Source: Oligella ureolytica DSM 18253 (lineage in GTDB: Bacteria > Pseudomonadota > Gammaproteobacteria > Burkholderiales > Burkholderiaceae_B). From it: DNA of 64,000 nucleotides. Both the position numbers and the translations under genes were made by a program. Below the pieces are notes generated by a model. The model did not search any database and was not told the DNA's origin. It saw only the letters and a program-made list of their open reading frames with translations. Positions 1 to 64,000 of the stretch are shown here, piece by piece. Within the stretch, counting starts at the first letter, position 1, and each line of letters opens with the position of its first letter. The stretch covers positions 1 through 64,000 of the forward strand of contig NZ_KB892281.1 of the NCBI RefSeq assembly GCF_000373745.1, in the 5' to 3' direction.

Positions 1-275
1 TCTTTGTGACTAAATACCGCCGTGACGTATTTACAAAAGCCATCCTTAACGACCTTCAGGAAATTTTCGCTAGTGTGTGCGCTGATTTTGAGGCCGAGTT
101 AGTGGAGTTTGATGGGGAGGACGACCATGTTCACTTATTAGTGAACTACCCCAACATTAAAAAGAAACTGTGGAAAGGGGCTTTATGGTCGCCAAGTTAT
201 TTTGCTGGAAGCTGTGGCGGCGCGCCGATTGAAATCATTCGACAGTATATCGAGCAACAGCAAACGCCACCATAG
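1..275 (+). pseudogene. tnpA: IS200/IS605-family transposase TnpA, internally deleted, 5' end outside window
   Basis: This encodes the C-terminal part of a Y1 (HUH) transposase, the single-strand transposase of IS200/IS605 elements. The frame is already open at base 1 (reading F-V-T-K-Y-R-R), so the real start lies to the left. The HUH metal-binding motif is visible as D-D-H-V-H-L-L, and the catalytic tyrosine lies in I-I-R-Q-Y-I-E-Q-Q near the end. Between HVHLLVNYP and NIKKKLWKGALWSPSY the family normally has about 25 further residues (a helix ending in another N-Y-P); here they are missing, as if a deletion joined two similar N-Y-P codon runs. The protein is therefore probably inactive. 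Family and motifs are secure; inactivity is inferred. Confidence 0.85.
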
Positions 276-282
276 ATTCAAA

Positions 283-330
283 GGACGGCGTTGCCGTCCG
301 CGCTATTCACCCTCGCCCTAAACGACGAGG
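283..330 (+). repeat. IS200/IS605 end structures downstream of tnpA
   Basis: Two hairpins follow the transposase stop. The first is a perfect 7-bp stem, GGACGGC (283-289) and GCCGTCC (293-299), with loop GTT. The second is CCTCG (311-315) with CGAGG (326-330), followed by CTTTCCGCGC. Subterminal imperfect hairpins with no terminal inverted repeats are typical of IS200/IS605 right ends, where TnpA recognises a folded single strand. The exact cleavage site cannot be fixed without a second copy; it is probably within about 30 bases of 340. Confidence 0.6.
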
Positions 331-405
331 CTTTCCGCGCATTTTGGTAAATGTCACAGGACATGCAAATTCTTCAATTTCACTTTGAGACATTTCTAAT
401 GTCAT
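307..405 (-). pseudogene. Small ORF whose 3' part runs into the IS end (truncated gene fragment)
   Basis: This minus-strand ORF of 32 codons starts at 405 with a good Shine-Dalgarno (AGGAG, 8 bases upstream). It begins M-T-L-E-M-S-Q-S-E-I-E-E-F and ends K-P-R-R-L-G-R-G. Its last dozen codons lie in the IS-end hairpin, so they are not native sequence. The most economical reading is the 5' end of a host gene cut off by the IS insertion. I do not recognise the N-terminus as any family, and a real 32-residue peptide cannot be excluded. Confidence 0.4.
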
Positions 406-870
406 CGATAATCTCCTAATTTTCTCTGCCTACGCTAGATTATGGTATAAAAAACGCATCTATATAATAAAATTAATGTACAAGCATTATACAGTAGGCA
501 GTGCTTGGTTAAACAGCCTTTTCCATGCAATAACAGGCTGCGCGGCTTTCTTGCAATGCATTCTTTGCTCATATAAAATTAAATGAGGACTGTGCATGCG
601 CAGGTATTGACCATTCCTGTTAAGATCTAACTCGACCTAACAATAAAACCAGCCATCATGTAACGCCTTTTAAACTTAGAATCGTTGCTGATGCAGATCG
701 AATACGTCGACCATTACAAGCTCACCGCCTTGCAAGTCCGGTTAACGCACTACATACCCTACGTCGAATATGCGCATTCTTCTTACTCACAATACGCCTA
801 AAATAAACAACAAGATAGGCACTAAATTACAGCAAGAAGATCGCCAAGTAACACTAACCATTGAATTTGC
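406..870. other. Gene-free spacer between IS remnant and mutS
   Basis: These 465 AT-rich bases show no convincing ORF, RNA gene or terminator. A 15-codon ORF at 583-630 lacks a ribosome binding site and is not called. The mutS promoter must lie here or be supplied from the left, but I see no clear -35/-10 pair. Confidence 0.5.
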
Positions 871-3486
871 ATGACTACTACTGATTTATCTTCGCACACC
901 CCCATGATGCGGCAATACCTGACGCTCAAACAAGAAGCACCGACGATGCTATTGTTTTACCGTATGGGTGACTTTTATGAAATGTTTTATGACGATGCAG
1001 TAAAAACCGCACGCTTGCTCAATCTCACATTAACCAACCGTGGCAAAAGCGCAGGTGAACCTATTCCTATGGCGGGTGTTCCTGTCCATGCGATGGAACA
1101 GTATCTCGCGCGTTTGGTTCAGATGGGCGAGTCAGTTGCCATCTGTGAACAGATTGGTGATCCGGCGACTTCTAAAGGCATTGTCGAACGTCAAATTGTA
1201 CGAACCGTCACTCCCGGTACGTTGACCGATGAAAACCTCTTACCAAGCAACAGTGATCGCCCTCTTTTGGCGATTTACCTACCGACCAAAGGTCGTAATA
1301 AAAAATACGGTTTAGCTTGGATGAACTTGGCAAGTGGTGAATTTAAAGTTAATGAGTGCACGGACGAACAATTTGAAACCGAGGTTCACCGCATCGCACC
1401 GGCAGAAATAATTACTGCCGACTCGTTTAAGCTCTCGCTCAATTATGATGTGGCCTATAGCAAAACCGCTGACTGGCATTTTGAGCTCAGCGCAGCTCAA
1501 GAGAAGCTTTGTGACCATTATGGTGTCGATAATCTAAGTGCTTTTGGCATTGACGAACTAAGCAATGCCACTATCGCTGCCGGTGCCCTATTAAGCTATG
1601 TAGAAAACACGCAAAAGCGTAACCTGTCACATATCAAGCCACTGCAATTGGATGATATACAAGAATATTTGATTTTAGACCCGGTAACACGCAAAAATCT
1701 GGAAATCACCCAAACCATCAGCGGTGAGACCAGTCCTACCTTATTTAGCCTACTGGATCATTGTCACACGCCCATGGGCAGTCGCTTACTAAGACGCTTT
1801 TTACATCATCCCTTACGTCACAACGCACCGATCAAAGAGCGCCAACTCTGCGTACAGGCTTTTTATGATCATCATATCGCCCGTAGTTTTGATGACCCGA
1901 TTAGTCTATTTGAAAAATTTCTAAAAAGCACGCCCGACATTGAGCGCATTGCCACTCGTATTGCCTTAAGCTCTGTACGCCCTAAAGAATTAGCGGCATT
2001 ACGTGATACCTTAAGTAGCTTGCCGCAGCTCAATCAGATCATCTACGAGCATTTTAGTGACACGCCCGCGATTCTTAAATTACAGGAAGCACTAAACTTA
2101 GCTCCACAACTAGCCGACTTATTGCAAAGAGCAATCGCCGAAGAGCCGTCCACGATGATTCGTGATGGCGGAGTCATCGCAACGGGCTTTGATAGCGAGT
2201 TAGATGAATTGCGCAGCTTATCTAATGACAATGGGGAATTTTTACTACAACTTGAGAGTCGCGAACGTGAAGCCACCGGTATCGCCAATCTCCGCGTTGA
2301 ATATAATCGCGTCCATGGCTTTTTTATTGAGGTCAGTAAAGGTCAAATTGATAAAGTACCTGCTGAATACCGACGCCGTCAGACCTTAAAAAATGTTGAA
2401 CGCTATATAACACCCGAACTTAAAGAATGGGAAGATAAAATTCTCTCTGCTAAAGAGCGCTGCCTAAGTCGCGAGAAATGGCTCTTTGAACAAATCATCA
2501 CCGAGCTACAAACCTATGTTGATCCTATGCACAAAACCTCTGAGGCATTGGCGCAATTAGATGTTTACATGGCCTTAGCTCAACATGCTTATCTCAACCA
2601 ATGGGTTGCACCGGAGCTCGTTGAAGGACCAATCATTAAGATCACTCAGGGTCGCCATCCGATTGTTGAGCGTACGATAGAGCGCTTTACGCCTAACGAC
2701 TGCCAACTCGATCCACTGCGTCGAATGCTACTTATTACCGGTCCTAACATGGGCGGTAAATCTACTTACATGCGTCAAACAGCACTGATTGTTTTACTGG
2801 CTCGCATCGGTAGCTTTGTACCAGCAACCGCGGCACAAGTGGGTTTGATTGATCGTATTTTCACACGTATTGGTGCTGCTGACGACCTGGCTGGCGGACG
2901 TTCAACCTTTATGGTTGAAATGACAGAAGCGGCAACCATTTTAGCCTCCAGTACGCCTAATAGCTTAGTGCTCATGGATGAAATTGGTCGCGGCACCTCA
3001 ACTTATGACGGCCTTTCTTTGGCTTGGGCAATTGCCTGCCGTTTACTGACACACAACCAAGCGTTAGTATTATTTGCCACACATTATTTTGAGTTAACCC
3101 GTTTAGCGGAGCAGTTTGACCATGTGGCGAATGTCCACCTAAGTGCAGCAGAATCACCGCAGGGATTGGTATTTTTACATGAAGTAAAAAATGGCCCTGC
3201 CAGTCGCAGCTACGGGATACAAGTAGCACAACGCGCCGGTATTCCAATGGCAGTCATCAGACAAGCAAAGCGTGAACTCAACAACCTCGAAATGAGTGCA
3301 GAAGACCGTCCTCAGTTAGACTTATTTAGCCTCCCTGAAGAAGAGCTTAACGAACAGGCGAATGACGATCACATTGAGCTTAAAGCACTTAAAGAAGCAC
3401 TAAGCGCCATTGATCCTGACGCACTAAGCCCACGTGAAGCCCTGGATGTGTTGTACCAATTGAAAAATCAATTTGAGGAGCATTAG
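871..3486 (+). CDS. mutS: DNA mismatch repair protein MutS
   Basis: MutS recognises mismatched bases and small loops and recruits MutL to start methyl-independent or methyl-directed repair. At 871 residues it has the usual full length. The mismatch-intercalating motif is G33-D-F-Y-E-M-F, with the Phe/Glu pair at 35 and 37. The core and clamp domains follow, and the ATPase domain carries Walker A G624-P-N-M-G-G-K-S-T and Walker B L-M-D703-E704-I-G-R-G-T-S. The C-terminus keeps the helix-turn-helix dimerisation region. The start codon has no strong Shine-Dalgarno, but homologous sequence begins right there. It stands alone, followed by tRNA genes; mutL is not in the window. Confidence 0.98.
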
Positions 3487-3577
3487 AACCTCTTTGCTCA
3501 GAAACCACATTAATTTGTATTTTTCTGTGATTCTTTGGACAAAAAGGAATTAGATGAGTTAAGATTACACCTTTCCG

Positions 3578-3654
3578 GTGCCAGTAGCTCAACTGGATAG
3601 AGCACCCGCCTTCTAAGCGGGCGGTTGTGAGTTCGAGTCTCGCCTGGCGCGCCA
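3578..3654 (+). tRNA. tRNA-Arg (anticodon TCT)
   Basis: A complete cloverleaf of 77 nt with encoded CCA. The acceptor stem pairs GTGCCAG (3578-3584) with CTGGCGC (3644-3650), including one U-G pair. The anticodon stem CCCGC/GCGGG closes the loop CTTCTAA, giving anticodon TCT, which decodes AGA/AGG. The T arm holds TTCGAGT. It lies 91 bases after mutS; a weak possible promoter (TTGGAC at 3535, TAAGAT at 3560) precedes it. Confidence 0.95.
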
Positions 3655-3710
3655 AACACAATCAAATTAAGTCAATTTGATTAAAATTTTAAGTATTAGC
3701 TTTAAATAGC

Positions 3711-3738
3711 TTGACATAGTTAATTTATCTGCTATACT
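3711..3738 (+). promoter_or_regulatory. Sigma-70 promoter of tRNA-His
   Basis: TTGACA (3711-3716, perfect -35) and TATACT (3733-3738, 5/6 -10) are separated by 16 bases. Transcription would start about 3745, ten bases before the tRNA. It is one of the strongest consensus promoters in the window. Confidence 0.8.
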
Positions 3739-3754
3739 TATTAATTCTTTCAGT

Positions 3755-3831
3755 GGTGACCGTAGCTCAGTTGGTAGAGTCCCGGATTGTGATTCCGGTT
3801 GTCGTGGGTTCGAGCCCCATCGGTCACCCCA
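3755..3831 (+). tRNA. tRNA-His (anticodon GTG)
   Basis: A complete cloverleaf with the encoded extra G at position -1 (3755) facing the C73 discriminator (3828), the identity element of histidine tRNA. The acceptor arms are GTGACCG and CGGTCAC, the anticodon stem CCGGA/TCCGG holds loop TTGTGAT (anticodon GTG), and CCA is encoded at 3829-3831. It has its own promoter just upstream and a terminator at 3951. Confidence 0.96.
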
Positions 3832-3950
3832 TAAAATTACTTTATATCAGTTACTTACAGCTTTATAAATCGTATCCATTTATAAACTGGAGAACGGAAA
3901 GCGAATTGGAGAATTTCCAATCAATTGATTTTAAGGTTAAAGCAAATATT

Positions 3951-3974
3951 GGACGCATTATGCGTCCTTTTTTT
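3951..3974 (+). terminator. Rho-independent terminator after tRNA-His
   Basis: A perfect 7-bp stem, GGACGCA (3951-3957) and TGCGTCC (3961-3967), with loop TTA, is followed by seven T. It ends the tRNA-His transcript about 120 bases past the tRNA. Confidence 0.85.
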
Positions 3975-4041
3975 ATGCCTAAAAACATCAACTCTCACAA
4001 GAAGCCATATCCATATACCGTAGAAAAACCACTTAAATAAT

Positions 4042-4081
4042 AAAAAATCAGCACTTGAATAACACGCAGGTGCTGATTTTT
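4042..4081 (-). terminator. Terminator of the aldehyde dehydrogenase gene
   Basis: A 12-bp perfect stem pairs 4043-4054 with 4070-4081 around a 15-nt loop. Read on the minus strand it ends in a U run and sits 20 bases after the aldehyde dehydrogenase stop. The symmetrical A/T tails could let it work in both directions. Confidence 0.85.
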
Positions 4082-4100
4082 ATCTTTTAAAGCCTTTGAT

Positions 4101-5627
4101 TTAGAAAAAACCTAACGCTTGATCGCTATAGCTCACTAATAAACATTTAGTCTGCTGGTAATTTGCTAACGCCATCTTGTGTGTCTCACGACCAATACCT
4201 GATTGCTTATATCCACCAAAGGCTGCATGAGCCGGATACACGTGATAACAATTAGTCCATACACGACCAGCCTGAATGCCACGGCCCATACGATAAGCTT
4301 GCGATCCGTCTCTACTCCATACACCGGCCCCTAAACCAAAAATCGTGTCATTGGCAATCGCAAGCGCTTCCTCTTCATCTTTAAAGGTAGTCACTGCAGC
4401 AACCGGACCAAAGATTTCCTCTTGGAATACACGCATTTTGTTATCACCTAACAGCATCGTAGGCTTCACGAAATACCCTTCATCAAGCTCACCACCCTGT
4501 CGGTTTCTACTGCCACCAGTTAAGCAAGTAGCTCCCTCCTCTCTTCCCAGATCGATATAACCTAAAATCCGATCAAGCTGGGTTTGAGAGACCTGCGCAC
4601 CAATCATGGTTGATTTATCTAAAGGATGGCCCTCTTTAATACTCTCTACTCGCGCCACCACTTTTTCAATAAAACGCTCATAGATGGACTCTTGAATTAA
4701 GATCCTTGAAGGCGCTGTACACACCTCACCTTGATTGAGAGCGAACATAGCCGCCCCTTCCAAGGCTTTATTTAGAAAAGCATCATCAGCCGACATGACA
4801 TTTTCAAAGAAGATATTTGGGCTTTTACCACCCAATTCTACTGTCGCAGGGATTAAAGTTGCCGCAGCATTACGCAAAATCTGCTGGCCTACCGGCGTTG
4901 AACCGGTAAAGGCTATCTTCGTAATACGATTACTAGTCGCCAAGGCATCGCCGGCCTCTTTACCAAAACCATTGACAATATTTACTACGCCGGGCGGCAA
5001 TAAATCGCCAACCACTTCCATTAATAACATAATCGAGGCTGGCGTCTGTTCAGCCGGCTTCATCACCACCGTACAACCTGCAGCCAATGCCGGAGCCAAT
5101 TTCCAACTTGCCATCAACAATGGGAAATTCCATGGAATAATCTGGCCAACAACACCAATAGGCTCTTGGAAATGATAGGCAACAGTATTTGGTTCAATAT
5201 CAGATATCGCCCCCTCTTCCGCTCTTAGGCAGCCTGCAAAATAACGAAAATGGTCAACCGCCAAGGGTAAGTCCGCACCTAAGGTTTCACGCAAAGCCTT
5301 ACCGTTATCAAGCGTTTCAGCCACGGCTAGTCGCTCAAGATTTTGCTCAATGCGATCCGCAATACGAAGTAGCACTGCCGAACGCTCTTGCACTGGCGTA
5401 GCCGCCCAAGCTTTAAAAGCAGCATGAGCTGCATCCAATGCCAAATTTATGTCATCTTTGTCAGAACGTGCTACCTCACAAAATACCTGACCGGTGATAG
5501 GGCTTATATTTTCAAAATAATTACCGTCGACAGGCGGAACCCATTTGCCTCCAATATAGTTGTCGTAGCGTTTTTTAAATGGAAAATCTAGATCAATTCC
5601 AAAGCGTTTCAGATCCGTCATACTCAT
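4101..5627 (-). CDS. NAD-dependent aldehyde dehydrogenase, ExaC/AcoD/AldB type
   Basis: Oxidises aldehydes (acetaldehyde-like substrates in the closest named families) to acids with NAD(P)+. The protein is 508 residues. The start at 5627 (M-S-M-T-D-L-K-R-F) is chosen because AGGAG lies 8 bases upstream; an open frame extends 10 codons further without a site. Hallmarks are the [11 protein letters not shown] segment of the ExaC/AldB group, the I-I-P-W-N-F-P cofactor region, the general-base Glu in V-E-L-G-G-K-S-P and the nucleophile Cys in N-Q-G-E-V-C-T-A-P. It is a single-gene unit with its own terminator and a tandem repeat upstream. The exact substrate cannot be told from sequence. Confidence 0.93.
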
Positions 5628-5653
5628 TGCAAGTCTCCTAAGTGAATTTATTG

Positions 5654-5687
5654 ACATCTTCGAACTACATACATCTTCGAACTACAT
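5654..5687. repeat. Two tandem 17-bp repeats upstream of the aldehyde dehydrogenase
   Basis: ACATCTTCGAACTACAT occurs twice head to tail (5654-5670 and 5671-5687) with no mismatch. Each contains the palindrome TTCGAA. It lies 27-60 bases upstream of the start codon, so within the 5' leader or core promoter. It may be a regulator site or a recent slippage duplication. Confidence 0.6.
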
Positions 5688-5887
5688 ATAAGCGATGCGC
5701 TCATCCTTATAAGATAAATATATCGCTTAATACCAATGTAGCAGTATTGTCATAAACCACTAGACGTACCCTCACTTAGGACATGGATATGATAAAAATC
5801 AATAACATAGGGTGATTTTTGACAGACGGCATATTATTTAAATACCAAACAATAAAAAACAGTACACCGTCAGTCTCCAACCAGTAT

Positions 5888-6337
5888 CTAATTTAATTTT
5901 TCCTCAATCATCATTGAAACTGTCTGATTTTCTTGTGCTAAAAACTCCGCTTCCAGATCATCAAAGTCAGCGTCATCCACCATAATTGATTTAGGCTTAT
6001 TTTTTGTCCAAATCATTTTTAACTCACGCGCATGAATCTCACTAATACTTCGCACCACACCGTCATCATCAGTATATTGACGATGCTTAATACGCCCTCT
6101 TAGCCATAGCTTATCGCCAACATCCATAAAGTCACTCACACGCTGTGCCAAATTACCCTTAAACAAAACAATATGCCACTGCGTATCCACAAACAACTCA
6201 CCGCTTGAACGATCACGCCATTTGTCAGTGGTTGCCAGTGATAAACGAAGGTGTGCTGTGCCGTCTTGAAAATACCTAAGCTCCGGTGGATGTCCTAAAT
6301 TACCCATCAAAACTACTTCATTAATGCAAGAAGTCAT
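5888..6337 (-). CDS. Divergent single-stranded DNA-binding protein (SSB paralogue)
   Basis: A 149-residue protein with one SSB-type OB fold: it opens I-N-E-V-V-L-M-G-N-L-G, continues R-L-S-L-A-T-T-D-K-W-R-D and L-W-L-R-G-R-I-K-H-R-Q-Y, as in bacterial SSB. The start at 6337 is fixed by GAGGAG seven bases upstream; a longer frame to 6439 has no such site. The acidic C-terminal part (D-D-A-D-F-D-D-L-E) is present, but the usual D-D-D-I-P-F tip that recruits repair proteins is absent; the protein ends M-I-E-E-K-L-N. That suggests an accessory SSB, with the canonical ssb elsewhere. A PriB-like role is less likely given the length. Confidence 0.8.
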   Translation of the reverse strand: MTSCINEVVLMGNLGHPPELRYFQDGTAHLRLSLATTDKWRDRSSGELFVDTQWHIVLFKGNLAQRVSDFMDVGDKLWLRGRIKHRQYTDDDGVVRSISEIHARELKMIWTKNKPKSIMVDDADFDDLEAEFLAQENQTVSMMIEEKLN

Positions 6338-6567
6338 ATGACGCTCCTCTGATAAAAATAAAAAACACTTATCCAAAAATGAAAAAGCGTAAGGCCTAGT
6401 GACCTTATTTATTACTGTAGAACAGTTGAGCGCACACACAGCCTTAGCTGGAGCTATTTATCCACCGTCAAAAGCCCCTGCGACAAACTAACAATTAGAT
6501 CTAGCAATCTTTTTTTGATTACTTTAAGATGATCGTATTGTCTTTAACAACTAATAAAGGATGTGCG

Positions 6568-7191
6568 ATGGCTATTGTATATAACCTACACCCTGATGAC
6601 CCACAGCAGCGTTTAATCAATCAAGCAGCGGGCTTATTGGCTAATGGCGGTATCTTAGCGATACCAACCGATTCAAGTTATGCCTTAGTAGCCAGACTGG
6701 ATGATAAGGATGCAGCTGATAAACTACGCACACTACGCGGTTTAGATGATCGCCACCACTTAACATTACTTTGTCGTGACTTATCAGAAATCGCCAAATT
6801 TGCCCAAGTAGATAATCAACAATACCGTCTACTAAAAGCAGCTACCCCAGGCCCTTGGACCTTCATTCTTGAAGCTACTAAGGACGTACCAAAGCGAGTC
6901 CACCACCGTTCACGCAAGACGATAGGTATCCGTGTACCAGAGCACAAAATTGCCCTTATGTTTTTAGAAACAGTCGGTGAGCCGTTACTGGCAACTACGT
7001 TTATTGCTCCCGGCGAAGAAACACCCTTTACTGACATTGCAGATTTCCAAGCCGATTATCAACATGAATTAGCAGGCATCATCGATGCTGGCGCTTGTTT
7101 AGGTATCGGCACTACCGTTATTGATTTAACTCAAACACCTGCCGAAATAGTCCGCCGTGGCTCCGGTGACCCGACCACTATCGGCTTATAA
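6568..7191 (+). CDS. YciO/Sua5/TsaC-family protein (threonylcarbamoyl-AMP synthase fold)
   Basis: A 207-residue YrdC-fold protein. Start at 6568 follows AAAGGA. Family motifs include I-P-T-D-S-S-Y-A-L near residue 38, the dsRNA/ATP-binding surface K-R-V-H-H-R-S-R-K-T-I-G-I-R-V-P and the final I-V-R-R-G-S-G-D. The H-H-R-S-R-K and P-T-D-S-S-Y signatures fit the YciO branch better than strict TsaC, whose member makes threonylcarbamoyl-AMP for tRNA t6A37. It may carry out the same chemistry weakly or act in another RNA process. It is divergent from the SSB and upstream of dapA. Confidence 0.85.
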   Translation: MAIVYNLHPDDPQQRLINQAAGLLANGGILAIPTDSSYALVARLDDKDAADKLRTLRGLDDRHHLTLLCRDLSEIAKFAQVDNQQYRLLKAATPGPWTFILEATKDVPKRVHHRSRKTIGIRVPEHKIALMFLETVGEPLLATTFIAPGEETPFTDIADFQADYQHELAGIIDAGACLGIGTTVIDLTQTPAEIVRRGSGDPTTIGL

Positions 7192-7216
7192 ACTCCCTAC
7201 GACAATCTATTTGCAC

Positions 7217-7261
7217 ATTAAGGCACACCGCTTAACAATTTGTTATAGCCTGTGCCTTAAT
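7217..7261 (+). repeat. Composite hairpin between yciO-like gene and dapA
   Basis: Outer arms ATTAAGGCACA (7217-7227) and TGTGCCTTAAT (7251-7261) pair over 11 bp; inside, TAACAA and TTGTTA can form a second stem. No T run follows, so it is either a weak terminator of the upstream gene or a leader element of dapA. Confidence 0.5.
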
Positions 7262-7351
7262 ATTCTGCATGTCAGGATGTTTTTTTAATGTAAACTAAAG
7301 AGCTAAGATTATTATTCAGTTTCTGACGTTTTGTTATTTAAGGATGTAATT

Positions 7352-8248
7352 ATGTCAAGCAACCCTTACCCAGTTTTTAGGGGTAGTATTCCAGCGCTAA
7401 TCACCCCGATGCTGCAAAATGGCGAAGTGGACTTTGAAGCGTTTAAAAAGCTGGTAGATTGGCATGTACAAGAAAAAAGTGACGGCTTAGTAATTATCGG
7501 CACGTCAGGCGAATCTCCGACCATCGATTTTAAAGAGCATGCTGCGTTACTCTCAACTGCTGTAGAGTTTGCTGCTGGCCGCATTCCTATTATTGCAGGC
7601 GTTGGTGGCAATTCCACCAAAGAGGCGCTGCATCTAACCCAAGAAGCAGAAAAAGCCGGCGCTCAAGCGGGTCTATCGGTCGTACCATACTACAATAAGC
7701 CGACCCAAGAAGGTCTATACCAGCATTTTAAATACATAGCTGAAAATAGTAGCTTGCCAATTATTTTATATAATGTGCCCGGACGTACGGTCGCTGATAT
7801 GTCGACTGAAACCATATTGCGTTTAGCAGAGGTTCCAGGCATTATCGGCATTAAGGATGCCACCGGTGATATCGCTCGTCTCGGTCAAGTCATGAAGCAC
7901 AAACCGGCAGATTTTCAGGTACTGAGTGGTGATGACCCGACCGCTGCTGCGTTAATTTTACTGGGTGGTCAAGGTAATATTTCCGTTACCGCCAACGTCG
8001 CTCCTCGCCTTATGCATGACTTATGTTTTGCTGCACTTGAGGGAGATCTTACCAAGGTACGCGAACTTAATGCTAAGCTCTCAACTCTTAACAAAGTTCT
8101 TTTCGCTGAAGCTAACCCTATACCGGTTAAATACGCGTTGGCTAAAATGGGTAAAACCGATTTAGGCTATCGCTTACCGCTAGTTGAGCCATCTGATGCG
8201 ACAAAGGCCTTGGTTGATGCAGCCCTAAAAGAAATTAACTTAATTTAA
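7352..8248 (+). CDS. dapA: 4-hydroxy-tetrahydrodipicolinate synthase
   Basis: Condenses pyruvate with aspartate semialdehyde, the first step of the diaminopimelate/lysine branch. The 298-residue protein starts at 7352 after AAGGA. Key residues are visible: Schiff-base Lys168 in G-I-I-G-I-K-D-A, Tyr140 in I-L-Y-N-V-P-G-R-T, Thr51-Ser52 in G-T-S-G-E-S and Arg145. The second catalytic-triad Thr is Ser here, a common variation. bamC follows after 33 bases, the pair seen widely in proteobacteria (dapA-nlpB). Confidence 0.97.
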
Positions 8249-8281
8249 TTAAAAGAGCCATTCCAGAAGGAATTACTATAA

Positions 8282-9424
8282 ATGCTAAAACTGCAAACAC
8301 ACATTCGTTTCTTGGCCTTAGCTGCCTGCACCACAGCTGTGATGACTGGCTGCAGCACTGTTGATGATTTGCTGGGCCAAGACCAAGTCGACTATAAAAG
8401 TACTGTTCGCGCGGATCCGTTAAGCTTGCCACCTGATCTATCAGATACTCAGATTAATACACCACAATACAGTATTACCGGTAATACGGCATCTGCGCTC
8501 GCTTACAACGAATCACAGGAAAGAGCAGCAGCATCGAATCAAGGCTTAAATGTCTTACCGGAAGTTGACGGTATGAAGGTTGTTCGCAGCGGCAATACTC
8601 GCTGGTTGCAGCTTGATGCCGATCCTAATCTGGTCTATCCACGCCTAATTTCCTTCTGGAATAATGAGGGTTTCACAATCAATCGTGATAACCCTCAAGC
8701 CGGGATTATCGAAACTGACTGGGCTGAAAACCGCGCCAAAATTCCTGGCAACTTTTTACGCCGCGCATTAGGCTCTATTGTTGATATGGTGTCAGATAGT
8801 GGCGAACGCGAGCGCTTCACTACCCGCTTAGAGCGTTATGGTAATACCACCGAAGTTTATATTAACCACCAACGCATGATTGAAACTGCTATGGACCGTG
8901 ACGGTACCACCTTTAAGTGGTTACCCGCTGAAGAGGACCCCGGTCTAAACGCTGTTATGCTGTCGCGTCTAATGGCCTTTTTAGGGGCTGAAGAAAAGCG
9001 CGCACAAAATGCTGTACGCAATGCACAGGAAGTTTCTTCAGGTGCCTCAGCAGATACAGCAACACAGCTACTAAGCCCTGTCCCCGGTCAAACAGCATTG
9101 AGCTCATCGCTCTCAGCTGATGACACCTGGCGTCGTGTAGGTTCATCACTAAACAGCGCCGGCTTCACTATCCACAGCTCAGATCTGGCAAGCGGTACGT
9201 ATACTGTTCGTTACCTGGATACTGATACCGGTGAAAAGCGCCAAGCTAGTAACTTCATCAGTCGTTTATGGGGTGATCAGGGTAATATCACACCGGTACC
9301 CTATACGATTAGAGTGACGCCTCAAGCAAGCGGCTCCATCATTTCTGTCTACAACAAAGAAGGCCAAGAGGAAAACTCTGCCACCGGCGCACGCATCCTG
9401 AGAGTCATCTCCGAGCGCTTCTAA
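8282..9424 (+). CDS. bamC: Outer membrane assembly lipoprotein BamC (NlpB)
   Basis: A 380-residue lipoprotein subunit of the BAM complex that inserts beta-barrel proteins in the outer membrane. The signal peptide ends at a lipobox with Cys24 (V-M-T-G-C). Residues after it form the extended N-terminal stretch (L-P-P-D-L-S) that contacts BamD, followed by two helix-grip domains, about 95-200 and 275-380. Its place directly after dapA and a terminator at 9454 indicate the end of that transcription unit. Confidence 0.9.
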   Translation: MLKLQTHIRFLALAACTTAVMTGCSTVDDLLGQDQVDYKSTVRADPLSLPPDLSDTQINTPQYSITGNTASALAYNESQERAAASNQGLNVLPEVDGMKVVRSGNTRWLQLDADPNLVYPRLISFWNNEGFTINRDNPQAGIIETDWAENRAKIPGNFLRRALGSIVDMVSDSGERERFTTRLERYGNTTEVYINHQRMIETAMDRDGTTFKWLPAEEDPGLNAVMLSRLMAFLGAEEKRAQNAVRNAQEVSSGASADTATQLLSPVPGQTALSSSLSADDTWRRVGSSLNSAGFTIHSSDLASGTYTVRYLDTDTGEKRQASNFISRLWGDQGNITPVPYTIRVTPQASGSIISVYNKEGQEENSATGARILRVISERF

Positions 9425-9453
9425 GCTAATCGTATACTATTAACCGCTCTCTC

Positions 9454-9488
9454 AAAGACTCCGAAATCAATTTTTCGGAGTCTTTTTT
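9454..9488 (+). terminator. Terminator of dapA-bamC
   Basis: A 13-bp stem pairs AAAGACTCCGAAA (9454-9466) with its complement at 9473-9485, followed by T. The last bases overlap the stop codon region of the converging small membrane protein gene, which may share it. Confidence 0.85.
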
Positions 9489-9690
9489 AATTTTTATCCT
9501 TTGGTTTCTGCAGCAAGATAATCGCGTGAATCATTATCAGAAAAACCACCACAAAAAAACCAAGCATAAAGCCCACTAAAATATTGCTCGTCACAATCCA
9601 AAAAATAATTGTTAAGAGCAATGTGCACACTATCCAGCGGCGATTAATCCACTCAAATAAAATAGACACACCAGATTTAAACTTACTCAT
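9487..9690 (-). CDS. Hypothetical small membrane protein with two transmembrane segments
   Basis: A 67-residue protein with two hydrophobic segments, about residues 18-38 and 39-60, and charged ends (N-R-R before the first, K-P-K-D-K-N at the end). AAGG lies 9 bases before the ATG. Both termini are probably cytoplasmic. I do not recognise the family. It converges on bamC, with only the terminator between them. Confidence 0.6.
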   Translation of the reverse strand: MSKFKSGVSILFEWINRRWIVCTLLLTIIFWIVTSNILVGFMLGFFVVVFLIMIHAIILLQKPKDKN

Positions 9691-9889
9691 TCTAAAACCT
9701 TTTATTTAATCCTCTAAAAACGTTTCTAAGCGTTGATACAAGCTGTTACTCATACAGTTCTTATCGGTTTAACCCTAATAATAAAAACTCTCATAATAGA
9801 GCATAATGAACGGTAAGCGTTCACAAGACGCTAGCGATAAAAACGCAGATTATCCATTTGCGTAAATCACAGATTAGGAGACAGTACGG

Positions 9890-12800
9890 ATGAATAAAGC
9901 AATTAATAATCCGTTTGATGATACTACTTCAACAGCAGACAAACAAAGTGGAGCTGATATTTCAACATCAAAAACAACCAATTTAGCTCCGGGTCATGAA
10001 GATATTAGTCTAGATACCAAATACACTGCCCGTTCCGGCCGTGTATTTATGAATGGTACACAAGCATTGGTTAGGCTTCCTCTAATTCAAAAGTTGCGAG
10101 ATGAGCAAAACGGACTAAATACCGCAGGCTTCATCTCAGGCTATCGCGGTTCGCCTTTGGGTAATGTTGACCTAGCCTTATGGAATGCCCAAAAGCATCT
10201 TGAAAAGCACGACATCGTATTTCAGCCTGGGCTTAATGAAGACCTCGCAGCCACCAGTGTCTGGGGCTCACAGCAGCTTAACCTTTTCCCCGAAGCAACC
10301 CGTGAGGGTGTATTTTCCATGTGGTATGGTAAGGGGCCCGGTTTAGATCGCTCGATGGACGTTTTTAAACACGCCAATAATGCGGGAAGCGCAAAGTACG
10401 GCGGTGTCTTATTAATCGCAGGCGATGATCATGGCGCCAAGTCCTCAACCGTTGCATACCAATCCGAGCATGTACTACAAGCGGCGGGCATTCCTGTCCT
10501 CTACCCTTCTACTGTTCAGGAGTATTTAGATTTCGGTATTCATGGCTGGGCCATGAGCCGCTACTCCGGGCTATGGGTTAGCATGAAATGTGTCACAGAC
10601 GTCGTCGAATCCAGCGCCTCGGTTGATGTCGATATTAGCCGTGTACAGATACAGTACCCCGAAGATTTCAAATTACCCGACGATGGTTTAAATATTCGCT
10701 GGCCTGATACTCCCTTGGCTCAAGAAGAGCGTTTAAACAACTATCGTTGGTATGCGGCACTCGCCTACGTTCGTGCCAATAAAATTGACCGTATTGTCAT
10801 AGACTCTCCCAATGCAAAGTTCGGCATTATGACGGCAGGCAAGGCCTACCTTGACGTGCGCCAAGCATTAATTGACTTAGGCCTAACCAAAGAAACTAGC
10901 GCCACCCTAGGCATTCGTCTATACAAGGTAGGCTGTGTGTGGCCTTTAGAAGCCCAAGGTGCACGCGAGTTTGCAGAGGGTTTAGACGAAATCCTTGTTG
11001 TTGAAGAAAAGCGCCAAATCATGGAATACGCTCTCAAAGAAGAGCTTTACAACTGGCGCGATGACGTACGCCCCGAGGTTTACGGCAAGTATGATGCCAA
11101 AGAAGACGGCGGTGGCGAATGGTCTGTACCTAGAGGCCCATGGCTACTGCCTCCAAATGCTGAATTATCTCCTTCTATTATTGCTAAAGCCATTGCGCAG
11201 CGCTTATTAAAACGTGATTTACCCGCTGATATTCGTGCCACCATTGAAACTCGCCTAGCGATCATTCGCGCCAAAGAAAAAGACAGTCAGCGTATTTCAG
11301 TTGTGACCGAACGTAAGCCTTGGTTCTGTTCAGGTTGCCCACATAACACCTCAACTCGTGTACCCGAAGGCTCTCGCGCAGTCGCCGGTATTGGTTGCCA
11401 CTATATGACCATCTGGATGGATCGTAATACCGAGACCTTCACTCAAATGGGTGGTGAGGGTGTGACTTGGATTGGTCAACAGCACTTTACCAACACCAAG
11501 CATATTTTTGCCAATTTAGGTGACGGTACTTATTTCCACTCAGGTATTCTTGCTATCCGTGCTGCCATTGCCGCAAAAGCAAATATTACCTATCGTATTT
11601 TATTTAATGACGCAGTGGCAATGACAGGCGGTCAACCGGTTGATGGCACCCTGACCGTGCCAGCGATCAATGCTACATTAATCGCTGAAGGGGTCAAAAA
11701 GATCGTGATCGTCAGTGATGAACCGGAAAAATACAAGGGCGTATCATTAGTCAATAATCCTGAGATTCATCATCGCGATAATTATGATGCCGTCATGGAG
11801 GAGCTACGCAATACCGAAGGCACCACCATTATTATTTATGATCAAACCTGTGCAACAGAAAAGCGTCGACGCCGTAAGCGTGGCACTTACCCTGATCCAC
11901 AGCGTCGTGTTTTTATTAATGATGAGGTATGTGAAGGCTGCGGTGATTGCAGTGAAAAATCCCACTGTTTATCAGTCGAACCTTACGAAACACCACTAGG
12001 CACGAAGCGCCAAATTAACCAGTCCAGCTGTAACAAAGACTTTTCCTGTGTGAAGGGCTTTTGTCCAAGCTTTGTGACTGCTGAAGGCGCTGAAATGATA
12101 AAACCGAAGATTGACGGCGCTAATATTCCGGTATTAGACAGCAACATGCCGAAGCCGCAGTTACCTACGATTAATCGAGCCTACAACATTTTAGTACCGG
12201 GCGTAGGTGGAACCGGCGTTGTTACCGTCGGTGCTATTCTCGGCATGGCCGCACACTTAGAAAGTAAAGGTGTGCATGTCTTGGACATTACCGGATTAGC
12301 TCAAAAAGGTGGTGCTGTGATTAGCCACGTACAAATCGGCTATCAGCCATCCGACCTTTATGCTACTCGAATCGGGATTGGTGAAGCAGACTTAATTTTA
12401 GGTTGTGATTCACTGGTTGCCGCATCCAAAGAAATTACCTCAAAGGCACAAAAAGGTCGCACTTGGGGGGCCATTAACCAAGCCAAGGTACCTACCGCAG
12501 AGATTATCGCTAATCGCAAATGGCGTTATCCCAGCAAAATTACCGAGTACGATATTAGAGATGTTTTGGGTGAAGAAAATGTCAGCTTCTTTGATGCCAA
12601 TCGCAAAGCATTGAAACTACTCGGCGATACTATCTTTGCAAACCCCTTATTAATGGGTTATGCATGGCAGCTGGGTAAAATACCTTTGCAATACGAGAGT
12701 CTGATGCGGGCGTTTGAGTTAAATAACGTAGCGATCGAGAAAAATAAGGAGGCCTTTGAATGGGGTCGTCATTTAGCCATTCACGGACCCGACTCCGTCA

Positions 12801-13537
12801 ATACCGATCCGGTTTCAAAAATCACGATCGATGATGATGACGCAGCCACCACCAAGCCTATTGCGATGGTTGAAAGTCTTGATGCGCTTATCGAACGCCT
12901 AAGTAATCGTTTAATAGATTATCAAAATGCAAAGTATGCGGAGCAATTTAAGCAAGTAGTCGCCTCAGTTCGCGAGGTAGAGCATCATATCGCCGGTAGT
13001 CATGCTCGCCGATTGACTCAAACGGTAGCACGAAATCTGCACAAACTGATGGCCTATAAAGACGAATATGAGGTCGCCAGACTCTATCTACGCAAAGAGT
13101 TTTTTGACCGCTTAAGACGCCAATTTGAGGGTGAACCGGGTAAGGACTATCAATTATATGTCCACCTGTCACCGCCAAGCTTAAAGATGAAAGATAGCGA
13201 TGGCACACCTCGTAAGAAAAAATATGGTCCTCGTATCTTTACGCTATTTAAGATATTGACTAAGTTGAAGTTCTTACGTGGTACAGCGTTTGATCCGTTT
13301 GGCAGACACCCGGATCGGGTGTTAGAGCGTCAGCTCATTGTTGAGTATCTTGATACGCTGGAACAAATCAAATCATCGCTAAACGATCACAATTACGATA
13401 TTGCTTTGGAATTGGCTAATTATCCTGACGATATTCGAGGATATGGCCCTGTCAAAGAAAAATCGCTCGTGGCGGCGACGCAGAAAAAAGAAAAACTGCT
13501 TAAGCAATTAATTTCTAATACTAATTTAGCGGCATAA
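9890..13537 (+). CDS. Indolepyruvate ferredoxin oxidoreductase, alpha/beta/gamma fused (IorAB type)
   Basis: A 1215-residue fused 2-oxoacid:ferredoxin oxidoreductase that oxidatively decarboxylates aryl pyruvates from amino acid breakdown to acyl-CoA, reducing ferredoxin. Domains in order: alpha pyrimidine-binding part (about 45-400), a TPP-binding part with C-S-G-C-P-H-N-T and G-D-G-T-Y-F-H-S, a Cys-rich ferredoxin insert starting at Cys681 (C-E-G-C-G-D-C and C-V-K-G-F-C-P), then the gamma domain with P-G-V-G-G-T-G-V-V. The C-terminal roughly 250 residues are the DUF6537-like extension of this fusion family. FdxA and Fpr, 9 kb away, are possible electron partners. Confidence 0.9.
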   Translation: MNKAINNPFDDTTSTADKQSGADISTSKTTNLAPGHEDISLDTKYTARSGRVFMNGTQALVRLPLIQKLRDEQNGLNTAGFISGYRGSPLGNVDLALWNAQKHLEKHDIVFQPGLNEDLAATSVWGSQQLNLFPEATREGVFSMWYGKGPGLDRSMDVFKHANNAGSAKYGGVLLIAGDDHGAKSSTVAYQSEHVLQAAGIPVLYPSTVQEYLDFGIHGWAMSRYSGLWVSMKCVTDVVESSASVDVDISRVQIQYPEDFKLPDDGLNIRWPDTPLAQEERLNNYRWYAALAYVRANKIDRIVIDSPNAKFGIMTAGKAYLDVRQALIDLGLTKETSATLGIRLYKVGCVWPLEAQGAREFAEGLDEILVVEEKRQIMEYALKEELYNWRDDVRPEVYGKYDAKEDGGGEWSVPRGPWLLPPNAELSPSIIAKAIAQRLLKRDLPADIRATIETRLAIIRAKEKDSQRISVVTERKPWFCSGCPHNTSTRVPEGSRAVAGIGCHYMTIWMDRNTETFTQMGGEGVTWIGQQHFTNTKHIFANLGDGTYFHSGILAIRAAIAAKANITYRILFNDAVAMTGGQPVDGTLTVPAINATLIAEGVKKIVIVSDEPEKYKGVSLVNNPEIHHRDNYDAVMEELRNTEGTTIIIYDQTCATEKRRRRKRGTYPDPQRRVFINDEVCEGCGDCSEKSHCLSVEPYETPLGTKRQINQSSCNKDFSCVKGFCPSFVTAEGAEMIKPKIDGANIPVLDSNMPKPQLPTINRAYNILVPGVGGTGVVTVGAILGMAAHLESKGVHVLDITGLAQKGGAVISHVQIGYQPSDLYATRIGIGEADLILGCDSLVAASKEITSKAQKGRTWGAINQAKVPTAEIIANRKWRYPSKITEYDIRDVLGEENVSFFDANRKALKLLGDTIFANPLLMGYAWQLGKIPLQYESLMRAFELNNVAIEKNKEAFEWGRHLAIHGPDSVNTDPVSKITIDDDDAATTKPIAMVESLDALIERLSNRLIDYQNAKYAEQFKQVVASVREVEHHIAGSHARRLTQTVARNLHKLMAYKDEYEVARLYLRKEFFDRLRRQFEGEPGKDYQLYVHLSPPSLKMKDSDGTPRKKKYGPRIFTLFKILTKLKFLRGTAFDPFGRHPDRVLERQLIVEYLDTLEQIKSSLNDHNYDIALELANYPDDIRGYGPVKEKSLVAATQKKEKLLKQLISNTNLAA

Positions 13538-13567
13538 GAAATTTTTACTTGCTTAAAAGTAGCTTAC

Positions 13568-13611
13568 AATAGGAAAATAGATAGTCGATAAAACTTCTCT
13601 ATTTTCCTATT
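13568..13611. promoter_or_regulatory. 14-bp inverted repeat in the gdhA leader
   Basis: AATAGGAAAATAGA (13568-13581) is the exact reverse complement of 13598-13611, with a 16-base spacer. It ends 8 bases before the gdhA ATG, where no Shine-Dalgarno is visible. It could be an operator, an RNA hairpin that controls translation, or a weak terminator of the upstream gene; no T run follows. Confidence 0.6.
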
Positions 13612-13619
13612 ACAAGATC

Positions 13620-14972
13620 ATGAGCTACTTAGATAACGTCTTCAGTCACTTTCATCAACATAATCCACACCAGCCCGAATTTACCCAAGCGGTACATGAA
13701 GTGCTGGAGACTTTAGCACCTTTATTTGAGCGCGAATCAAAGTACGAAGAACACAGCATTTTAGAGCGCATCATCGAACCTGAAAGACAAATTGTTTTCC
13801 GTGTGGCTTGGACGGATGATACGGGCAAAGTGAGAGTCAATCGAGGTTTTCGTATCCAATACAACTCAGCCCTCGGTCCATACAAAGGGGGTATTCGCTT
13901 TCACCCGACGGTTTCCCCCAGTGTAATTAAGTTTCTCGGCTTCGAGCAAATCTTCAAAAATGCACTCACCGGTTTATCAATCGGTGGCGCCAAAGGCGGC
14001 GCTGACTTTGATCCTAAAGACAAATCACCAGGTGAAGTGATGCGTTTTTGCCAAGCTTATATCACGGAGCTTTATCGTCATATAGGTGCGACGGTCGATG
14101 TACCTGCCGGTGATATCGGCGTCGGCTCCAGAGAAATTGGTTATATGTTTGGTCAGTATAAGCGCATTACCGGCCGCTATGAGGGTGTACTGACAGGCAA
14201 AAGACCTCTCTGGGGTGGTTCCCTAGCTCGTACCGAAGCGACCGGCTATGGCTGTGTGTACTTTGCTCAGCATATGCTTAAAGCACGCAATAGAGACATG
14301 GAAGGTAGAATTTGTGTCGTTTCCGGTGCTGGCAATGTAGCAATCTATACCATTGAAAAACTGCAACAACTAGGGGCAATTCCCGTTACCTGTAGCGATT
14401 CTCGCGGCTTTATTTATGATAAACATGGTATCAACCTTCAAACACTTCAATCGCTCAAAGAAGGTGCCAATGAGAGCTTAGAGCTTTATTTAAAATATCA
14501 CCCTGACGCAGTTTATACGCCGGTGAGTGACTACCCGGACGGACAAAACGGAGTTTGGTCGGTGCCATGCGATTTGGCCTTTCCTTGTGCAACACAAAAT
14601 GAACTTAATGCCAAGGATGCTCAAACCCTCCTAGCTAATGGTTGCTTTTTAGTGTCCGAAGGTGCCAACATGCCTTCTACACCTGAAGCAGTTGAACTGT
14701 TTTTGAACGCTAAAATTTTATACGGCCCGGGTAAAGCGGCTAACGCAGGCGGTGTTGCTACCAGTCAATTAGAAATGGCGCAAAATGCCAGCATGCAACA
14801 ATGGAGTTTTGAACAAGTGGATAGTCGCCTTAAGCTGATTATGGAAAATATCTATCGCCAATGCGCTCATACTGCTGAAGAGTTTGGGGAGCCTAATAAC
14901 CTAGTATTAGGGGCAAATATTGCCGGATTCCGTCGCGTTGCCGATGCAATGATTGAGCAAGGCGTTTATTAA
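13620..14972 (+). CDS. gdhA: NADP-specific glutamate dehydrogenase
   Basis: Hexameric enzyme making glutamate from 2-oxoglutarate and ammonium. The 450-residue length is that of the small hexameric class. The substrate pocket shows K-G-G-I-R-F-H-P and catalytic Lys125 in G-G-A-K-G-G-A-D-F; the catalytic Asp is in V-P-A-G-D-I-G-V-G. The nucleotide fold carries V-S-G-A-G-N-V-A. The start has no clear ribosome binding site and lies next to a large inverted repeat, suggesting translational or transcriptional control. It ends before a convergent terminator facing accD. Confidence 0.97.
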   Translation: MSYLDNVFSHFHQHNPHQPEFTQAVHEVLETLAPLFERESKYEEHSILERIIEPERQIVFRVAWTDDTGKVRVNRGFRIQYNSALGPYKGGIRFHPTVSPSVIKFLGFEQIFKNALTGLSIGGAKGGADFDPKDKSPGEVMRFCQAYITELYRHIGATVDVPAGDIGVGSREIGYMFGQYKRITGRYEGVLTGKRPLWGGSLARTEATGYGCVYFAQHMLKARNRDMEGRICVVSGAGNVAIYTIEKLQQLGAIPVTCSDSRGFIYDKHGINLQTLQSLKEGANESLELYLKYHPDAVYTPVSDYPDGQNGVWSVPCDLAFPCATQNELNAKDAQTLLANGCFLVSEGANMPSTPEAVELFLNAKILYGPGKAANAGGVATSQLEMAQNASMQQWSFEQVDSRLKLIMENIYRQCAHTAEEFGEPNNLVLGANIAGFRRVADAMIEQGVY

Positions 14973-15003
14973 TTTTAATTTTCCAAAGGTTGGGGAGTTA
15001 ATC

Positions 15004-15034
15004 AAGAGCCATGATCAAAATGATCATGGCTCTT
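15004..15034. terminator. Convergent terminator between gdhA and accD
   Basis: A 14-bp perfect stem (15004-15017 with 15021-15034) with loop AAA lies between two facing genes. The T tract is weak (CTTTAAT), but strength comes from the long stem. It probably serves both directions. Confidence 0.75.
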
Positions 15035-15065
15035 CTTTAATCACCTGGTAGCGTGTGAAGCAGTG

Positions 15066-15941
15066 CTACTCCGCCACCGCCTCATAGGATTTACGTGTAA
15101 ATAAAGCAATCAAATGGGCGATGGTTGAACGCATTTCATTACGATGAACCACCATATCAATTGCGCCTTTTTTCAACAGGAATTCAGCGCGTTGGAAGCC
15201 CTCGGGCAGCTGCTCACGCACCGTTTGTTCAATAACGCGAGGACCAGCAAAACCGACTAAGGCGTTTGGCTCAGCAATGACTACATCACCCATAAAGGCG
15301 AAACTGGCTGATACGCCCCCCATTGTCGGGTCAGTTAAGACGCTGATAAATGGCAAACCGGCATCCGATAAACGAGTTAACATCGCATTGGTTTTAGCCA
15401 TCTGCATAAGAGAGAATAAACTTTCCTGCATACGTGCGCCACCTGAAGCACTAACGCAAATAAAAGCGGTACGATTATCAATTGCGTACTGAACACCGCG
15501 CGCAAAACGCTCTCCGACGACAGACCCCATCGAGCCACCCATAAAGCCAAACTCAAAGCAGGCTAAAGTGGTCGGAACATGCATGATTGTACCGCCAACC
15601 ACAACAATCGCGTCATTTTCTTGGGTATCCTTTATGGCTTCAGTTAAGCGGTCAGGATAACGACGAGAATCTCTAAACTTTAGAGGATCCTTGGAACGCA
15701 AATGCTCGCCAATTTCTACTCTACCCTCTGGGTCTAATAAAGAGTTGATGCGAGCACGGGCATTGATGCGCATATGGTGCCCGCAATTTGGACATACATT
15801 TAATGCTTTTTTAAGCTCATCGCTGTATAGCGCTGAGTCACAACTAGGGCATTTAACCCAAACCCCTTCTGGTACGCGTTTAGTGTTTTTATCTTCGCGA
15901 TTAATTCGTGGGGGTAAAATTTTATCTAACCAACTCATCAT
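15066..15941 (-). CDS. accD: Acetyl-CoA carboxylase carboxyltransferase subunit beta
   Basis: The beta half of the carboxyltransferase that makes malonyl-CoA for fatty acid synthesis. The 291-residue protein has the N-terminal zinc ribbon with Cys31, Cys34, Cys50 and Cys53, followed by the crotonase-like core with A-S-G-G-A-R-M-Q-E and G-G-V-S-A-S-F. It begins M-M-S-W-L; either Met may be used. It is the last gene of the relA-trpB-trpA-accD run, two bases after trpA, the usual betaproteobacterial trpBA-accD arrangement. Confidence 0.97.
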
Positions 15942-15943
15942 TT

Positions 15944-16777
15944 TTACTCTTTTGTTACGGTTTCAAGGCCTTGGCGGATAGAAGCTAACCATTCGCCGGC
16001 ACTGCTGGCCGCTACGTGATCATGCTGATCTTCAGTATGTCCTTCAATCGCAGCTTGCATGGTATTAATTAACTGGCTGCCAATGACTACTGCATCAGCA
16101 ACAGACGCAATGGCACGTGCACTCTCAACATCTCGGATACCAAAACCCACACCAACCGGAATATTAACAAAACGTTTAATATTTTGTACTTTTTTCTTAA
16201 CATCTTCGGTATCTAAGGTAGCGGAACCCGTCACACCTTTAAGTGAAACATAGTAAACATAGCCCTTAGCGATTTCACCGACCTTTTTGATACGTTCATC
16301 CGTGGAGGTTGGTGCGATTAAGAAAATAGGTGCTAAATCAGCTGCTTCAAAATATGCGGCAACCTCATCAAACTCTTCAGGCGGGAAATCCACGACTAAC
16401 ATCCCATCGACTCCGGCTTGGGAAGCTGACTGAGTAAAGTGCTCCCACCCCATCGCTTCAATAGGATTAGCATAGCCCATCAGCACAACCGGCGTTTCCT
16501 GATTTTCCTGACGGAATTGCTTAACCACCTCTAATACACCATTGAGTGTCATGCCCTTAGCCAGAGCACGCTCAGAGGCTAACTGAATCACTTTACCATC
16601 GGCCATAGGGTCCGAGAAAGGTACGCCTAACTCGATGATATCAACACCCCTTGCAACCATCTCATGCATAATAGCCACAGTGGCAGCGGCACTGGGATCA
16701 CCGCAAGTAATATACGGTACTAGAGCAGCGCGCGTATTACAGCGAGTAAAAACATCATCAATTCGTTTAATAGACAT
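15944..16777 (-). CDS. trpA: Tryptophan synthase alpha subunit
   Basis: Cleaves indole-3-glycerol phosphate to indole, which is channelled to TrpB. The 277-residue TIM barrel keeps both catalytic acids at the classical positions, Glu49 ([10 protein letters not shown]) and Asp60 (M-A-D-G). The residue after D-G, almost always Pro in this loop (A-D-G-P), is Lys62 here. Phosphate-binding motifs G-F-G-I-R and V-V-I-G-S are intact. It lies 12 bases after trpB and 2 before accD. Confidence 0.97.
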
Positions 16778-16789
16778 CTTCTGCGCCCC

Positions 16790-17989
16790 TTACAACTCGA
16801 TATTGCCATACTCGGCAACCGTGTGAATATCCTTATCGCCACGACCGGATAAATTAACTAAAATAATCTTATTTTTATCCATCTGCGGAGCCACGCGAGC
16901 CGCATAAGCTAAGGCGTGAGAAGATTCAAGCGCCGGAATAATGCCCTCAATTGAGCAACAGTCATGAAACGCTTTAACGGCTTCGCCATCATCAACAATA
17001 TCGTAAGTAGCTAATTCCAATTCTTTTAATAAGGCATGCTCAGGACCCACGCCCGGGTAGTCCAATCCGGCAGATACTGAGTGTGTGCTTTGAACCTGGC
17101 CATCGTCATCTTGAATCACTAAGGTGCGATTACCGTGTAAAATTCCGGCCTTGCCGATATTAAGTGAGGCAGAATGAAGGCCACTCTGCACGCCCTTACC
17201 GCCCGCTTCAACGCCCACTAAACTCACATTTTCATAGGCTAAGTACGGGTGAAAAATACCGATAGCATTGGAACCCCCACCGACAGCAGCGACCACCATA
17301 TCAGGCTGACGACCTGCAGCCTCCTGCATTTGCTCAATGGCTTCACGACCAATTACACACTGGAAATCTCGAACCATCTCGGGATAAGGCATAGGACCGG
17401 CAACCGTACCGATGATGTAAAAAGTATCATCAACATTGGTGACCCAATCACGCATCGCTTCATTTAGAGCGTCTTTAAGCGTTCTTGAGCCGCTCTCGAC
17501 AGGAACCACTGTCGCGCCCAAAAGCCTCATACGATAGACATTAAGTGCCTGACGACGCACATCTTCGGCGCCCATATAAACGACACACTCTAAACCATAA
17601 CGTGCAGCCACTGTGGCGGTCGCTACACCGTGTTGACCGGCACCGGTTTCTGCAATAATACGTGTCTTGCCCATGCGACGAGCAAGCAAAATCTGACCGA
17701 TACAGTTATTAATTTTATGCGCGCCGGTGTGATTTAAATCCTCACGTTTAAACCAAATTTGTGCACCACCCAGCAACTCGGACCAGCGCTTGGCATGGTA
17801 GACCGGACTCGGGCGTCCAACGAAGTGCTTGAGCTCATAATCATACTCAGCTAAAAACTCAGCATCGTCTTTGTATTTTAAATAGGCTTCTTTTAGCTCA
17901 TCTAGAGCGTGAACCAAGGTCTCCGCCACAAAGCGGCCACCGAAACGCCCAAAATGTCCTGACTCATCAGGATAGTTGTACTCTCTCAA
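16790..17989 (-). CDS. trpB: Tryptophan synthase beta subunit
   Basis: PLP enzyme joining indole and serine to make tryptophan. It is 399 residues, a normal length. The PLP lysine is Lys92 in H-T-G-A-H-K-I-N-N, the catalytic acid lies in A-E-T-G-A-G-Q-H-G, and the phosphate-binding loop is G-G-G-S-N-A-I-G. It has AGGTCTCTTGAGAGA before the start. Neither trpF nor other trp genes precede it; relA does, 65 bases away. Confidence 0.98.
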
Positions 17990-18054
17990 GAGACCTCCGC
18001 TAATTCTTCAAGTAAATAGTTGATTTTACCTCAATTTGCTTAGCAATATACTGA

Positions 18055-20382
18055 CTAAGAGCGATTCACCGAATGCACCTCAGGTAACTCTGAAATTGCA
18101 CTAATGACTTTACGCACATCACTACCGCCTCGCACTTCAACGGTATATAACAAATTGGCTTTGCCTTGCCGACTTTGTGTATTGAGACCCGCAACATTAA
18201 TCTTATGCTTGGAAAACAATTCCGTAATATCGCGAATCAAACCCGGTCGGTCCAACGCTGATACAGAAATATTGATAGGATACAAACGATCCTCCGTGTT
18301 ACCCCAATCAACCTCAATAATTCGCTCAGGATGCTTTAATTCTAAAGCCTTGATACTAGGACAACCCTCGCGGTGTATGGTCACCCCACGTCCACGAGTA
18401 ATGAAGCCGTGAATCTTATCGGGAGGAGCGGGATGGCAGCAACCGGCCAACTGAGTTAGGAGTGAATCAACACCAACGACTAAAACGCCATTTTTGCTAT
18501 CTGTATTGATTTGCGATTGATGCTGACGGCTCAACACCTCTTTGTCAGGACTTGGCTCTTCCTGCTCAACAAAGGCTTGGGCAATATTGCGCAGGCTAAA
18601 CTCTTCTTTTGCTGCTGACACGTACAAGTCCTCAGCATGACTAAAGCCAAGCTTCTGCGCTAACTGCTCAAGATTGGTGGCAGTTTTACCAAGCCGCTGC
18701 AACTCTTTTTCTACCAAATCCTGACCGGTAGAAATACGCTGTTGCAACTCAACGGCATTAAACCAAAGCCTGACTTTCGCTCGCGCTCTCGGGCTGGCTA
18801 AATAGCCCAATTGTGTATTGAGCCAATCACGAGAGGGACCGCCTGACTTTGCGGCAATAATCTCGACGGTCTGACCCGTTTGCAACGGTGTATTTAATGC
18901 CACCATATTGCCATCTACCTTGGCACCACGACAGCGGTGGCCCAGATCGGTATGCAATCGATAAGCAAAGTCGACCGGCGTACTCCCCTCGGGTAGCTCA
19001 ATAACTCGTGCTTGAGGAGTTAAGACATAAATACGTGAGAAATTTTTTTGATCGACCGGCTTCCCAGGTATAGACTCCTTGTCTTTAATAAGGTGGCCTT
19101 CAGCGCTCTCTTCTAAAGCGAATTCTCCAGTAGAAGCACCTAAAATTTCCTCTTGTAATTGTGAGGCTTCCTGCTCGGACAAGCCCTCTTCACGGCGCCA
19201 TGACAGCAACTGTCGCATCCACGAGATCTGTCGATCATATAAGCTTGAAGCGGATGTTTCCCCACCCTTGGCTCCTGATTCCTTGTAGCGCCAGTGAGCT
19301 GCCATGCCATACTCAGCAAACTCATGCATTTCGTGCGTGCGAATTTGCACCTCAAAATTACGACCATGCTCATCCTGAACGACCGTGTGTAATGAGCGAT
19401 AACCGTTAGGTTTTGGCCTTGCAATATAATCATCAAACTCATTCATAACCGGTGTCCAAAGGGAATGAGCCATGGACAATGCCGTATAACAATCTCGCTC
19501 CGTACCAGTTACGATACGAATCGCATGCAAATCATAAATTTCTTCAAATGAGAGATTTTTATTGCGCATCTTATTGTAAATACTATAGATATGCTTGGCT
19601 CGACCTGATACATCAGCCTTAACATTGAGCTGATGTAGGTTTTTCTTGAGCTTAGCAATAAAATCCTCCACCATTGACTCACGCTCGGTGCGTCGAACCT
19701 CAAGCTTTTTGGCAATATCTCGATAGATCTCAGGTTCTAAAAATCGTAATGACAGATCTTCTAACTCCCACTTAATTTGCCATATCCCTAAGCGATTGGC
19801 CAAAGGAGCGTAAATATCACGAGTTTGTTGGGCTAAAATGACCGGGCACTGGCGCTTTGACTCGCTGTACCAACGCAGCGTTTGCAGGCGTGATGCTAAG
19901 CGCAGAATCACAATACGTAAATCAGTGGCTAATGCTAATAACATCTTACGCAGCATCTCTTGCTGGTCTTGGACAGAGTCACTATCCGTATTTTCAGCTA
20001 AGGTTGCTTGTGCACCGACACGAATTAAGGTGCGTGTACCTTGAACTAGGTTAAGTACTTCCAGACCAAAAAGATCCAAAATCTCCTGACGAGTGTCATG
20101 CGATACTTTGGGGTCCTCGCTGCTGGGCAAAACGGCTAGAATGCCGGCAATCATCGACGTGACATCCATCTGCAACAACGACAAAGAATGCAAAACGCCT
20201 TTTGCATGGCGCACACACGGTTCAGCGGTAAACATCTCTACCCCTGAAAGACGCTTTTCTGCCCACTCAATAGCTAATTGCAACTTAGCGGCATCCTTTT
20301 CACCTAAATCCTGATAAATTGGAGCTAACCAAGATTCGCTGAAGTGATGCTCATCCTCACCCGCAAGTACTTTTTTAATCAT
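18055..20382 (-). CDS. relA: GTP pyrophosphokinase RelA (ppGpp synthetase I)
   Basis: Ribosome-associated alarmone synthetase that makes (p)ppGpp when uncharged tRNA accumulates. The 775 residues hold a degenerate hydrolase domain: the HD and ED metal motifs are lost (I-L-A-V-L-P-S-S-E-D replaces the active sequence), which marks RelA rather than SpoT. The synthetase has G-Y-R-S-L-H-T-V-V; the TGS domain begins R-I-Y-V-L-T-P; a zinc-finger region (A-G-C-C-H-P-A-P) and a C-terminal ACT domain (D-R-P-G-L-I-R-D-I) follow. Placement upstream of trpBA-accD links it to amino acid status by position only. Confidence 0.96.
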   Translation of the reverse strand: MIKKVLAGEDEHHFSESWLAPIYQDLGEKDAAKLQLAIEWAEKRLSGVEMFTAEPCVRHAKGVLHSLSLLQMDVTSMIAGILAVLPSSEDPKVSHDTRQEILDLFGLEVLNLVQGTRTLIRVGAQATLAENTDSDSVQDQQEMLRKMLLALATDLRIVILRLASRLQTLRWYSESKRQCPVILAQQTRDIYAPLANRLGIWQIKWELEDLSLRFLEPEIYRDIAKKLEVRRTERESMVEDFIAKLKKNLHQLNVKADVSGRAKHIYSIYNKMRNKNLSFEEIYDLHAIRIVTGTERDCYTALSMAHSLWTPVMNEFDDYIARPKPNGYRSLHTVVQDEHGRNFEVQIRTHEMHEFAEYGMAAHWRYKESGAKGGETSASSLYDRQISWMRQLLSWRREEGLSEQEASQLQEEILGASTGEFALEESAEGHLIKDKESIPGKPVDQKNFSRIYVLTPQARVIELPEGSTPVDFAYRLHTDLGHRCRGAKVDGNMVALNTPLQTGQTVEIIAAKSGGPSRDWLNTQLGYLASPRARAKVRLWFNAVELQQRISTGQDLVEKELQRLGKTATNLEQLAQKLGFSHAEDLYVSAAKEEFSLRNIAQAFVEQEEPSPDKEVLSRQHQSQINTDSKNGVLVVGVDSLLTQLAGCCHPAPPDKIHGFITRGRGVTIHREGCPSIKALELKHPERIIEVDWGNTEDRLYPINISVSALDRPGLIRDITELFSKHKINVAGLNTQSRQGKANLLYTVEVRGGSDVRKVISAISELPEVHSVNRS

Positions 20383-20501
20383 TTGAACTACTTATAAAAA
20401 TCCAATCACTATCATGCTTTAGTTATAGTCATAATAGCCATTATCAACTAAGATGATTGCTATTATTTATATTAATAAGATATTTTACTTCTTAAAACAG
20501 A

Positions 20502-21038
20502 ATGAGCTCAAATACAAAAACGTTATTAGTTATATGGCATAGTCGCACCTCCGCGTCAAAACAAGCAGCCTATGCAGCGGCTAGGGCTGCGGAAGCAACG
20601 ATTGGAGAATTACTGACACTTGAGGACAGCACACAGAATCCCGACAAATACGCTGTTTTATTAAGAAAGTCATCAAAGGTCACACTGGATGAACTGCTCA
20701 AAGCGCAAAGTTATTTATTTTGCGCGCCGGAAAACCTTGCCAGTCTAAGTGGACAAATGAAGGAGTTTTTTGATTCTTTTTATTATGATTTATTAGGGAA
20801 AATTGAGGGTAGACACTATAGTGCAATCATCGCTGCAGGCACAGATGGTGCCGGCGCAAAAAAGCAACTTGAACGTATTTGTACCGGCTGGCGCTTAAAT
20901 CAGGTGGTACCGAGCATCATTCTCAACACCGCCAGCGCTACCGAAGAGGAAATCCGCGCCCAAAAGCACCTCAGCCCGGAACAGATTGCCCGAGCTGAGG
21001 AAATTGGCAGTACATTGATCGCTTTATTATCGACTTAA
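20502..21038 (+). CDS. Flavodoxin-like / NADPH-dependent FMN reductase family protein
   Basis: A 178-residue alpha/beta protein of flavodoxin fold. The first strand reads [11 protein letters not shown], where the FMN phosphate loop is expected, and [15 protein letters not shown] matches the family's isoalloxazine-binding loop and following helix. Substrate is unknown. It diverges from relA, and its stop codon shares the four bases TTAA (21035-21038) with the stop of converging pncB. Confidence 0.75.
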
Positions 21039-22243
21039 TTAGCCGTCTTCACCATCTCTTCCGGGACCGGCAAATTAAACACGTGACGTAAATAAGCCAG
21101 ATAAGCCGGGTCATCACACATGGTTTTACTTGGCTCATCTGAGACCTTAGCGACCGGTTGCCCATTGCAGCTAACCATCTTCATAACAATTTGCAGCGGT
21201 TGTACGCCCATATCATTTGTTAGGTTTGTGCCGATACCAAAAGAAACCTTGGTGCGCCCCTTGAATCGCTCAGCAATTTCCATCGCCAAAGGAATATCCA
21301 AGCCGTCTGAAAAAATTAAGGATTTGTTTCTTGGGTCAACTCGATGCTTTGTGTAATGTGCAATCATCCGCTCACCCCAATCAAACGGGTCGCCTGAATC
21401 ATGACGCGCGCCATCAAACAACTTGCAAAAATACAGATCAAAGTCATTTAAAAAGGCATCCAGACCGTATACATCGGATAAAGCGATGCCTAAATCACCT
21501 CGGTACTCCTTGGCCCACGTCTCAAACGCAAACACTTGTGAATCACGCAAACGCGGCCCTAAGGCCTGACAAGCCTGCAAATACTCATGCCCCATTGTCC
21601 CTAGCGGCAAAGTATCATACTCTCGTGCTAAAAGCACATTACTTGTGCCGACAAAACTGGGCCCCATCTCTTCGCGTAATGTCTTTACAACCTCGTAATG
21701 CCATGACCTTGAAAAGCGTCGTCGCGTGCCGTACTCAGCGACTTTAAAAAACTCTCCCTGCGGGTCAAAGCTTCTGATCATCTGAATTTTATCTTGCAAA
21801 CGCTGTCGCCCCTCTGCCAAATCCAAATCAGGATAAGTATTGCGAAAATAAACTTCATTAACAATGGCTAAAACAGGGATCTCAAACAGAATGGTATGCA
21901 ACCAGGGCCCTTTAACCTCAATCGAAATTTCATTGGGCCCTTCACCTTCACTGATAAAAAAGTTCCGCTCAGATAACTGAAACAGCCCCAAAAAATCTAT
22001 AAAATCGGGCTTGATAAAACGCAGCGTACTGAGATAATCCAGCTCATCCTGCTTGAAGCGTAGGCTGCATAAATGACGAACTTCTTCTTTGATCTCATCA
22101 ATATAGGGACGTAAATTTATATTTTCATTGCGACATTTAAAACGATAACCAGCATGTGCTGATGGAAACTGATGCAAAACGACCTGCATCATACTGAACT
22201 TATATAAATCCGTGTCCATTAATGAGTTGATAATCATTTTCAT
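21035..22243 (-). CDS. pncB: Nicotinate phosphoribosyltransferase
   Basis: Salvages nicotinate to nicotinate mononucleotide for NAD. The 402-residue protein has the family start [13 protein letters not shown], the E-Y-G-T-R-R-R-F-S substrate motif and the phosphate-binding [11 protein letters not shown] segment that includes the conserved His region. Two start codons are possible (22243 or Met3 at 22237); GGA is better placed for the second. It is a single gene and complements the de novo genes nadA and nadC at 57-59 kb. Confidence 0.96.
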
Positions 22244-22386
22244 TCCGATAAAAGACGTAATTAATCAATACATTACCACAGTAAGGGGTTTTCGACACTT
22301 GCGGGCTTAGTATTGGTTAAAATACAAGTTATAAGTTTTAAGGGTGCGTATTTATCTACCCTATTTTATTTGGAGTTGTCTGAATC

Positions 22387-22710
22387 ATGACACATGTAGT
22401 TACTGAAAACTGTATTAAGTGTAAATACACTGACTGTGTAGACGTTTGTCCCGTTGACTGTTTCCTCGAGGGTCCTAACTTCTTAGTGATCGACCCTGAT
22501 GAGTGTATTGACTGTGCGGTCTGTGTCCCCGAATGTCCTGCCAACGCGATTTTTGCCGAGGAAGATGTGCCCGAGGATCAAGTCAGCTTTATCGAACTCA
22601 ACGCAGAGTTGACCCCGCTATTCACACCCATTACACGCACGCGCGATCCTCTACCTGACGCCGACGAGTGGAATGGTGTCGAAGACAAGTTAAAGTATTT
22701 AGAAAGATAG
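22387..22710 (+). CDS. fdxA: Seven-iron ferredoxin FdxA
   Basis: A 107-residue electron carrier with a [3Fe-4S] and a [4Fe-4S] cluster. Cysteines 9, 12, 17 and 21 (C-I-K-C ... C-V-D-V-C-P) and 40, 43, 46 and 50 ([12 protein letters not shown]) show the 7Fe spacing, and the C-terminal roughly 50-residue extension is typical of the Azotobacter FdI type. fpr follows after 19 bases, so ferredoxin and its reductase are probably cotranscribed. Confidence 0.95.
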
Positions 22711-22729
22711 TTATTAAGCAAGGAGCAAA

Positions 22730-23515
22730 ATGACTGATTTACCATATACCGTTCAAACCGTTGTTGAAAAAAAGATCTGGGTTCCGGGCAAGCTTTTCTC
22801 AGTCAAAACGACAAGAGATCCTGCCTTTAGTTTTAAACCCGGTCAATACGCTCGTTTAGGCCTGGCCTTAGGTCTGGATGAGGACAACAAGACACCGCCG
22901 GCATCTGATATGACTTGGCGTGCTTTTTCTATGGTAAATCAACCGGATGACGAGCATCTTGAGTTTTTCGCCACCTTGGTGCCCGACGGCTTATTTAGCC
23001 CAAGTCTTTATGAGCTTGAGGTTAACGACACGATCTATATCGACAAAACAGCCTTCGGCTTTCTTACGATCGATCAGTTCCCTCAGGGCGGTACACTTTG
23101 GTTAGTCTCTACCGGTACAGGGCTGTCGGCTTTCTTACCCATGCTGGGTGATGAAAAAACATGGCAGCTTTTTGACAAGGTCATTTTATGTCACGGCACA
23201 CGCCAGATCGATGAGTTCGCTTATACTGACTTAATTGATGAGGTCAAAGCGCGCTTTGGTGAGCGTTTTACTTATCTACCCATTTCCACCCGTGAAGCGC
23301 ATAAAAATTATCCACAAAAGCGTTTTACTGATTTAATTGCCAGTGGTGAATTAGCAGAACTCGCCGGTCACCCCATGGATCCAGAAGACGGCCGTTTTAT
23401 GCTCTGCGGCAACCCGGGCATGACCACAGAAGCACGAAAATTATTAGGTGAACTCGGCTTCAAATCAGGCAGACGGGGCAATTTAGGTAATTTAGCGGTT
23501 GAAAAGTACTGGTAA
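22730..23515 (+). CDS. fpr: Ferredoxin-NADP+ reductase
   Basis: FAD enzyme moving electrons between NADPH and ferredoxin or flavodoxin. The 261 residues show the FAD motif R-A-F-S-M-V near residue 63, the NADP loop S-T-G-T-G-L-S-A-F-L-P, and C-G-N-P-G-M before the end. The C-terminus ends Y-W, as in the enterobacterial subclass. A clear AAGGAG lies before the start. Directly behind fdxA. Confidence 0.95.
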   Translation: MTDLPYTVQTVVEKKIWVPGKLFSVKTTRDPAFSFKPGQYARLGLALGLDEDNKTPPASDMTWRAFSMVNQPDDEHLEFFATLVPDGLFSPSLYELEVNDTIYIDKTAFGFLTIDQFPQGGTLWLVSTGTGLSAFLPMLGDEKTWQLFDKVILCHGTRQIDEFAYTDLIDEVKARFGERFTYLPISTREAHKNYPQKRFTDLIASGELAELAGHPMDPEDGRFMLCGNPGMTTEARKLLGELGFKSGRRGNLGNLAVEKYW

Positions 23516-23600
23516 TCATTAGCTGTTAACTTTAATTAATTGTAGTTTTCGTTTATTCCATTGAGTATTTAAAGCAAATATCACTAAGGAGATATTTAAA

Positions 23601-25337
23601 ATGCTGTATACCTTGCATGAAATCAATCGTATTGCGCTGTCGCCATTAACTTACGCATCGTCACTCGTCGCTGAGGCTTTTTCTAACCCCTTTAGCCCTT
23701 ATTCTTACTTACCGTATTCTCGTCGAGTAGCCGCACGTTACGATTTATTTAACCGTATCAGCAAAGAATATCAGAAGCCTGAGTGGGGTATCGATGAGGT
23801 CGAGATCAATGGCCAGTCTGTGAGTGTCACGCCCGAAGCTGTTATTACCAAGCCTTTCTGTCACTTGATTCACTTCAAACGCAGCGCTTCTAAAAATCCC
23901 GGTGGCGATCCTACTGTACTCATTGTTGCCCCAATGTCCGGCCATCATGCGACCTTATTGCGCGATACCGTGCGGCGTATGCTAACTGACTTTGATGTAT
24001 ACATCACAGACTGGGTAGATGCCCGTAACGTACCGGTAAACCAAGGTGCTTTTGACTTAGACGAATACGTTTACTATATTATTTCATTCTTACACGCATT
24101 AAATAAGCGCGTACATATCATGGCTGTCTGTCAACCAAGCGTACCGGTGTTTGGGGCAGTATCGCTTATGTCACAGCAAAATGATCCTTTAGTACCACTT
24201 AGCATGACACTAATGGGTGGTCCTATCGATACAAAGCGCTCACCTACCGTTGTTAATGACTTAGCTGATAAGCGCTCGCTTTCTTGGTTTGAAACTCAAA
24301 TGATTCAGCGGGTACCGTCTCGCTACCCCGGTGCCGGGCGCTTAGTTTACCCAGGCTTCATGCAGCTCATGGGATTCATTGCAATGAATCCACGTAACCA
24401 CATGAAGTCCTACTATGAATACTATCTTGATCTCATGCGCGGCAATGAACCTGAAGCCGAAAAGCATCGCTCTTTTTATGATGAGTACAATGCCGTCTGT
24501 GACCTACCTGCTGAGTTTTACTTACAAACAGTCAAAGTGGTATTCCAAGACAATGCCTTAGCAAAAGGCACATGGAAAGTCGGCAGCCATTTAATTAATC
24601 CTAGTGCCATCACGTCCACCGCCCTCCTCACGGTAGAGGGTGAATTAGACGATATTACCGGCATCGGTCAAACCAGTGCAGCCCACGATCTTACCCCCCA
24701 TCTTCCAGCCGACAAAAAAGAAGCTTTTGTTGCTGAAGGCAGCGGCCACTACGGGATTTTCTCCGGTAGTCGTTGGCGTAATAATATCTTTCCCGTGGTC
24801 GCTAATTTTATTAATGCGGCCCAAGAAGACGAAGAACAGCAGTTACTTGCCCGCCTAAGGGCGGAAGTTGAGTCAGCTATTCGCAAAGAAAATGAAGCCA
24901 AGGAGCGCGCTAAAATGCGCGAACAGGCACGTATGCAACGCAAAGCCGCTGAAGAGGCCGAGATAGCCAAAGCTAAAGCCCGTGAGGAAGCGTTAGAAAA
25001 AGCAAAACAAGAGGCACTCGAAGCCGCTGAAGCGGAAGCCAAGTTATTAGCTAGCGCCAGATCTAAAGCAGCCGAAGATGCTAAAGCCAAAGCCGAAGCT
25101 GAGAAAAAAGCAGCGGCAGAAGCTGAACGCTTTGCCAAGACAGCAGAAGCTAAAGCACAGCCCCAGGCAACGACTGTCGTCGCTAAGCCTTCATCCCCGC
25201 AAACTGCATCAGGCGAGGCGGCTCAACGCACGATAGACGGTTTAGCCGCAAAGACAACCACAGCTGCAAGCACGCCCAAACAGGCAACCAGAAAGCAAGC
25301 TGCTCGCAAAACAACGCCACCTGCAGCAAAGAAGTAA
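23601..25337 (+). CDS. phaZ: Intracellular PHB depolymerase with long coiled-coil and basic C-terminal extension
   Basis: Depolymerises stored polyhydroxybutyrate inside the cell. Residues 1-408 match the classical PhaZ (about 420 residues): nucleophile Cys177 in M-A-V-C-Q-P-S, acid in E-G-E-L-D350-D351, and His383 in G-S-G-H-Y-G-I-F. An extra 170 residues follow: 409-520 are a continuous Ala/Glu/Lys/Arg-rich helix predicted to form a coiled coil, and 553-578 are a Lys/Ala/Pro/Thr tail like histone H1 and the PhaF/PhaM granule proteins. Strong site AAGGAGAT precedes the ATG. There is no stop or frameshift between the parts. No phaC, phaA, phaB or separate phasin is in the window. Confidence 0.92.
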   Translation: MLYTLHEINRIALSPLTYASSLVAEAFSNPFSPYSYLPYSRRVAARYDLFNRISKEYQKPEWGIDEVEINGQSVSVTPEAVITKPFCHLIHFKRSASKNPGGDPTVLIVAPMSGHHATLLRDTVRRMLTDFDVYITDWVDARNVPVNQGAFDLDEYVYYIISFLHALNKRVHIMAVCQPSVPVFGAVSLMSQQNDPLVPLSMTLMGGPIDTKRSPTVVNDLADKRSLSWFETQMIQRVPSRYPGAGRLVYPGFMQLMGFIAMNPRNHMKSYYEYYLDLMRGNEPEAEKHRSFYDEYNAVCDLPAEFYLQTVKVVFQDNALAKGTWKVGSHLINPSAITSTALLTVEGELDDITGIGQTSAAHDLTPHLPADKKEAFVAEGSGHYGIFSGSRWRNNIFPVVANFINAAQEDEEQQLLARLRAEVESAIRKENEAKERAKMREQARMQRKAAEEAEIAKAKAREEALEKAKQEALEAAEAEAKLLASARSKAAEDAKAKAEAEKKAAAEAERFAKTAEAKAQPQATTVVAKPSSPQTASGEAAQRTIDGLAAKTTTAASTPKQATRKQAARKTTPPAAKK

Positions 25338-25352
25338 CATTATTTTTAAGCT

Positions 25353-26030
25353 ATGACATCTTTAGTTGAAAAAGTGCACTCTGTTTTACCACAAACACAG
25401 TGCACTAAATGCGGTTATGATGGTTGCCTACCCTATGCCAAGGCAATAGTTGAAGGCGAAGAGATTAATCGCTGTCCTCCGGGAGGTGACGATGGCATAG
25501 CAGCACTTGCTAAGCTACTTAACCGCTCGCCTCTACCATTAAATACAGAAGAATGTGGTGAACATATTCCATTACAGCTCGCTCTCATCGAAGAGCGCCA
25601 CTGTATTGGCTGTACGCTCTGTATCCAAGCCTGTCCGGTCGATGCGATTGTTGGTGCCAACAAATTTATGCATACCATCATCCCTGACCTCTGCACAGGC
25701 TGTGAGCTTTGCGTGCCACCCTGTCCGGTTGACTGCATCACAATGATCCCTGCCAATCGACAATGGAGCAATGACGATGCAAAGCATGCTTGGAAAAATT
25801 ACCAAGCGCGTGAAGAGCGTTTGCAAAAGAACAAGCAAGCTGAGCTGGAGAGACTGGCCACAGCGGCTGAACGCACATTGAAAAACACATTAAATAAAAA
25901 CAAGGCAACTGCTGACGCAGCCCCCGACACCACAAGTAAAGACACTAAGCAGCAAGCCATTGCAGCAGCTTTGGCAAAAGCCAGGGCTCGTCGCCAACCA
26001 ACTGCTTCCTCAGAAAAAACGAATGAATAA
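25353..26030 (+). CDS. rsxB: RsxB/RnfB-type iron-sulfur electron transfer protein, no membrane anchor
   Basis: A 225-residue polyferredoxin related to the RnfB subunit of the Rnf/Rsx ion-pumping complex. A four-Cys Fe-S domain (Cys17, 20, 25 and 41) precedes two [4Fe-4S] ferredoxin motifs (Cys84/87/90/94 and Cys114/117/120/124). The N-terminal hydrophobic helix of true RnfB is absent; the protein starts directly with the first Fe-S domain. The last 75 residues are charged and Ala/Lys-rich. No rnfA, C, D, G or E is near, and nth overlaps its end, as in many betaproteobacteria. Its partner is unknown; FdxA and Fpr are 2-3 kb upstream. Confidence 0.88.
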
Positions 26031-26718
26031 ACAAAAACGTCAAGAAATATTTGAGCGTTTCCGTGCTGCTAACCCCGAACCCACCACTGAGTTAGAATAC
26101 AGTAATAATTTTCAATTACTCATTGCTGTTTTGCTATCAGCCCAAGCGACGGACGTTTCGGTCAATAAAGCCATGCAGCCTGTTTTTGCAACCGTTAAGA
26201 CTGCTCAAGACTTAGTGGATATGGGGCTTGAAGATTTTACAGAAGCCATAAAAAGTATTGGCCTGTACAAAACAAAAGCAAAAAATGCACTAGCAACTGC
26301 TAAAATCCTTGTTGATCAATATGATGGCATCGTTCCTAACAGCCGCGAGGCACTGGAATCATTACCCGGCGTCGGACGTAAAACAGCAAATGTCGTATTA
26401 AATACCGCTTTTGGTCAGGTTGCCATGGCTGTCGATACGCATATTTTTCGAGTGTCAAATCGCACCGGAGTAGCCAAAGGTAAAAATGTCTTAGAGGTAG
26501 AGCAAAGGCTACTACGCTTGGTACCCAAGGAATTCTTACTGGATGCTCATCATTGGCTAATCCTCCACGGCAGGTATGTCTGTACAGCACGCTCACCCAA
26601 ATGCTGGCAGTGCGGTATTAGTGATCTATGCGAATTTAAGGACAAACAGCCAAGCCCAGCTGCCAAAAAGCGCACGACTGCCAAAAAAACGACAAAAACA
26701 CAAGCAAAAAAACAGTAG
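26023..26718 (+). CDS. nth: Endonuclease III
   Basis: Base-excision repair glycosylase/AP lyase for oxidised pyrimidines. Start at 26023 overlaps the rsxB stop by 8 bases; a longer frame exists but starts inside rsxB. The helix-hairpin-helix L-P-G-V-G-R-K-T-A carries catalytic Lys120, Asp138 is in V-D-T-H-I-F-R, and the [4Fe-4S] cysteines fall at 187, 194, 197 and 203, the E. coli numbering. Beyond residue 210 there is a Lys/Thr/Ala tail (K-K-R-T-T-A-K-K) not found in the E. coli enzyme. Confidence 0.97.
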
Positions 26719-26739
26719 GTCTACAGTAAAGGAGTTAAG

Positions 26740-27903
26740 TTGGTTATTCATCTTGTCGGTTTAATTATATTTGTCTATATCTTTATCCGCTTGATTCGCC
26801 CCCTTCCACTGCGTTGGTGGTTCAAGCTAAGTTACGCCGGCATTGCCTTTTTAGCGACTCAAGTTCACTTATTACAAAAATATCTGCTTGGTGGTTTGGC
26901 CGCTCCGGAAATTCCGGGTTGGCTAATCATGACCCTAGGCTGGGCCTTTGCCTCTATGATGCTCTTGGCATGCTCATTATTACTGCGAGATTTGCTACTT
27001 TTATTAACCTATTCCCTTAACAAAGGGGAGCGGATTAGGCAGAAAATTCTGTCTCCTTTAAATAGTAGTTTCATGATCATGTTCTCGACATTTATTTGTG
27101 CTGTTGGCGTCTGGCGAGCGGTCAGCTTTCCTACCGTTAGCCACATTGAACTGTATTTTGATAAATTACCACCTGCTTTTGATGGCTATCGTATTGCCCA
27201 CCTCACCGATCTCCATGCGAGTCGTTTATTACCGGAATCATGGCTCGGCGAGACTCTTAGAATCACAAGTCGTTTAAAACCGGATCTGGTTCTGATAACC
27301 GGTGACTTAATTGATGGCACACCGGAAAAGCGGCGTCAAGATATGCGTGCTTTTAAGAAACTCGATGCACCTGACGGAGCGTGGGCTGCCCTAGGCAATC
27401 ATGAGTATTATTCGGGGCTAAATGATTGGCTTGAGGCCTTTAAAACGATTGGTCTACCGGTGTTGGTTAATGAAAATATTCGTATCCAACGCGGCTCAGA
27501 AGAAATTGTGATTGCGGCAATCTCAGATATAGCGGCCAAACGCTTTGACGAAGAAATGCCGGACATTGATAAGGCGCTTGCAGGCACAAAAGAAAGCGAT
27601 ATGCTTATTTTAATGAGCCACCGCCCTATCAACGCTCAGACCCATGCTGACAAAGGGGTCAGCCTTCAATTGTCCGGTCACACACATGGCGGACAGATTA
27701 TTGCCTTGAACTTACTTACAAAAATAATGAATCAAGGCTTTTTAATGGGTCTATATAAAGTTGACGATATGTATCTTTACTTAAACCGTGGCACCGGTCT
27801 CTGGGGCGGCATGCCCGTACGCATCGGCGTAGAAGCAGAAATTGCTGAGATTACTTTACGTACAACAAAAAAGACCGAGCCAGAGACTGAGGCTACTCAC
27901 TAA
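26740..27903 (+). CDS. Membrane-anchored metallophosphoesterase (YkuE-like)
   Basis: A 387-residue protein: the first roughly 130 residues hold about four transmembrane helices, the rest a calcineurin-like phosphoesterase with the metal-site motifs H-L-T-D-L-H, T-G-D-L-I-D-G, A-L-G-N-H-E-Y, M-S-H-R-P and S-G-H-T-H-G-G-Q. The start codon is TTG at 26740, chosen because AAAGGAG lies five bases upstream. The related YkuE group works on lipid or nucleotide phosphates such as UDP-diacylglucosamine; the substrate here is unknown. It is the last gene of the fdxA-to-phosphoesterase run. Confidence 0.87.
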   Translation: MVIHLVGLIIFVYIFIRLIRPLPLRWWFKLSYAGIAFLATQVHLLQKYLLGGLAAPEIPGWLIMTLGWAFASMMLLACSLLLRDLLLLLTYSLNKGERIRQKILSPLNSSFMIMFSTFICAVGVWRAVSFPTVSHIELYFDKLPPAFDGYRIAHLTDLHASRLLPESWLGETLRITSRLKPDLVLITGDLIDGTPEKRRQDMRAFKKLDAPDGAWAALGNHEYYSGLNDWLEAFKTIGLPVLVNENIRIQRGSEEIVIAAISDIAAKRFDEEMPDIDKALAGTKESDMLILMSHRPINAQTHADKGVSLQLSGHTHGGQIIALNLLTKIMNQGFLMGLYKVDDMYLYLNRGTGLWGGMPVRIGVEAEIAEITLRTTKKTEPETEATH

Positions 27904-27923
27904 GCAGCCGTCAGCATACGCAA

Positions 27924-27970
27924 CAGACTGAAGTGGGCCGCCCACTACTCACGATGGAGCACTCAGTCTG
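27924..27970. terminator. Nested hairpin between converging genes
   Basis: CAGACTGA (27924-27931) pairs with TCAGTCTG (27963-27970), and inside it AGTGGG (27932-27937) pairs with CCCACT (27941-27946). It overlaps the stop codon of the binding-protein gene. There is no T run, so a terminator role is plausible but not proved. Confidence 0.45.
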
Positions 27971-29111
27971 CAGCGTAAACGAACCTGCCGTCTTTGACTT
28001 GGCCCATCACCGCCGCACGCTCATCAAAACCTTGGTGGTCTTGAGGCGTAACATTTAACACTCCGGTGGGTACGACGAGATCCTTAGTGTTTTCAAGTGC
28101 TTCTCGTAGAGCAACACGAAACTCAACGGTACCGGGCTTATGACCTTGCGCCAAGGTGCGCTCTACAGCTGCATCCGCTAGGATCCATGCGCCCCATGCA
28201 TCGCTAGTGAATTGAGTCGCGGTGCCCTCGCCATAGTTTGCTTCATACATCTCAACAAATTTAACTGCTTCCTCTTTGACCGGGTGATCTGATGCTAAGG
28301 TCCTAGCAACGACACTTGGTCCGGTTGGAAATAGCGTATCCTCGACCACTGCACCACCGACCTGCAAGAACTCAGGCGTCGCAATACCATGTGTCTGGTA
28401 AATTTGGCCTTGGTAACCTCGCTCTTTTAATGTTTGCTGAGGCAATACGGCGGGTGTACCGGAGCCTGCGATTAAAATGGCGTCGGGCTTAGCACTCATC
28501 AACTTCAACACCTGACCCATGGTGCTATTATCAGTACGCTGAAAGGACTCTTTAGCCACAATATCAAGCTTATCCACTGCTGCATCAGAAAACTCACGCC
28601 ACCAACTATCACCATAAGCGTCAGCAAAACCGATATAAGCCACTTTTTTAAAGCCTCGCTTTAGCATATCTTCAACGACGGCTTGTGCCATGAGATCGTC
28701 ATTTTGGGACATTTTATAAGCCCATTGACGACCACCCTCACCTACCGGTTGCACCACGCTACCCGATCCCACTAAAGAAATCATTGGCGTTTGAGTTTCT
28801 CGCAACACATCCAAAATAGCCAAAGCCGCAGCGGTAATATTTGGTCCGACCAAGAGGTCTATTTTGTCTTCAGAGGTCATTTTGCGAACGTTACGGACTG
28901 CTTTACTGACATCAGTCGCATCATCAAGAATGATATAACGTGCAGGCTCGCCACCCAATGTATCAGGCCACAATGCCATCGCATTTTGCGACTGAATACC
29001 AATCGCCGCAGCAGGCCCTGTATTAGAAATAGTGACACCGACAACAACCTCAGCCATTGTCACCGTAGGTAAGACAAGAGCTAGCAACGTACTGATTAGT
29101 ATTTTTTTCAT
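27963..29111 (-). CDS. Periplasmic branched-chain amino acid-type ABC substrate-binding protein
   Basis: A 382-residue receptor of the LivJ/Leu-binding family (Peripla_BP_6). The start at 29111 gives a typical signal peptide, M-K-K-I-L-I-S-T-L-L-A-L, cut after A-M-A. V-G-V-T-I-S-N-T-G-P opens lobe 1; L-D-D-A-T-D and G-P-N-I-T are usual family stretches. No permease or ATPase gene is next to it, so it is an orphan receptor sharing a transporter encoded elsewhere, or serving a sensor. The ligand cannot be predicted beyond amino acid-like. Confidence 0.87.
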   Translation of the reverse strand: MKKILISTLLALVLPTVTMAEVVVGVTISNTGPAAAIGIQSQNAMALWPDTLGGEPARYIILDDATDVSKAVRNVRKMTSEDKIDLLVGPNITAAALAILDVLRETQTPMISLVGSGSVVQPVGEGGRQWAYKMSQNDDLMAQAVVEDMLKRGFKKVAYIGFADAYGDSWWREFSDAAVDKLDIVAKESFQRTDNSTMGQVLKLMSAKPDAILIAGSGTPAVLPQQTLKERGYQGQIYQTHGIATPEFLQVGGAVVEDTLFPTGPSVVARTLASDHPVKEEAVKFVEMYEANYGEGTATQFTSDAWGAWILADAAVERTLAQGHKPGTVEFRVALREALENTKDLVVPTGVLNVTPQDHQGFDERAAVMGQVKDGRFVYAAD

Positions 29112-29164
29112 TTTTATAGTAACTGAAGAAATTAATAATGCGCGTTTATCTAAACACAAAGACT

Positions 29165-29197
29165 AAGCTAAACCAAGCGATTGAGCCGATTTAGCTT
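29165..29197 (-). terminator. Possible terminator after clpA
   Basis: AAGCTAAA (29165-29172) and TTTAGCTT (29190-29197) can pair, 23 bases past the clpA stop. The T tract is poor, so this is tentative. Confidence 0.3.
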
Positions 29198-29219
29198 AAT
29201 TAATTACATGCTGACTGAA

Positions 29220-31532
29220 TTAGTTAACTGCTTCAGCCTTCTTTTTCTTTTTAGGTTTTGGAGCTTCAAAATCAAGTTGGATTTTATCCTCATCCGTGAT
29301 ATCAACACTCACAAAACCGCCATTTTCCAAGCGACCAAAAAGCAGCTCATCGGCTAAAGCACGGCGGATCTTATTTTGGATCAGACGGTGCATTGGTCGT
29401 GCACCCAGATGCGGATCAAAACCATGCTCAGCCAAATAAGCACGCAACTTATCACTAAAGACAACATCAACTTGCTTAAGCTGTAACTGCTGCTCAAGCT
29501 CAATTAAGAACTTATCCACCACTCGTAAAATAATATCACGGTCGAGTGCCGCAAAAGAAATAATAGCATCGAGACGATTACGAAACTCCGGCGTAAAGGT
29601 CCGGTTAATCTCTATCATCTCATCACCTTGCTGACTGCTTTGTGTAAAGCCAATGGTGCTTTTACTTAAGCTCTGAGCTCCAGCATTGGTGGTCATAATA
29701 ATGACCACATTGCGGAAATCTGCTTTGCGACCATTGGTATCGGTCAAGGTACCGTGATCCATCACCTGCAAGAGGATGTTATAAATTGCCGGGTTGGCTT
29801 TTTCAATCTCGTCAAGCAGCAACACACAGTGCGGATGCTTGTTGATTTGCTCGGTCAGTAAGCCGCCATCATCATAGCCCACATAGCCCGGAGGCGCACC
29901 GATGAGACGTGAGACGGCGTGCGCTTCCATGTATTCAGACATATCAAAACGCACCAACTCAATCCCTAACGCCTCGGCCAACTGCTTAGAGACCTCGGTC
30001 TTACCGACACCTGTCGGACCGCTAAATAAGAACGAACCGATGGGCTTATCCTCTCTACCCAAGCCGGAATGCGCCATTTTCATCGCGGCAGCTAAGGTGA
30101 TGATAGCCTCATCTTGACCGAAAATAGTGGCTTTAAGCTCTGCCTCCAAGTTTTGTAATTTGCTACGCTCATCACTGGATACCGCTGCCACCGGAATTCT
30201 GGCCATCTTGGCAATTGTCGCCTCAATCTCAGGCTTACCCAAGAGCTTTTTCTGACGCGATTTAGGTAATAATCGTTGTGCTGCTCCTGCCTCATCAAGC
30301 ACATCAATGGCCTTATCGGGTAAAAATCGATCATTGATATAACGCTCTGATAACTCGGCCGCTGCCTCAACTGCTGCTTGACTATAGCGTATCTCGTGAT
30401 ACGCCTCAAAACGGGACTTTAAGCCCTTAAGGATATCAATCGTTTCCTCTACGCTTGGCTCAATCACATCAACCTTTTGGAATCGACGCGACAAGGCGTG
30501 GTCTTTTTCGAAAATGCCACGATATTCTTTGTACGTCGTCGCCCCCATACAGCGCAACTTACCGGACGATAAAGCAGGCTTTAATAAATTACTCGCATCC
30601 ATCGTGCTGCCGGAGGTAGAGCCCGCACCAATCATGGTGTGAACTTCATCGATAAAGAGAATAGAATTATCGATCGTCTCTAATTGCTTTAGTAACGCCT
30701 TAATTCGTTGCTCAAAATCACCGCGATACTTGGTGCCTGCCAGCAACGAACCCATATCCAGAGAGTAAATCTTGGCTGTTTTTAAAACATCGGGAACCTT
30801 GGCACTCACAATCCGTTGAGCTAATCCCTCCGCAATCGCTGTCTTGCCGACGCCGGCTTCACCCACTAGTAGAGGGTTGTTTTTGCGACGACGACATAGC
30901 ACCTGAACCACGCGATCCAACTCGTGCTCTCGACCCACGACGGGGTCTAATCGACCTTGTCTGGCCAATTCATTTAAATCAACCGCCCACTGCTGCAAAG
31001 GACTGCTCGCCTCATCTTCGGGTGCTTCGCTGGATTCATTGCTGATCACTCGTGGTGCCGGTGCCTTTGACTGGTTGTCTTTGCTGGCACCGTGCGATAA
31101 ATACTCAATAATATCAATGCGGCTAATCTCTTGTTCTTGTAAATAATAGACCGCATGAGAATCTTTTTCTGAAAACAAAGAGACCAGAATATGGGCCCCG
31201 GTCACCTGCCGTTTGGCATTATCAGAGCCTGCTGAGCCTTGGGTCGCATTGACATGCATAACGGCTCGCTGTATCACTCGCTGAAACCCTAATGTTGGCT
31301 GCGCATCACCATGATCATCATCGGCAACGACGGGCGTATTATCCTCAATAAAGGTTGAAAGCTGCTTTTCCAGCAGGGGAAGATTAGCGTGGCAAGCATG
31401 CAGAGCTTCTACTGCCTCGTTATTGTCCAACAAAGCCAATAGTAAGTGCTCAACTGTCACGAACTCATGACGTCGCGTACGAGCCGAGACAAAGGCTAGG
31501 TGAATCGTCACTTCGAGTTCTTGGGAAATCAT
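29220..31532 (-). CDS. clpA: ATP-dependent Clp protease ATP-binding subunit ClpA
   Basis: AAA+ unfoldase that feeds substrates to ClpP and receives N-degron substrates through ClpS. The 770-residue protein has the ClpN double repeat (1-145), then two AAA+ modules: Walker A G-E-A-G-V-G-K-T with sensor and arginine residues, and G-P-T-G-V-G-K-T. The ClpP-binding loop (I-G-F type) is seen as T-I-G-F-T-Q near residue 615. The C-terminus ends in a Lys-rich stretch, K-P-K-K-K-K-K. It is 67 bases after clpS in the same direction; clpP is not in the window. Confidence 0.97.
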   Translation of the reverse strand: MISQELEVTIHLAFVSARTRRHEFVTVEHLLLALLDNNEAVEALHACHANLPLLEKQLSTFIEDNTPVVADDDHGDAQPTLGFQRVIQRAVMHVNATQGSAGSDNAKRQVTGAHILVSLFSEKDSHAVYYLQEQEISRIDIIEYLSHGASKDNQSKAPAPRVISNESSEAPEDEASSPLQQWAVDLNELARQGRLDPVVGREHELDRVVQVLCRRRKNNPLLVGEAGVGKTAIAEGLAQRIVSAKVPDVLKTAKIYSLDMGSLLAGTKYRGDFEQRIKALLKQLETIDNSILFIDEVHTMIGAGSTSGSTMDASNLLKPALSSGKLRCMGATTYKEYRGIFEKDHALSRRFQKVDVIEPSVEETIDILKGLKSRFEAYHEIRYSQAAVEAAAELSERYINDRFLPDKAIDVLDEAGAAQRLLPKSRQKKLLGKPEIEATIAKMARIPVAAVSSDERSKLQNLEAELKATIFGQDEAIITLAAAMKMAHSGLGREDKPIGSFLFSGPTGVGKTEVSKQLAEALGIELVRFDMSEYMEAHAVSRLIGAPPGYVGYDDGGLLTEQINKHPHCVLLLDEIEKANPAIYNILLQVMDHGTLTDTNGRKADFRNVVIIMTTNAGAQSLSKSTIGFTQSSQQGDEMIEINRTFTPEFRNRLDAIISFAALDRDIILRVVDKFLIELEQQLQLKQVDVVFSDKLRAYLAEHGFDPHLGARPMHRLIQNKIRRALADELLFGRLENGGFVSVDITDEDKIQLDFEAPKPKKKKKAEAVN

Positions 31533-31599
31533 AATTGTACCTCTGTTAATATCAGCCGGAGCAAAGCTTCATAACTGATTATTCTACTAGTAATTGCAT

Positions 31600-31908
31600 T
31601 TAAACTGGTTCACAGGAACAACGCAAGGGATATTCGTGCTGCCTAGCATAATCCCTAACTAGCTTGACCTTACTCATCGCAATATCGCGACTAAAGACAC
31701 CACATACTGCCTTGCCCTCATGATGAACCTTAAGCATAAGAGCAACTGCACGCTCAACATCAAAGGAAAAAAATCGTTGTAAAACCTCAACCACAAAGTC
31801 CGTTGTGGTGAAATCATCATTGTGCATAAGGACTTGATAAAAAGAAGGCGGCTTCAATTTAGCTGTTTGCTTCTTTTTTGTGGTGACAATTTCTGTGTTA
31901 GTAGACAT
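31600..31908 (-). CDS. clpS: ATP-dependent Clp protease adaptor ClpS
   Basis: A 102-residue adaptor that binds N-terminal Leu, Phe, Tyr or Trp and hands substrates to ClpA. The core P-P-S-F-Y-Q-V-L-M-H-N-D-D-F-T-T and the H-H-E-G-K-A-V-C-G-V segment contain the hydrophobic pocket residues; the flexible N-terminal extension (residues 1-22) is Lys-rich. It is upstream of clpA, the standard pair; the usual cspD neighbour is absent. Confidence 0.97.
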   Translation of the reverse strand: MSTNTEIVTTKKKQTAKLKPPSFYQVLMHNDDFTTTDFVVEVLQRFFSFDVERAVALMLKVHHEGKAVCGVFSRDIAMSKVKLVRDYARQHEYPLRCSCEPV

Positions 31909-32066
31909 TTTTGATAAGACAATAAATTAAAATCGACCTAAGAAAACTAAATAATCCAATCTATTATTAGAGTAATCTATTATGTTTAAATAGTGATTAA
32001 ATTGAGTCTAAACAGTAATAATTCAAGCCAATCCTTTAAAATCAATCCGAACTGTTTAATCTGACA

Positions 32067-32594
32067 ATGACTCAATCTATGCAATATTTTCTTCGACGAT
32101 TCGTTTGGCTTAGCCTTAGTATAGTTATTTTTATCGCACCGCGTATTAGCTTAGCCCAATTTCATCATACAGACGCCAATTCATCCCTCGAGCTTAGGCC
32201 TTTACACATCGGCGATGCAGCCATCTTAGCAGAAATTGCCGATACTGCTCGACACCGTCAAATAGGCCTAATGCACCGTCGTTTTATGCCTGAGCACCGT
32301 GGCATGCTATTTGTTTTCAAGGAACCCCAACCACTCTGCTTTTGGATGCGCAATACCCTTATCCCACTGAGTATTGCTTATATCGATGAACATGCTAAAG
32401 TAGTCGATATATTTGACATGCAGCCTCTGGATGAAAGCAGCGTCTGCTCAACCGCACCGGCACAATTTGCCTTAGAGGTTAACCAAGGGTGGTTTGAGCA
32501 CCACCAGGTTAAGGTGGGCGATCACCTACAGCAAGGCCAATGGCAGGACACAGAAGACGCTGAAAAAGCTTGGCGACAACAGCCATCCCACTAA
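32067..32594 (+). CDS. DUF192-family exported protein
   Basis: A 175-residue protein with an N-terminal signal or anchor helix (about 9-31, ending I-S-L-A-Q) and a DUF192 domain: R-Q-I-G-L-M-H-R-R, M-L-F-V-F, C-F-W-M-R-N-T-L-I-P-L-S and I-A-Y-I-D are its signature strands. The molecular function of DUF192 is not established. The start lacks a clear ribosome binding site; Met5 (32079) is an alternative. Confidence 0.85.
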   Translation: MTQSMQYFLRRFVWLSLSIVIFIAPRISLAQFHHTDANSSLELRPLHIGDAAILAEIADTARHRQIGLMHRRFMPEHRGMLFVFKEPQPLCFWMRNTLIPLSIAYIDEHAKVVDIFDMQPLDESSVCSTAPAQFALEVNQGWFEHHQVKVGDHLQQGQWQDTEDAEKAWRQQPSH

Positions 32595-32654
32595 GCAGTT
32601 ATCCTTGCCTTCACATATAAAATCAAACAATCAATTCATTGGAATTAACAATAT

Positions 32655-33032
32655 ATGAAAAAAACTTTATTACTAGGAATCTGTGCAGTTGCCGGTATCG
32701 GCCTGAGTGCTTGTGGCTCTTTTAGCAATAAAACCGTTGGTCAAGAAAATTACATTAACACCATTGATCAACCGACAGACAAAACACCGGTTGCCTTAGC
32801 TAAATGTATTGACATGAACCTCAAAGAATACCAAGCAAGCGCTTATATGCGTCCTGAAACGGTCGATATTTGGTCCGGTGCCGTACCGAGTGCCGACAGC
32901 AACCAACCACAAGCGACGGTTGAAGTAGCCATACCGACCTACGGTAGAGGTACGATTCATGCCCACTTAAAAGTCTTTCAGCGCCAACCCGTCGTAGAAG
33001 ACATTAACGAAACCATTAGGAAATGTTTATAA
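32655..33032 (+). CDS. Small predicted lipoprotein, unknown function
   Basis: A 125-residue protein with a lipoprotein signal peptide whose lipobox L-S-A-C gives lipidated Cys20. With Gly at +2 (C-G-S) it should be sorted to the outer membrane. The mature part has two Cys (in A-K-C-I-D and the penultimate position) that could form a disulfide. I do not recognise the family. It follows the DUF192 gene by 60 bases and ends at a strong terminator. Confidence 0.7.
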   Translation: MKKTLLLGICAVAGIGLSACGSFSNKTVGQENYINTIDQPTDKTPVALAKCIDMNLKEYQASAYMRPETVDIWSGAVPSADSNQPQATVEVAIPTYGRGTIHAHLKVFQRQPVVEDINETIRKCL

Positions 33033-33046
33033 CCCCTATGGCAATT

Positions 33047-33082
33047 AAAAGCTCCTTGAATTTAAAACCCAAGGAGCTTTTT
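33047..33082 (+). terminator. Terminator after the lipoprotein gene
   Basis: A 12-bp stem (33047-33058 with 33070-33081) ends in T residues. With A-rich and T-rich flanks it may also stop transcripts from sodB on the other strand. Confidence 0.85.
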
Positions 33083-33131
33083 ACAATCAACGACTCACCT
33101 AATGTAAGTCGCTTAAGCAACTATTAAGCTA

Positions 33132-33713
33132 TTAGGCAAAGTTTTCTTCAACAAACTGCCAGTTCACTAGTGCCCAGAAATTCTTTAAGTACTCCGGACG
33201 TGAGTTACGCGTATCGATATAGTAGGCGTGCTCCCAAACATCACAGGTTAGTAGTGGCTTATCCTCGGTAGTTAACGGGGTAGCCGCATTGCTCGTATTA
33301 ACAATATCAACACTGCCGTCAGCCTTTTTAACCAACCAAGTCCAACCCGCACCGAAGTTACCGGCCGCAGAAGCATTAAACTTTTCTACAAAGGTCTCGA
33401 AATTACCCCATTTAGCATTAATCGCTTCTAGTAACGCACCGCTCGGCTGACCGCCACCATTGGGTGCCAAACATGACCAGTAGAACGTATGGTTCCATAC
33501 TTGGGCTGCGTTATTGAAAATACCGCCACTAGACGTTTTAACAATCTCTTCTAACGACTTACCCTCAAACTCTGTACCGGGTACCTGATTATTTAAGTTG
33601 GTCACGTAGGTCTGATGATGCTTACCGTAGTGGTACTCAAGCGTTTCCTTAGAGATATGTGGCTCTAACGCATCCATCGCATAAGGTAATGGGGGCAAAG
33701 TGAAGTTACTCAT
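33132..33713 (-). CDS. sodB: Iron superoxide dismutase
   Basis: Converts superoxide to oxygen and hydrogen peroxide in the cytoplasm. The 193 residues carry metal ligands His28 (Y-H-Y-G-K-H-H), His75 (W-N-H-T-F-Y-W), Asp158 and His162 (D-V-W-E-H-A-Y-Y). The G-G-G-Q and A-G-N-F-G-A-G-W stretches suit an Fe rather than Mn enzyme. AGAGGAA precedes the ATG and lies within the end of xseA, which ends only 5 bases away, so the two are translated from one message. Confidence 0.97.
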
Positions 33714-33718
33714 AACTT

Positions 33719-35119
33719 TTATTCCTCTGTGTGTGAATTTAATGATTTTACATAGGCTGCAGCACGACCGCTCGCAAACTCAAGCTGAAGCTCCTGCCCA
33801 ACATCCAGCTGCTCAATCGTCTGAACTACGTGACCCTCAACATCATAAACGATTGAAAAACCGCGTTGTAATACCTGCTTTGGGTTCATCGTATGCAATA
33901 GTTGCTTATGCTGAATAAATGCTTGTTGATGCGCCGATAACTGCTGATGAATCGATCGATTGAGACGCTCCTGCCACTGTAACAAACGCTCGCGCTCCGC
34001 CTCTATATTAGGTTTTTTTGCCTTTAAACGCAAGGTTAGCTGCTCTAATTGAGTAATTTTGTTTGTACACAGGGCTTGCCAATTACGCAGCAAAGCGAGT
34101 TGCAGCTGTAGACGACGCTCTTCGTACTGATCGAATATACGTTGGGGTGCGACCAAACGCGACTTTAACTCATCAAAACGCATACTCTTATCAAGTAATA
34201 AACGCTCTATCCGATGATGCAATCTTGGCATGGTATCGCTGAAGCGCGCGTAACTATCGCTTCTTACCTGACTCATCACCCTATGTATTCGTTGTGTAAA
34301 CTCGCTTAACGTCGCCGGTAATGCATAAGCCGCCTTGGTGATTAACTCAGCGGCAGCAGTCGGTGTCGCTGCACGCAAATCAGCCACGTGGTCCGCGATG
34401 GTGGTGTCAGTCTCATGACCTACGCCGCTGACAATGGGGATACTACTGGCCGCAATCAGTCGTGCCAAACGCTCATCATTAAAACACCACAGATCTTCTA
34501 AACTCCCGCCACCACGTACTAATAAAATAACATCCACCTCGTGGCGTAACTCGGCTTGTGCCAACGCCCTCATCAACTCATCGGCCGCATCAGCACCCTG
34601 CACAAGACTAGGATAAACAGTGACAGAAAATTGCGGTGCACGCCGCCTCAATGTCGTCAAAACATCTTGCAAAGCGGCTGCCTGCAGAGAAGTGATAATA
34701 CCGACTCGACGGGGGTAAGGAGGTATTGCCAACTTATGCTCTGCGTCAAATAGCCCCTCTTGCTTTAATTTATCCAAAATTCGGAGGTATTGCTCAAAAA
34801 GGGTTCCCATCCCTGCCCGTCGCATTTCATCAACTTGGATTTGCAAAGAACCTCGAGCAGCAAACAGGGACAACTTACCTTTTAACTCAACCATATCACC
34901 TTGTTTAGGCTGAAAATCCAAGTTTGCTGTGCGACCTCGAAACATAACCACACTCATGGCGCTGAGATCGTCTTTGATAGAAAAGTAATAATGACCTGAT
35001 GAGGCTTTGGTGAATTGAGAAATTTCTCCTGCGACTCTAAACGTGGGTATTTGATAGTCCAAGGTATGGCTTATCAAGCGACTTAATTCTGTAACAGAAA
35101 GTATTTTTTCTTGGCTCAT
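33719..35119 (-). CDS. xseA: Exodeoxyribonuclease VII large subunit
   Basis: Catalytic subunit of the single-strand exonuclease VII. The 466-residue protein has an N-terminal OB fold ([10 protein letters not shown]), the catalytic core with [19 protein letters not shown] and S-G-V-G-H-E-T-D, a long coiled coil (about 265-410), and the C-terminal strand R-G-F-S-I-V. It heads the xseA-sodB unit and faces away from the DnaA-box spacer. Confidence 0.97.
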
Positions 35120-35356
35120 AACAAATATTTAACTAAAAATCCAGTGTTAATACAAAATTTATTTAATACTTTTCCACAGTCTACAATTAATCAGCTTTTC
35201 ATTGGGTAAAATCCATTTTTAGCGACAACTTCTTAAGATAAGCTTTAAAAAAATCACGCAACACTATGATTTATAATGATTAATTTTATTTCATTAATAT
35301 TGCACCTATTTTAAGCAACACCTCGCTTAGTACGTAGAAACAGGGAGATCAACAAG

Positions 35357-35390
35357 TTTATTCACAAAGTTATCCACAATTTTTGTGGAT
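35357..35390. repeat. 34-bp DnaA-box module, copy 1
   Basis: Matches 35793-35826 at 32 of 34 bases. It contains TTATTCACA and TTATCCACA spaced 12 bases start to start, followed by a reverse element that makes a perfect 8-bp palindrome, ATCCACAA (35372-35379) with TTGTGGAT (35383-35390). Confidence 0.85.
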
Positions 35391-35695
35391 TAATATTTAT
35401 TCACAAAAAGATTCATAAATACCTAATCAATCTAAGCACTTAATCCACTTTTTTGAAAAAACAGTTAACTATGTGCAATACATCTTACAAGATTTTTCTC
35501 TGCTAAATGAATTTACTCATGCCTAATAAGTTTTTGCCTCTCACTCACCTCCCTTAGCAAATTTTTCCGTCAAAAGCTAGGGGATAGCACAAATAAAAAA
35601 ACATAGTTGTCCACAGCCTGTCAAAACCTTGATTTCGCTGGAGAAAAACTTTTTTTATCACGCTTCTCTCAAGCTAAGCATTACAAAAACATCGT

Positions 35696-35717
35696 AACCC
35701 ATTGATATTAATGGGTT
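35696..35717. repeat. 8-bp inverted repeat inside the DnaA-box spacer
   Basis: AACCCATT (35696-35703) and AATGGGTT (35710-35717) flank GATATT. It has no T run. It could be a protein site in the origin-like region or upstream of lpxK. Confidence 0.45.
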
Positions 35718-35746
35718 TTGTATATTTCTCTTAAATTGCACCCCAT

Positions 35747-35776
35747 TTGAGCAATCCCCGTCCAGATACGTATAAT
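35747..35776 (+). promoter_or_regulatory. Sigma-70 promoter candidate for lpxK
   Basis: TATAAT (35771-35776, perfect) lies 18 bases after TTGAGC (35747-35752, 4/6). The expected start, about 35783, falls just before the two DnaA boxes at 35794-35814, so bound DnaA could hinder transcription. Confidence 0.6.
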
Positions 35777-35792
35777 GACAGACATACAGTGA

Positions 35793-35826
35793 TTTATTCA
35801 CAAAGTTATCCACAACTTTTGTGGGT
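35793..35826. repeat. 34-bp DnaA-box module, copy 2
   Basis: Second copy of the module at 35357-35390, same orientation, 436 bases away and two mismatches different. It occupies the presumed lpxK leader, 27 bases before the ATG. Confidence 0.85.
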
Positions 35827-35852
35827 AAGTCCAATCATTGATTAAAATACCC

Positions 35853-36923
35853 ATGCAAAGCGAACAACAAGACCATAAACAGCAAATTAACAAAAGCCTA
35901 AGCGCTAGGCTACAAGCACAATGGCAGCATGGTGGCTGCTTAAGCAAAAGCTTACGCCCCTTATCCGCGATTAACAGTGTCATACAGCTCAGCAGAAAAG
36001 TGCTTTATAAAACAAACATCAAAACATCCTATCGCGCACCGTGCCCTGTGATCGTCGTGGGTAATATTTATGTTGGCGGGACCGGTAAAACGCCGGTGGT
36101 CGCGGCACTTATTCAAGCACTGCAAGATAAGGGCTATCAACCAGGCATTATTTCCAGAGGCTACGGCGTCAAGATAGGTAAAGAAGCACGTGTCGCCAAA
36201 GGGGCTAATGCCGACGCCACACTCATCGGTGATGAGCCGGCATTGTTAGCTCAATACGCAGCGATTGGTGTACACCCTAAACGCTCCTTAGCGATCGAAG
36301 CACTTTTAGCACACTATCCACAAACAAATGTGATTATTGCCGACGATGGCCTACAGCACTTGGCCCTGCAACGGGACATAGAGATCATTGTCCAAGACGA
36401 ACGTGGCATTGGTAATGGACTGCTGTTGCCGGCGGGCCCCTTAAGAGAGTCTGCCGGCAAACTCGCTGACGTTGATGTGGTGATTACTAACCGCAATCAT
36501 CAACACGTCCAACGCCAGTCCGCAGAAAACACTGCGGCAAAGCCCTTGCATATCGATATGCGCCTACAGCCCACTGCTTTTGTCCATGTTAAAACTCACC
36601 AAAAACAATCGCTTGATGACTGGCTGTCGCAGCATAAAAACAAATCAATCGCCGCAGTAGCCGGTATTGGCAACCCACAACGCTTTTTTAATACCTTAAC
36701 TGACTTAGGTCTAGCGATAGAAAAACAACAGGCATTCCCCGACCATCACGCGTTTCAAGCCGACGACTTGACTGAATTTGATCAAGATCTTGTTTTAATG
36801 ACCGAAAAAGATGCCCTTAAGTGCCGACACTTTGCCGATGAACGCTTTTACTTCTTAAAAGTGGAAGCAGAGTTTTCTGATGAGGATTTCTTTAACAAGA
36901 TAGAGCGACGCTTAAAATTTTGA
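35853..36923 (+). CDS. lpxK: Tetraacyldisaccharide 4'-kinase
   Basis: Inner-membrane-associated kinase that phosphorylates the lipid A disaccharide. From ATG 35853 it has 356 residues; a TTG at 35838 would add five. Neither has a Shine-Dalgarno. The P-loop is V-G-N-I-Y-V-G-G-T-G-K-T-P, followed by S-R-G-Y-G, G-D-E-P-A-L-L-A and the catalytic-site D-D-G-L-Q-H. It opens the lpxK-trm112-kdsB-adk run. In related Burkholderiales exbB and exbD usually precede it; they are absent here. Confidence 0.95.
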   Translation: MQSEQQDHKQQINKSLSARLQAQWQHGGCLSKSLRPLSAINSVIQLSRKVLYKTNIKTSYRAPCPVIVVGNIYVGGTGKTPVVAALIQALQDKGYQPGIISRGYGVKIGKEARVAKGANADATLIGDEPALLAQYAAIGVHPKRSLAIEALLAHYPQTNVIIADDGLQHLALQRDIEIIVQDERGIGNGLLLPAGPLRESAGKLADVDVVITNRNHQHVQRQSAENTAAKPLHIDMRLQPTAFVHVKTHQKQSLDDWLSQHKNKSIAAVAGIGNPQRFFNTLTDLGLAIEKQQAFPDHHAFQADDLTEFDQDLVLMTEKDALKCRHFADERFYFLKVEAEFSDEDFFNKIERRLKF

Positions 36924-36964
36924 CTTATACTTGATGCTTATTCTGTTCTAACCTTGGGAAAATT

Positions 36965-37147
36965 ATGCACGAATTAATTACCAAAACCCTTGTTTGCCCA
37001 ATCAGCAAGGCCCCGCTTAAACTAAGCGACGATCGCAACTACTTAATCTGTGAGCAAAATGGTAAAGCCTACCCTATTGAAAATGGCTTACCGATTTTGT
37101 TGCCTGAACGCGCTGTGGATAGTGCGACACTGGAAACCCAATCATAA
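36965..37147 (+). CDS. Trm112-family small protein (YcaR-like)
   Basis: A 60-residue Trm112/DUF343 protein with L-V-C-P-I-S-K-A-P-L and Y-P-I-E-N-G-L-P-I-L-L-P. Only one Cys of the first zinc knuckle pair is present (C-P-I-S), and one further Cys (I-C-E-Q), so zinc binding is doubtful. The family is typically placed between lpxK and kdsB. Its bacterial role is not firmly known. Confidence 0.9.
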   Translation: MHELITKTLVCPISKAPLKLSDDRNYLICEQNGKAYPIENGLPILLPERAVDSATLETQS

Positions 37148-37166
37148 CGCGACGTGTTTAATAACC

Positions 37167-37949
37167 ATGGATTCAGCCATCAACAACAATAAAGACCTTG
37201 ATTTTATCGCCGTCGTGCCTGCTCGTGCTGCCTCTACTCGACTACCGGGTAAGATGCTCGCAGATATTGCCGGCATGCCGATGATTGTACGCACTGCGCA
37301 GCAAGCCCAAAAATCAAATGCTCGGGCGGTGTATATTGCAACCGATGACCAAGCAATCTTTGATGTGGTCAGCTCGCACGGCTTCACAGCCCTGATGACC
37401 GATCCTAACCACCCCTCCGGTACTGACAGACTGTCCGAAGTTGTTAGGCAGTTGGCTTTACCCGAGGAAACTGTCGTTGTGAATGTACAAGGCGATGAGC
37501 CGCTCATTGAACCGGGCTTAATTGATCAGGTGGCCGGCACCCTATTAGGCAATCCTGAGGCGGCCATTGCGACTGCTGCCTACCCTATTCGAGAGCTCGA
37601 TAAGCTCTTTAACCCCAATGCGGTCAAAGTCGTGTTAAATCAGCATCAGCAAGCGTTGTATTTTTCTCGCGCACCGATTCCATGGGCTCGCGACGCTTTT
37701 CAAGGCGACGACAAGCAGCTTCCAAGCAATATGCAGGCCTACCATCACATTGGTCTCTACGCCTATCGAGCGCATTTTTTAACGACTTTTCCGATGCTAG
37801 CTCAAGGTTATTTGGAGCAACTGGAATCGTTAGAGCAACTAAGAGCCCTCGAAAACGGCTATAAAATTCAGCTGATGATCACTAATGACGCGCCGGCCCC
37901 GGGAGTTGATACAGCCGACGACTTAGAAATGGTTCGTAATTTTTTTTAA
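37167..37949 (+). CDS. kdsB: 3-deoxy-manno-octulosonate cytidylyltransferase
   Basis: Activates Kdo as CMP-Kdo for LPS inner-core synthesis. From ATG 37167 it has 260 residues; an in-frame opening upstream overlaps the preceding gene and is not used. Motifs are V-V-P-A-R-A-A-S-T-R-L-P-G-K (CTP loop), V-N-V-Q-G-D-E-P-L-I and H-I-G-L-Y-A-Y-R. No clear Shine-Dalgarno, so translation may be coupled to the small gene 19 bases upstream. Confidence 0.96.
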   Translation: MDSAINNNKDLDFIAVVPARAASTRLPGKMLADIAGMPMIVRTAQQAQKSNARAVYIATDDQAIFDVVSSHGFTALMTDPNHPSGTDRLSEVVRQLALPEETVVVNVQGDEPLIEPGLIDQVAGTLLGNPEAAIATAAYPIRELDKLFNPNAVKVVLNQHQQALYFSRAPIPWARDAFQGDDKQLPSNMQAYHHIGLYAYRAHFLTTFPMLAQGYLEQLESLEQLRALENGYKIQLMITNDAPAPGVDTADDLEMVRNFF

Positions 37950-38039
37950 TATCCTGAGATAGATCACCATCTTTTGTTAGCGCTTGAATTAAACTTGTGC
38001 ACTGAAGCATTCTTTTAGTTGCAATTATAATTATATTAA

Positions 38040-38717
<678 letters not shown>

Positions 38718-38744
38718 TTTAAACAACAACTGAGCAGCAAATTG

Positions 38745-38798
38745 ATAGCGGTTTAGGCTAGAAATATATATTTCATCCTAGTACCGCTATTATTTTTT
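38745..38798 (+). terminator. Terminator after adk
   Basis: ATAGCGGT (38745-38752) pairs with ACCGCTAT (38783-38790), with extra inner pairing around CTAG, then six T at 38793-38798. It closes the lpxK-adk unit. Confidence 0.75.
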
Positions 38799-38821
38799 GA
38801 CAATACCAAGGAGGAACAATC

Positions 38822-39580
38822 ATGGACATCAAAAATAAAGTCTTTATCGTCACAGGCGGTGCATCAGGCTTAGGTGCCGGCACCGCAAAGATGCTGACAG
38901 CACAAGGAGCCAAAGTTATTTTGGCCGATCTCAATGACGAGGCCGGCACAGCCCTTGCTGAGGAGTTAGGACAGCACTATATTCATTGTGATGTGACTAA
39001 CGAGGCTGACGCCCAAGCCGCTATCGACGCTGCCCTTAGTGCAGGCCCTTTATATGGTTTGATTAACTGTGCCGGCATTGCTCCCGCTGAACGCGTTGTC
39101 GGTCGCAATGGTCCGCACGGTTTAGAGAGCTTTCAGCGCGTGATCAATATTAATTTGATCGGCAGCTTCAATATGATCCGCTTAGCCGCTGCCAGCATGG
39201 TTGATAATGACCCGCTTGAGACAGGCGAACGAGGTGTCCTGATCAATACCGCCTCAGTTGCTGCTTATGAAGGTCAAATCGGTCAAGCAGCGTATGCCGC
39301 TTCCAAAGCCGCTATCGTCGGCATGACCCTACCCATTGCGCGCGATATGGCCAGACATGGCGTACGATGCGTAACTATTGCCCCCGGCATTATGGCTACC
39401 CCTATGATTTATGGCATGCCACAGGAAGTCCAAGATGCCTTGGCGGCAGATATTCCATTTCCTTCCCGTTTAGGCGCACCGGAAGACTTTGCCAAATTAG
39501 TGCAAAGCATCATCACGAATGAAATGATTAACGGTGAAACTATTCGCTTAGACGGAGCCATTCGTTTACAACCAAAATAA
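38822..39580 (+). CDS. Short-chain dehydrogenase, 3-hydroxyacyl-CoA dehydrogenase type II-like
   Basis: A 252-residue classical SDR. NAD fold T-G-G-A-S-G-L-G, N-C-A-G-I-A at the second motif, and catalytic Ser (N-T-A-S-V-A), Tyr and Lys (Y-A-A-S-K). The sequence resembles the HSD10/FadB2x group, which oxidises 3-hydroxyacyl-CoA, especially in A-P-G-I-M-A-T-P-M. Good site AAGGAGG before the ATG. murJ starts in the stop codon (TAATG), so the two are translationally coupled although functionally unrelated. Confidence 0.88.
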   Translation: MDIKNKVFIVTGGASGLGAGTAKMLTAQGAKVILADLNDEAGTALAEELGQHYIHCDVTNEADAQAAIDAALSAGPLYGLINCAGIAPAERVVGRNGPHGLESFQRVININLIGSFNMIRLAAASMVDNDPLETGERGVLINTASVAAYEGQIGQAAYAASKAAIVGMTLPIARDMARHGVRCVTIAPGIMATPMIYGMPQEVQDALAADIPFPSRLGAPEDFAKLVQSIITNEMINGETIRLDGAIRLQPK

Positions 39581-41181
39581 TGAGTTTATTCAGATCTGCC
39601 GCTACCATTAGTAGCCTCACTTTTTTATCGCGTCTAACCGGATTGGCGCGCGACATCATCATTGCCCGAGCTTTTGGTGCCAGCGCCTTGACTGACGCTT
39701 TTTGGGTCGCCTTTAGAATTCCGAATTTACTTCGTCGTCTATTTGCCGAAGGGGCTTTCTCACAGGCATTTGTCCCCATTTTGGGGGCATACAAAGAGCA
39801 ATACTCAGAAAAAGAAGTCAAACACCTCGTGGACCATGTCGCCTTGATTTTAGGCGCGACATTGCTGCTAGTCAGTTTATTGGGCGCCCTCTTTGCTCCT
39901 TTTATCGTGGCTATCATGGCGAGCGGCATCGCCCGCGAAGGTGGGCAACCCTTTGAAGCGGCAGTGTGGATGACTCGTGTCATGTTCCCCTATATCTTCT
40001 GCATGTCCTTAGTGGCCTTAGCATCCGGGGTTCTAAATACTTGGCGTAAATTTGCTATACCGGCATTTACACCGATACTATTGAATCTTTCCATGATCGG
40101 CGCTGCGATAACACTGGTCAATCAGTTTGAACTTCCCATCTACGCACTAGCCGCTGGGGTGATGATTGGCGGCTTTTTACAGCTAGCGACCCAATGGCTT
40201 GCTTTAGCTAACATCGGTATGCTGCCAAAGCCGAGTTTACGCATTGGCGAAGCGTGGAAAAACAGCACCGTGCGTCGTGTTATTAAACTCATGGGACCGG
40301 CAACCATCGGGGTCTCTGTGGCTCAAATTTCACTATTAATTAATACTAATATTGCGACTTGGCTACCCGGTGGTAGCGTCAGCTGGCTCTCATTTGCTGA
40401 TCGCTTGATGGAGTTTCCTACTGCTCTACTCGGCATTGCCCTAGGCACTGTGCTGTTGCCAAGCCTAGCGGCAGCGCATGCCAAGGCAGATCATCTGCGT
40501 TATAGCCAATTAATGGATTGGGGCCTGAGGCTAATTTGTTTATTGGGCCTGCCTTGTATGGTGGGTTTAGCCCTCCTCTCTGAGGGCTTAGTAGCTACGT
40601 TATTCAATTATGGTGCCTTTAGCAGCCACGACGTTGCCCAAACTCAAGTCGCTGTTATTGCTTATGGTTTCGGGATTTTAGGAATTTTAGCGGTAAAAAT
40701 ACTCGCACCGGGCTTTTATGCCAAACAGGATATTCGCACACCGGTCAAAATCGCCATCATCGTCTTAGTCCTCACCCAACTGATGAATATTGTCTTGGTT
40801 CCGCTATTAAAACATAGTGGCCTAGCGCTATCGATTGGCCTGGGGGCTACGATTAATTCCTTGCTGCTATATCGAGGTCTACGCCGTCGCAACATCTACC
40901 AACCCAGCGGCGGTTGGTTGACGTTTTTTATACGCCTATTGCCGGCCTTAGCTCTGATGGGTCTATGGCTTATCTTATGTAGTAGCGTCATTAGCTGGGG
41001 GCAAGACAGCACCTCGGGGTTAATCTATACATTAAGCCAACAATGGGCCATCTTTGCTTCAGCCAGCTTTGTTATTTGGCGCTTAATCGTGCTTTTTGGG
41101 GTCCTATTAGGCAGCGGATTAATTTACTTCATCGCTTTATTTATCAGTGGTTTTAGAATACGTGATTTTCTTAACCGCTAA
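39580..41181 (+). CDS. murJ: Lipid II flippase MurJ (MviN)
   Basis: Moves lipid II across the inner membrane for peptidoglycan synthesis. The 533-residue MOP-fold protein has about 14 transmembrane helices. It opens with S-L-F-R-S-A-A-T-I-S-S-L-T-F-L-S-R and has the conserved R-I-P-N-L-L-R-R-L-F-A-E-G-A-F-S-Q near residue 45. The last three helices lie at about 440-525. Overlaps the SDR by one base (TAATG). rpsT, a frequent convergent or nearby gene, follows on the same strand. Confidence 0.96.
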   Translation: MSLFRSAATISSLTFLSRLTGLARDIIIARAFGASALTDAFWVAFRIPNLLRRLFAEGAFSQAFVPILGAYKEQYSEKEVKHLVDHVALILGATLLLVSLLGALFAPFIVAIMASGIAREGGQPFEAAVWMTRVMFPYIFCMSLVALASGVLNTWRKFAIPAFTPILLNLSMIGAAITLVNQFELPIYALAAGVMIGGFLQLATQWLALANIGMLPKPSLRIGEAWKNSTVRRVIKLMGPATIGVSVAQISLLINTNIATWLPGGSVSWLSFADRLMEFPTALLGIALGTVLLPSLAAAHAKADHLRYSQLMDWGLRLICLLGLPCMVGLALLSEGLVATLFNYGAFSSHDVAQTQVAVIAYGFGILGILAVKILAPGFYAKQDIRTPVKIAIIVLVLTQLMNIVLVPLLKHSGLALSIGLGATINSLLLYRGLRRRNIYQPSGGWLTFFIRLLPALALMGLWLILCSSVISWGQDSTSGLIYTLSQQWAIFASASFVIWRLIVLFGVLLGSGLIYFIALFISGFRIRDFLNR

Positions 41182-41213
41182 AGTGAGCCGCTAAATAGCG
41201 ACCTTAGAAAAAA

Positions 41214-41293
41214 TGTGTAGGTCATCGCTTCGACCCCTGTAGCAGCCTCTAGCAGTGTTCAAGCGACCTACACTGTTCCCTTATACCTACACT
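41214..41293. repeat. Repeated ACCTACAC motif and competing stem-loops between murJ and rpsT
   Basis: GTGTAGGT (41215-41222) can pair with either of two direct copies of ACCTACACT at 41266-41274 and 41285-41293. The first pairing extends with CGCTT/AAGCG across a 2-base bulge. TAGCAG also occurs twice in the loop. It is 25-110 bases past murJ and before the rpsT promoter. No T run follows. Function unknown. Confidence 0.5.
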
Positions 41294-41338
41294 AACCCGT
41301 TCAAAAGCAGATTAATTACGATAAAAGCAACTAATTCA

Positions 41339-41366
41339 TTGAATTTATTTACTAATGTGCTAAAAT
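41339..41366 (+). promoter_or_regulatory. Promoter of rpsT
   Basis: TTGAAT (41339-41344) and TAAAAT (41361-41366) are 16 bases apart, with TG upstream of the -10. This leaves a leader of about 145 bases before rpsT, long enough for the translational self-control known for S20 in enterobacteria. Confidence 0.55.
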
Positions 41367-41518
41367 CTTTTGCTTACCGTTAGCACAATAATAAGATATC
41401 CTAATAAAATACCTTATACTCATACGATATTAATATTATTAGGATAAGTAAGTAGCCTGTCCTTTCGCTACTATCAATTTATTCACGAAGAGAAGAATTC
41501 TAGGAAAGTTTTACTACT

Positions 41519-41785
41519 ATGGCAAATACCAATCAAGCTCGCAAACGTGCACGTCAAGCAGCAGCACGTAACAAACACAACTCTAGCTTACGCTCTATGA
41601 TGCGTACTGCTATCAAGCAAGTGCGTCACGCGATTGATGCCGGCGATCAAACCAAGGCTAACGAAGCATTTGTTAATGCAACTAGCATTATCGATCGCGT
41701 TGCTGATAAAAACATCATTCACAAAAACAAAGCAGCACGTCAAAAGAGCCGTTTAGCGGCCGCTGTTAAGGCTATCTCTGCCTAA
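41519..41785 (+). CDS. rpsT: 30S ribosomal protein S20
   Basis: An 88-residue, very basic primary-binding protein of the 16S rRNA 5' domain. It shows the family's [12 protein letters not shown] start, [10 protein letters not shown] and [11 protein letters not shown]. Single gene with its own promoter and terminator. Confidence 0.98.
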
Positions 41786-41810
41786 GAGATTTTAAGCCTT
41801 CTCTTCTTCA

Positions 41811-41838
41811 AAAGGCGCATCATCTGATGCGCTTTTTT
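41811..41838 (+). terminator. Terminator of rpsT
   Basis: GCGCATC (41815-41821) pairs with GATGCGC (41826-41832) around a 4-base loop, preceded by A and followed by six T. Confidence 0.88.
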
Positions 41839-41958
41839 GCTTTTAAAAGCAGCGTTAAGCAAGACTTAAAATTTCATTGAATCAAAACTATTTTTAAGCA
41901 GCAATTCTTTTGCTTATGTTAAGCTTGACGATTATGACTAGTTAGAGATTTATTCACC

Positions 41959-42912
41959 ATGAGCTCAAAGCAAAGTAATAGTACGATTCGCCACTTTTTA
42001 CAATTGACCGACCTCACTTTAGACGAGCTAAAGTATGTCCTCAAACGCGCTCAAATTATTAAAAACAAGTTTAAGCGCTATGAACCGCACATGCCCCTTT
42101 ACGATCGCACCTTAGCGATGGTATTTGAAAAGGCCAGTACACGCACCCGCGTTTCTTTTGAAGCCGGCATGTACCAAATGGGCGGCTCTGTGATTAACCT
42201 CACCTCAAATGACTCCCAATTAGGTCGCTCCGAACCGATTGAGGACACAGCAAGAGTCGTGTCACGCATGGTGGATATCGTGATGATTCGTACCTTTGGC
42301 CAAGAGCGACTTGAGCGCTTTGCTCACCACTCTCGCGTCCCGGTGATTAATGGCTTAACCAATGAGTTTCACCCGTGTCAGATTCTAGCTGATGTACTGA
42401 CCTTTATTGAAAAGCGCGGTGATATTGAGGGCAAGGTAGTCACTTGGATTGGTGATGCCAATAACATGTCATATACCTGGCTACAAGCAGCACAAATGCT
42501 TAACTTCAAACTCCACATATCCGCTCCCAAGGGCTATCAATTAGACCCTGCCCGTATCCAAGGAATTCCTCAGGAGTTTTATCAAGAGTTTGACAACCCG
42601 CTCGATGCCTGCGTGGGCGCAGACCTAGTGACGACAGACGTCTGGACCAGCATGGGTTACGAAGAAGAAAATGAAATCCGCCGTCGCGCCTTTGCTGACT
42701 GGCAAGTAGACAATCAGCTCATGGCTCGCGCCAAGCCCGACGCTCTCTTTATGCATTGCCTGCCCGCCCACCGCGGCGAGGAAGTGACCGCTTCAGTGAT
42801 TGACGGTCCTCAGAGTGTCGTTTGGGACGAAGCAGAAAACCGCATGCATGCTCAAAAAGCATTGATGGAGTTCTTGCTGTTAGGTCGTTTAGACGAAGAG
42901 GAAAACGCGTAA
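41959..42912 (+). CDS. argF: Ornithine carbamoyltransferase
   Basis: Makes citrulline from ornithine and carbamoyl phosphate in arginine synthesis. The 317-residue enzyme has the carbamoyl phosphate motif S60-T-R-T-R, H-P-C-Q-I-L-A-D and the ornithine-site H-C-L-P-A-H-R-G-E. Motifs and length fit the anabolic form. Single gene; terminator directly after. Confidence 0.96.
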   Translation: MSSKQSNSTIRHFLQLTDLTLDELKYVLKRAQIIKNKFKRYEPHMPLYDRTLAMVFEKASTRTRVSFEAGMYQMGGSVINLTSNDSQLGRSEPIEDTARVVSRMVDIVMIRTFGQERLERFAHHSRVPVINGLTNEFHPCQILADVLTFIEKRGDIEGKVVTWIGDANNMSYTWLQAAQMLNFKLHISAPKGYQLDPARIQGIPQEFYQEFDNPLDACVGADLVTTDVWTSMGYEEENEIRRRAFADWQVDNQLMARAKPDALFMHCLPAHRGEEVTASVIDGPQSVVWDEAENRMHAQKALMEFLLLGRLDEEENA

Positions 42913-42945
42913 ACTACGCGCTAACCAAGAGCGACATGGCAATAC

Positions 42946-42979
42946 AGAGGTTTACCGAGCATGGTGAGCCTCTTTTTTT
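42946..42979 (+). terminator. Terminator of argF
   Basis: An 11-bp stem, AGAGGTTTACC (42946-42956) with GGTGAGCCTCT (42963-42973, two G-U pairs), is followed by a T run. Confidence 0.85.
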
Positions 42980-43002
42980 GTCCCACCACCCGTAGCAACC
43001 GA

Positions 43003-44154
43003 CTAAACCGGATAAAAACCCATTTTAAGTTTAGAAAACACCAGCGTAAAACGAGTTCCCTCAATCTGAGGTCGGGTAAATAGGCTTAATTCTGTTCCAT
43101 GCGCTTTCGCAATTTCTTTAACGATAGCAAGACCTAAGCCTGCACCGGCCGTATCGTTACTATTACCTCTAAAAAACATCTCAAAAGGCATATGCTCGTC
43201 TCGAGTCTCAATGCCACAGCCATCATCCTCAACGATCAAACTTAACGGTCCGGTTTTTACGGCAATGGTGACAAGCGTAGCGCCTTTAGCGTATTTAAGA
43301 ATATTATCTAATAAATTTGCCAACAACTCTTCAAGCAACATCGGATCAGCCTCAACCAAAAGCTCCTTATCGGCTAATTGACGACCAATCGCCGTTGACG
43401 CAAAGAGACCCCTAGTAGGCCCAACAAATTGCAGCTCAATGCCCGCACGACGCATTTTAGGAACCCATTTAGAGCCCACTTCCATCGCCCAATCTGCCAA
43501 GTCAATACGTGTAAAACTATCTTTAATACGCTGACCGGATTCTGCTTTGGCCAAAAGCAACAACTGCTCACCCAAATGAATTAAACGATCTGAAATCTGA
43601 TGGATACGCTCAGCGCGCTGACGCACATCAGGACTGTAATCCTGGCCTAACATCAACTCTGACTCCATACGTAACGCAGTCAAAGGTGTACGAAATTGAT
43701 GAGACGCATGGTAAACAAAACGGCTTTGAGCCTGCATGGCCTCCTGCAAATCAGCTAATAATAAATTGGTACGCTCCACCAAAGGCTTCAACTCAGTAGG
43801 CAGATTCTCCACCTCGATGGGCGATAAGTCATCATAACTACGCTGCGAGAGCTGCTGACCCACCTCTTCGATCGTATGTAGCGCCTTACGCACAAAATAA
43901 GTCACTGCGACCGCACCAATTAAAAAGAGGAATACCTGACTGACAACTACTAATAAAAATAAATTATTGTCATTCACTGCGCCGGTTGAAACGGTTCGGA
44001 CTAAACCCCATGTCAGGAGCCAATCCACAAAAACCACCAACACCAGACTCACAGCAAGAAATTTAATCAGCTGCCCAAATAAACTGTCACTTTTAGCAAA
44101 AGACCACCAACGACTTCTTTTTACCGATGACTTGTGTTTAGAAAAATCCGCCAT
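43003..44154 (-). CDS. Sensor histidine kinase, TctE/QseC-like, short periplasmic loop
   Basis: A 383-residue kinase. Two transmembrane helices (about 31-53 and 65-88) are joined by only about ten residues, so it has practically no periplasmic sensor domain. The dimerisation box has phospho-acceptor His152 (H-A-S-H-Q-F-R-T-P-L-T-A-L); the ATPase has N-L-L-D-N-I-L-K-Y, D-D-G-C-G-I and G-L-G-L-A-I-V. It is 2 bases after the response regulator gene and expressed with it. The signal is unknown; an intramembrane-type sensor is likely. Confidence 0.92.
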   Translation of the reverse strand: MADFSKHKSSVKRSRWWSFAKSDSLFGQLIKFLAVSLVLVVFVDWLLTWGLVRTVSTGAVNDNNLFLLVVVSQVFLFLIGAVAVTYFVRKALHTIEEVGQQLSQRSYDDLSPIEVENLPTELKPLVERTNLLLADLQEAMQAQSRFVYHASHQFRTPLTALRMESELMLGQDYSPDVRQRAERIHQISDRLIHLGEQLLLLAKAESGQRIKDSFTRIDLADWAMEVGSKWVPKMRRAGIELQFVGPTRGLFASTAIGRQLADKELLVEADPMLLEELLANLLDNILKYAKGATLVTIAVKTGPLSLIVEDDGCGIETRDEHMPFEMFFRGNSNDTAGAGLGLAIVKEIAKAHGTELSLFTRPQIEGTRFTLVFSKLKMGFYPV

Positions 44155-44156
44155 GA

Positions 44157-44831
44157 CTAGCTATCTGCAGCATGATCCAACAAATAACCGAAGCCGCGAA
44201 TGGTATGAATTTCCACATTAATCCCCTCTAAGCGCTTACGCAAGCGATAAACGTATACCTCAATGGCATTGTCACTCACCTCTTCCTCAGAAGCTGATAA
44301 GGTCTGTACCATCTGCTGTTTAGTGACCACATGACCTGCTCGAGCCATGAGGCGCTCTAACAAGGCATACTCACGCATGGATAAGCTTAAATGCTGACCC
44401 TTATAAAGCACCTCGCGATTAGCCAAATCAAGGCTTAAATCACCCACTCTGAGGACATCACTTATCTGCCCCTCTGCGCGACGACTCAAAGCCCGCAAAC
44501 GCGCCGCCAGCTCCTGCAACTCAAAGGGCTTAGTCAAATAATCATCCGCCCCCGCATCTAAGCCCTCTACCCTATCAACTAGGCTATCGCGTGCAGTTAG
44601 GCTCATCACGAACATATCCATTTTATTTTGACGAATATTACGTAAAACCTCTAAACCACTAATATCAGGAAGATTTAAATCAAGAATCATCAGGGCATGT
44701 CGTTTTTTGTAGGCTAACTCGAGCGCTTCACTACCGCACTGAGCCCAATCAACCTCATAGCCCTCACGAGACAAAAACTCGCTTAATGAGCTTCCTAAAA
44801 AAACATCATCTTCTACCAACAATAATCGCAT
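44157..44831 (-). CDS. OmpR-family response regulator, TctD/QseB-like
   Basis: A 224-residue regulator. Receiver with acidic pocket E-D-D, phosphorylated Asp51 (I-L-D-L-N-L-P), Thr79 and Lys101 (T-K-P-F-E); the C-terminal winged helix ends I-H-T-I-R-G-F-G-Y. It is the first gene of the pair with the kinase. TctD homologues control tricarboxylate uptake, QseB adrenergic/iron responses; no target operon is nearby to decide. Confidence 0.93.
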   Translation of the reverse strand: MRLLLVEDDVFLGSSLSEFLSREGYEVDWAQCGSEALELAYKKRHALMILDLNLPDISGLEVLRNIRQNKMDMFVMSLTARDSLVDRVEGLDAGADDYLTKPFELQELAARLRALSRRAEGQISDVLRVGDLSLDLANREVLYKGQHLSLSMREYALLERLMARAGHVVTKQQMVQTLSASEEEVSDNAIEVYVYRLRKRLEGINVEIHTIRGFGYLLDHAADS

Positions 44832-44969
44832 AGCCTATCCCCTGTTCAAGATACAGTTGATTATACGCCCTAAGTGCAGTGAGAGAAAACGAGGGAGAAA
44901 ATAAGAAAGTGCTGCAGTATGCAGACACCCAACGCGCCAACTTTTGCATACCAATCTAATTTTAGGCAT

Positions 44970-45004
44970 AAAAAAAGCAGCTATCTAAATGACTTAGATG
45001 CTGC
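44970..45004 (-). terminator. Terminator of tRNA-Val
   Basis: Read on the minus strand, GCAGCATCTAA pairs with TTAGATAGCTGC (one bulge) and is followed by seven U. It lies 28 bases past the tRNA-Val 3' end. Confidence 0.8.
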
Positions 45005-45031
45005 AATTTTTAGAGCACTTGATGGAAATCT

Positions 45032-45107
45032 TGGTGGGTGCTACAGGGGTCGAACCTGTGACCTACGCCTTGTAAGGGCGCCGCTCTACCAACTGAGCTA
45101 AGCACCC
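45032..45107 (-). tRNA. tRNA-Val (anticodon TAC)
   Basis: A 76-nt cloverleaf with encoded CCA. Acceptor stem GGGTGCT/AGCACCC, D loop T-T-G-G-T-A, anticodon stem GCGCC/GGCGT closing CTTACAA (anticodon TAC) and T loop TTCGACC. It decodes GUA/GUG. Confidence 0.94.
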
Positions 45108-45277
45108 ATCTGTGCTGAACTAAAGATATAATTATAGGTAGCTTTTAGACTTCTGGCAAGCCCTTTTTGTCATTTATTCGTAATTTGATGTTTATATGAC
45201 AAAAAAGCTACAAAAGCACAACATAAACACAACACATTGATTATATTCTTGCCAAACGCCAGAGCATATAGACAAAT

Positions 45278-45310
45278 AAAAAGCTCGATATATACATATC
45301 GAGCTTTTTT
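45278..45310 (-). terminator. Terminator of the HU gene
   Basis: A 14-bp perfect stem pairs 45278-45291 with 45296-45309 around ATAC; A and T runs on both sides make it bidirectional. It is 18 bases past the HU stop. Confidence 0.88.
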
Positions 45311-45327
45311 AAAAGATACTAAGTGGA

Positions 45328-45606
45328 TTACTTAGTATTAACAGCATCTTTAAGTGCTTTACCTGGACGGAACTTAGGAACGACCGCTTCAGGAATTTGA
45401 ATCTCTTTACCGGTCTGTGGATTACGGCCGGTACGTGCTGCGCGAACTGAAGTATCAAATGTACCAAAACCGATCAACGTAACTGGCTCACCAGCTTGTA
45501 AAGTAACTTTTACTTGGTTGATCAGTGCGTCTAATGCGCGGCCGGCAGCAGCTTTAGAGATTTCAGCTTCGTTAGCGATTGCTTCGATTAACTCTGTCTT
45601 ATTCAT
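45328..45606 (-). CDS. hupB: DNA-binding protein HU (beta type)
   Basis: A 92-residue nucleoid protein that bends DNA as a dimer. It starts [11 protein letters not shown] and has the G-F-G-T-F core and the DNA-wrapping arm [18 protein letters not shown] is less likely because of the N-terminus and the arm sequence. Single gene. A TTGACA box lies on the minus strand at 45722-45727, but no well-spaced -10 is clear. Confidence 0.95.
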
Positions 45607-45839
45607 TCAGGTAACCCCTTATTTAATTAATATTGTGAAATAGTGAAAATTGCGACAGTTATATAGTGTATATATGTATGTCTACCGCGACTAGCACTAT
45701 AGTCTCTAGAAATCAGCAGCTTGTCAAGAAAAAATTACTACAACAAGCTACTGGATACGGTAATCACAGAAACTCACCACACTTCAATGTGACTCCTTGA
45801 CTTATACCTTTAATCTTAGGTCATTATGCAGTCTTCAAG

Positions 45840-47081
45840 CTATATATAATAATTCAAAGCTTGCGCAAAATCACCAATTAAATCGTTTTCATTCTCAATT
45901 CCAAGGGAAACCCTTAGTAAACCGTCTGCAATTCCCATCATCCGGCGTTTTTCAGGGCCCATTTCGTGATAAATCGTCTTCGCAACCGGCAGACTTAAGG
46001 TACGTGTATCACCTAAATGTGTTGCCAATAAAACGATATTTAAGCGATTTAAGAAATCAATGCAATCAATCTGTGGCTGCAATTCAAAGGCTAAAAGACT
46101 ACCGAAGCCCCTATCCGCAAACAACGCTTTTGCTCTTTCGTGTTGTGGATGAGACGCTAAGCCGGGATAGCTGACAGAGACCACGCCGGGGTGCTGCTCC
46201 AAAAAAGTCGCCAACGCTAAAGCATTGGCACAGCTTCGCTCCATGCGCATTTCAAATGTTTCTGCTCCGATGGCAATACGTTGTGCCGCATCAGCACTTA
46301 AGGTCGCTCCCATATCGCGCAATCCTTTTTTACGAATCTGTAGCAACCCCCAGTTCTTAGCATCACCACTTTGGTAGTCTTCATAAATATTAGGATAGTG
46401 AGACCAATCAAACAGCCCGGTATTAGTCACGGCACCGCCAAGAGCATTAGCATGGCCACAAATTATTTTAGACAAGGAATTCATGACCAAACCTGCCTTA
46501 ACCTCCTTACCCTTTAGTAAATACGGTGTGGTCATTGTGTTATCAAGCACATACAAAAGCTGTTGCTCTTCACACAACTCACCAATCGCTGCCAAGTCCA
46601 CAAGTTGTGTGCCCGGGTTTGCAATCGTTTCCATAAACACCATGCGTGTATTAGGGCGAATAGCTGCTCTCACCTGCTCAATATCACGCGCATCGACCTG
46701 CGTCACCTCAACACCTAAACGCGCTAGGTTCATTAATAAACTATTGGTATTGCCAAAAATAAACTGGCTGCTGATGATATGATCACCCGCCTTTAATAGG
46801 GTATAAAAGATCGCTGTCAACGCCGCCATACCGGTGGCAAAACTGCACGTCCCAACGCCACCTTCCATTTGGTCGATTGTCTTTTCTAAGGCAGCTGTGG
46901 TGGGTGTGCCTTGGCGCGCATAAGAAAAGCCGGGACGACCTTGGAAAACGGCAACCAAGTCATTTGCATCGTCATAGGCATACTGACTTGAGGTATAAAT
47001 CGGTTTGTGTACCGCGCCATTTTCTACGCCCTGGCGGCGCTCTGCGTGAACCAATTGGGTGGTTAATCCATATTCTTCCAT
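45840..47081 (-). CDS. Cys/Met-metabolism PLP-dependent enzyme (cystathionine gamma-synthase family)
   Basis: A 413-residue fold-type I PLP enzyme. Start ATG 47081 is preferred; a TTG at 47099 would add six residues without a site. Motifs are Y-A-R-Q-G-T-P-T-T-A-A-L-E, S-F-A-T-G-M-A-A and the PLP-lysine region N-S-L-S-K-I-I-C-G-H, which differs from the S-A-T-K-Y of MetB, MetC and MetZ. It belongs to a subgroup common in betaproteobacteria, annotated as O-acetylhomoserine sulfhydrylase or gamma-lyase. The reaction is undecided between transsulfuration and C-S lyase. Confidence 0.88.
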   Translation of the reverse strand: MEEYGLTTQLVHAERRQGVENGAVHKPIYTSSQYAYDDANDLVAVFQGRPGFSYARQGTPTTAALEKTIDQMEGGVGTCSFATGMAALTAIFYTLLKAGDHIISSQFIFGNTNSLLMNLARLGVEVTQVDARDIEQVRAAIRPNTRMVFMETIANPGTQLVDLAAIGELCEEQQLLYVLDNTMTTPYLLKGKEVKAGLVMNSLSKIICGHANALGGAVTNTGLFDWSHYPNIYEDYQSGDAKNWGLLQIRKKGLRDMGATLSADAAQRIAIGAETFEMRMERSCANALALATFLEQHPGVVSVSYPGLASHPQHERAKALFADRGFGSLLAFELQPQIDCIDFLNRLNIVLLATHLGDTRTLSLPVAKTIYHEMGPEKRRMMGIADGLLRVSLGIENENDLIGDFAQALNYYI

Positions 47082-47148
47082 TTTTTTCTCTGGATACAAA
47101 AATAAATAACTAAAAACTGACTAACTGATTGAAGCGCCTAAGGAGGCA

Positions 47149-47886
47149 TTAAGACTTACGTTGGCGTACTGTCTCATACAGACAAACAGCGCTCGCTACA
47201 CTGACATTGAGACTCTCTACGGTACCCGCCATCGGTATATTAACCAACTCATCGCAGGTTTCTTGGGTAAGACGTCGCATACCCTCTCCTTCGGCCCCCA
47301 TCACCCAAGCCATCGGGCGCTTAGCCTCAACCGAGTGCAAATCACCCTCGGCCTGATCGGAGGTGCCGACGAGCCAGATATCGCGTTCTTTTAAAGCTCG
47401 CATCGTGCGCGCTAAATTAGTGACGGTAATATAGGGCACGGTCTCGGCTGCACCACAAGCCACTCGCCTAACCGTTGCATTGAGACCAACGGCTCGATCT
47501 TTGGGCGCAATCACGGCATGCACACCAGCCGCATCGGCTGTACGCAAACACGCACCTAGGTTATGCGGATCGGTGACACCATCTAAAATCAACAAAAGTG
47601 CCGGCTCTTCTAATACGTCCAACACCTCATCAACGGTAACTGCCAATGGGGTGTGCGCTGCAAAAGCAAGCACGCCTTGGTGACGCATACCATTAGCCAA
47701 CTCGTCCAAACGCTCGTTGGGTACGGCCTGTAATTTAAGCCCTGCGGATTGTGCTCGATCCACCAACTGCTGCATACGCTTGTCGCGCCTCTTTTGATCA
47801 TAATAAATCGTTTTAATTGATTCAGGATGATGACGTACACGGGCCTGTACCGCATGGAAGCCCGCTAAAATTTGTTGTTCACTCAT
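47149..47886 (-). CDS. rlmB: 23S rRNA (guanosine-2'-O)-methyltransferase RlmB
   Basis: SpoU/TrmH-type knotted methyltransferase that methylates G2251 of 23S rRNA. The 245 residues include an N-terminal substrate-binding domain, and SPOUT motifs [21 protein letters not shown] and [14 protein letters not shown]. It follows rnr by 63 bases; rnr-rlmB is a standard pair. Confidence 0.97.
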
Positions 47887-47949
47887 AGTGTATTTACTAC
47901 TTTTTAAATAAAAACCTGTCCTAACTGATTAATACTGACGCACTAAACC

Positions 47950-50412
47950 TTAGCGTGATTTATAGGCTGTCTTTTTTGATTTTGCGGCCATCTTTTTCTT
48001 CGCTGCCTGTCGTTGCGCCGCTCTACGTTGCTTAGCCGTGGTACCTCGTAAGGCTTCAGGCTTTGGTTTAGCTGCTTTTTTGTAACGCTTGGCAGGCTCC
48101 TCGGCACCACGCTGAATCTCGCGCTGAACGGCCTCAAAACTCAAGGGATTTTTGACCAAGGCAAAATCAATACGACGCGCTTCTAAGTCGACCCGAGTAA
48201 TCTGCACATGCACCTCATCCGTCAAGCGATAACGCTTACCGGTACGCTCGCCGCGCAACTCATGCATCGACTCATTGTATTGGAAGTACTCACTGCCCAA
48301 CTCAGAAATATGCACCAAGCCCTCGACGTAGAAATTATCCAAGGTCACAAATAAACCGAAATTGGTCACTCCAGTCACCTTGCCACTAAAAACCTCACCG
48401 ATATGCTCACGTACATACCAGCATTTAAGCCAAGCCTGTACATCATAAGAAGCTTCATCGGCACGGCGTTCGTACGCAGACAAGACAACACCTAGACGCT
48501 CCCACACACTGTGCTCATATTCTTTGAGAGGCTCACCCGGCGCTCGTTCTAAACCCTCGACCTTGGGCATGTACTTACGGCGCTTCAACTGCGCTTTAAT
48601 AACGCGGTGATTTAATAAATCCGGATACCGCCTAATCGGTGAGGTAAAGTGCGTATAACTCTTATAAGCTAAACCAAAGTGCCCTGAATTTTCAGGCGTA
48701 TAAATAGCCTGTGACATCGATCGCATGATCATGGTTTGAATCACTTCATAATCATCACGTGCCTTAACGGCATTTAATAACTTAGAAAAATCCAAACTAC
48801 TCGGCTCATCTCCCCCGCCTAAGGTCAAGCCCATACCGCGCAAATACTCACGTAGCTGGCCTAATTTCTCCGGGGTAGATCCCTCGTGCACACGATACAA
48901 ACCGAGTCGATTGGTACGGGTCAAAAAGTCTGCAGCGCAGGTATTTGCTGCCAACATAAACTCTTCAATTAAGCGGTGCGCATGATTACGATGTAAGGGC
49001 TCAATACGCTCAATCTTACCCATGTCATTACACACAATTTGCGTTTCAACCGTATCAAAATCTAAGGCACCACGATTAGCCCGTTGCTGTGCAAAAAGCT
49101 GATATAAATCATAGAGCTCTAACACCTGATCCCTAACCACGGCTAACTCACGCGCAGTCGGTCCATCAGGTTGTTGGATAATATCCCACACCTGTGTGTA
49201 GGTCGTCCGCGCATGTGAGCAAATAACCGCCGGATAAAACTGATAGCCCTGTACGGTACCGGCATAAGCACCGGTTGCGTGCACCAACATATCGCACACT
49301 AAAGCCAAACGGTCCTCATCGGGGTTTAAAGAGCAAATACCGTTAGAAAGACTCTCGGGCAGCATCGGAATCACCCGTCGTGGAAAATACACACTGGTTC
49401 CACGCTCGATGGCATCATCGTCAATCGGTTGACCCGGTTGAACATAGTGAGAAACATCGGCAATCGCCACTAATAAACGCCATGCTTGCTTAGTGCCTTT
49501 ACCGCTTGGTACCTCAGTCAGTTCACCATAAATTGCATCATCAAAATCTCGTGCATCCTCACCATCAATGGTGAAAAATGGTAAATCGCGTAAATCAACC
49601 CTACCCTGTAAATCAGCAGCCATCACGTGGGAGGGAAGCTTCGCCGCTTGTGCAAGCGTCGCTTCAGAAAATTGATGCGGTACGTCAAACTTACGTACGG
49701 CAATCTCAATTTCCATACCAGGATCGTCAATCTCACCGAGCACCTCTGTGATCTTGCCCTGTGGCGGCACATGGCGACTCGGCTGGCGAATAATTTCGCA
49801 GGCCACGACTTGGCCATGCTCAGCACCCGCCAAATCCCCAGGAGCAATATACACATCGTGCTTGATACGTTGATCTTCAGGAACGACGACAAAATGCCCA
49901 TTTTCATTGAGCACACGCCCCACTAAGGAGCTGGTGCTACGTTCCAATACCTCAACGATACTGCCTTCCAGTTTGCCCTTATAGCTGCCGGTGGGATTAA
50001 CTCGCACACGGTCACCATGCAGTACTTTACGCATCTCAATCGGCGGCAAATACACATCCGGAAGCTCTTTATTGTCCGGAATAAAAAAGCCAAAACCATC
50101 ACGATGACCTTGCACCTTACCCTCTAAAATCGCGGGATTGGATTTGACCATATGCCAAGTGCCGGCGCGGTTGGCCAATTGCCCATCACGCACCATCGCA
50201 GTCAACCGTCGCTGAAGCCCGATTAAGGTAGCCTCTCGCTCAATCTTGAAGTGCTCAACGAGCATCTCTGTCGTTAAGTCATCACCCTGACTTCGGAAAA
50301 AAGCCAGAATATCCTCACGCATCGGCACATCAGGATCATAAGCGGATGCTTGATCACCAGGCACTAATAAAATAGGAATGTTGGCGTCTGAATCTTGTCT
50401 GCGGCTGCTCAC
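47950..50412 (-). CDS. rnr: Ribonuclease R
   Basis: A 3'-5' exoribonuclease that digests structured RNA. The 820 residues comprise an N-terminal HTH, two cold-shock domains, the RNB catalytic domain with the magnesium-site aspartates in D-G-E-D-A-R-D-F-D-D-A, and an S1 domain (V-T-G-V-T-N-F-G-L-F-V). The C-terminal about 50 residues are Lys/Ala/Arg-rich, as in other RNase R proteins. It heads the rnr-rlmB unit. Confidence 0.97.
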   Translation of the reverse strand: MSSRRQDSDANIPILLVPGDQASAYDPDVPMREDILAFFRSQGDDLTTEMLVEHFKIEREATLIGLQRRLTAMVRDGQLANRAGTWHMVKSNPAILEGKVQGHRDGFGFFIPDNKELPDVYLPPIEMRKVLHGDRVRVNPTGSYKGKLEGSIVEVLERSTSSLVGRVLNENGHFVVVPEDQRIKHDVYIAPGDLAGAEHGQVVACEIIRQPSRHVPPQGKITEVLGEIDDPGMEIEIAVRKFDVPHQFSEATLAQAAKLPSHVMAADLQGRVDLRDLPFFTIDGEDARDFDDAIYGELTEVPSGKGTKQAWRLLVAIADVSHYVQPGQPIDDDAIERGTSVYFPRRVIPMLPESLSNGICSLNPDEDRLALVCDMLVHATGAYAGTVQGYQFYPAVICSHARTTYTQVWDIIQQPDGPTARELAVVRDQVLELYDLYQLFAQQRANRGALDFDTVETQIVCNDMGKIERIEPLHRNHAHRLIEEFMLAANTCAADFLTRTNRLGLYRVHEGSTPEKLGQLREYLRGMGLTLGGGDEPSSLDFSKLLNAVKARDDYEVIQTMIMRSMSQAIYTPENSGHFGLAYKSYTHFTSPIRRYPDLLNHRVIKAQLKRRKYMPKVEGLERAPGEPLKEYEHSVWERLGVVLSAYERRADEASYDVQAWLKCWYVREHIGEVFSGKVTGVTNFGLFVTLDNFYVEGLVHISELGSEYFQYNESMHELRGERTGKRYRLTDEVHVQITRVDLEARRIDFALVKNPLSFEAVQREIQRGAEEPAKRYKKAAKPKPEALRGTTAKQRRAAQRQAAKKKMAAKSKKTAYKSR

Positions 50413-50514
50413 AATAATCCTTGTGGTTTGTTTATAAAAGATAAAGCATGAATCTCTATGATAAGTGAAAAGCCACTGTGGTTGAACCTTAAGGTGTCGT
50501 CACGCTAAGAAAAC

Positions 50515-51276
50515 TTAAAATTTATCCCATAGGTAGCGTATAACCATCAAAAAACACACCGCCACAATAATCGGACGTATCAACCGGGCGCCATGGCTAA
50601 CCATCACCTTTGAGCCGATGGTCGCTCCGATCACCTGTCCGAGCATCATCGCAACACCAACCGACCAGACGACCTTACCGCCCAACATAAAGACCACTGC
50701 TGAGGCAATATTACTGGCAAAGTTAAAAGCCTTGGCTTTGGCCGTGGCTTGGACAATTTTCTCACCACGCAAAGCGACATTGGCTAAAGAGAAAAAAGAA
50801 CCGGTACCCGGACCGAATAATCCATCATAAAAACCAATCACCAGCACCACCGTCGTGTTAAACGGTTTTTCTGCCATGCGCGGTTTACGCTCTACCGCAC
50901 CTGCACCTTTTACCAGTAAAAAGTAGAGACCAATAAGTACCAACACGATAGGAATCACAATATCCAGCACCGCCACATTAAGCTGTTGTACTAATAAGGT
51001 ACCGAGCGCAGCACCAATTAACGACATAATAAAGGGCAAGCGAATATTTTCCAGCTTAATCAAACGCCCCCGGAACATGTTCAAGGTCGCCACCATGGTG
51101 CCGAAGGAACTTTGGATTTTATTGGTTGCCAGTGCCTGAATGGGCGGTAAGCCGCTTAATAGTAAGACCGGCACGGTAATTAAACCACCACCCCCGGCTA
51201 AGGTATCAATAAAGCCCGCCAACATGGCGATGCCAAATAAAATCAGCAGCATTTCCCACGATAAAACAAAATCCAT
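50515..51276 (-). CDS. TSUP-family membrane permease (TauE/SafE)
   Basis: A 253-residue membrane protein with about eight helices in two TauE/SafE halves. The signature G-F-I-D-T-L-A-G-G-G-G-L-I-T-V-P opens the first half, and G-F-Y-D-G-L-F-G-P-G-T-G-S-F the second. The family exports sulfite, sulfonates or related organic anions; the substrate here is unknown. It lies after wrbA but behind its terminator, so is probably separately transcribed. Confidence 0.9.
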   Translation of the reverse strand: MDFVLSWEMLLILFGIAMLAGFIDTLAGGGGLITVPVLLLSGLPPIQALATNKIQSSFGTMVATLNMFRGRLIKLENIRLPFIMSLIGAALGTLLVQQLNVAVLDIVIPIVLVLIGLYFLLVKGAGAVERKPRMAEKPFNTTVVLVIGFYDGLFGPGTGSFFSLANVALRGEKIVQATAKAKAFNFASNIASAVVFMLGGKVVWSVGVAMMLGQVIGATIGSKVMVSHGARLIRPIIVAVCFLMVIRYLWDKF

Positions 51277-51294
51277 TTATTCCTACCTAGCATT

Positions 51295-51336
51295 AAAAAA
51301 CCCACCACCCAATTGAAAAATCATTAGGTGATGGGT
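51295..51336 (-). terminator. Terminator of wrbA
   Basis: On the minus strand ACCCATCACC (from 51336 to 51327) pairs with GGTGGTGGGT (51309-51300, one G-U) and six U follow. It is 20 bases past the wrbA stop. Confidence 0.82.
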
Positions 51337-51355
51337 AAACAACCCAAACTCAAAC

Positions 51356-51955
51356 TTAAGCGTTTAACTTAGCCGCAATAGATAATGTCCTACGTGCCTG
51401 ATGCTGAACCGATGCTTTGAGCTCATCAGTCAAGCCATTACCATCAGCCGTGGCAGACGCTCCGTAGGGATTACCACCCGATGCATAAATCACGCTGTCG
51501 CTATAACCCGGCGGTACGATAATCGCTCCCCAGTGCATCATAATCGTGTAAATCGATAATAAGGTCGCCTCCTGACCGCCATGCGCATTTTGTGCAGAGG
51601 TCATCGCACTGACTACCTTATTGACTGTTTTGCCGGCAGCCCATAAGCCACCCTGCTCATCAATAAACTGCTTCATCTGTGCAGCCAATACACCGAAGCG
51701 AGTCGGTGCGCTCCAGATAATCGCATCAGCCCACGCCAGATCGTCACGCGTGGCGACCGGTATGTCTTGCGTTGCATCAACATGCTCACGCCACGCCGGA
51801 TTAGAATCAATCGCCGCATCCGGCGCCAATTCTCTCACCTTAAGTAAACGCACCTCGGCACCCGCTGCTTTTGCCGCTTCCTCTGCCCAACGAGCCATTT
51901 GATAGTTATGACCGGTTGAGCTGTAATACACAATTACCAACTTGGTTGTAGACAT
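51356..51955 (-). CDS. wrbA: NAD(P)H:quinone oxidoreductase WrbA
   Basis: Flavodoxin-like FMN enzyme reducing quinones by two electrons. From ATG 51955 (GGAGGA six bases upstream) it has 199 residues; the open frame to 52039 has no site. FMN loop Y-Y-S-S-T-G-H, W-S-A-P-T-R-F-G and the C-terminal G-G-N-P-Y-G-A-S signature identify the family. It lies 97 bases after the ABC transporter gene. Confidence 0.93.
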   Translation of the reverse strand: MSTTKLVIVYYSSTGHNYQMARWAEEAAKAAGAEVRLLKVRELAPDAAIDSNPAWREHVDATQDIPVATRDDLAWADAIIWSAPTRFGVLAAQMKQFIDEQGGLWAAGKTVNKVVSAMTSAQNAHGGQEATLLSIYTIMMHWGAIIVPPGYSDSVIYASGGNPYGASATADGNGLTDELKASVQHQARRTLSIAAKLNA

Positions 51956-52051
51956 AAATAGTCCTCCGCTTTTACTGATTGAAAAGACACCAACTACTGG
52001 ATTGACATCCAATTTCATTCTACCCCTATCGCTCGGCAATTAGTAGACTAA

Positions 52052-53914
52052 TCAGTCATTACCCTTAGTCTCATCACACCCCGGCAAGGCTCGGCTCCAC
52101 ACCTGATCAGAAGCCTCTTTTATTGCCTCTTCACACGTCTGCATATGCCATGTCGTATCTGCGGAAAGATTTAAAATATGCGTATGATGCGCCAATAAGG
52201 TACTCCGATGACCGACACTGATTAAGCGCATAGTCGGTAAGCGCTCACGAATCAGCTTATACATATAATATTCGAGCCCTTCATCCATGGCTGAGGTAGC
52301 CTCATCTAAAAACACCACATCAGGCTTGGTCAACAGCATACGACCAAAAGCTACTCGTTGCTGCTCACCGAGCGATAAGATGTGCATCCAATGATTAACC
52401 TCATCAATACGGTGCACTAAATGACCAAGATTCACTAGTTCAAGCACCTTAAGCGCTTCTTCACGGGCATTTTCCGGCGCATGATAAGGATAGTACAGAA
52501 CATCAATCAAGTGGCCTTCGGGCAGATACGGTTTTTGTGAAAGAAATAAGGCCTCTTCTTTAGGGCAAGTAATCTCACCTTCGGCATAAGGCCATAAACC
52601 GGCTGCCGTACGTAAAATCGTCGTTTTTCCCGTGCCGGATGGACCACGGATTAATAACGCCTCACCCGGCTGCACATCAAAACCCAGCTCTTTTACTAGG
52701 ACACGGCCATTTGGGGTCGTAATGGTGACATTAGATAAAACAACCTCATTGCCTTTTTTCACAACCTCCGGATGCGGCAGATCCTCAGCATCATCCAATG
52801 CATCCATAAACTGAGTTAAACGGTCTAAGACTGCTTTAAAGCCGGCAAAATCATCATAGGCAGTACGAAAGAATGATAAATTACCTTGTAAATTATCAAA
52901 GGCATTGGACGTTTGAATCATCGCCCCCAGAGTAATTTGACCCGAGAAGAAACGCGGTGCCTGCAAAATAAACGGAAAAATAACCGCCGTTTGCGACACA
53001 ATAAAGTTAAAGCCCTGGAACTTTAGAGAACGGTAAACGATATTCCACACGTTTTCAATCACGCCCTTAAAACGCTGCGTTAATTTAAAGCCCTCAACCT
53101 TTTCACCACCATAGAAAGCGACGCTCTCGGCATACTCACGCACTCGGATCAATGAATAACGATAATTCGCATTTAAACGCTCATCAAGGAAATTCAGGCG
53201 AATCAACGGTCGACCGATTTTAAAGGCAAAGACAGTGGCAATCAGCACATAGACAAAGAGGATAAACACCAGCCCTTTGGAGAGTTCAACGCCAAAGACA
53301 TTCATTGGGCCTGACAAATTCCAAAGGATCACGGTAAACGCAACAGCGGACACCATACTGGTGATTAACCCCAGCACAAGACTAAGTGAGGTCCCCACAA
53401 AGCTTGCCACATCCTGCTGAATACGCTGATCGGGGTTGTCGACCTGATGCTTCAGGAAGAACAAACGATAATAGTTTTTGTTGCGCAACCACTTGCCCAG
53501 CACCCGTTCGTTGAGATCCTCACGCCAACGAATAGTGAATGCCTGCTGCATGTACATTGCAATCAGTGAACGAAAAATATGGATAATCGCCAACACCGCA
53601 AAAACCACGATCTGAATCCAAAAGGTCGACTCATCCTTATCCTGAAGTGCGGTATACATGTTGTTATACCAATTGGAAAACAGCACACTCACACGCACAC
53701 CGAATAAACTCAAAAAGAGAATAACGGCAAAGTTCAGAATAGCTAAAGGATTTTTGATCGGGTTAAAATACGTGTAGGCAATCTGCCAAAACTGACTGGC
53801 CCATCGTGTTGTCCGAATTAGGAGATAGCCAATCACAACCATCAAAACAATCGAGATGGTAAAGGCTACGCCAACCCACGCCATGCTATCAATAAACTCT
53901 TTATACCAATTCAT
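52052..53914 (-). CDS. ABC transporter, fused permease-ATPase, BacA/YddA (ABCD) family
   Basis: A 620-residue half transporter: about six transmembrane helices in residues 1-380, then an ATPase with Walker A G-P-S-G-T-G-K-T (near 425), signature L-S-L-G-E-Q-Q-R and Walker B V-V-F-L-D-E-A (near 530). The E-D-L-N-E-R and D-N-P-D-Q-R-I segments mark the SbmA/BacA-like branch, whose members import peptides, vitamin B12 or very-long-chain acyl compounds. It works as a homodimer. Substrate unknown. Confidence 0.9.
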   Translation of the reverse strand: MNWYKEFIDSMAWVGVAFTISIVLMVVIGYLLIRTTRWASQFWQIAYTYFNPIKNPLAILNFAVILFLSLFGVRVSVLFSNWYNNMYTALQDKDESTFWIQIVVFAVLAIIHIFRSLIAMYMQQAFTIRWREDLNERVLGKWLRNKNYYRLFFLKHQVDNPDQRIQQDVASFVGTSLSLVLGLITSMVSAVAFTVILWNLSGPMNVFGVELSKGLVFILFVYVLIATVFAFKIGRPLIRLNFLDERLNANYRYSLIRVREYAESVAFYGGEKVEGFKLTQRFKGVIENVWNIVYRSLKFQGFNFIVSQTAVIFPFILQAPRFFSGQITLGAMIQTSNAFDNLQGNLSFFRTAYDDFAGFKAVLDRLTQFMDALDDAEDLPHPEVVKKGNEVVLSNVTITTPNGRVLVKELGFDVQPGEALLIRGPSGTGKTTILRTAAGLWPYAEGEITCPKEEALFLSQKPYLPEGHLIDVLYYPYHAPENAREEALKVLELVNLGHLVHRIDEVNHWMHILSLGEQQRVAFGRMLLTKPDVVFLDEATSAMDEGLEYYMYKLIRERLPTMRLISVGHRSTLLAHHTHILNLSADTTWHMQTCEEAIKEASDQVWSRALPGCDETKGND

Positions 53915-54058
53915 ACTATCCTTCTGTGCTTACATTCGGGCGATCAAATTAATAGGCAAGTAAAAATTCTACCTTATTTAAGGCACGCTAAGCCCCTAAG
54001 CGTTAAAATCAAAGAATGTCACTGATCAAATTTAACATTCAAAGCTATCAGAACAACC

Positions 54059-54886
54059 ATGAGTCACACTAACTGTTTACGACGGCAAGCGCTAGACGCT
54101 TTACTATTGCCCGATCCTTGCTCCAAAGTTACTGCCGTTGAAAGCATTAATTTAGAGGGCGATTATTTTATTGATACGGAGGCTGATTATCAGGCCATCG
54201 CCGCGCGTGCGCCAATCCCCGGCCGCCCGGTTAAACCGACATTGGTTGACCCTAAAACCGTTGGCATGCGTTCGGTACAAACACCGGAAGGTCGTGCCAC
54301 CTTACTCCATGCCATTGCTCATATTGAATTTAATGCCATCAACCTGCATTTGGATATTGTGTGGCGCTTTCCTCATCAGAGTAAAGCGTTTTATATCGAT
54401 CGGATTAACGTAGCCAAAGAAGAAGCCAAACACTTTCGCCTCTTAAGGCAGCGCTTAGGTGCCATGGGTTACGATTATGGTGCGTTTACAGCCCATAATG
54501 GCCTTTGGGAAATGGCCGAAAGAACTGAGAATGATTTATTGGCCCGCTTAGCCTTGGTCCCCCGTACACTGGAAGCTCGCGGCCTTGATGTGACTCCTGC
54601 GATACAGCAACGATTAGCACAGGTCGGTGATGACAAAAGTGTCGCCATACTGGATATCATTTTAGAAGAAGAAATCGGTCATGTTGACATAGGTAATCGG
54701 TGGTATGTGTCTGAGTGCCAATCACGCAATCTGGACCCCATTGAAACCTACGCCGCTTTAATCGACCAATATGCGGTTACCAGCTTACGCGGCCCGTTTA
54801 ACAAAGAAGCCCGCAAGCAAGCCGGCTTTAGCGATGGGGATCTCGCTTGGCTTGAATCACTCGAACAACACAGTAAAAAACGCTAA
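54059..54886 (+). CDS. DUF455 ferritin-like di-iron protein
   Basis: A 275-residue helical protein. Likely iron ligands are Glu90 (A-H-I-E-F-N-A), Glu121/122 with His125 (A-K-E-E-A-K-H-F) and Glu203-205 with His208 (L-E-E-E-I-G-H-V-D), the spacing of ferritin-like carboxylate di-iron sites. DUF455 has no established reaction; relatives include MiaE-like hydroxylases. It is 22 bases upstream of a D-amino acid dehydrogenase gene, so coexpressed. Confidence 0.85.
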   Translation: MSHTNCLRRQALDALLLPDPCSKVTAVESINLEGDYFIDTEADYQAIAARAPIPGRPVKPTLVDPKTVGMRSVQTPEGRATLLHAIAHIEFNAINLHLDIVWRFPHQSKAFYIDRINVAKEEAKHFRLLRQRLGAMGYDYGAFTAHNGLWEMAERTENDLLARLALVPRTLEARGLDVTPAIQQRLAQVGDDKSVAILDIILEEEIGHVDIGNRWYVSECQSRNLDPIETYAALIDQYAVTSLRGPFNKEARKQAGFSDGDLAWLESLEQHSKKR

Positions 54887-54908
54887 AAATTTTAATTACG
54901 GAACCACT

Positions 54909-56204
54909 ATGCAAGAATCAACTACCGCTCCAAAAAATGCCCTTATCTTAGGCGCAGGCATCATCGGTTTGTGCAGCGCTTATTACCTACAACAGGCCGG
55001 ATTTGATGTCACCGTCATTGATCAGGAAAATGAGGTAGGTCATCAAACATCTTTTGCCAACGGCGCTCAACTTTCCTATTCCTATGTCGCACCGTTAGCC
55101 GCACCCGGCGTGCTCAGTCAGGTGCCTAAGTGGCTATTAAACCCTCATGCACCAATGCGCATGAAGCCTTCTCTCAATCCGGCAGATATTTGCTGGGGCA
55201 TCCGCTTTGCCAAGGCCTGCACCGCAGAACAAAGTCTCCAAACGACTAAAGAGTTACTCAGTCTTTCGTTTTTAAGTCGTGATTTATTTCATCAGCTTTT
55301 TGAAGAAATCAAGGATGTTGACTTTGACCGTCCCGGCAAGCTGGTTATTCATCGTGACCAAGCGCACTTTCAATCCGCGGTAAAACAACTGGACATTCAG
55401 CGCACCTTAGGCTGTGAACAAGAGGCCTTAACAACTGAGCAATGTATCGAAAAAGAGCCGGCCCTCGCTCCTCTGCGCTCAGAAATTGTCGGCGGTATCT
55501 GGACACCTAGCGAAGAGGTAGTGGATAGTTATAAATTATGCTTGGCCATTCGCAAAAATCTTGAAGCTAAAGGTGTGACATTTTTATTAGGTCAACGCAT
55601 ACACGCCCTCAGTACCGTAACAACAAGCAGCTCAGGCACGAGTGCTCAAGACATAGAGGTAGTCTTGGCAGATGGACAGCGCTTAACAGCAGACGCCATC
55701 GTAGTCGCCTTAGGTTCTTTTGCCAATGAACTATTAAACCCAATTAAAGTCAATATACCTGTGGGTCCACTAAAGGGCTATAGCTTGACCTTAGAGATTG
55801 AGGATGAGCAGCAAGCACCTTATGTGAGTATTACCGATTATGAGCGCAAAGTCGTTTATGCTCGCATCGGCAATCGACTACGAATCGCCGGTATGGCGGA
55901 TAGAGTTGGTTTAGACAAAAGCCTTGACCCTAAGCGCATCAGCACCTTAATGGCTGAAGCTAAAAAGCTCTTCCCCGGTGCCGGTAATTACGCTAATGCC
56001 ACGCAATGGGCCGGTTTACGACCGGCAACACCAAAAGGTAAACCGATTATTGATAAAACACAGTATGGCAATCTGTGGCTCAATGTCGGTCACGGTGCTT
56101 TGGGCCTTACCCTTGCCAGCGGCTCCGGCAAGGTTTTAGCAGATAGGATCATCGGTAAGACACCGAGCATCTCTGCTGCTCCCTTTAGGCAATCTGAAGC
56201 CTAA
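54909..56204 (+). CDS. dadA: D-amino acid dehydrogenase (DadA-like FAD enzyme)
   Basis: A 431-residue FAD oxidoreductase that passes electrons from D-amino acids to the quinone pool. ATG 54909 is used (GGA 7 bases upstream); a long in-frame opening inside the previous gene is not. FAD motif L-G-A-G-I-I-G-L-C-S-A-Y-Y, then E-V-G-H-Q-T-S-F-A-N-G-A-Q-L-S-Y-S-Y and G-L-R-P-A-T-P-K-G-K-P at the C-terminal side match DadA. No alanine racemase gene is adjacent, so substrate range is uncertain. Confidence 0.88.
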   Translation: MQESTTAPKNALILGAGIIGLCSAYYLQQAGFDVTVIDQENEVGHQTSFANGAQLSYSYVAPLAAPGVLSQVPKWLLNPHAPMRMKPSLNPADICWGIRFAKACTAEQSLQTTKELLSLSFLSRDLFHQLFEEIKDVDFDRPGKLVIHRDQAHFQSAVKQLDIQRTLGCEQEALTTEQCIEKEPALAPLRSEIVGGIWTPSEEVVDSYKLCLAIRKNLEAKGVTFLLGQRIHALSTVTTSSSGTSAQDIEVVLADGQRLTADAIVVALGSFANELLNPIKVNIPVGPLKGYSLTLEIEDEQQAPYVSITDYERKVVYARIGNRLRIAGMADRVGLDKSLDPKRISTLMAEAKKLFPGAGNYANATQWAGLRPATPKGKPIIDKTQYGNLWLNVGHGALGLTLASGSGKVLADRIIGKTPSISAAPFRQSEA

Positions 56205-56224
56205 ACTTAAGGATCACGTTATTT

Positions 56225-56695
56225 ATGTTAAAAAATATCTTACTAAGTATTGTTATTTTTGCGGTTGTACTTATCGCCCTGACCTTTGGTGAAAAAACCT
56301 TCAATGTGTTTGCAGAGTGGCTTTATGAGTTAACCGGCATTGCAGTGATCAATCTACAATCACTTTATATGAGTATCAAAGGCTATGTGCTGGACGATCC
56401 GTTTAAAGTCGTGGTGGCACTCATTATTACCGCGATTATTTGCTTTTGGCTCTTTAAAAATAATGGCGCTAAGCTCAACGAAGAAGGTACACCACGCAAA
56501 ATAGCGATTATCTTAGCCATCTTTTTAGGTTGGTTGGGCGTACATCGTTTCTATCTCAACCAACTCATCACGGGTTTGTTGTATTTAATTATTTCTCAAA
56601 TCTTCTTACCACTCGCTGTTATCCTCAGTCTCATAGATGCAGTTCGATATTACTCCATGAGCGAAGTAGACTTTCAGAAAAAGTTTAAGCCCTAA
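56225..56695 (+). CDS. TM2-domain membrane protein
   Basis: A 156-residue protein with hydrophobic segments at about 3-20, 60-77, 92-108 and 114-136. The last two form a TM2 domain with G-W-L-G-V-H-R-F-Y-L-N-Q and D-A-V-R-Y-Y-S-M-S. Function of TM2 proteins in bacteria is largely unknown. The following Tdi1-domain gene is 27 bases away, so the pair may act together. Confidence 0.8.
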   Translation: MLKNILLSIVIFAVVLIALTFGEKTFNVFAEWLYELTGIAVINLQSLYMSIKGYVLDDPFKVVVALIITAIICFWLFKNNGAKLNEEGTPRKIAIILAIFLGWLGVHRFYLNQLITGLLYLIISQIFLPLAVILSLIDAVRYYSMSEVDFQKKFKP

Positions 56696-56722
56696 CCCAA
56701 CACACCAAGAGGAATAGCACCA

Positions 56723-57289
56723 ATGTCTACCGACAAAACCAGTTTTACAATTAGCGATATTACCGTTGATCACCGCTCCATTAGTAAAGCAGAATTATTT
56801 AAAGCTTGGACTTGGTTATTGCCTGCGCAATTAGAACCTATTTTTATCACCATTTTTGGCGATGCTTTTTTAATTGACCCACAGTCATCTGAAGTCTTTT
56901 TTCTAGACACAGTCGATGGAGACTTAGAGCCTATCGCTGATAATTTAGCCGAGTTTACCGAGCTGTTAGAAAACAACATCGACTTTATTAAAGACTACTT
57001 TAGTGTTGCTCCGTGGCTCTTACACAAAGATAACATTCTTGACGGCCAAGACATGCCACAAGGCATGGTATTTAACTACCTAACACCTTTTGCTCTCGGC
57101 GGTGAAGCAGAATTAGACAATATCGCGCTTTTCCCGCTACAAGAGTATTTTGATATGAGTGGCGAATTTTGGGAACGCATGCAGGATCTTGAAAAAGCAG
57201 TGGCCAAGGAGCTGGACGCCGTCGGAGAGGATGAGGTGTATCAATTTTCGTCTGAATCAGACAGTCCGGATAATCCGACAAAGCACTAG
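56723..57289 (+). CDS. Tdi1/DUF1851-domain protein (T6SS immunity-like)
   Basis: A 188-residue acidic soluble protein. P-I-F-I-T-I-F-G-D-A-F-L-I-D and V-F-F-L-D-T-V-D-G-D-L-E-P-I-A resemble GAD-related/Tdi1 immunity domains, followed by the G-G-E-A-E-L-D-N-I-A strand. Tdi1 neutralises the T6SS DNase Tde1 in Agrobacterium, but the domain also occurs outside such systems. No DNase toxin or T6SS gene is in the window. A C-terminal Ser/Asp/Pro-rich tail is present. Confidence 0.65.
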   Translation: MSTDKTSFTISDITVDHRSISKAELFKAWTWLLPAQLEPIFITIFGDAFLIDPQSSEVFFLDTVDGDLEPIADNLAEFTELLENNIDFIKDYFSVAPWLLHKDNILDGQDMPQGMVFNYLTPFALGGEAELDNIALFPLQEYFDMSGEFWERMQDLEKAVAKELDAVGEDEVYQFSSESDSPDNPTKH

Positions 57290-57317
57290 CCGGACGAGTT
57301 CATATTTAATTAAGGCC

Positions 57318-57348
57318 GGGGGCGCTACAGCTATCAGTGAGCGGCCCC
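57318..57348. terminator. GC-rich hairpin between converging genes
   Basis: GGGG-CGCT (57318-57326) pairs with AGCG-CCCC (57340-57348) with one central G-G mismatch. It separates the Tdi1-domain gene from nadC. No T tract, so only a probable terminator. Confidence 0.5.
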
Positions 57349-57364
57349 TAGCTTTGTTGACCAA

Positions 57365-58237
57365 TCAAGCCACATCTAAGCCAATATCCAATATCGGTGC
57401 GCTATGCGTGATCCAACCGATGGCTATTTGATTCACCCCCTGTTGCGCGATGGCTATGGCAGATTCCGGTGTGACCCCACCGCTGGCCTCACTAATCGCT
57501 CGCCCGTCAATACGGCGAACTGCTTCAGCTAACTGCTCAAGCGACATATTATCCAATAAAAGTACATCAACACTTAACGCTAAAGCCTCATCAAGCTGCT
57601 CCAAGCTATCCACCTCAACCTCAATCTTTACTAAATGACCGACTGCCGCTCGCGCACGCTCAACCGCTAACGTCAGACTACCGGCAACGGCAATATGATT
57701 ATCCTTAATCAGCACCGCATCATCTAAGCCAAATCGATGATTACGCCCCCCACCGACACGCACGGCATACTTTTCTACTGCTCTTAAGAGTGGCGTCGTC
57801 TTGCGGGTACACGTCACATAGCAGTTGTACTCAGCAATACTGTCCGCTATTTGAGCGGTAATCGTGGCTACACCACTAAGATGGCAAAGAAAATTTAAAG
57901 CTGTACGCTCAGCCGTTAGCAATGCACGCGCAGGTCCAGCTACTCGAGCGATACGACTACCCTTCTCCAAACGTGCACCATCTACCAACAGCGGCTCAAA
58001 CACCACCTCTTTATCCATCAATTGAAAAGCTAGACGCGCAAGATCAGAACCGGCCAAAACACCCGGACGACGAGCCACCAGAAACAGCTCTGAATAACAA
58101 TCAGCGGGAATAATTGCATGACTGGTGATATCGCCGGCACGCCCCAAGTCCTCTGCCAAGGTAGCTCGCACGATCGGCTCAATTAACAAATCGGGTAAGG
58201 GGGGCACTGAGGCGACGGGATTTATCTGTTGATTCAT
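57365..58237 (-). CDS. nadC: Nicotinate-nucleotide diphosphorylase (carboxylating)
   Basis: Quinolinate phosphoribosyltransferase, giving nicotinate mononucleotide in de novo NAD synthesis. 290 residues. E-R-T-A-L-N-F-L-C-H-L-S-G-V-A-T, the substrate-binding C-T-R-K-T-T-P and G-G-G-R-N-H-R-F-G-L-D-D, and K-D-N-H-I are all present. Divergent from nadA across an 88-base spacer holding a palindrome. nadB is not in the window. Confidence 0.97.
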   Translation of the reverse strand: MNQQINPVASVPPLPDLLIEPIVRATLAEDLGRAGDITSHAIIPADCYSELFLVARRPGVLAGSDLARLAFQLMDKEVVFEPLLVDGARLEKGSRIARVAGPARALLTAERTALNFLCHLSGVATITAQIADSIAEYNCYVTCTRKTTPLLRAVEKYAVRVGGGRNHRFGLDDAVLIKDNHIAVAGSLTLAVERARAAVGHLVKIEVEVDSLEQLDEALALSVDVLLLDNMSLEQLAEAVRRIDGRAISEASGGVTPESAIAIAQQGVNQIAIGWITHSAPILDIGLDVA

Positions 58238-58261
58238 GTCATTTATCTATCATCATTTTAC

Positions 58262-58282
58262 TTATACTCAAATATAGCATAA
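58262..58282. promoter_or_regulatory. Imperfect palindrome in the nadC-nadA spacer, candidate NAD-regulator operator
   Basis: TTATACT (58262-58268) and AGCATAA (58276-58282) are inverted with one mismatched pair around a 7-base centre. TATACTCA also recurs at 58285-58292, 22 bases (two helical turns) later. It lies between the two nad genes and near a possible nadA -10 (TATACT, 58285-58290). A binding site for the NrtR-like protein encoded just after nadA is inferred, not shown. Confidence 0.45.
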
Positions 58283-58325
58283 CATATACTCATTTTAAGC
58301 AATAATCATTTATGAGGAGAATTTC

Positions 58326-59381
58326 ATGCTTAATCAACAAGAAAAAGTAACACCACGTAGTGAATTAATTCATCGAATCAAGCAGTTATTAAAACAGGAA
58401 AATGCCGTACTGGTGGCACACTATTATGTTGCCCCAGAGATACAAGATCTGGCATTAGAAAGTGGAGGCTGTGTCGGTGACTCCTTAGAGATGGCACGCT
58501 TTGGTCGTGAGCACCCGGCCACCACAGTAGTGGTTGCAGGTGTCCGATTTATGGGCGAAACAGCCAGTATTCTCAGTCCTGAAAAACGCATTCTAATGCC
58601 AAGTTTAGAAGCCACCTGCTCTTTAGACCTCGGTTGCCCCGCTGATAAATTTGCCGATTTCTGCGCACAACACCCGGATCGTACCGTCGTCGTTTATGCC
58701 AATACCAGTGCCGCCGTCAAAGCACAGGCAGATTGGGTTGTTACTTCCTCTGTCGGACTGGATATCGTCGCCAGCTTACACGCCAACGGCGAGAAAATTC
58801 TTTGGGCACCCGATCGACATCTCGGCAGTTATATACAGCGAGAGACCGGCGCTGACATGCTACTTTGGCATGGTGATTGTATTGTTCATGATGAATTCAA
58901 AGGACTGGAGTTAGAGGCATTACGCCGACAACATCCGGACGCCAAAGTACTAGTACATCCCGAAGCACCGGAGTCTGTCGTGCAGCAAGCTGATGTGGTA
59001 GGCTCTACCACGCGCCTAATCAAAGCCAGCACCGAACTTGATGCTACCCATTTTATTGTGGCAACTGATCAGGGGATTTTGCATGAAATGCGTAAACAGG
59101 CACCAAACAAAACGTTTCTTGCTGCGCCCACCGCCGGTGAAAGCGCCAGCTGCAAAAGTTGTGCATTTTGCCCTTGGATGGCAATGAATGAATTGGACAA
59201 ACTGGCCTCTGCATTAGAAAGCGGTTTGAATCAAATTACTGTGGACCCTGCACTAGCTCGTGCCGCTCGCCTACCCATTGAACGCATGTTGAATTTTTCC
59301 GCTCAACAGCAACGAAGAGTACGAAGTAGCGGTAATATTGAAAATGACATGGAGCTCTATCAGCATGTCGGTGCAGTATGA
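58326..59381 (+). CDS. nadA: Quinolinate synthase
   Basis: Iron-sulfur enzyme condensing iminoaspartate and dihydroxyacetone phosphate to quinolinate. The 351 residues show [10 protein letters not shown], cluster Cys in [17 protein letters not shown] near residue 160 and C-terminal [16 protein letters not shown] precedes the ATG. Divergent from nadC and followed by the NrtR-like gene on the other strand. Confidence 0.97.
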
Positions 59382-59403
59382 TGGCTGCCACGCGCCTCAC
59401 ACG

Positions 59404-60399
59404 CTAATAGCGAGCGAGGGGTAGTTTAGAACTGGCCGTCGAGTGCTCGAGTATGACATCTTCTCGAAATCGAAAGAGCTTAGGCGGCCTACCACTAACG
59501 ACTTCAGCTAAATCGCCGGTTTCTTCAATTAAGTTTTGCTGCTCAATCAAACGCCTAAAATTCTGCTTATGCAAAATGCGCCCGGCTAAAGACTCAATCA
59601 CCGTTTGCAATTGCAATAAAGTAAAGGTTGGCGGCATCAACTCAAAAACCACCGGACGATATTTAATTTTAGCGCGCAAACGCATCATACCCGTGGCCAG
59701 TATGCGTCGCTGGTCAAAGCGCATAGGACGGCCTAAAAGATGATCGCGGTGACCTTCCAACCACCGTTGCTCATCTAAATCATGAAACTGCTCTTTCTCA
59801 TAAAGAATCTTATCACGCAGCGCTTCAGGCACTAACCCCGCCTCATACAGCAACTCATAACGCGGTAGCACCAAATCTTCATTCCACTTAAAGTCGCCCA
59901 ATCCATAGGCTAATTGGACACGCTGCTGTCGATGAATGGACTGTGCCGGTGTCTCTGATTGTGCAACCCACGCTAAAAGCTGAGGCTCTATATGATCGCT
60001 CAATAAGCTCGGCTTACCATGACGCCAGTCCTCCCAGGGAAAATAGTCATAGCACCGCTGCCAACTGACCTCATCGCTTAAAATCTCTGCACGCTCTCTG
60101 GTCAACGCCAAATAGCTCACCGACAGCACCCGCCCCCCAGTCAGATAGGCTCGTCCTTTGTCTGCAAAGGTGTAAAGCTGTTCAACATAGCTTAACGTAT
60201 GGTTAGTCAAGGCCTCAACCCATACCCGCAAACCGTTTTGCAAAGAACGATGCTGCGTCTGCAACTCTCCGGCCGGCAAAGCATGCGCACAATGCGTGGT
60301 CAATACCATGGGCTCATCATCAATAATGGCCACCAGAACAGCAACCAATTCTGCACTTAATGGCCACGGATTATGAGTTGAGCTAATATCCAAATCCAC
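59404..60399 (-). CDS. NrtR-like transcriptional regulator (NUDIX fold plus winged helix)
   Basis: A 331-residue protein: about 10-160 is a NUDIX-like ligand domain without an intact hydrolase box (G-R-V-L-S-V-S-Y-L-A-L appears in its strand), and about 235-315 a winged helix with F-T-L-L-Q-L-Q-T-V-I-E and H-K-Q-N-F-R-R-L. This is the NrtR architecture, repressors of NAD genes that respond to ADP-ribose. The start is GTG (60399), seven bases after AGG. It converges on nadA, 22 bases apart, which supports an NAD role. Here the N-terminal domain is longer than in typical NrtR. Confidence 0.8.
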   Translation of the reverse strand: MDLDISSTHNPWPLSAELVAVLVAIIDDEPMVLTTHCAHALPAGELQTQHRSLQNGLRVWVEALTNHTLSYVEQLYTFADKGRAYLTGGRVLSVSYLALTRERAEILSDEVSWQRCYDYFPWEDWRHGKPSLLSDHIEPQLLAWVAQSETPAQSIHRQQRVQLAYGLGDFKWNEDLVLPRYELLYEAGLVPEALRDKILYEKEQFHDLDEQRWLEGHRDHLLGRPMRFDQRRILATGMMRLRAKIKYRPVVFELMPPTFTLLQLQTVIESLAGRILHKQNFRRLIEQQNLIEETGDLAEVVSGRPPKLFRFREDVILEHSTASSKLPLARY

Positions 60400-60701
60400 C
60401 CCGATACCTAATGAAATAAAATTTAATTATAGCGTATCGACGACTTATCTTCTTAGCTGAAAAAGCGCTGAATACTCGCATTACAACGTAACAAGACGCA
60501 TTGTCATTTTCCTTATCATTTGCCTTCAAGCCCCATTTGACACGGCTTTCAGCTAAAACGAACATATGTAAGTAAAAACCCTAATAAACTTGTGCTATAT
60601 CAATTATTTCTAATCTTCCATATGTTAGATTAAATTATTGAGTTAGTCGATCTACTCTTCTTTTCTACTATTCTTTTCTACTCTAGGGGCAAAATAAATA
60701 A
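60400..60701. other. Spacer between NrtR-like gene and PepSY gene
   Basis: These 302 bases are AT-rich and gene-free. TAATCT (60611-60616) and AGATTA (60627-60632) form an inverted pair spaced 10 bases. TTCTTTTCTACTA and TTCTTTTCTACTC are tandem 13-bp pyrimidine-rich repeats at 60658-60683, just before the AGGGG that serves the next gene. No promoter is certain. Confidence 0.45.
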
Positions 60702-62906
60702 ATGAAAAAAATCCTCCTCACCTTCCATCGTTATGCCGGTTTGATCTTAACGCCCTTTTTTATGATTCTGTTAATCACCGGCATGATCTTAACCTTCAAG
60801 CCGATCCTGTCACCAAGCACGACCAATGAAGCCATCGGTATTCAACATGCACAGGCGTTTAGTGCCGTAGTTCAACAAGCGGAAGTCGCTTCAGGACAAA
60901 TTCAAACAATCGCTCTTGATGCGAACGGTCAAGACATCTGGATTAAAACTCAGGGCAACCCGCTTGAGCAACGCTTTACGATTGCTGAAGGCCGCTTGAT
61001 TGGAGAGGCCGGTATGAGTTCGGCGCTCTACAATACCGCCAAATCACTGCACAAGGGGCTACTCATAGGAGCCACCGGTTTTGTGGAGTTCCTCACCTAT
61101 GTCTTTATCGCTGTCCTTTTGGTTGCCCCCTTCTTAATGCAAGTTCGTTGGCAAAAGCGTCTCATGAGTATTCACAATGCATTGGGTTTCTGGGCGATCC
61201 CTCTCTGGTTGCTGGTTCCTATCACAGGTTTGCTGATGAGCCTGAAAGTGGGTGCACCTGAGGTTGGCAAGCTCAACTTAAATCAAGAACTCACGCCTGC
61301 AGTTCAAGTCATGCAGGTACTTGAGCGTGAGAATCAACTACACAACTTTGTCTCACTTGAGACCATGCGCGGTCGATCCGTGCTGATTAATCTGGCGACC
61401 GACGCAGGAGTGCAAACATTCCAAATTCCTACTGCTACGCAAACGCTTGAGCCAGTTGGCATCACGACCTACTGGCCTAAACTCTTACATGAAGGCACAT
61501 GGGCAGGCGCACTATCCGGTTGGTTGAACTTTATAATCGGTGCAGGCTTGAGTTTCTTTATCCTCTCCGGTGCCTATAGCTGGTTTCGTCGTTGGCTTCA
61601 GGACCGCGCAGCCCGTGCCTCAGCCACGCCATTAACAGGTGGCAAGGAGGCTGTCTTAGTTGCCTACGCATCACAAACAGGCACAGCGCAAGGACTGGCT
61701 AAAACCACCCAAGATTATCTTGTAGCGCAAGGTGTAGATGCTCAACTGAGCCCCATGTCCGTAGTGACGCCGAATGATTTAGGTCAATTTGCACACAGTC
61801 TTTTACTTTGTTCAACCACGGGCGAAGGTGATCTGCCTGATGGCGCCAAACGCTTGGTGAATGCACTCAAACAGACCATCGACAGCGGTATTAATTACAG
61901 CGTTTTTGCTTTGGGTGATAAGAGTTACCAACATTATTGTGCAGGCGGATACCTACTCGATCAAGCATTGGCACAAAGCGGTGGCCAAACCGACTTAGAA
62001 ATTGTCTGCAGTGATGCTGATCCGGTTCCCGCCTGGCAGGTGTGGATTAAGCAAGTTAACAATTTACTCGGCTTACAAGCAACCGCTGCCCCGCAAATAG
62101 TCAGCAATGACACCGCATTAAAGGCGACCTTACGCAGTCGCATCCGTTTAGATGATCCCGAACTCGCACCGCTTGAAGTACAGAGCTTGTATTTTGAACT
62201 TCCAAACGATGCACTATTCCGTGGTGGTGATCTACTCTTAGTGACACCTCCCGGTGACACCGTCGCACGCCCCTACTCCATTGGTAGCGATGCGATTGAC
62301 AGCAATCTGGTACGCCTCACGGTCAGTGAGAATCCCTTTGTCGATGAGCAAGGCCAAACTCGCCAAGGGCGCACTTCCAATTACTTGTTAAAAGAGTTAG
62401 CGGTCGGTGAAAGCATTCAAGTGACCTGGCGCCGTCACCCGGACTTTAATTTAATTGAAGACGATCAACGCCCGATCATCATGGCAGCCACCGGTTGCGG
62501 TATTGCCCCCTTACTGGGTTTCTTGTCACCGTTACGTCGACACCCACGCTTTGCTTGGTTATTCTTCGGTAACTCACATAGTGAAGGCAATAACTTCTAC
62601 AAAGAAGAATGGGATAAAGCCCTCGCAGAAGGCACTATCAGCCGCATTAGCCGAGTCTTTGATAATGAAAACCGTGGTTATATTCAGGATCTTATGCTGC
62701 AAGACGGCAAAGAAATCTATCGCTTACTGGAGCAAGATAACGCCATTATTTACCTCTGTGGCCGTACTCGTACTGTAGGTCAAGGCGTTGAGACTGCACT
62801 CCTAAGCATTGCCCAAGAAGTCAGTTCTAAGAGTCGCGAGGAGGCGGCAGCATGGCTTGATGATTTGCGACGCCAAGAACGTATACGCAGTGACTTATTC
62901 GGCTAA
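60702..62906 (+). CDS. PepSY-TM / flavodoxin / FNR fusion oxidoreductase
   Basis: A 734-residue inner-membrane flavoprotein. Residues 1-300 form a PepSY-associated membrane module with helices at about 8-31, 128-148, 157-180 and 270-295 and His residues in H-R-Y-A-G, L-H-K-G and I-H-N-A-L-G-F-W that may bind haem. A flavodoxin domain follows (A-Y-A-S-Q-T-G-T-A-Q at 317), then an FAD/NADP domain (R-P-Y-S-I-G at about 521, G-C-G-I-A-P-L at 598, final D-L-F-G). This is the sulfite-reductase-flavoprotein arrangement coupled to a transmembrane part. Ferric-siderophore reduction is the likely job of such proteins; not shown here. Confidence 0.87.
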   Translation: MKKILLTFHRYAGLILTPFFMILLITGMILTFKPILSPSTTNEAIGIQHAQAFSAVVQQAEVASGQIQTIALDANGQDIWIKTQGNPLEQRFTIAEGRLIGEAGMSSALYNTAKSLHKGLLIGATGFVEFLTYVFIAVLLVAPFLMQVRWQKRLMSIHNALGFWAIPLWLLVPITGLLMSLKVGAPEVGKLNLNQELTPAVQVMQVLERENQLHNFVSLETMRGRSVLINLATDAGVQTFQIPTATQTLEPVGITTYWPKLLHEGTWAGALSGWLNFIIGAGLSFFILSGAYSWFRRWLQDRAARASATPLTGGKEAVLVAYASQTGTAQGLAKTTQDYLVAQGVDAQLSPMSVVTPNDLGQFAHSLLLCSTTGEGDLPDGAKRLVNALKQTIDSGINYSVFALGDKSYQHYCAGGYLLDQALAQSGGQTDLEIVCSDADPVPAWQVWIKQVNNLLGLQATAAPQIVSNDTALKATLRSRIRLDDPELAPLEVQSLYFELPNDALFRGGDLLLVTPPGDTVARPYSIGSDAIDSNLVRLTVSENPFVDEQGQTRQGRTSNYLLKELAVGESIQVTWRRHPDFNLIEDDQRPIIMAATGCGIAPLLGFLSPLRRHPRFAWLFFGNSHSEGNNFYKEEWDKALAEGTISRISRVFDNENRGYIQDLMLQDGKEIYRLLEQDNAIIYLCGRTRTVGQGVETALLSIAQEVSSKSREEAAAWLDDLRRQERIRSDLFG

Positions 62907-62925
62907 TTACCCTTAGCCTTGACTT

Positions 62926-62960
62926 TGGCGCTCTCCCCCTAAAGAGAAGGAAGAGCGCCA
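62926..62960. terminator. Hairpin between converging genes
   Basis: TGGCGCTCT (62926-62934) pairs perfectly with AGAGCGCCA (62952-62960). It lies between the two facing genes and probably ends both transcripts; there is no T tract. Confidence 0.5.
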
Positions 62961-62993
62961 CTCTAACCCTAAAAGCAATATTGACGGAGCGAT

Positions 62994-63698
62994 CTAACTG
63001 GCCAAATGCTTCTGCATAAACGCGATAGATAATTGCTCCGCTTTGGCAGCGGCATCTGCGACAAAATGTGCGCCGTTTGGCCTAGCAAAGGCATGATCAC
63101 AATTTTCATAAAGCTCATAGCCCCAACCATCGCGGCGTTCGACCTCTTTAATGATAATTTGGCGCACATCCTCGGGCACGTAGCTGTCTAATTCTGCAAT
63201 ATGCAAAAAGCTCACGGCAGCATCCGCTGGCAGCGCCGGGAGAACGGATTCTAAAGACACACCATAGAAACTAACAGCGCATTTGATGTTTACTTCACCG
63301 GCCATTTCCACCACGAGCCGCCCACCCATACAATAGCCAACAGCGGCAATACGATCGTGTCCGATTAGCTCTGCTAATTTTGCACGAGTCGCTTCTAAAT
63401 CTGCAAGTGTGTCAGCAGTCTGCATTTTCTGCATAAAGTCCACACCCTTTTCAAACTCCTCAGGAATCGTCGGGTCTAAGGTCACGCCGGGTTCAAAGCG
63501 CCAAAACAAGTCAGGGCACAGTACGTTATAGCCTTGACTCGCCCACTGCTTAGCCTTAAGTTGTAAGGCATCATTGATTCCGAAAATCTCTTGAACTAAG
63601 ACAATCGCCGGTGCCTTTTTAGGCTCAGCAGTCTCAGCCGGTACCCATAAGGCTTGCATCGTTTGGCCTTCAGCCACATCAATATCGATAAAACTCAT
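62994..63698 (-). CDS. Dienelactone hydrolase family protein
   Basis: A 234-residue alpha/beta hydrolase. The Cys nucleophile is in G-Y-C-M-G-G, the Glu of the family in Q-E-I-F-G, the acid in A-E-L-D-S-Y-V-P and the His in D-H-A-F-A-R. These are the carboxymethylenebutenolidase hallmarks, but with no catechol pathway genes nearby the substrate may differ. AGGAGGGAG lies 6 bases before the ATG. Confidence 0.92.
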   Translation of the reverse strand: MSFIDIDVAEGQTMQALWVPAETAEPKKAPAIVLVQEIFGINDALQLKAKQWASQGYNVLCPDLFWRFEPGVTLDPTIPEEFEKGVDFMQKMQTADTLADLEATRAKLAELIGHDRIAAVGYCMGGRLVVEMAGEVNIKCAVSFYGVSLESVLPALPADAAVSFLHIAELDSYVPEDVRQIIIKEVERRDGWGYELYENCDHAFARPNGAHFVADAAAKAEQLSIAFMQKHLAS

Positions 63699-63864
63699 TT
63701 GTACTCCCTCCTAAAAAAGATAATTGTTTAATCCTTATAGCTTAACCTGTTTTTATTACTCTTCACAGTGCTAACACCATATCCATATCATCCTCTACTC
63801 TAAGCTAAACTTTCAACAGTTACTCCCTTGGTAAGCGAACACTTACATGACATTGCCTACCCTC

Positions 63865-63898
63865 AAAAAAAACCGACCAACTGACTAAATTGGTCGGT
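63865..63898 (-). terminator. Terminator for a minus-strand gene beyond the right edge
   Basis: ACCGACCAA (63872-63880) and TTGGTCGGT (63890-63898) form a 9-bp stem; eight A at 63865-63872 give a U run on the minus strand. A second small stem (GGTCT/AGACC, 63896-63911) sits just upstream of it in the minus-strand direction. Confidence 0.75.
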
Positions 63899-63911
63899 CT
63901 AAAAACAGACC

Positions 63912-64000
63912 TAATAAGGGGGAAGCGTTCAGAGCCGCCGGCTCAAGGATAACTTACGAGGGTCCTTCAGCAATCCTACTTTTTATTATCCTGTTACTGC
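63912..64000 (-). ncRNA. Possible 3' part of a structured RNA running off the right edge
   Basis: Directly upstream (minus strand) of that terminator the sequence becomes more GC-rich and has no long ORF. It holds a perfect hairpin GAGCC (63932-63936), loop GCC, GGCTC (63940-63944), and a T-C-C-T-T-G-A-G-C-C context like the small hairpin near the 3' end of 6S RNA. Most of the molecule, including the pairing 5' arm, would lie outside the window. It could also be an untranslated 3' region of an unseen gene. Confidence 0.3.

Follow-up and report, generated by a model that had tools for sequence, protein, structure and literature searches.

A DnaA-box module with DARS-like and datA-like features between xseA and lpxK of Oligella ureolytica: a candidate site for control of the DnaA nucleotide state

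What does a dense cluster of DnaA boxes do between xseA and lpxK? In the stretch of 64,000 nucleotides from Oligella ureolytica DSM 18253 that was analysed here (the window), the two genes are separated by a gap of 733 bp (35120-35852) with a GC content of 31%, and the earlier note, having counted DnaA boxes there, proposed that the gap was either the chromosomal origin, oriC, or a DnaA titration site. Our analysis speaks against oriC and strongly supports a DnaA-binding control site, the architecture of which favours control of the nucleotide state of DnaA over plain titration. The features are as follows, with offsets counted from the first box of each triad (position 0):

33719-35119, minus strand: xseA, exonuclease VII large subunit, the left neighbour (NCBIfam TIGR00237, 440.7 bits, cut-off 180)
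35170-35178, plus strand: far DnaA box of module 1, TTTTCCACA, offset -188, one mismatch to TTATNCACA, aligned in all six congeners of the alignment
35259-35271, minus strand: IHF consensus of module 1, AATCATAGTGTTG, offset -99, one mismatch to WATCAANNNNTTR
35302-35316, no strand: Fis-like 15-mer of module 1, GCACCTATTTTAAGC, offset -56, fits GNNYNNWWWNNRNNC, a weak call
35358-35392, minus strand: core triad of module 1, with box III at 35358-35366 (+), box II at 35370-35378 (+) and box I at 35384-35392 (-), spacing 12 and 14
35397-35405, plus strand: additional exact DnaA box beside core 1, TTATTCACA, not conserved in five aligned congeners
35607-35615, plus strand: far DnaA box of module 2, TTGTCCACA, offset -187
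35695-35707, minus strand: IHF consensus of module 2, TATCAATGGGTTA, offset -99, perfect match
35738-35752, no strand: Fis-like counterpart in module 2, GCACCCCATTTGAGC, offset -56, end letters as in module 1, pattern failing at one A/T position
35747-35776, plus strand: promoter-like TTGAGC-18-TATAAT in module 2, just before core 2 and pointing to lpxK, 10/12 matches
35794-35828, minus strand: core triad of module 2, with box III at 35794-35802 (+), box II at 35806-35814 (+) and box I at 35820-35828 (-)
35853-36923, plus strand: lpxK, tetraacyldisaccharide 4'-kinase, the right neighbour (NCBIfam TIGR00682, 259.7 bits, cut-off 91.95, the match being made on an ORF given from 35838)

The five exact boxes (TTATNCACA) claimed for the gap are all present, on the plus strand at 35358, 35370, 35397, 35794 and 35806, and the flanking genes are indeed divergent, with xseA on the minus and lpxK on the plus strand. 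Where two near matches had been counted, we found four boxes with one mismatch, at 35170 (plus, TTTTCCACA), 35384 (minus, TAATCCACA), 35607 (plus, TTGTCCACA) and 35820 (minus, TTACCCACA). The chance expectation of 0.02 exact boxes was somewhat low, as we obtained 0.037 from the window-wide rate and 0.070 from dinucleotide shuffles of the gap, but the excess over chance still stands. A chance origin of the cluster is ruled out by the shuffles, since at least three exact boxes occurred in none of 20,000. A plasmid search returned two weak matches only, covering 5% of the query. What had been overlooked is that the boxes make up two copies of one ordered module, with IHF-type sites at fixed distances.

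These two tandem modules are each about 222 bp long, and the copies lie 436 bp apart. Both follow the same plan: a box at -188/-187 in the same direction as the first box of the triad, an IHF consensus at -99, and the triad itself at 0 (+), +12 (+) and +26 (-). The Fis-like call is weak because the pattern misses the known Fis sites of E. coli DARS2. Promoter-like matches in the gap are no more frequent than expected by chance (one found against a shuffle mean of 3.3); the TATAAT of the one match is aligned in all six congeners. A terminator scan of the gap gave three stems against 0.3 expected. Two of them are the two strands of a single inverted repeat, AACCCATTGATATTAATGGGTT at 35696-35717, which contains the IHF site of module 2 and is terminator-like on both strands, and the third is the II-I box pair of core 1. 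Both flanking genes, xseA and lpxK, start at the gap.

Is the gap, then, the origin of the chromosome? As in an origin upstream of mnmG (gidA), dense exact DnaA boxes are found here in AT-rich intergenic DNA, and this is what favours the proposal. Unlike such an origin, the gap has no skew switch, does not adjoin mnmG or parAB, and is far from the origin region mapped in relatives. GC skew, which had been put forward as a check, shows no sign change near 35.5 kb, being negative both to the left (-0.078) and to the right (-0.100) of the gap. All 8-kb blocks of the window have values below zero, and at the 2-kb scale only a few intervals at 11-15 kb are slightly positive. The flanks are xseA and lpxK, and in this draft genome (2.67 Mb, 98 contigs) mnmG-parAB is located on contig C30 and dnaA, preceded by two exact boxes, on contig C45.

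A rival box cluster is present on C30, where the roughly 2 kb immediately preceding mnmG-rsmG-parA-parB contain seven exact boxes. In this cluster (C30:16535-18594), two box pairs are repeated about 497 bp apart together with three further exact boxes, and the skew passes from -0.138 through +0.064 to +0.204. As the first 10 kb of C30 are again skew-positive, the contig does not show one clean switch. A degenerate same-direction box pair is seen at C30:18574. Exact boxes number 123 in the whole genome, against 78 for a reversed control, and the matches listed, which extend as far as contig C52, include the cluster on C30 and two small ones, at C15:16116-16186 (three boxes) and C25:1112-1134 (two).

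Relatives point the same way. In the congener G005, the skew becomes positive at 355-360 kb of its contig C10, the site of mnmG (358 kb), and all nine sampled stretches of its contig C9, which carries xseA, are skew-positive. In a one-contig relative (G120, 20 samples), the skew turns at 3.69-3.90 Mb, bracketing mnmG (3.75) and dnaA (3.79), and xseA at 1.29 Mb lies within one arm. The distance between xseA and mnmG is 0.29-0.48 of the chromosome in 16 of 17 relatives, a count that covers 17 of 26 one- or two-contig genomes. In the exception, the one-contig genome G096, mnmG and dnaA are separated by 0.16 of the genome, with xseA close to dnaA, a layout that we ascribe to rearrangement or misassembly. 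oriC is likely to be located upstream of mnmG-rsmG-parAB on C30. With no skew switch, a rival cluster at mnmG, and xseA this far from mnmG in relatives, it is extremely improbable that the gap is oriC.

The module is well conserved upstream of xseA. XseA was found by the family search in 120 of 121 genomes, and 40 of 43 genera were used, since g39 has no XseA match and g13 and g25 have weak or partial matches only. Taking one genome per genus, at most 3/24 mismatches and a distance of up to 700 bp from xseA, the (+,+,-) geometry with spacings of 12 and 14 was present in 34 of 40 genera, the threshold being failed by 6; the next of 3,872 geometries was present in 6. The counts for the IHF site, the Fis-like site, the far box and the conserved columns refer to 37 genera, leaving out g10, g15 and g34, whose representative has no triad at the threshold; in g5, a genome without the triad (G011) was replaced by one with it (G052), a choice that favours the DARS/datA-class reading. 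The IHF consensus (at most one mismatch, minus strand) is at -99 to -96 in 34 of these 37 genera and exactly at -98 in 24, against a background mean of 0.13 matches per offset and strand. The Fis-like 15-mer is at -56 in 23 genera and at -55 in 4, and its pattern fails in 10. A plus-strand box, at the loose limit of at most two mismatches, lies between -191 and -160 in 36 of 37 genera with a peak of 24 matches at -186, the all-offset mean being 0.33 matches. The columns without any variation fall mainly in the head-to-head pair, boxes II and I.

Closer to the window, both triads are kept in the five congeners whose upstream region is complete (G002, G003, G005, G006 and G007), and in these the blocks are conserved amid otherwise diverged DNA. 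G004, in which the end of a contig truncates xseA, was left out of this comparison, and G001, with an XseA 44% identical, has one triad within 700 bp. Among 80 named xseA loci, two of which (L065 and L082) have less than 100 bp upstream of xseA, the triad is found at up to four mismatches in 16, from Alcaligenaceae, Castellaniella, Pseudoduganella, some Comamonadaceae, other Burkholderiales names and one MAG named "proteobacterium" (L031). Two loci named as Burkholderiales or betaproteobacteria (L049 and L076) have no triad at this limit. Five Pseudoduganella loci (L029, L032, L033, L034 and L036) carry five or six tandem triads (at most five mismatches) within 1 kb upstream of xseA, with an IHF match (-97) at the first triad only. 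At L030, ExbB/TolQ-like and TolR-like genes, both below curated cut-offs, lie between the site and lpxK; the window has neither, and its second module adjoins lpxK instead.

The module also occurs at other places in the order Burkholderiales. The exact composite (IHF half-site, 80-90 bp, triad) was found at 48 places in 43 of 300 order genomes, the other 257 having no exact match, and the reversed control gave none. The gene context, covered for 30 of the 48 places, is xseA in 8 (window included), a priA-cluster member to the right in 10 (8 of which also have a hemE-cluster member to the left), pyrG in 3, a parE-like gene in one (L299) and what we take to be a Rep/UvrD-like helicase in 2, with the neighbours left untyped in 6. 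priA and hemE were confirmed by NCBIfam for L288 and assigned by BLAST clustering for the others, and pyrG was confirmed for L303. In the priA, pyrG, exbB-type and lpxK cases, the core is just upstream of the gene start. IHF matches fall at -99 to -95 in the 30 places, and 22 of them have a far plus-strand box with no more than one mismatch, against a mean of 1.6 and a maximum of 7 in 1,000 base shuffles; a far box in the opposite direction is present in 2. The far-box offsets cluster around -165, -174 and -187, roughly one helical turn apart. That the module adjoins unrelated genes speaks against a function tied to one neighbour.

Further triads are present in the Oligella genome itself. A pair at C2:97333-97541 (about 7334-7542 of locus L017) has the malate synthase G gene on one side and fds formate dehydrogenase on the other. 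The malate synthase G locus has 2-4 triads in this genome and in G002-G007, with no minus-strand IHF match at -99 to -96; the fds gene accompanies them in O. ureolytica, in G003 and in G006, and falls outside the examined loci of G002, G004, G005 and G007. This locus is possibly DARS1-like, and it resembles DARS1 more than the xseA-lpxK modules do. Another triad pair is at C37:6256-6455 (L015), upstream of two genes that are presumably bacterioferritin-like, and a triad identical to that of C37 is found near a contig end at C33:20453-20482 (L125), perhaps as a duplicated or collapsed repeat. The triads on C2, C33 and C37 have no IHF match at -98. The occurrence of pairs on C2 and on C37 might suggest a dispersed mobile repeat. 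This is disfavoured by the congeners, in which the xseA and malate synthase G loci have kept their places although the sequence between the triads has diverged. As to the proteins, the genome encodes DnaA, IhfA and IhfB, the last two above the profile cut-off, as well as an Hda-like protein (187.5 bits, below the cut-off of 194.8) and an HU-beta-like protein (132.4 bits, below the cut-off of 157). The gene for the latter (45328-45606, minus strand) is about 10 kb from the gap site.

DARS and datA have been worked out in E. coli. Judging from the layout, the gap is probably an IHF-dependent control site for the nucleotide state of DnaA that belongs to this class. Two same-direction boxes and one inverted box at the E. 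coli DARS spacing favour DnaA over another regulator as the bound protein, and the ordered architecture, which combines a DARS triad with a datA-like IHF placement, argues for nucleotide-state control rather than plain titration. The same parts would serve a DARS and a datA outcome, between which the sequence cannot decide. Because the head-to-head pair dominates the conservation, we give even chances to the more specific reading that the modules carry out a DARS-type reactivation of DnaA, an activity deduced from their geometry. In this case, IHF at -99 would bend the DNA and bring the far box (about -187) and the core triad together; DnaA would load on the triad, where boxes I and II would impose a head-to-head DnaA pair; and this pair, an arrangement said to drive the release of ADP at the E. 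coli DARS sites, would expel ADP from ADP-DnaA, so that ATP would be rebound and ATP-DnaA regenerated. The module would act from afar on the mnmG-proximal oriC and, by regenerating ATP-DnaA, may help to set the time at which replication starts.

Several features argue against the DARS type: the IHF positions of -99 to -95 fit datA (-97) better than DARS2 (-87/-71); the far box is a feature of datA, and DARS2 shows none at the corresponding position; the Fis-like position departs from the order implied for DARS2; the IHF site of module 1 has one mismatch and the Fis-like site of module 2 fails the pattern; and the exact composite is missing from 257 of 300 order genomes, as the triad at the threshold is from 6 of 40 genera. 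A datA-type element would use IHF to loop two same-direction boxes, on which ATP-DnaA would assemble and hydrolyse its ATP, switching DnaA off after initiation. The same-strand IHF site (-97 in E. coli datA, -99 here), the far box (-162 there, -188/-187 here), its frequency at the order-level loci (22 of 30, far above the shuffles) and its offsets in roughly helical-turn steps would all suit such an element. However, datA lacks the +12 (+) and +26 (-) boxes, which are here among the most conserved parts, its essential boxes are head-to-tail in the available part of PMC5742627, and it is near oriC in E. coli, whereas the xseA site is far from the origin, and we consider a datA-type function unlikely, if worth keeping in mind.

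A promoter responsive to DnaA and IHF, with no effect on the nucleotide state, would serve the right-hand gene (ExbB/TolQ-like, lpxK, priA or pyrG) or xseA, and has a still smaller chance of being correct. It is true that TTGAGC-18-TATAAT before core 2 is directed at lpxK with its TATAAT aligned in six congeners, that the core of L030 ends near the start of the ExbB/TolQ-like gene, and that the core is upstream of priA and pyrG elsewhere. However, the promoter scan gave fewer matches in the gap than in shuffles (1 vs 3.3), the composite module adjoins unrelated genes in other families, and there is no known promoter need for the exact DARS spacing. Plain titration, with boxes that merely soak up DnaA, is quite improbable. 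The number of high-affinity boxes (two to several in each module), the Pseudoduganella arrays of five or six triads, and the excerpted text of PMC12371093 (E. coli) count in its favour, but titration needs neither the fixed 12/14 triad nor an IHF site at a fixed distance, and both of these are strongly conserved.

For control of the DnaA nucleotide state, the reading that we prefer, the available text of PMC4245941 and of PMC8682772 states the conservation of DARS2 for gamma-proteobacteria, and that of the review PMC5742627 gives beta or gamma with no species named. No description of datA or DARS elements in Burkholderiales was found in the openly licensed PMC literature, which is weak evidence of absence since "datA" is swamped by "data" in such a search. 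The xseA-lpxK element would appear to be a new, hybrid variant of DARS/datA, with an activity predicted from its letters. If this is true, DnaA nucleotide-state control would extend to a large group, the Burkholderiales, in which a conserved, positionally exact element next to xseA, priA and other genes provides testable sites in many genomes.

The known elements were compared with the window modules using letters from E. coli MG1655, all set in one orientation. DARS1 has the core TAATACACA-TGG-TTATCCACA-GGAAT-AGTGGATAA, the DARS2 core is TTCTTCACA-ACT-CTATCCACA-GAAAA-GGTGAATAA, and the core of window module 1 is TTATTCACA-AAG-TTATCCACA-ATTTT-TGTGGATTA. Three boxes with box I inverted and spacings of 12 and 14 are present in both window cores, exactly as in DARS1 and DARS2, and a rule for the core box spacing in DARS is given in the consulted portion of PMC5742627. 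With DARS1, the core geometry is identical and the letters are similar (TAATACACATGGTTATCCACAGGAATAGTGGATAA vs TTATTCACAAAGTTATCCACAATTTTTGTGGATTA), but the DARS1 surroundings, unlike the window modules, contain no IHF consensus match at up to one mismatch. DARS1 requires no further factor in vitro according to the accessible part of PMC5742627, ADP leaves DnaA bound at boxes I and II according to that of PMC8682772, and several E. coli-related species have DARS1-like and DARS2-like sequences according to that of PMC4585315.

DARS2 shares with the window modules the three boxes with box I inverted, the start spacings of 14 and 12, an intergenic position and a location away from oriC. Its IHF matches are at -87 (minus) and -71 (plus), in agreement with the IBS1-2 spacing of 3 bp in the available text of PMC4245941. 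They are on the box-III side of the core, as in the window, and the window site is on the same strand as the -87 match; the distance, -99, differs from -87 by about one helical turn. No far plus-strand box was found in DARS2 at the place where the window has one (-188/-187), and the window element differs further in its two tandem copies and its gene neighbours. The element order also differs, as the Fis-like position is between the core and IHF in the window, whereas the order implied for E. coli DARS2 in the same excerpt of PMC4245941 is core-IHF-Fis; the Fis pattern has no match in E. coli DARS2, whose Fis sites FBS2-3 are essential, and the 23 of 37 genera that fit it at -56 do so between the core and IHF.

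The E. coli datA region has a plus-strand box at -162, a perfect IHF site (minus) at -97 and a plus-strand box at 0. These are probably datA box 2, the IBS and box 3, because 183 bp, the length of minimal datA in the consulted text of PMC5742627, is also the length of the segment that begins with the weak box at 2733 and ends with the box at 2907; the same text describes the essential boxes as same-direction. The layout of two same-direction boxes with IHF between them is common to datA and the window modules, and the IHF site is on the same strand at nearly the same distance (-97 vs -99). The far-box interval differs (-162 vs -188/-187), as do the +12 (+) and +26 (-) boxes, which the window modules have and datA lacks, and the location, datA being near oriC in E. 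coli and the xseA locus far from mnmG in relatives. Because of these geometric matches to the MG1655 sites, the module can be described as a DARS core joined to the box-IHF-box layout of datA, and it is the datA comparison that shifts our reading from a plain DARS2 to a hybrid. A more speculative idea, to which we give a low probability, is that one Burkholderiales element fuses the datA layout (DnaA off) with the DARS triad (DnaA on), so that it could work either way, depending on IHF occupancy and on the nucleotide bound to DnaA, and that datA and DARS2 could be separated descendants of an ancestral switch. The hybrid layout makes the origin of datA and DARS directly testable.
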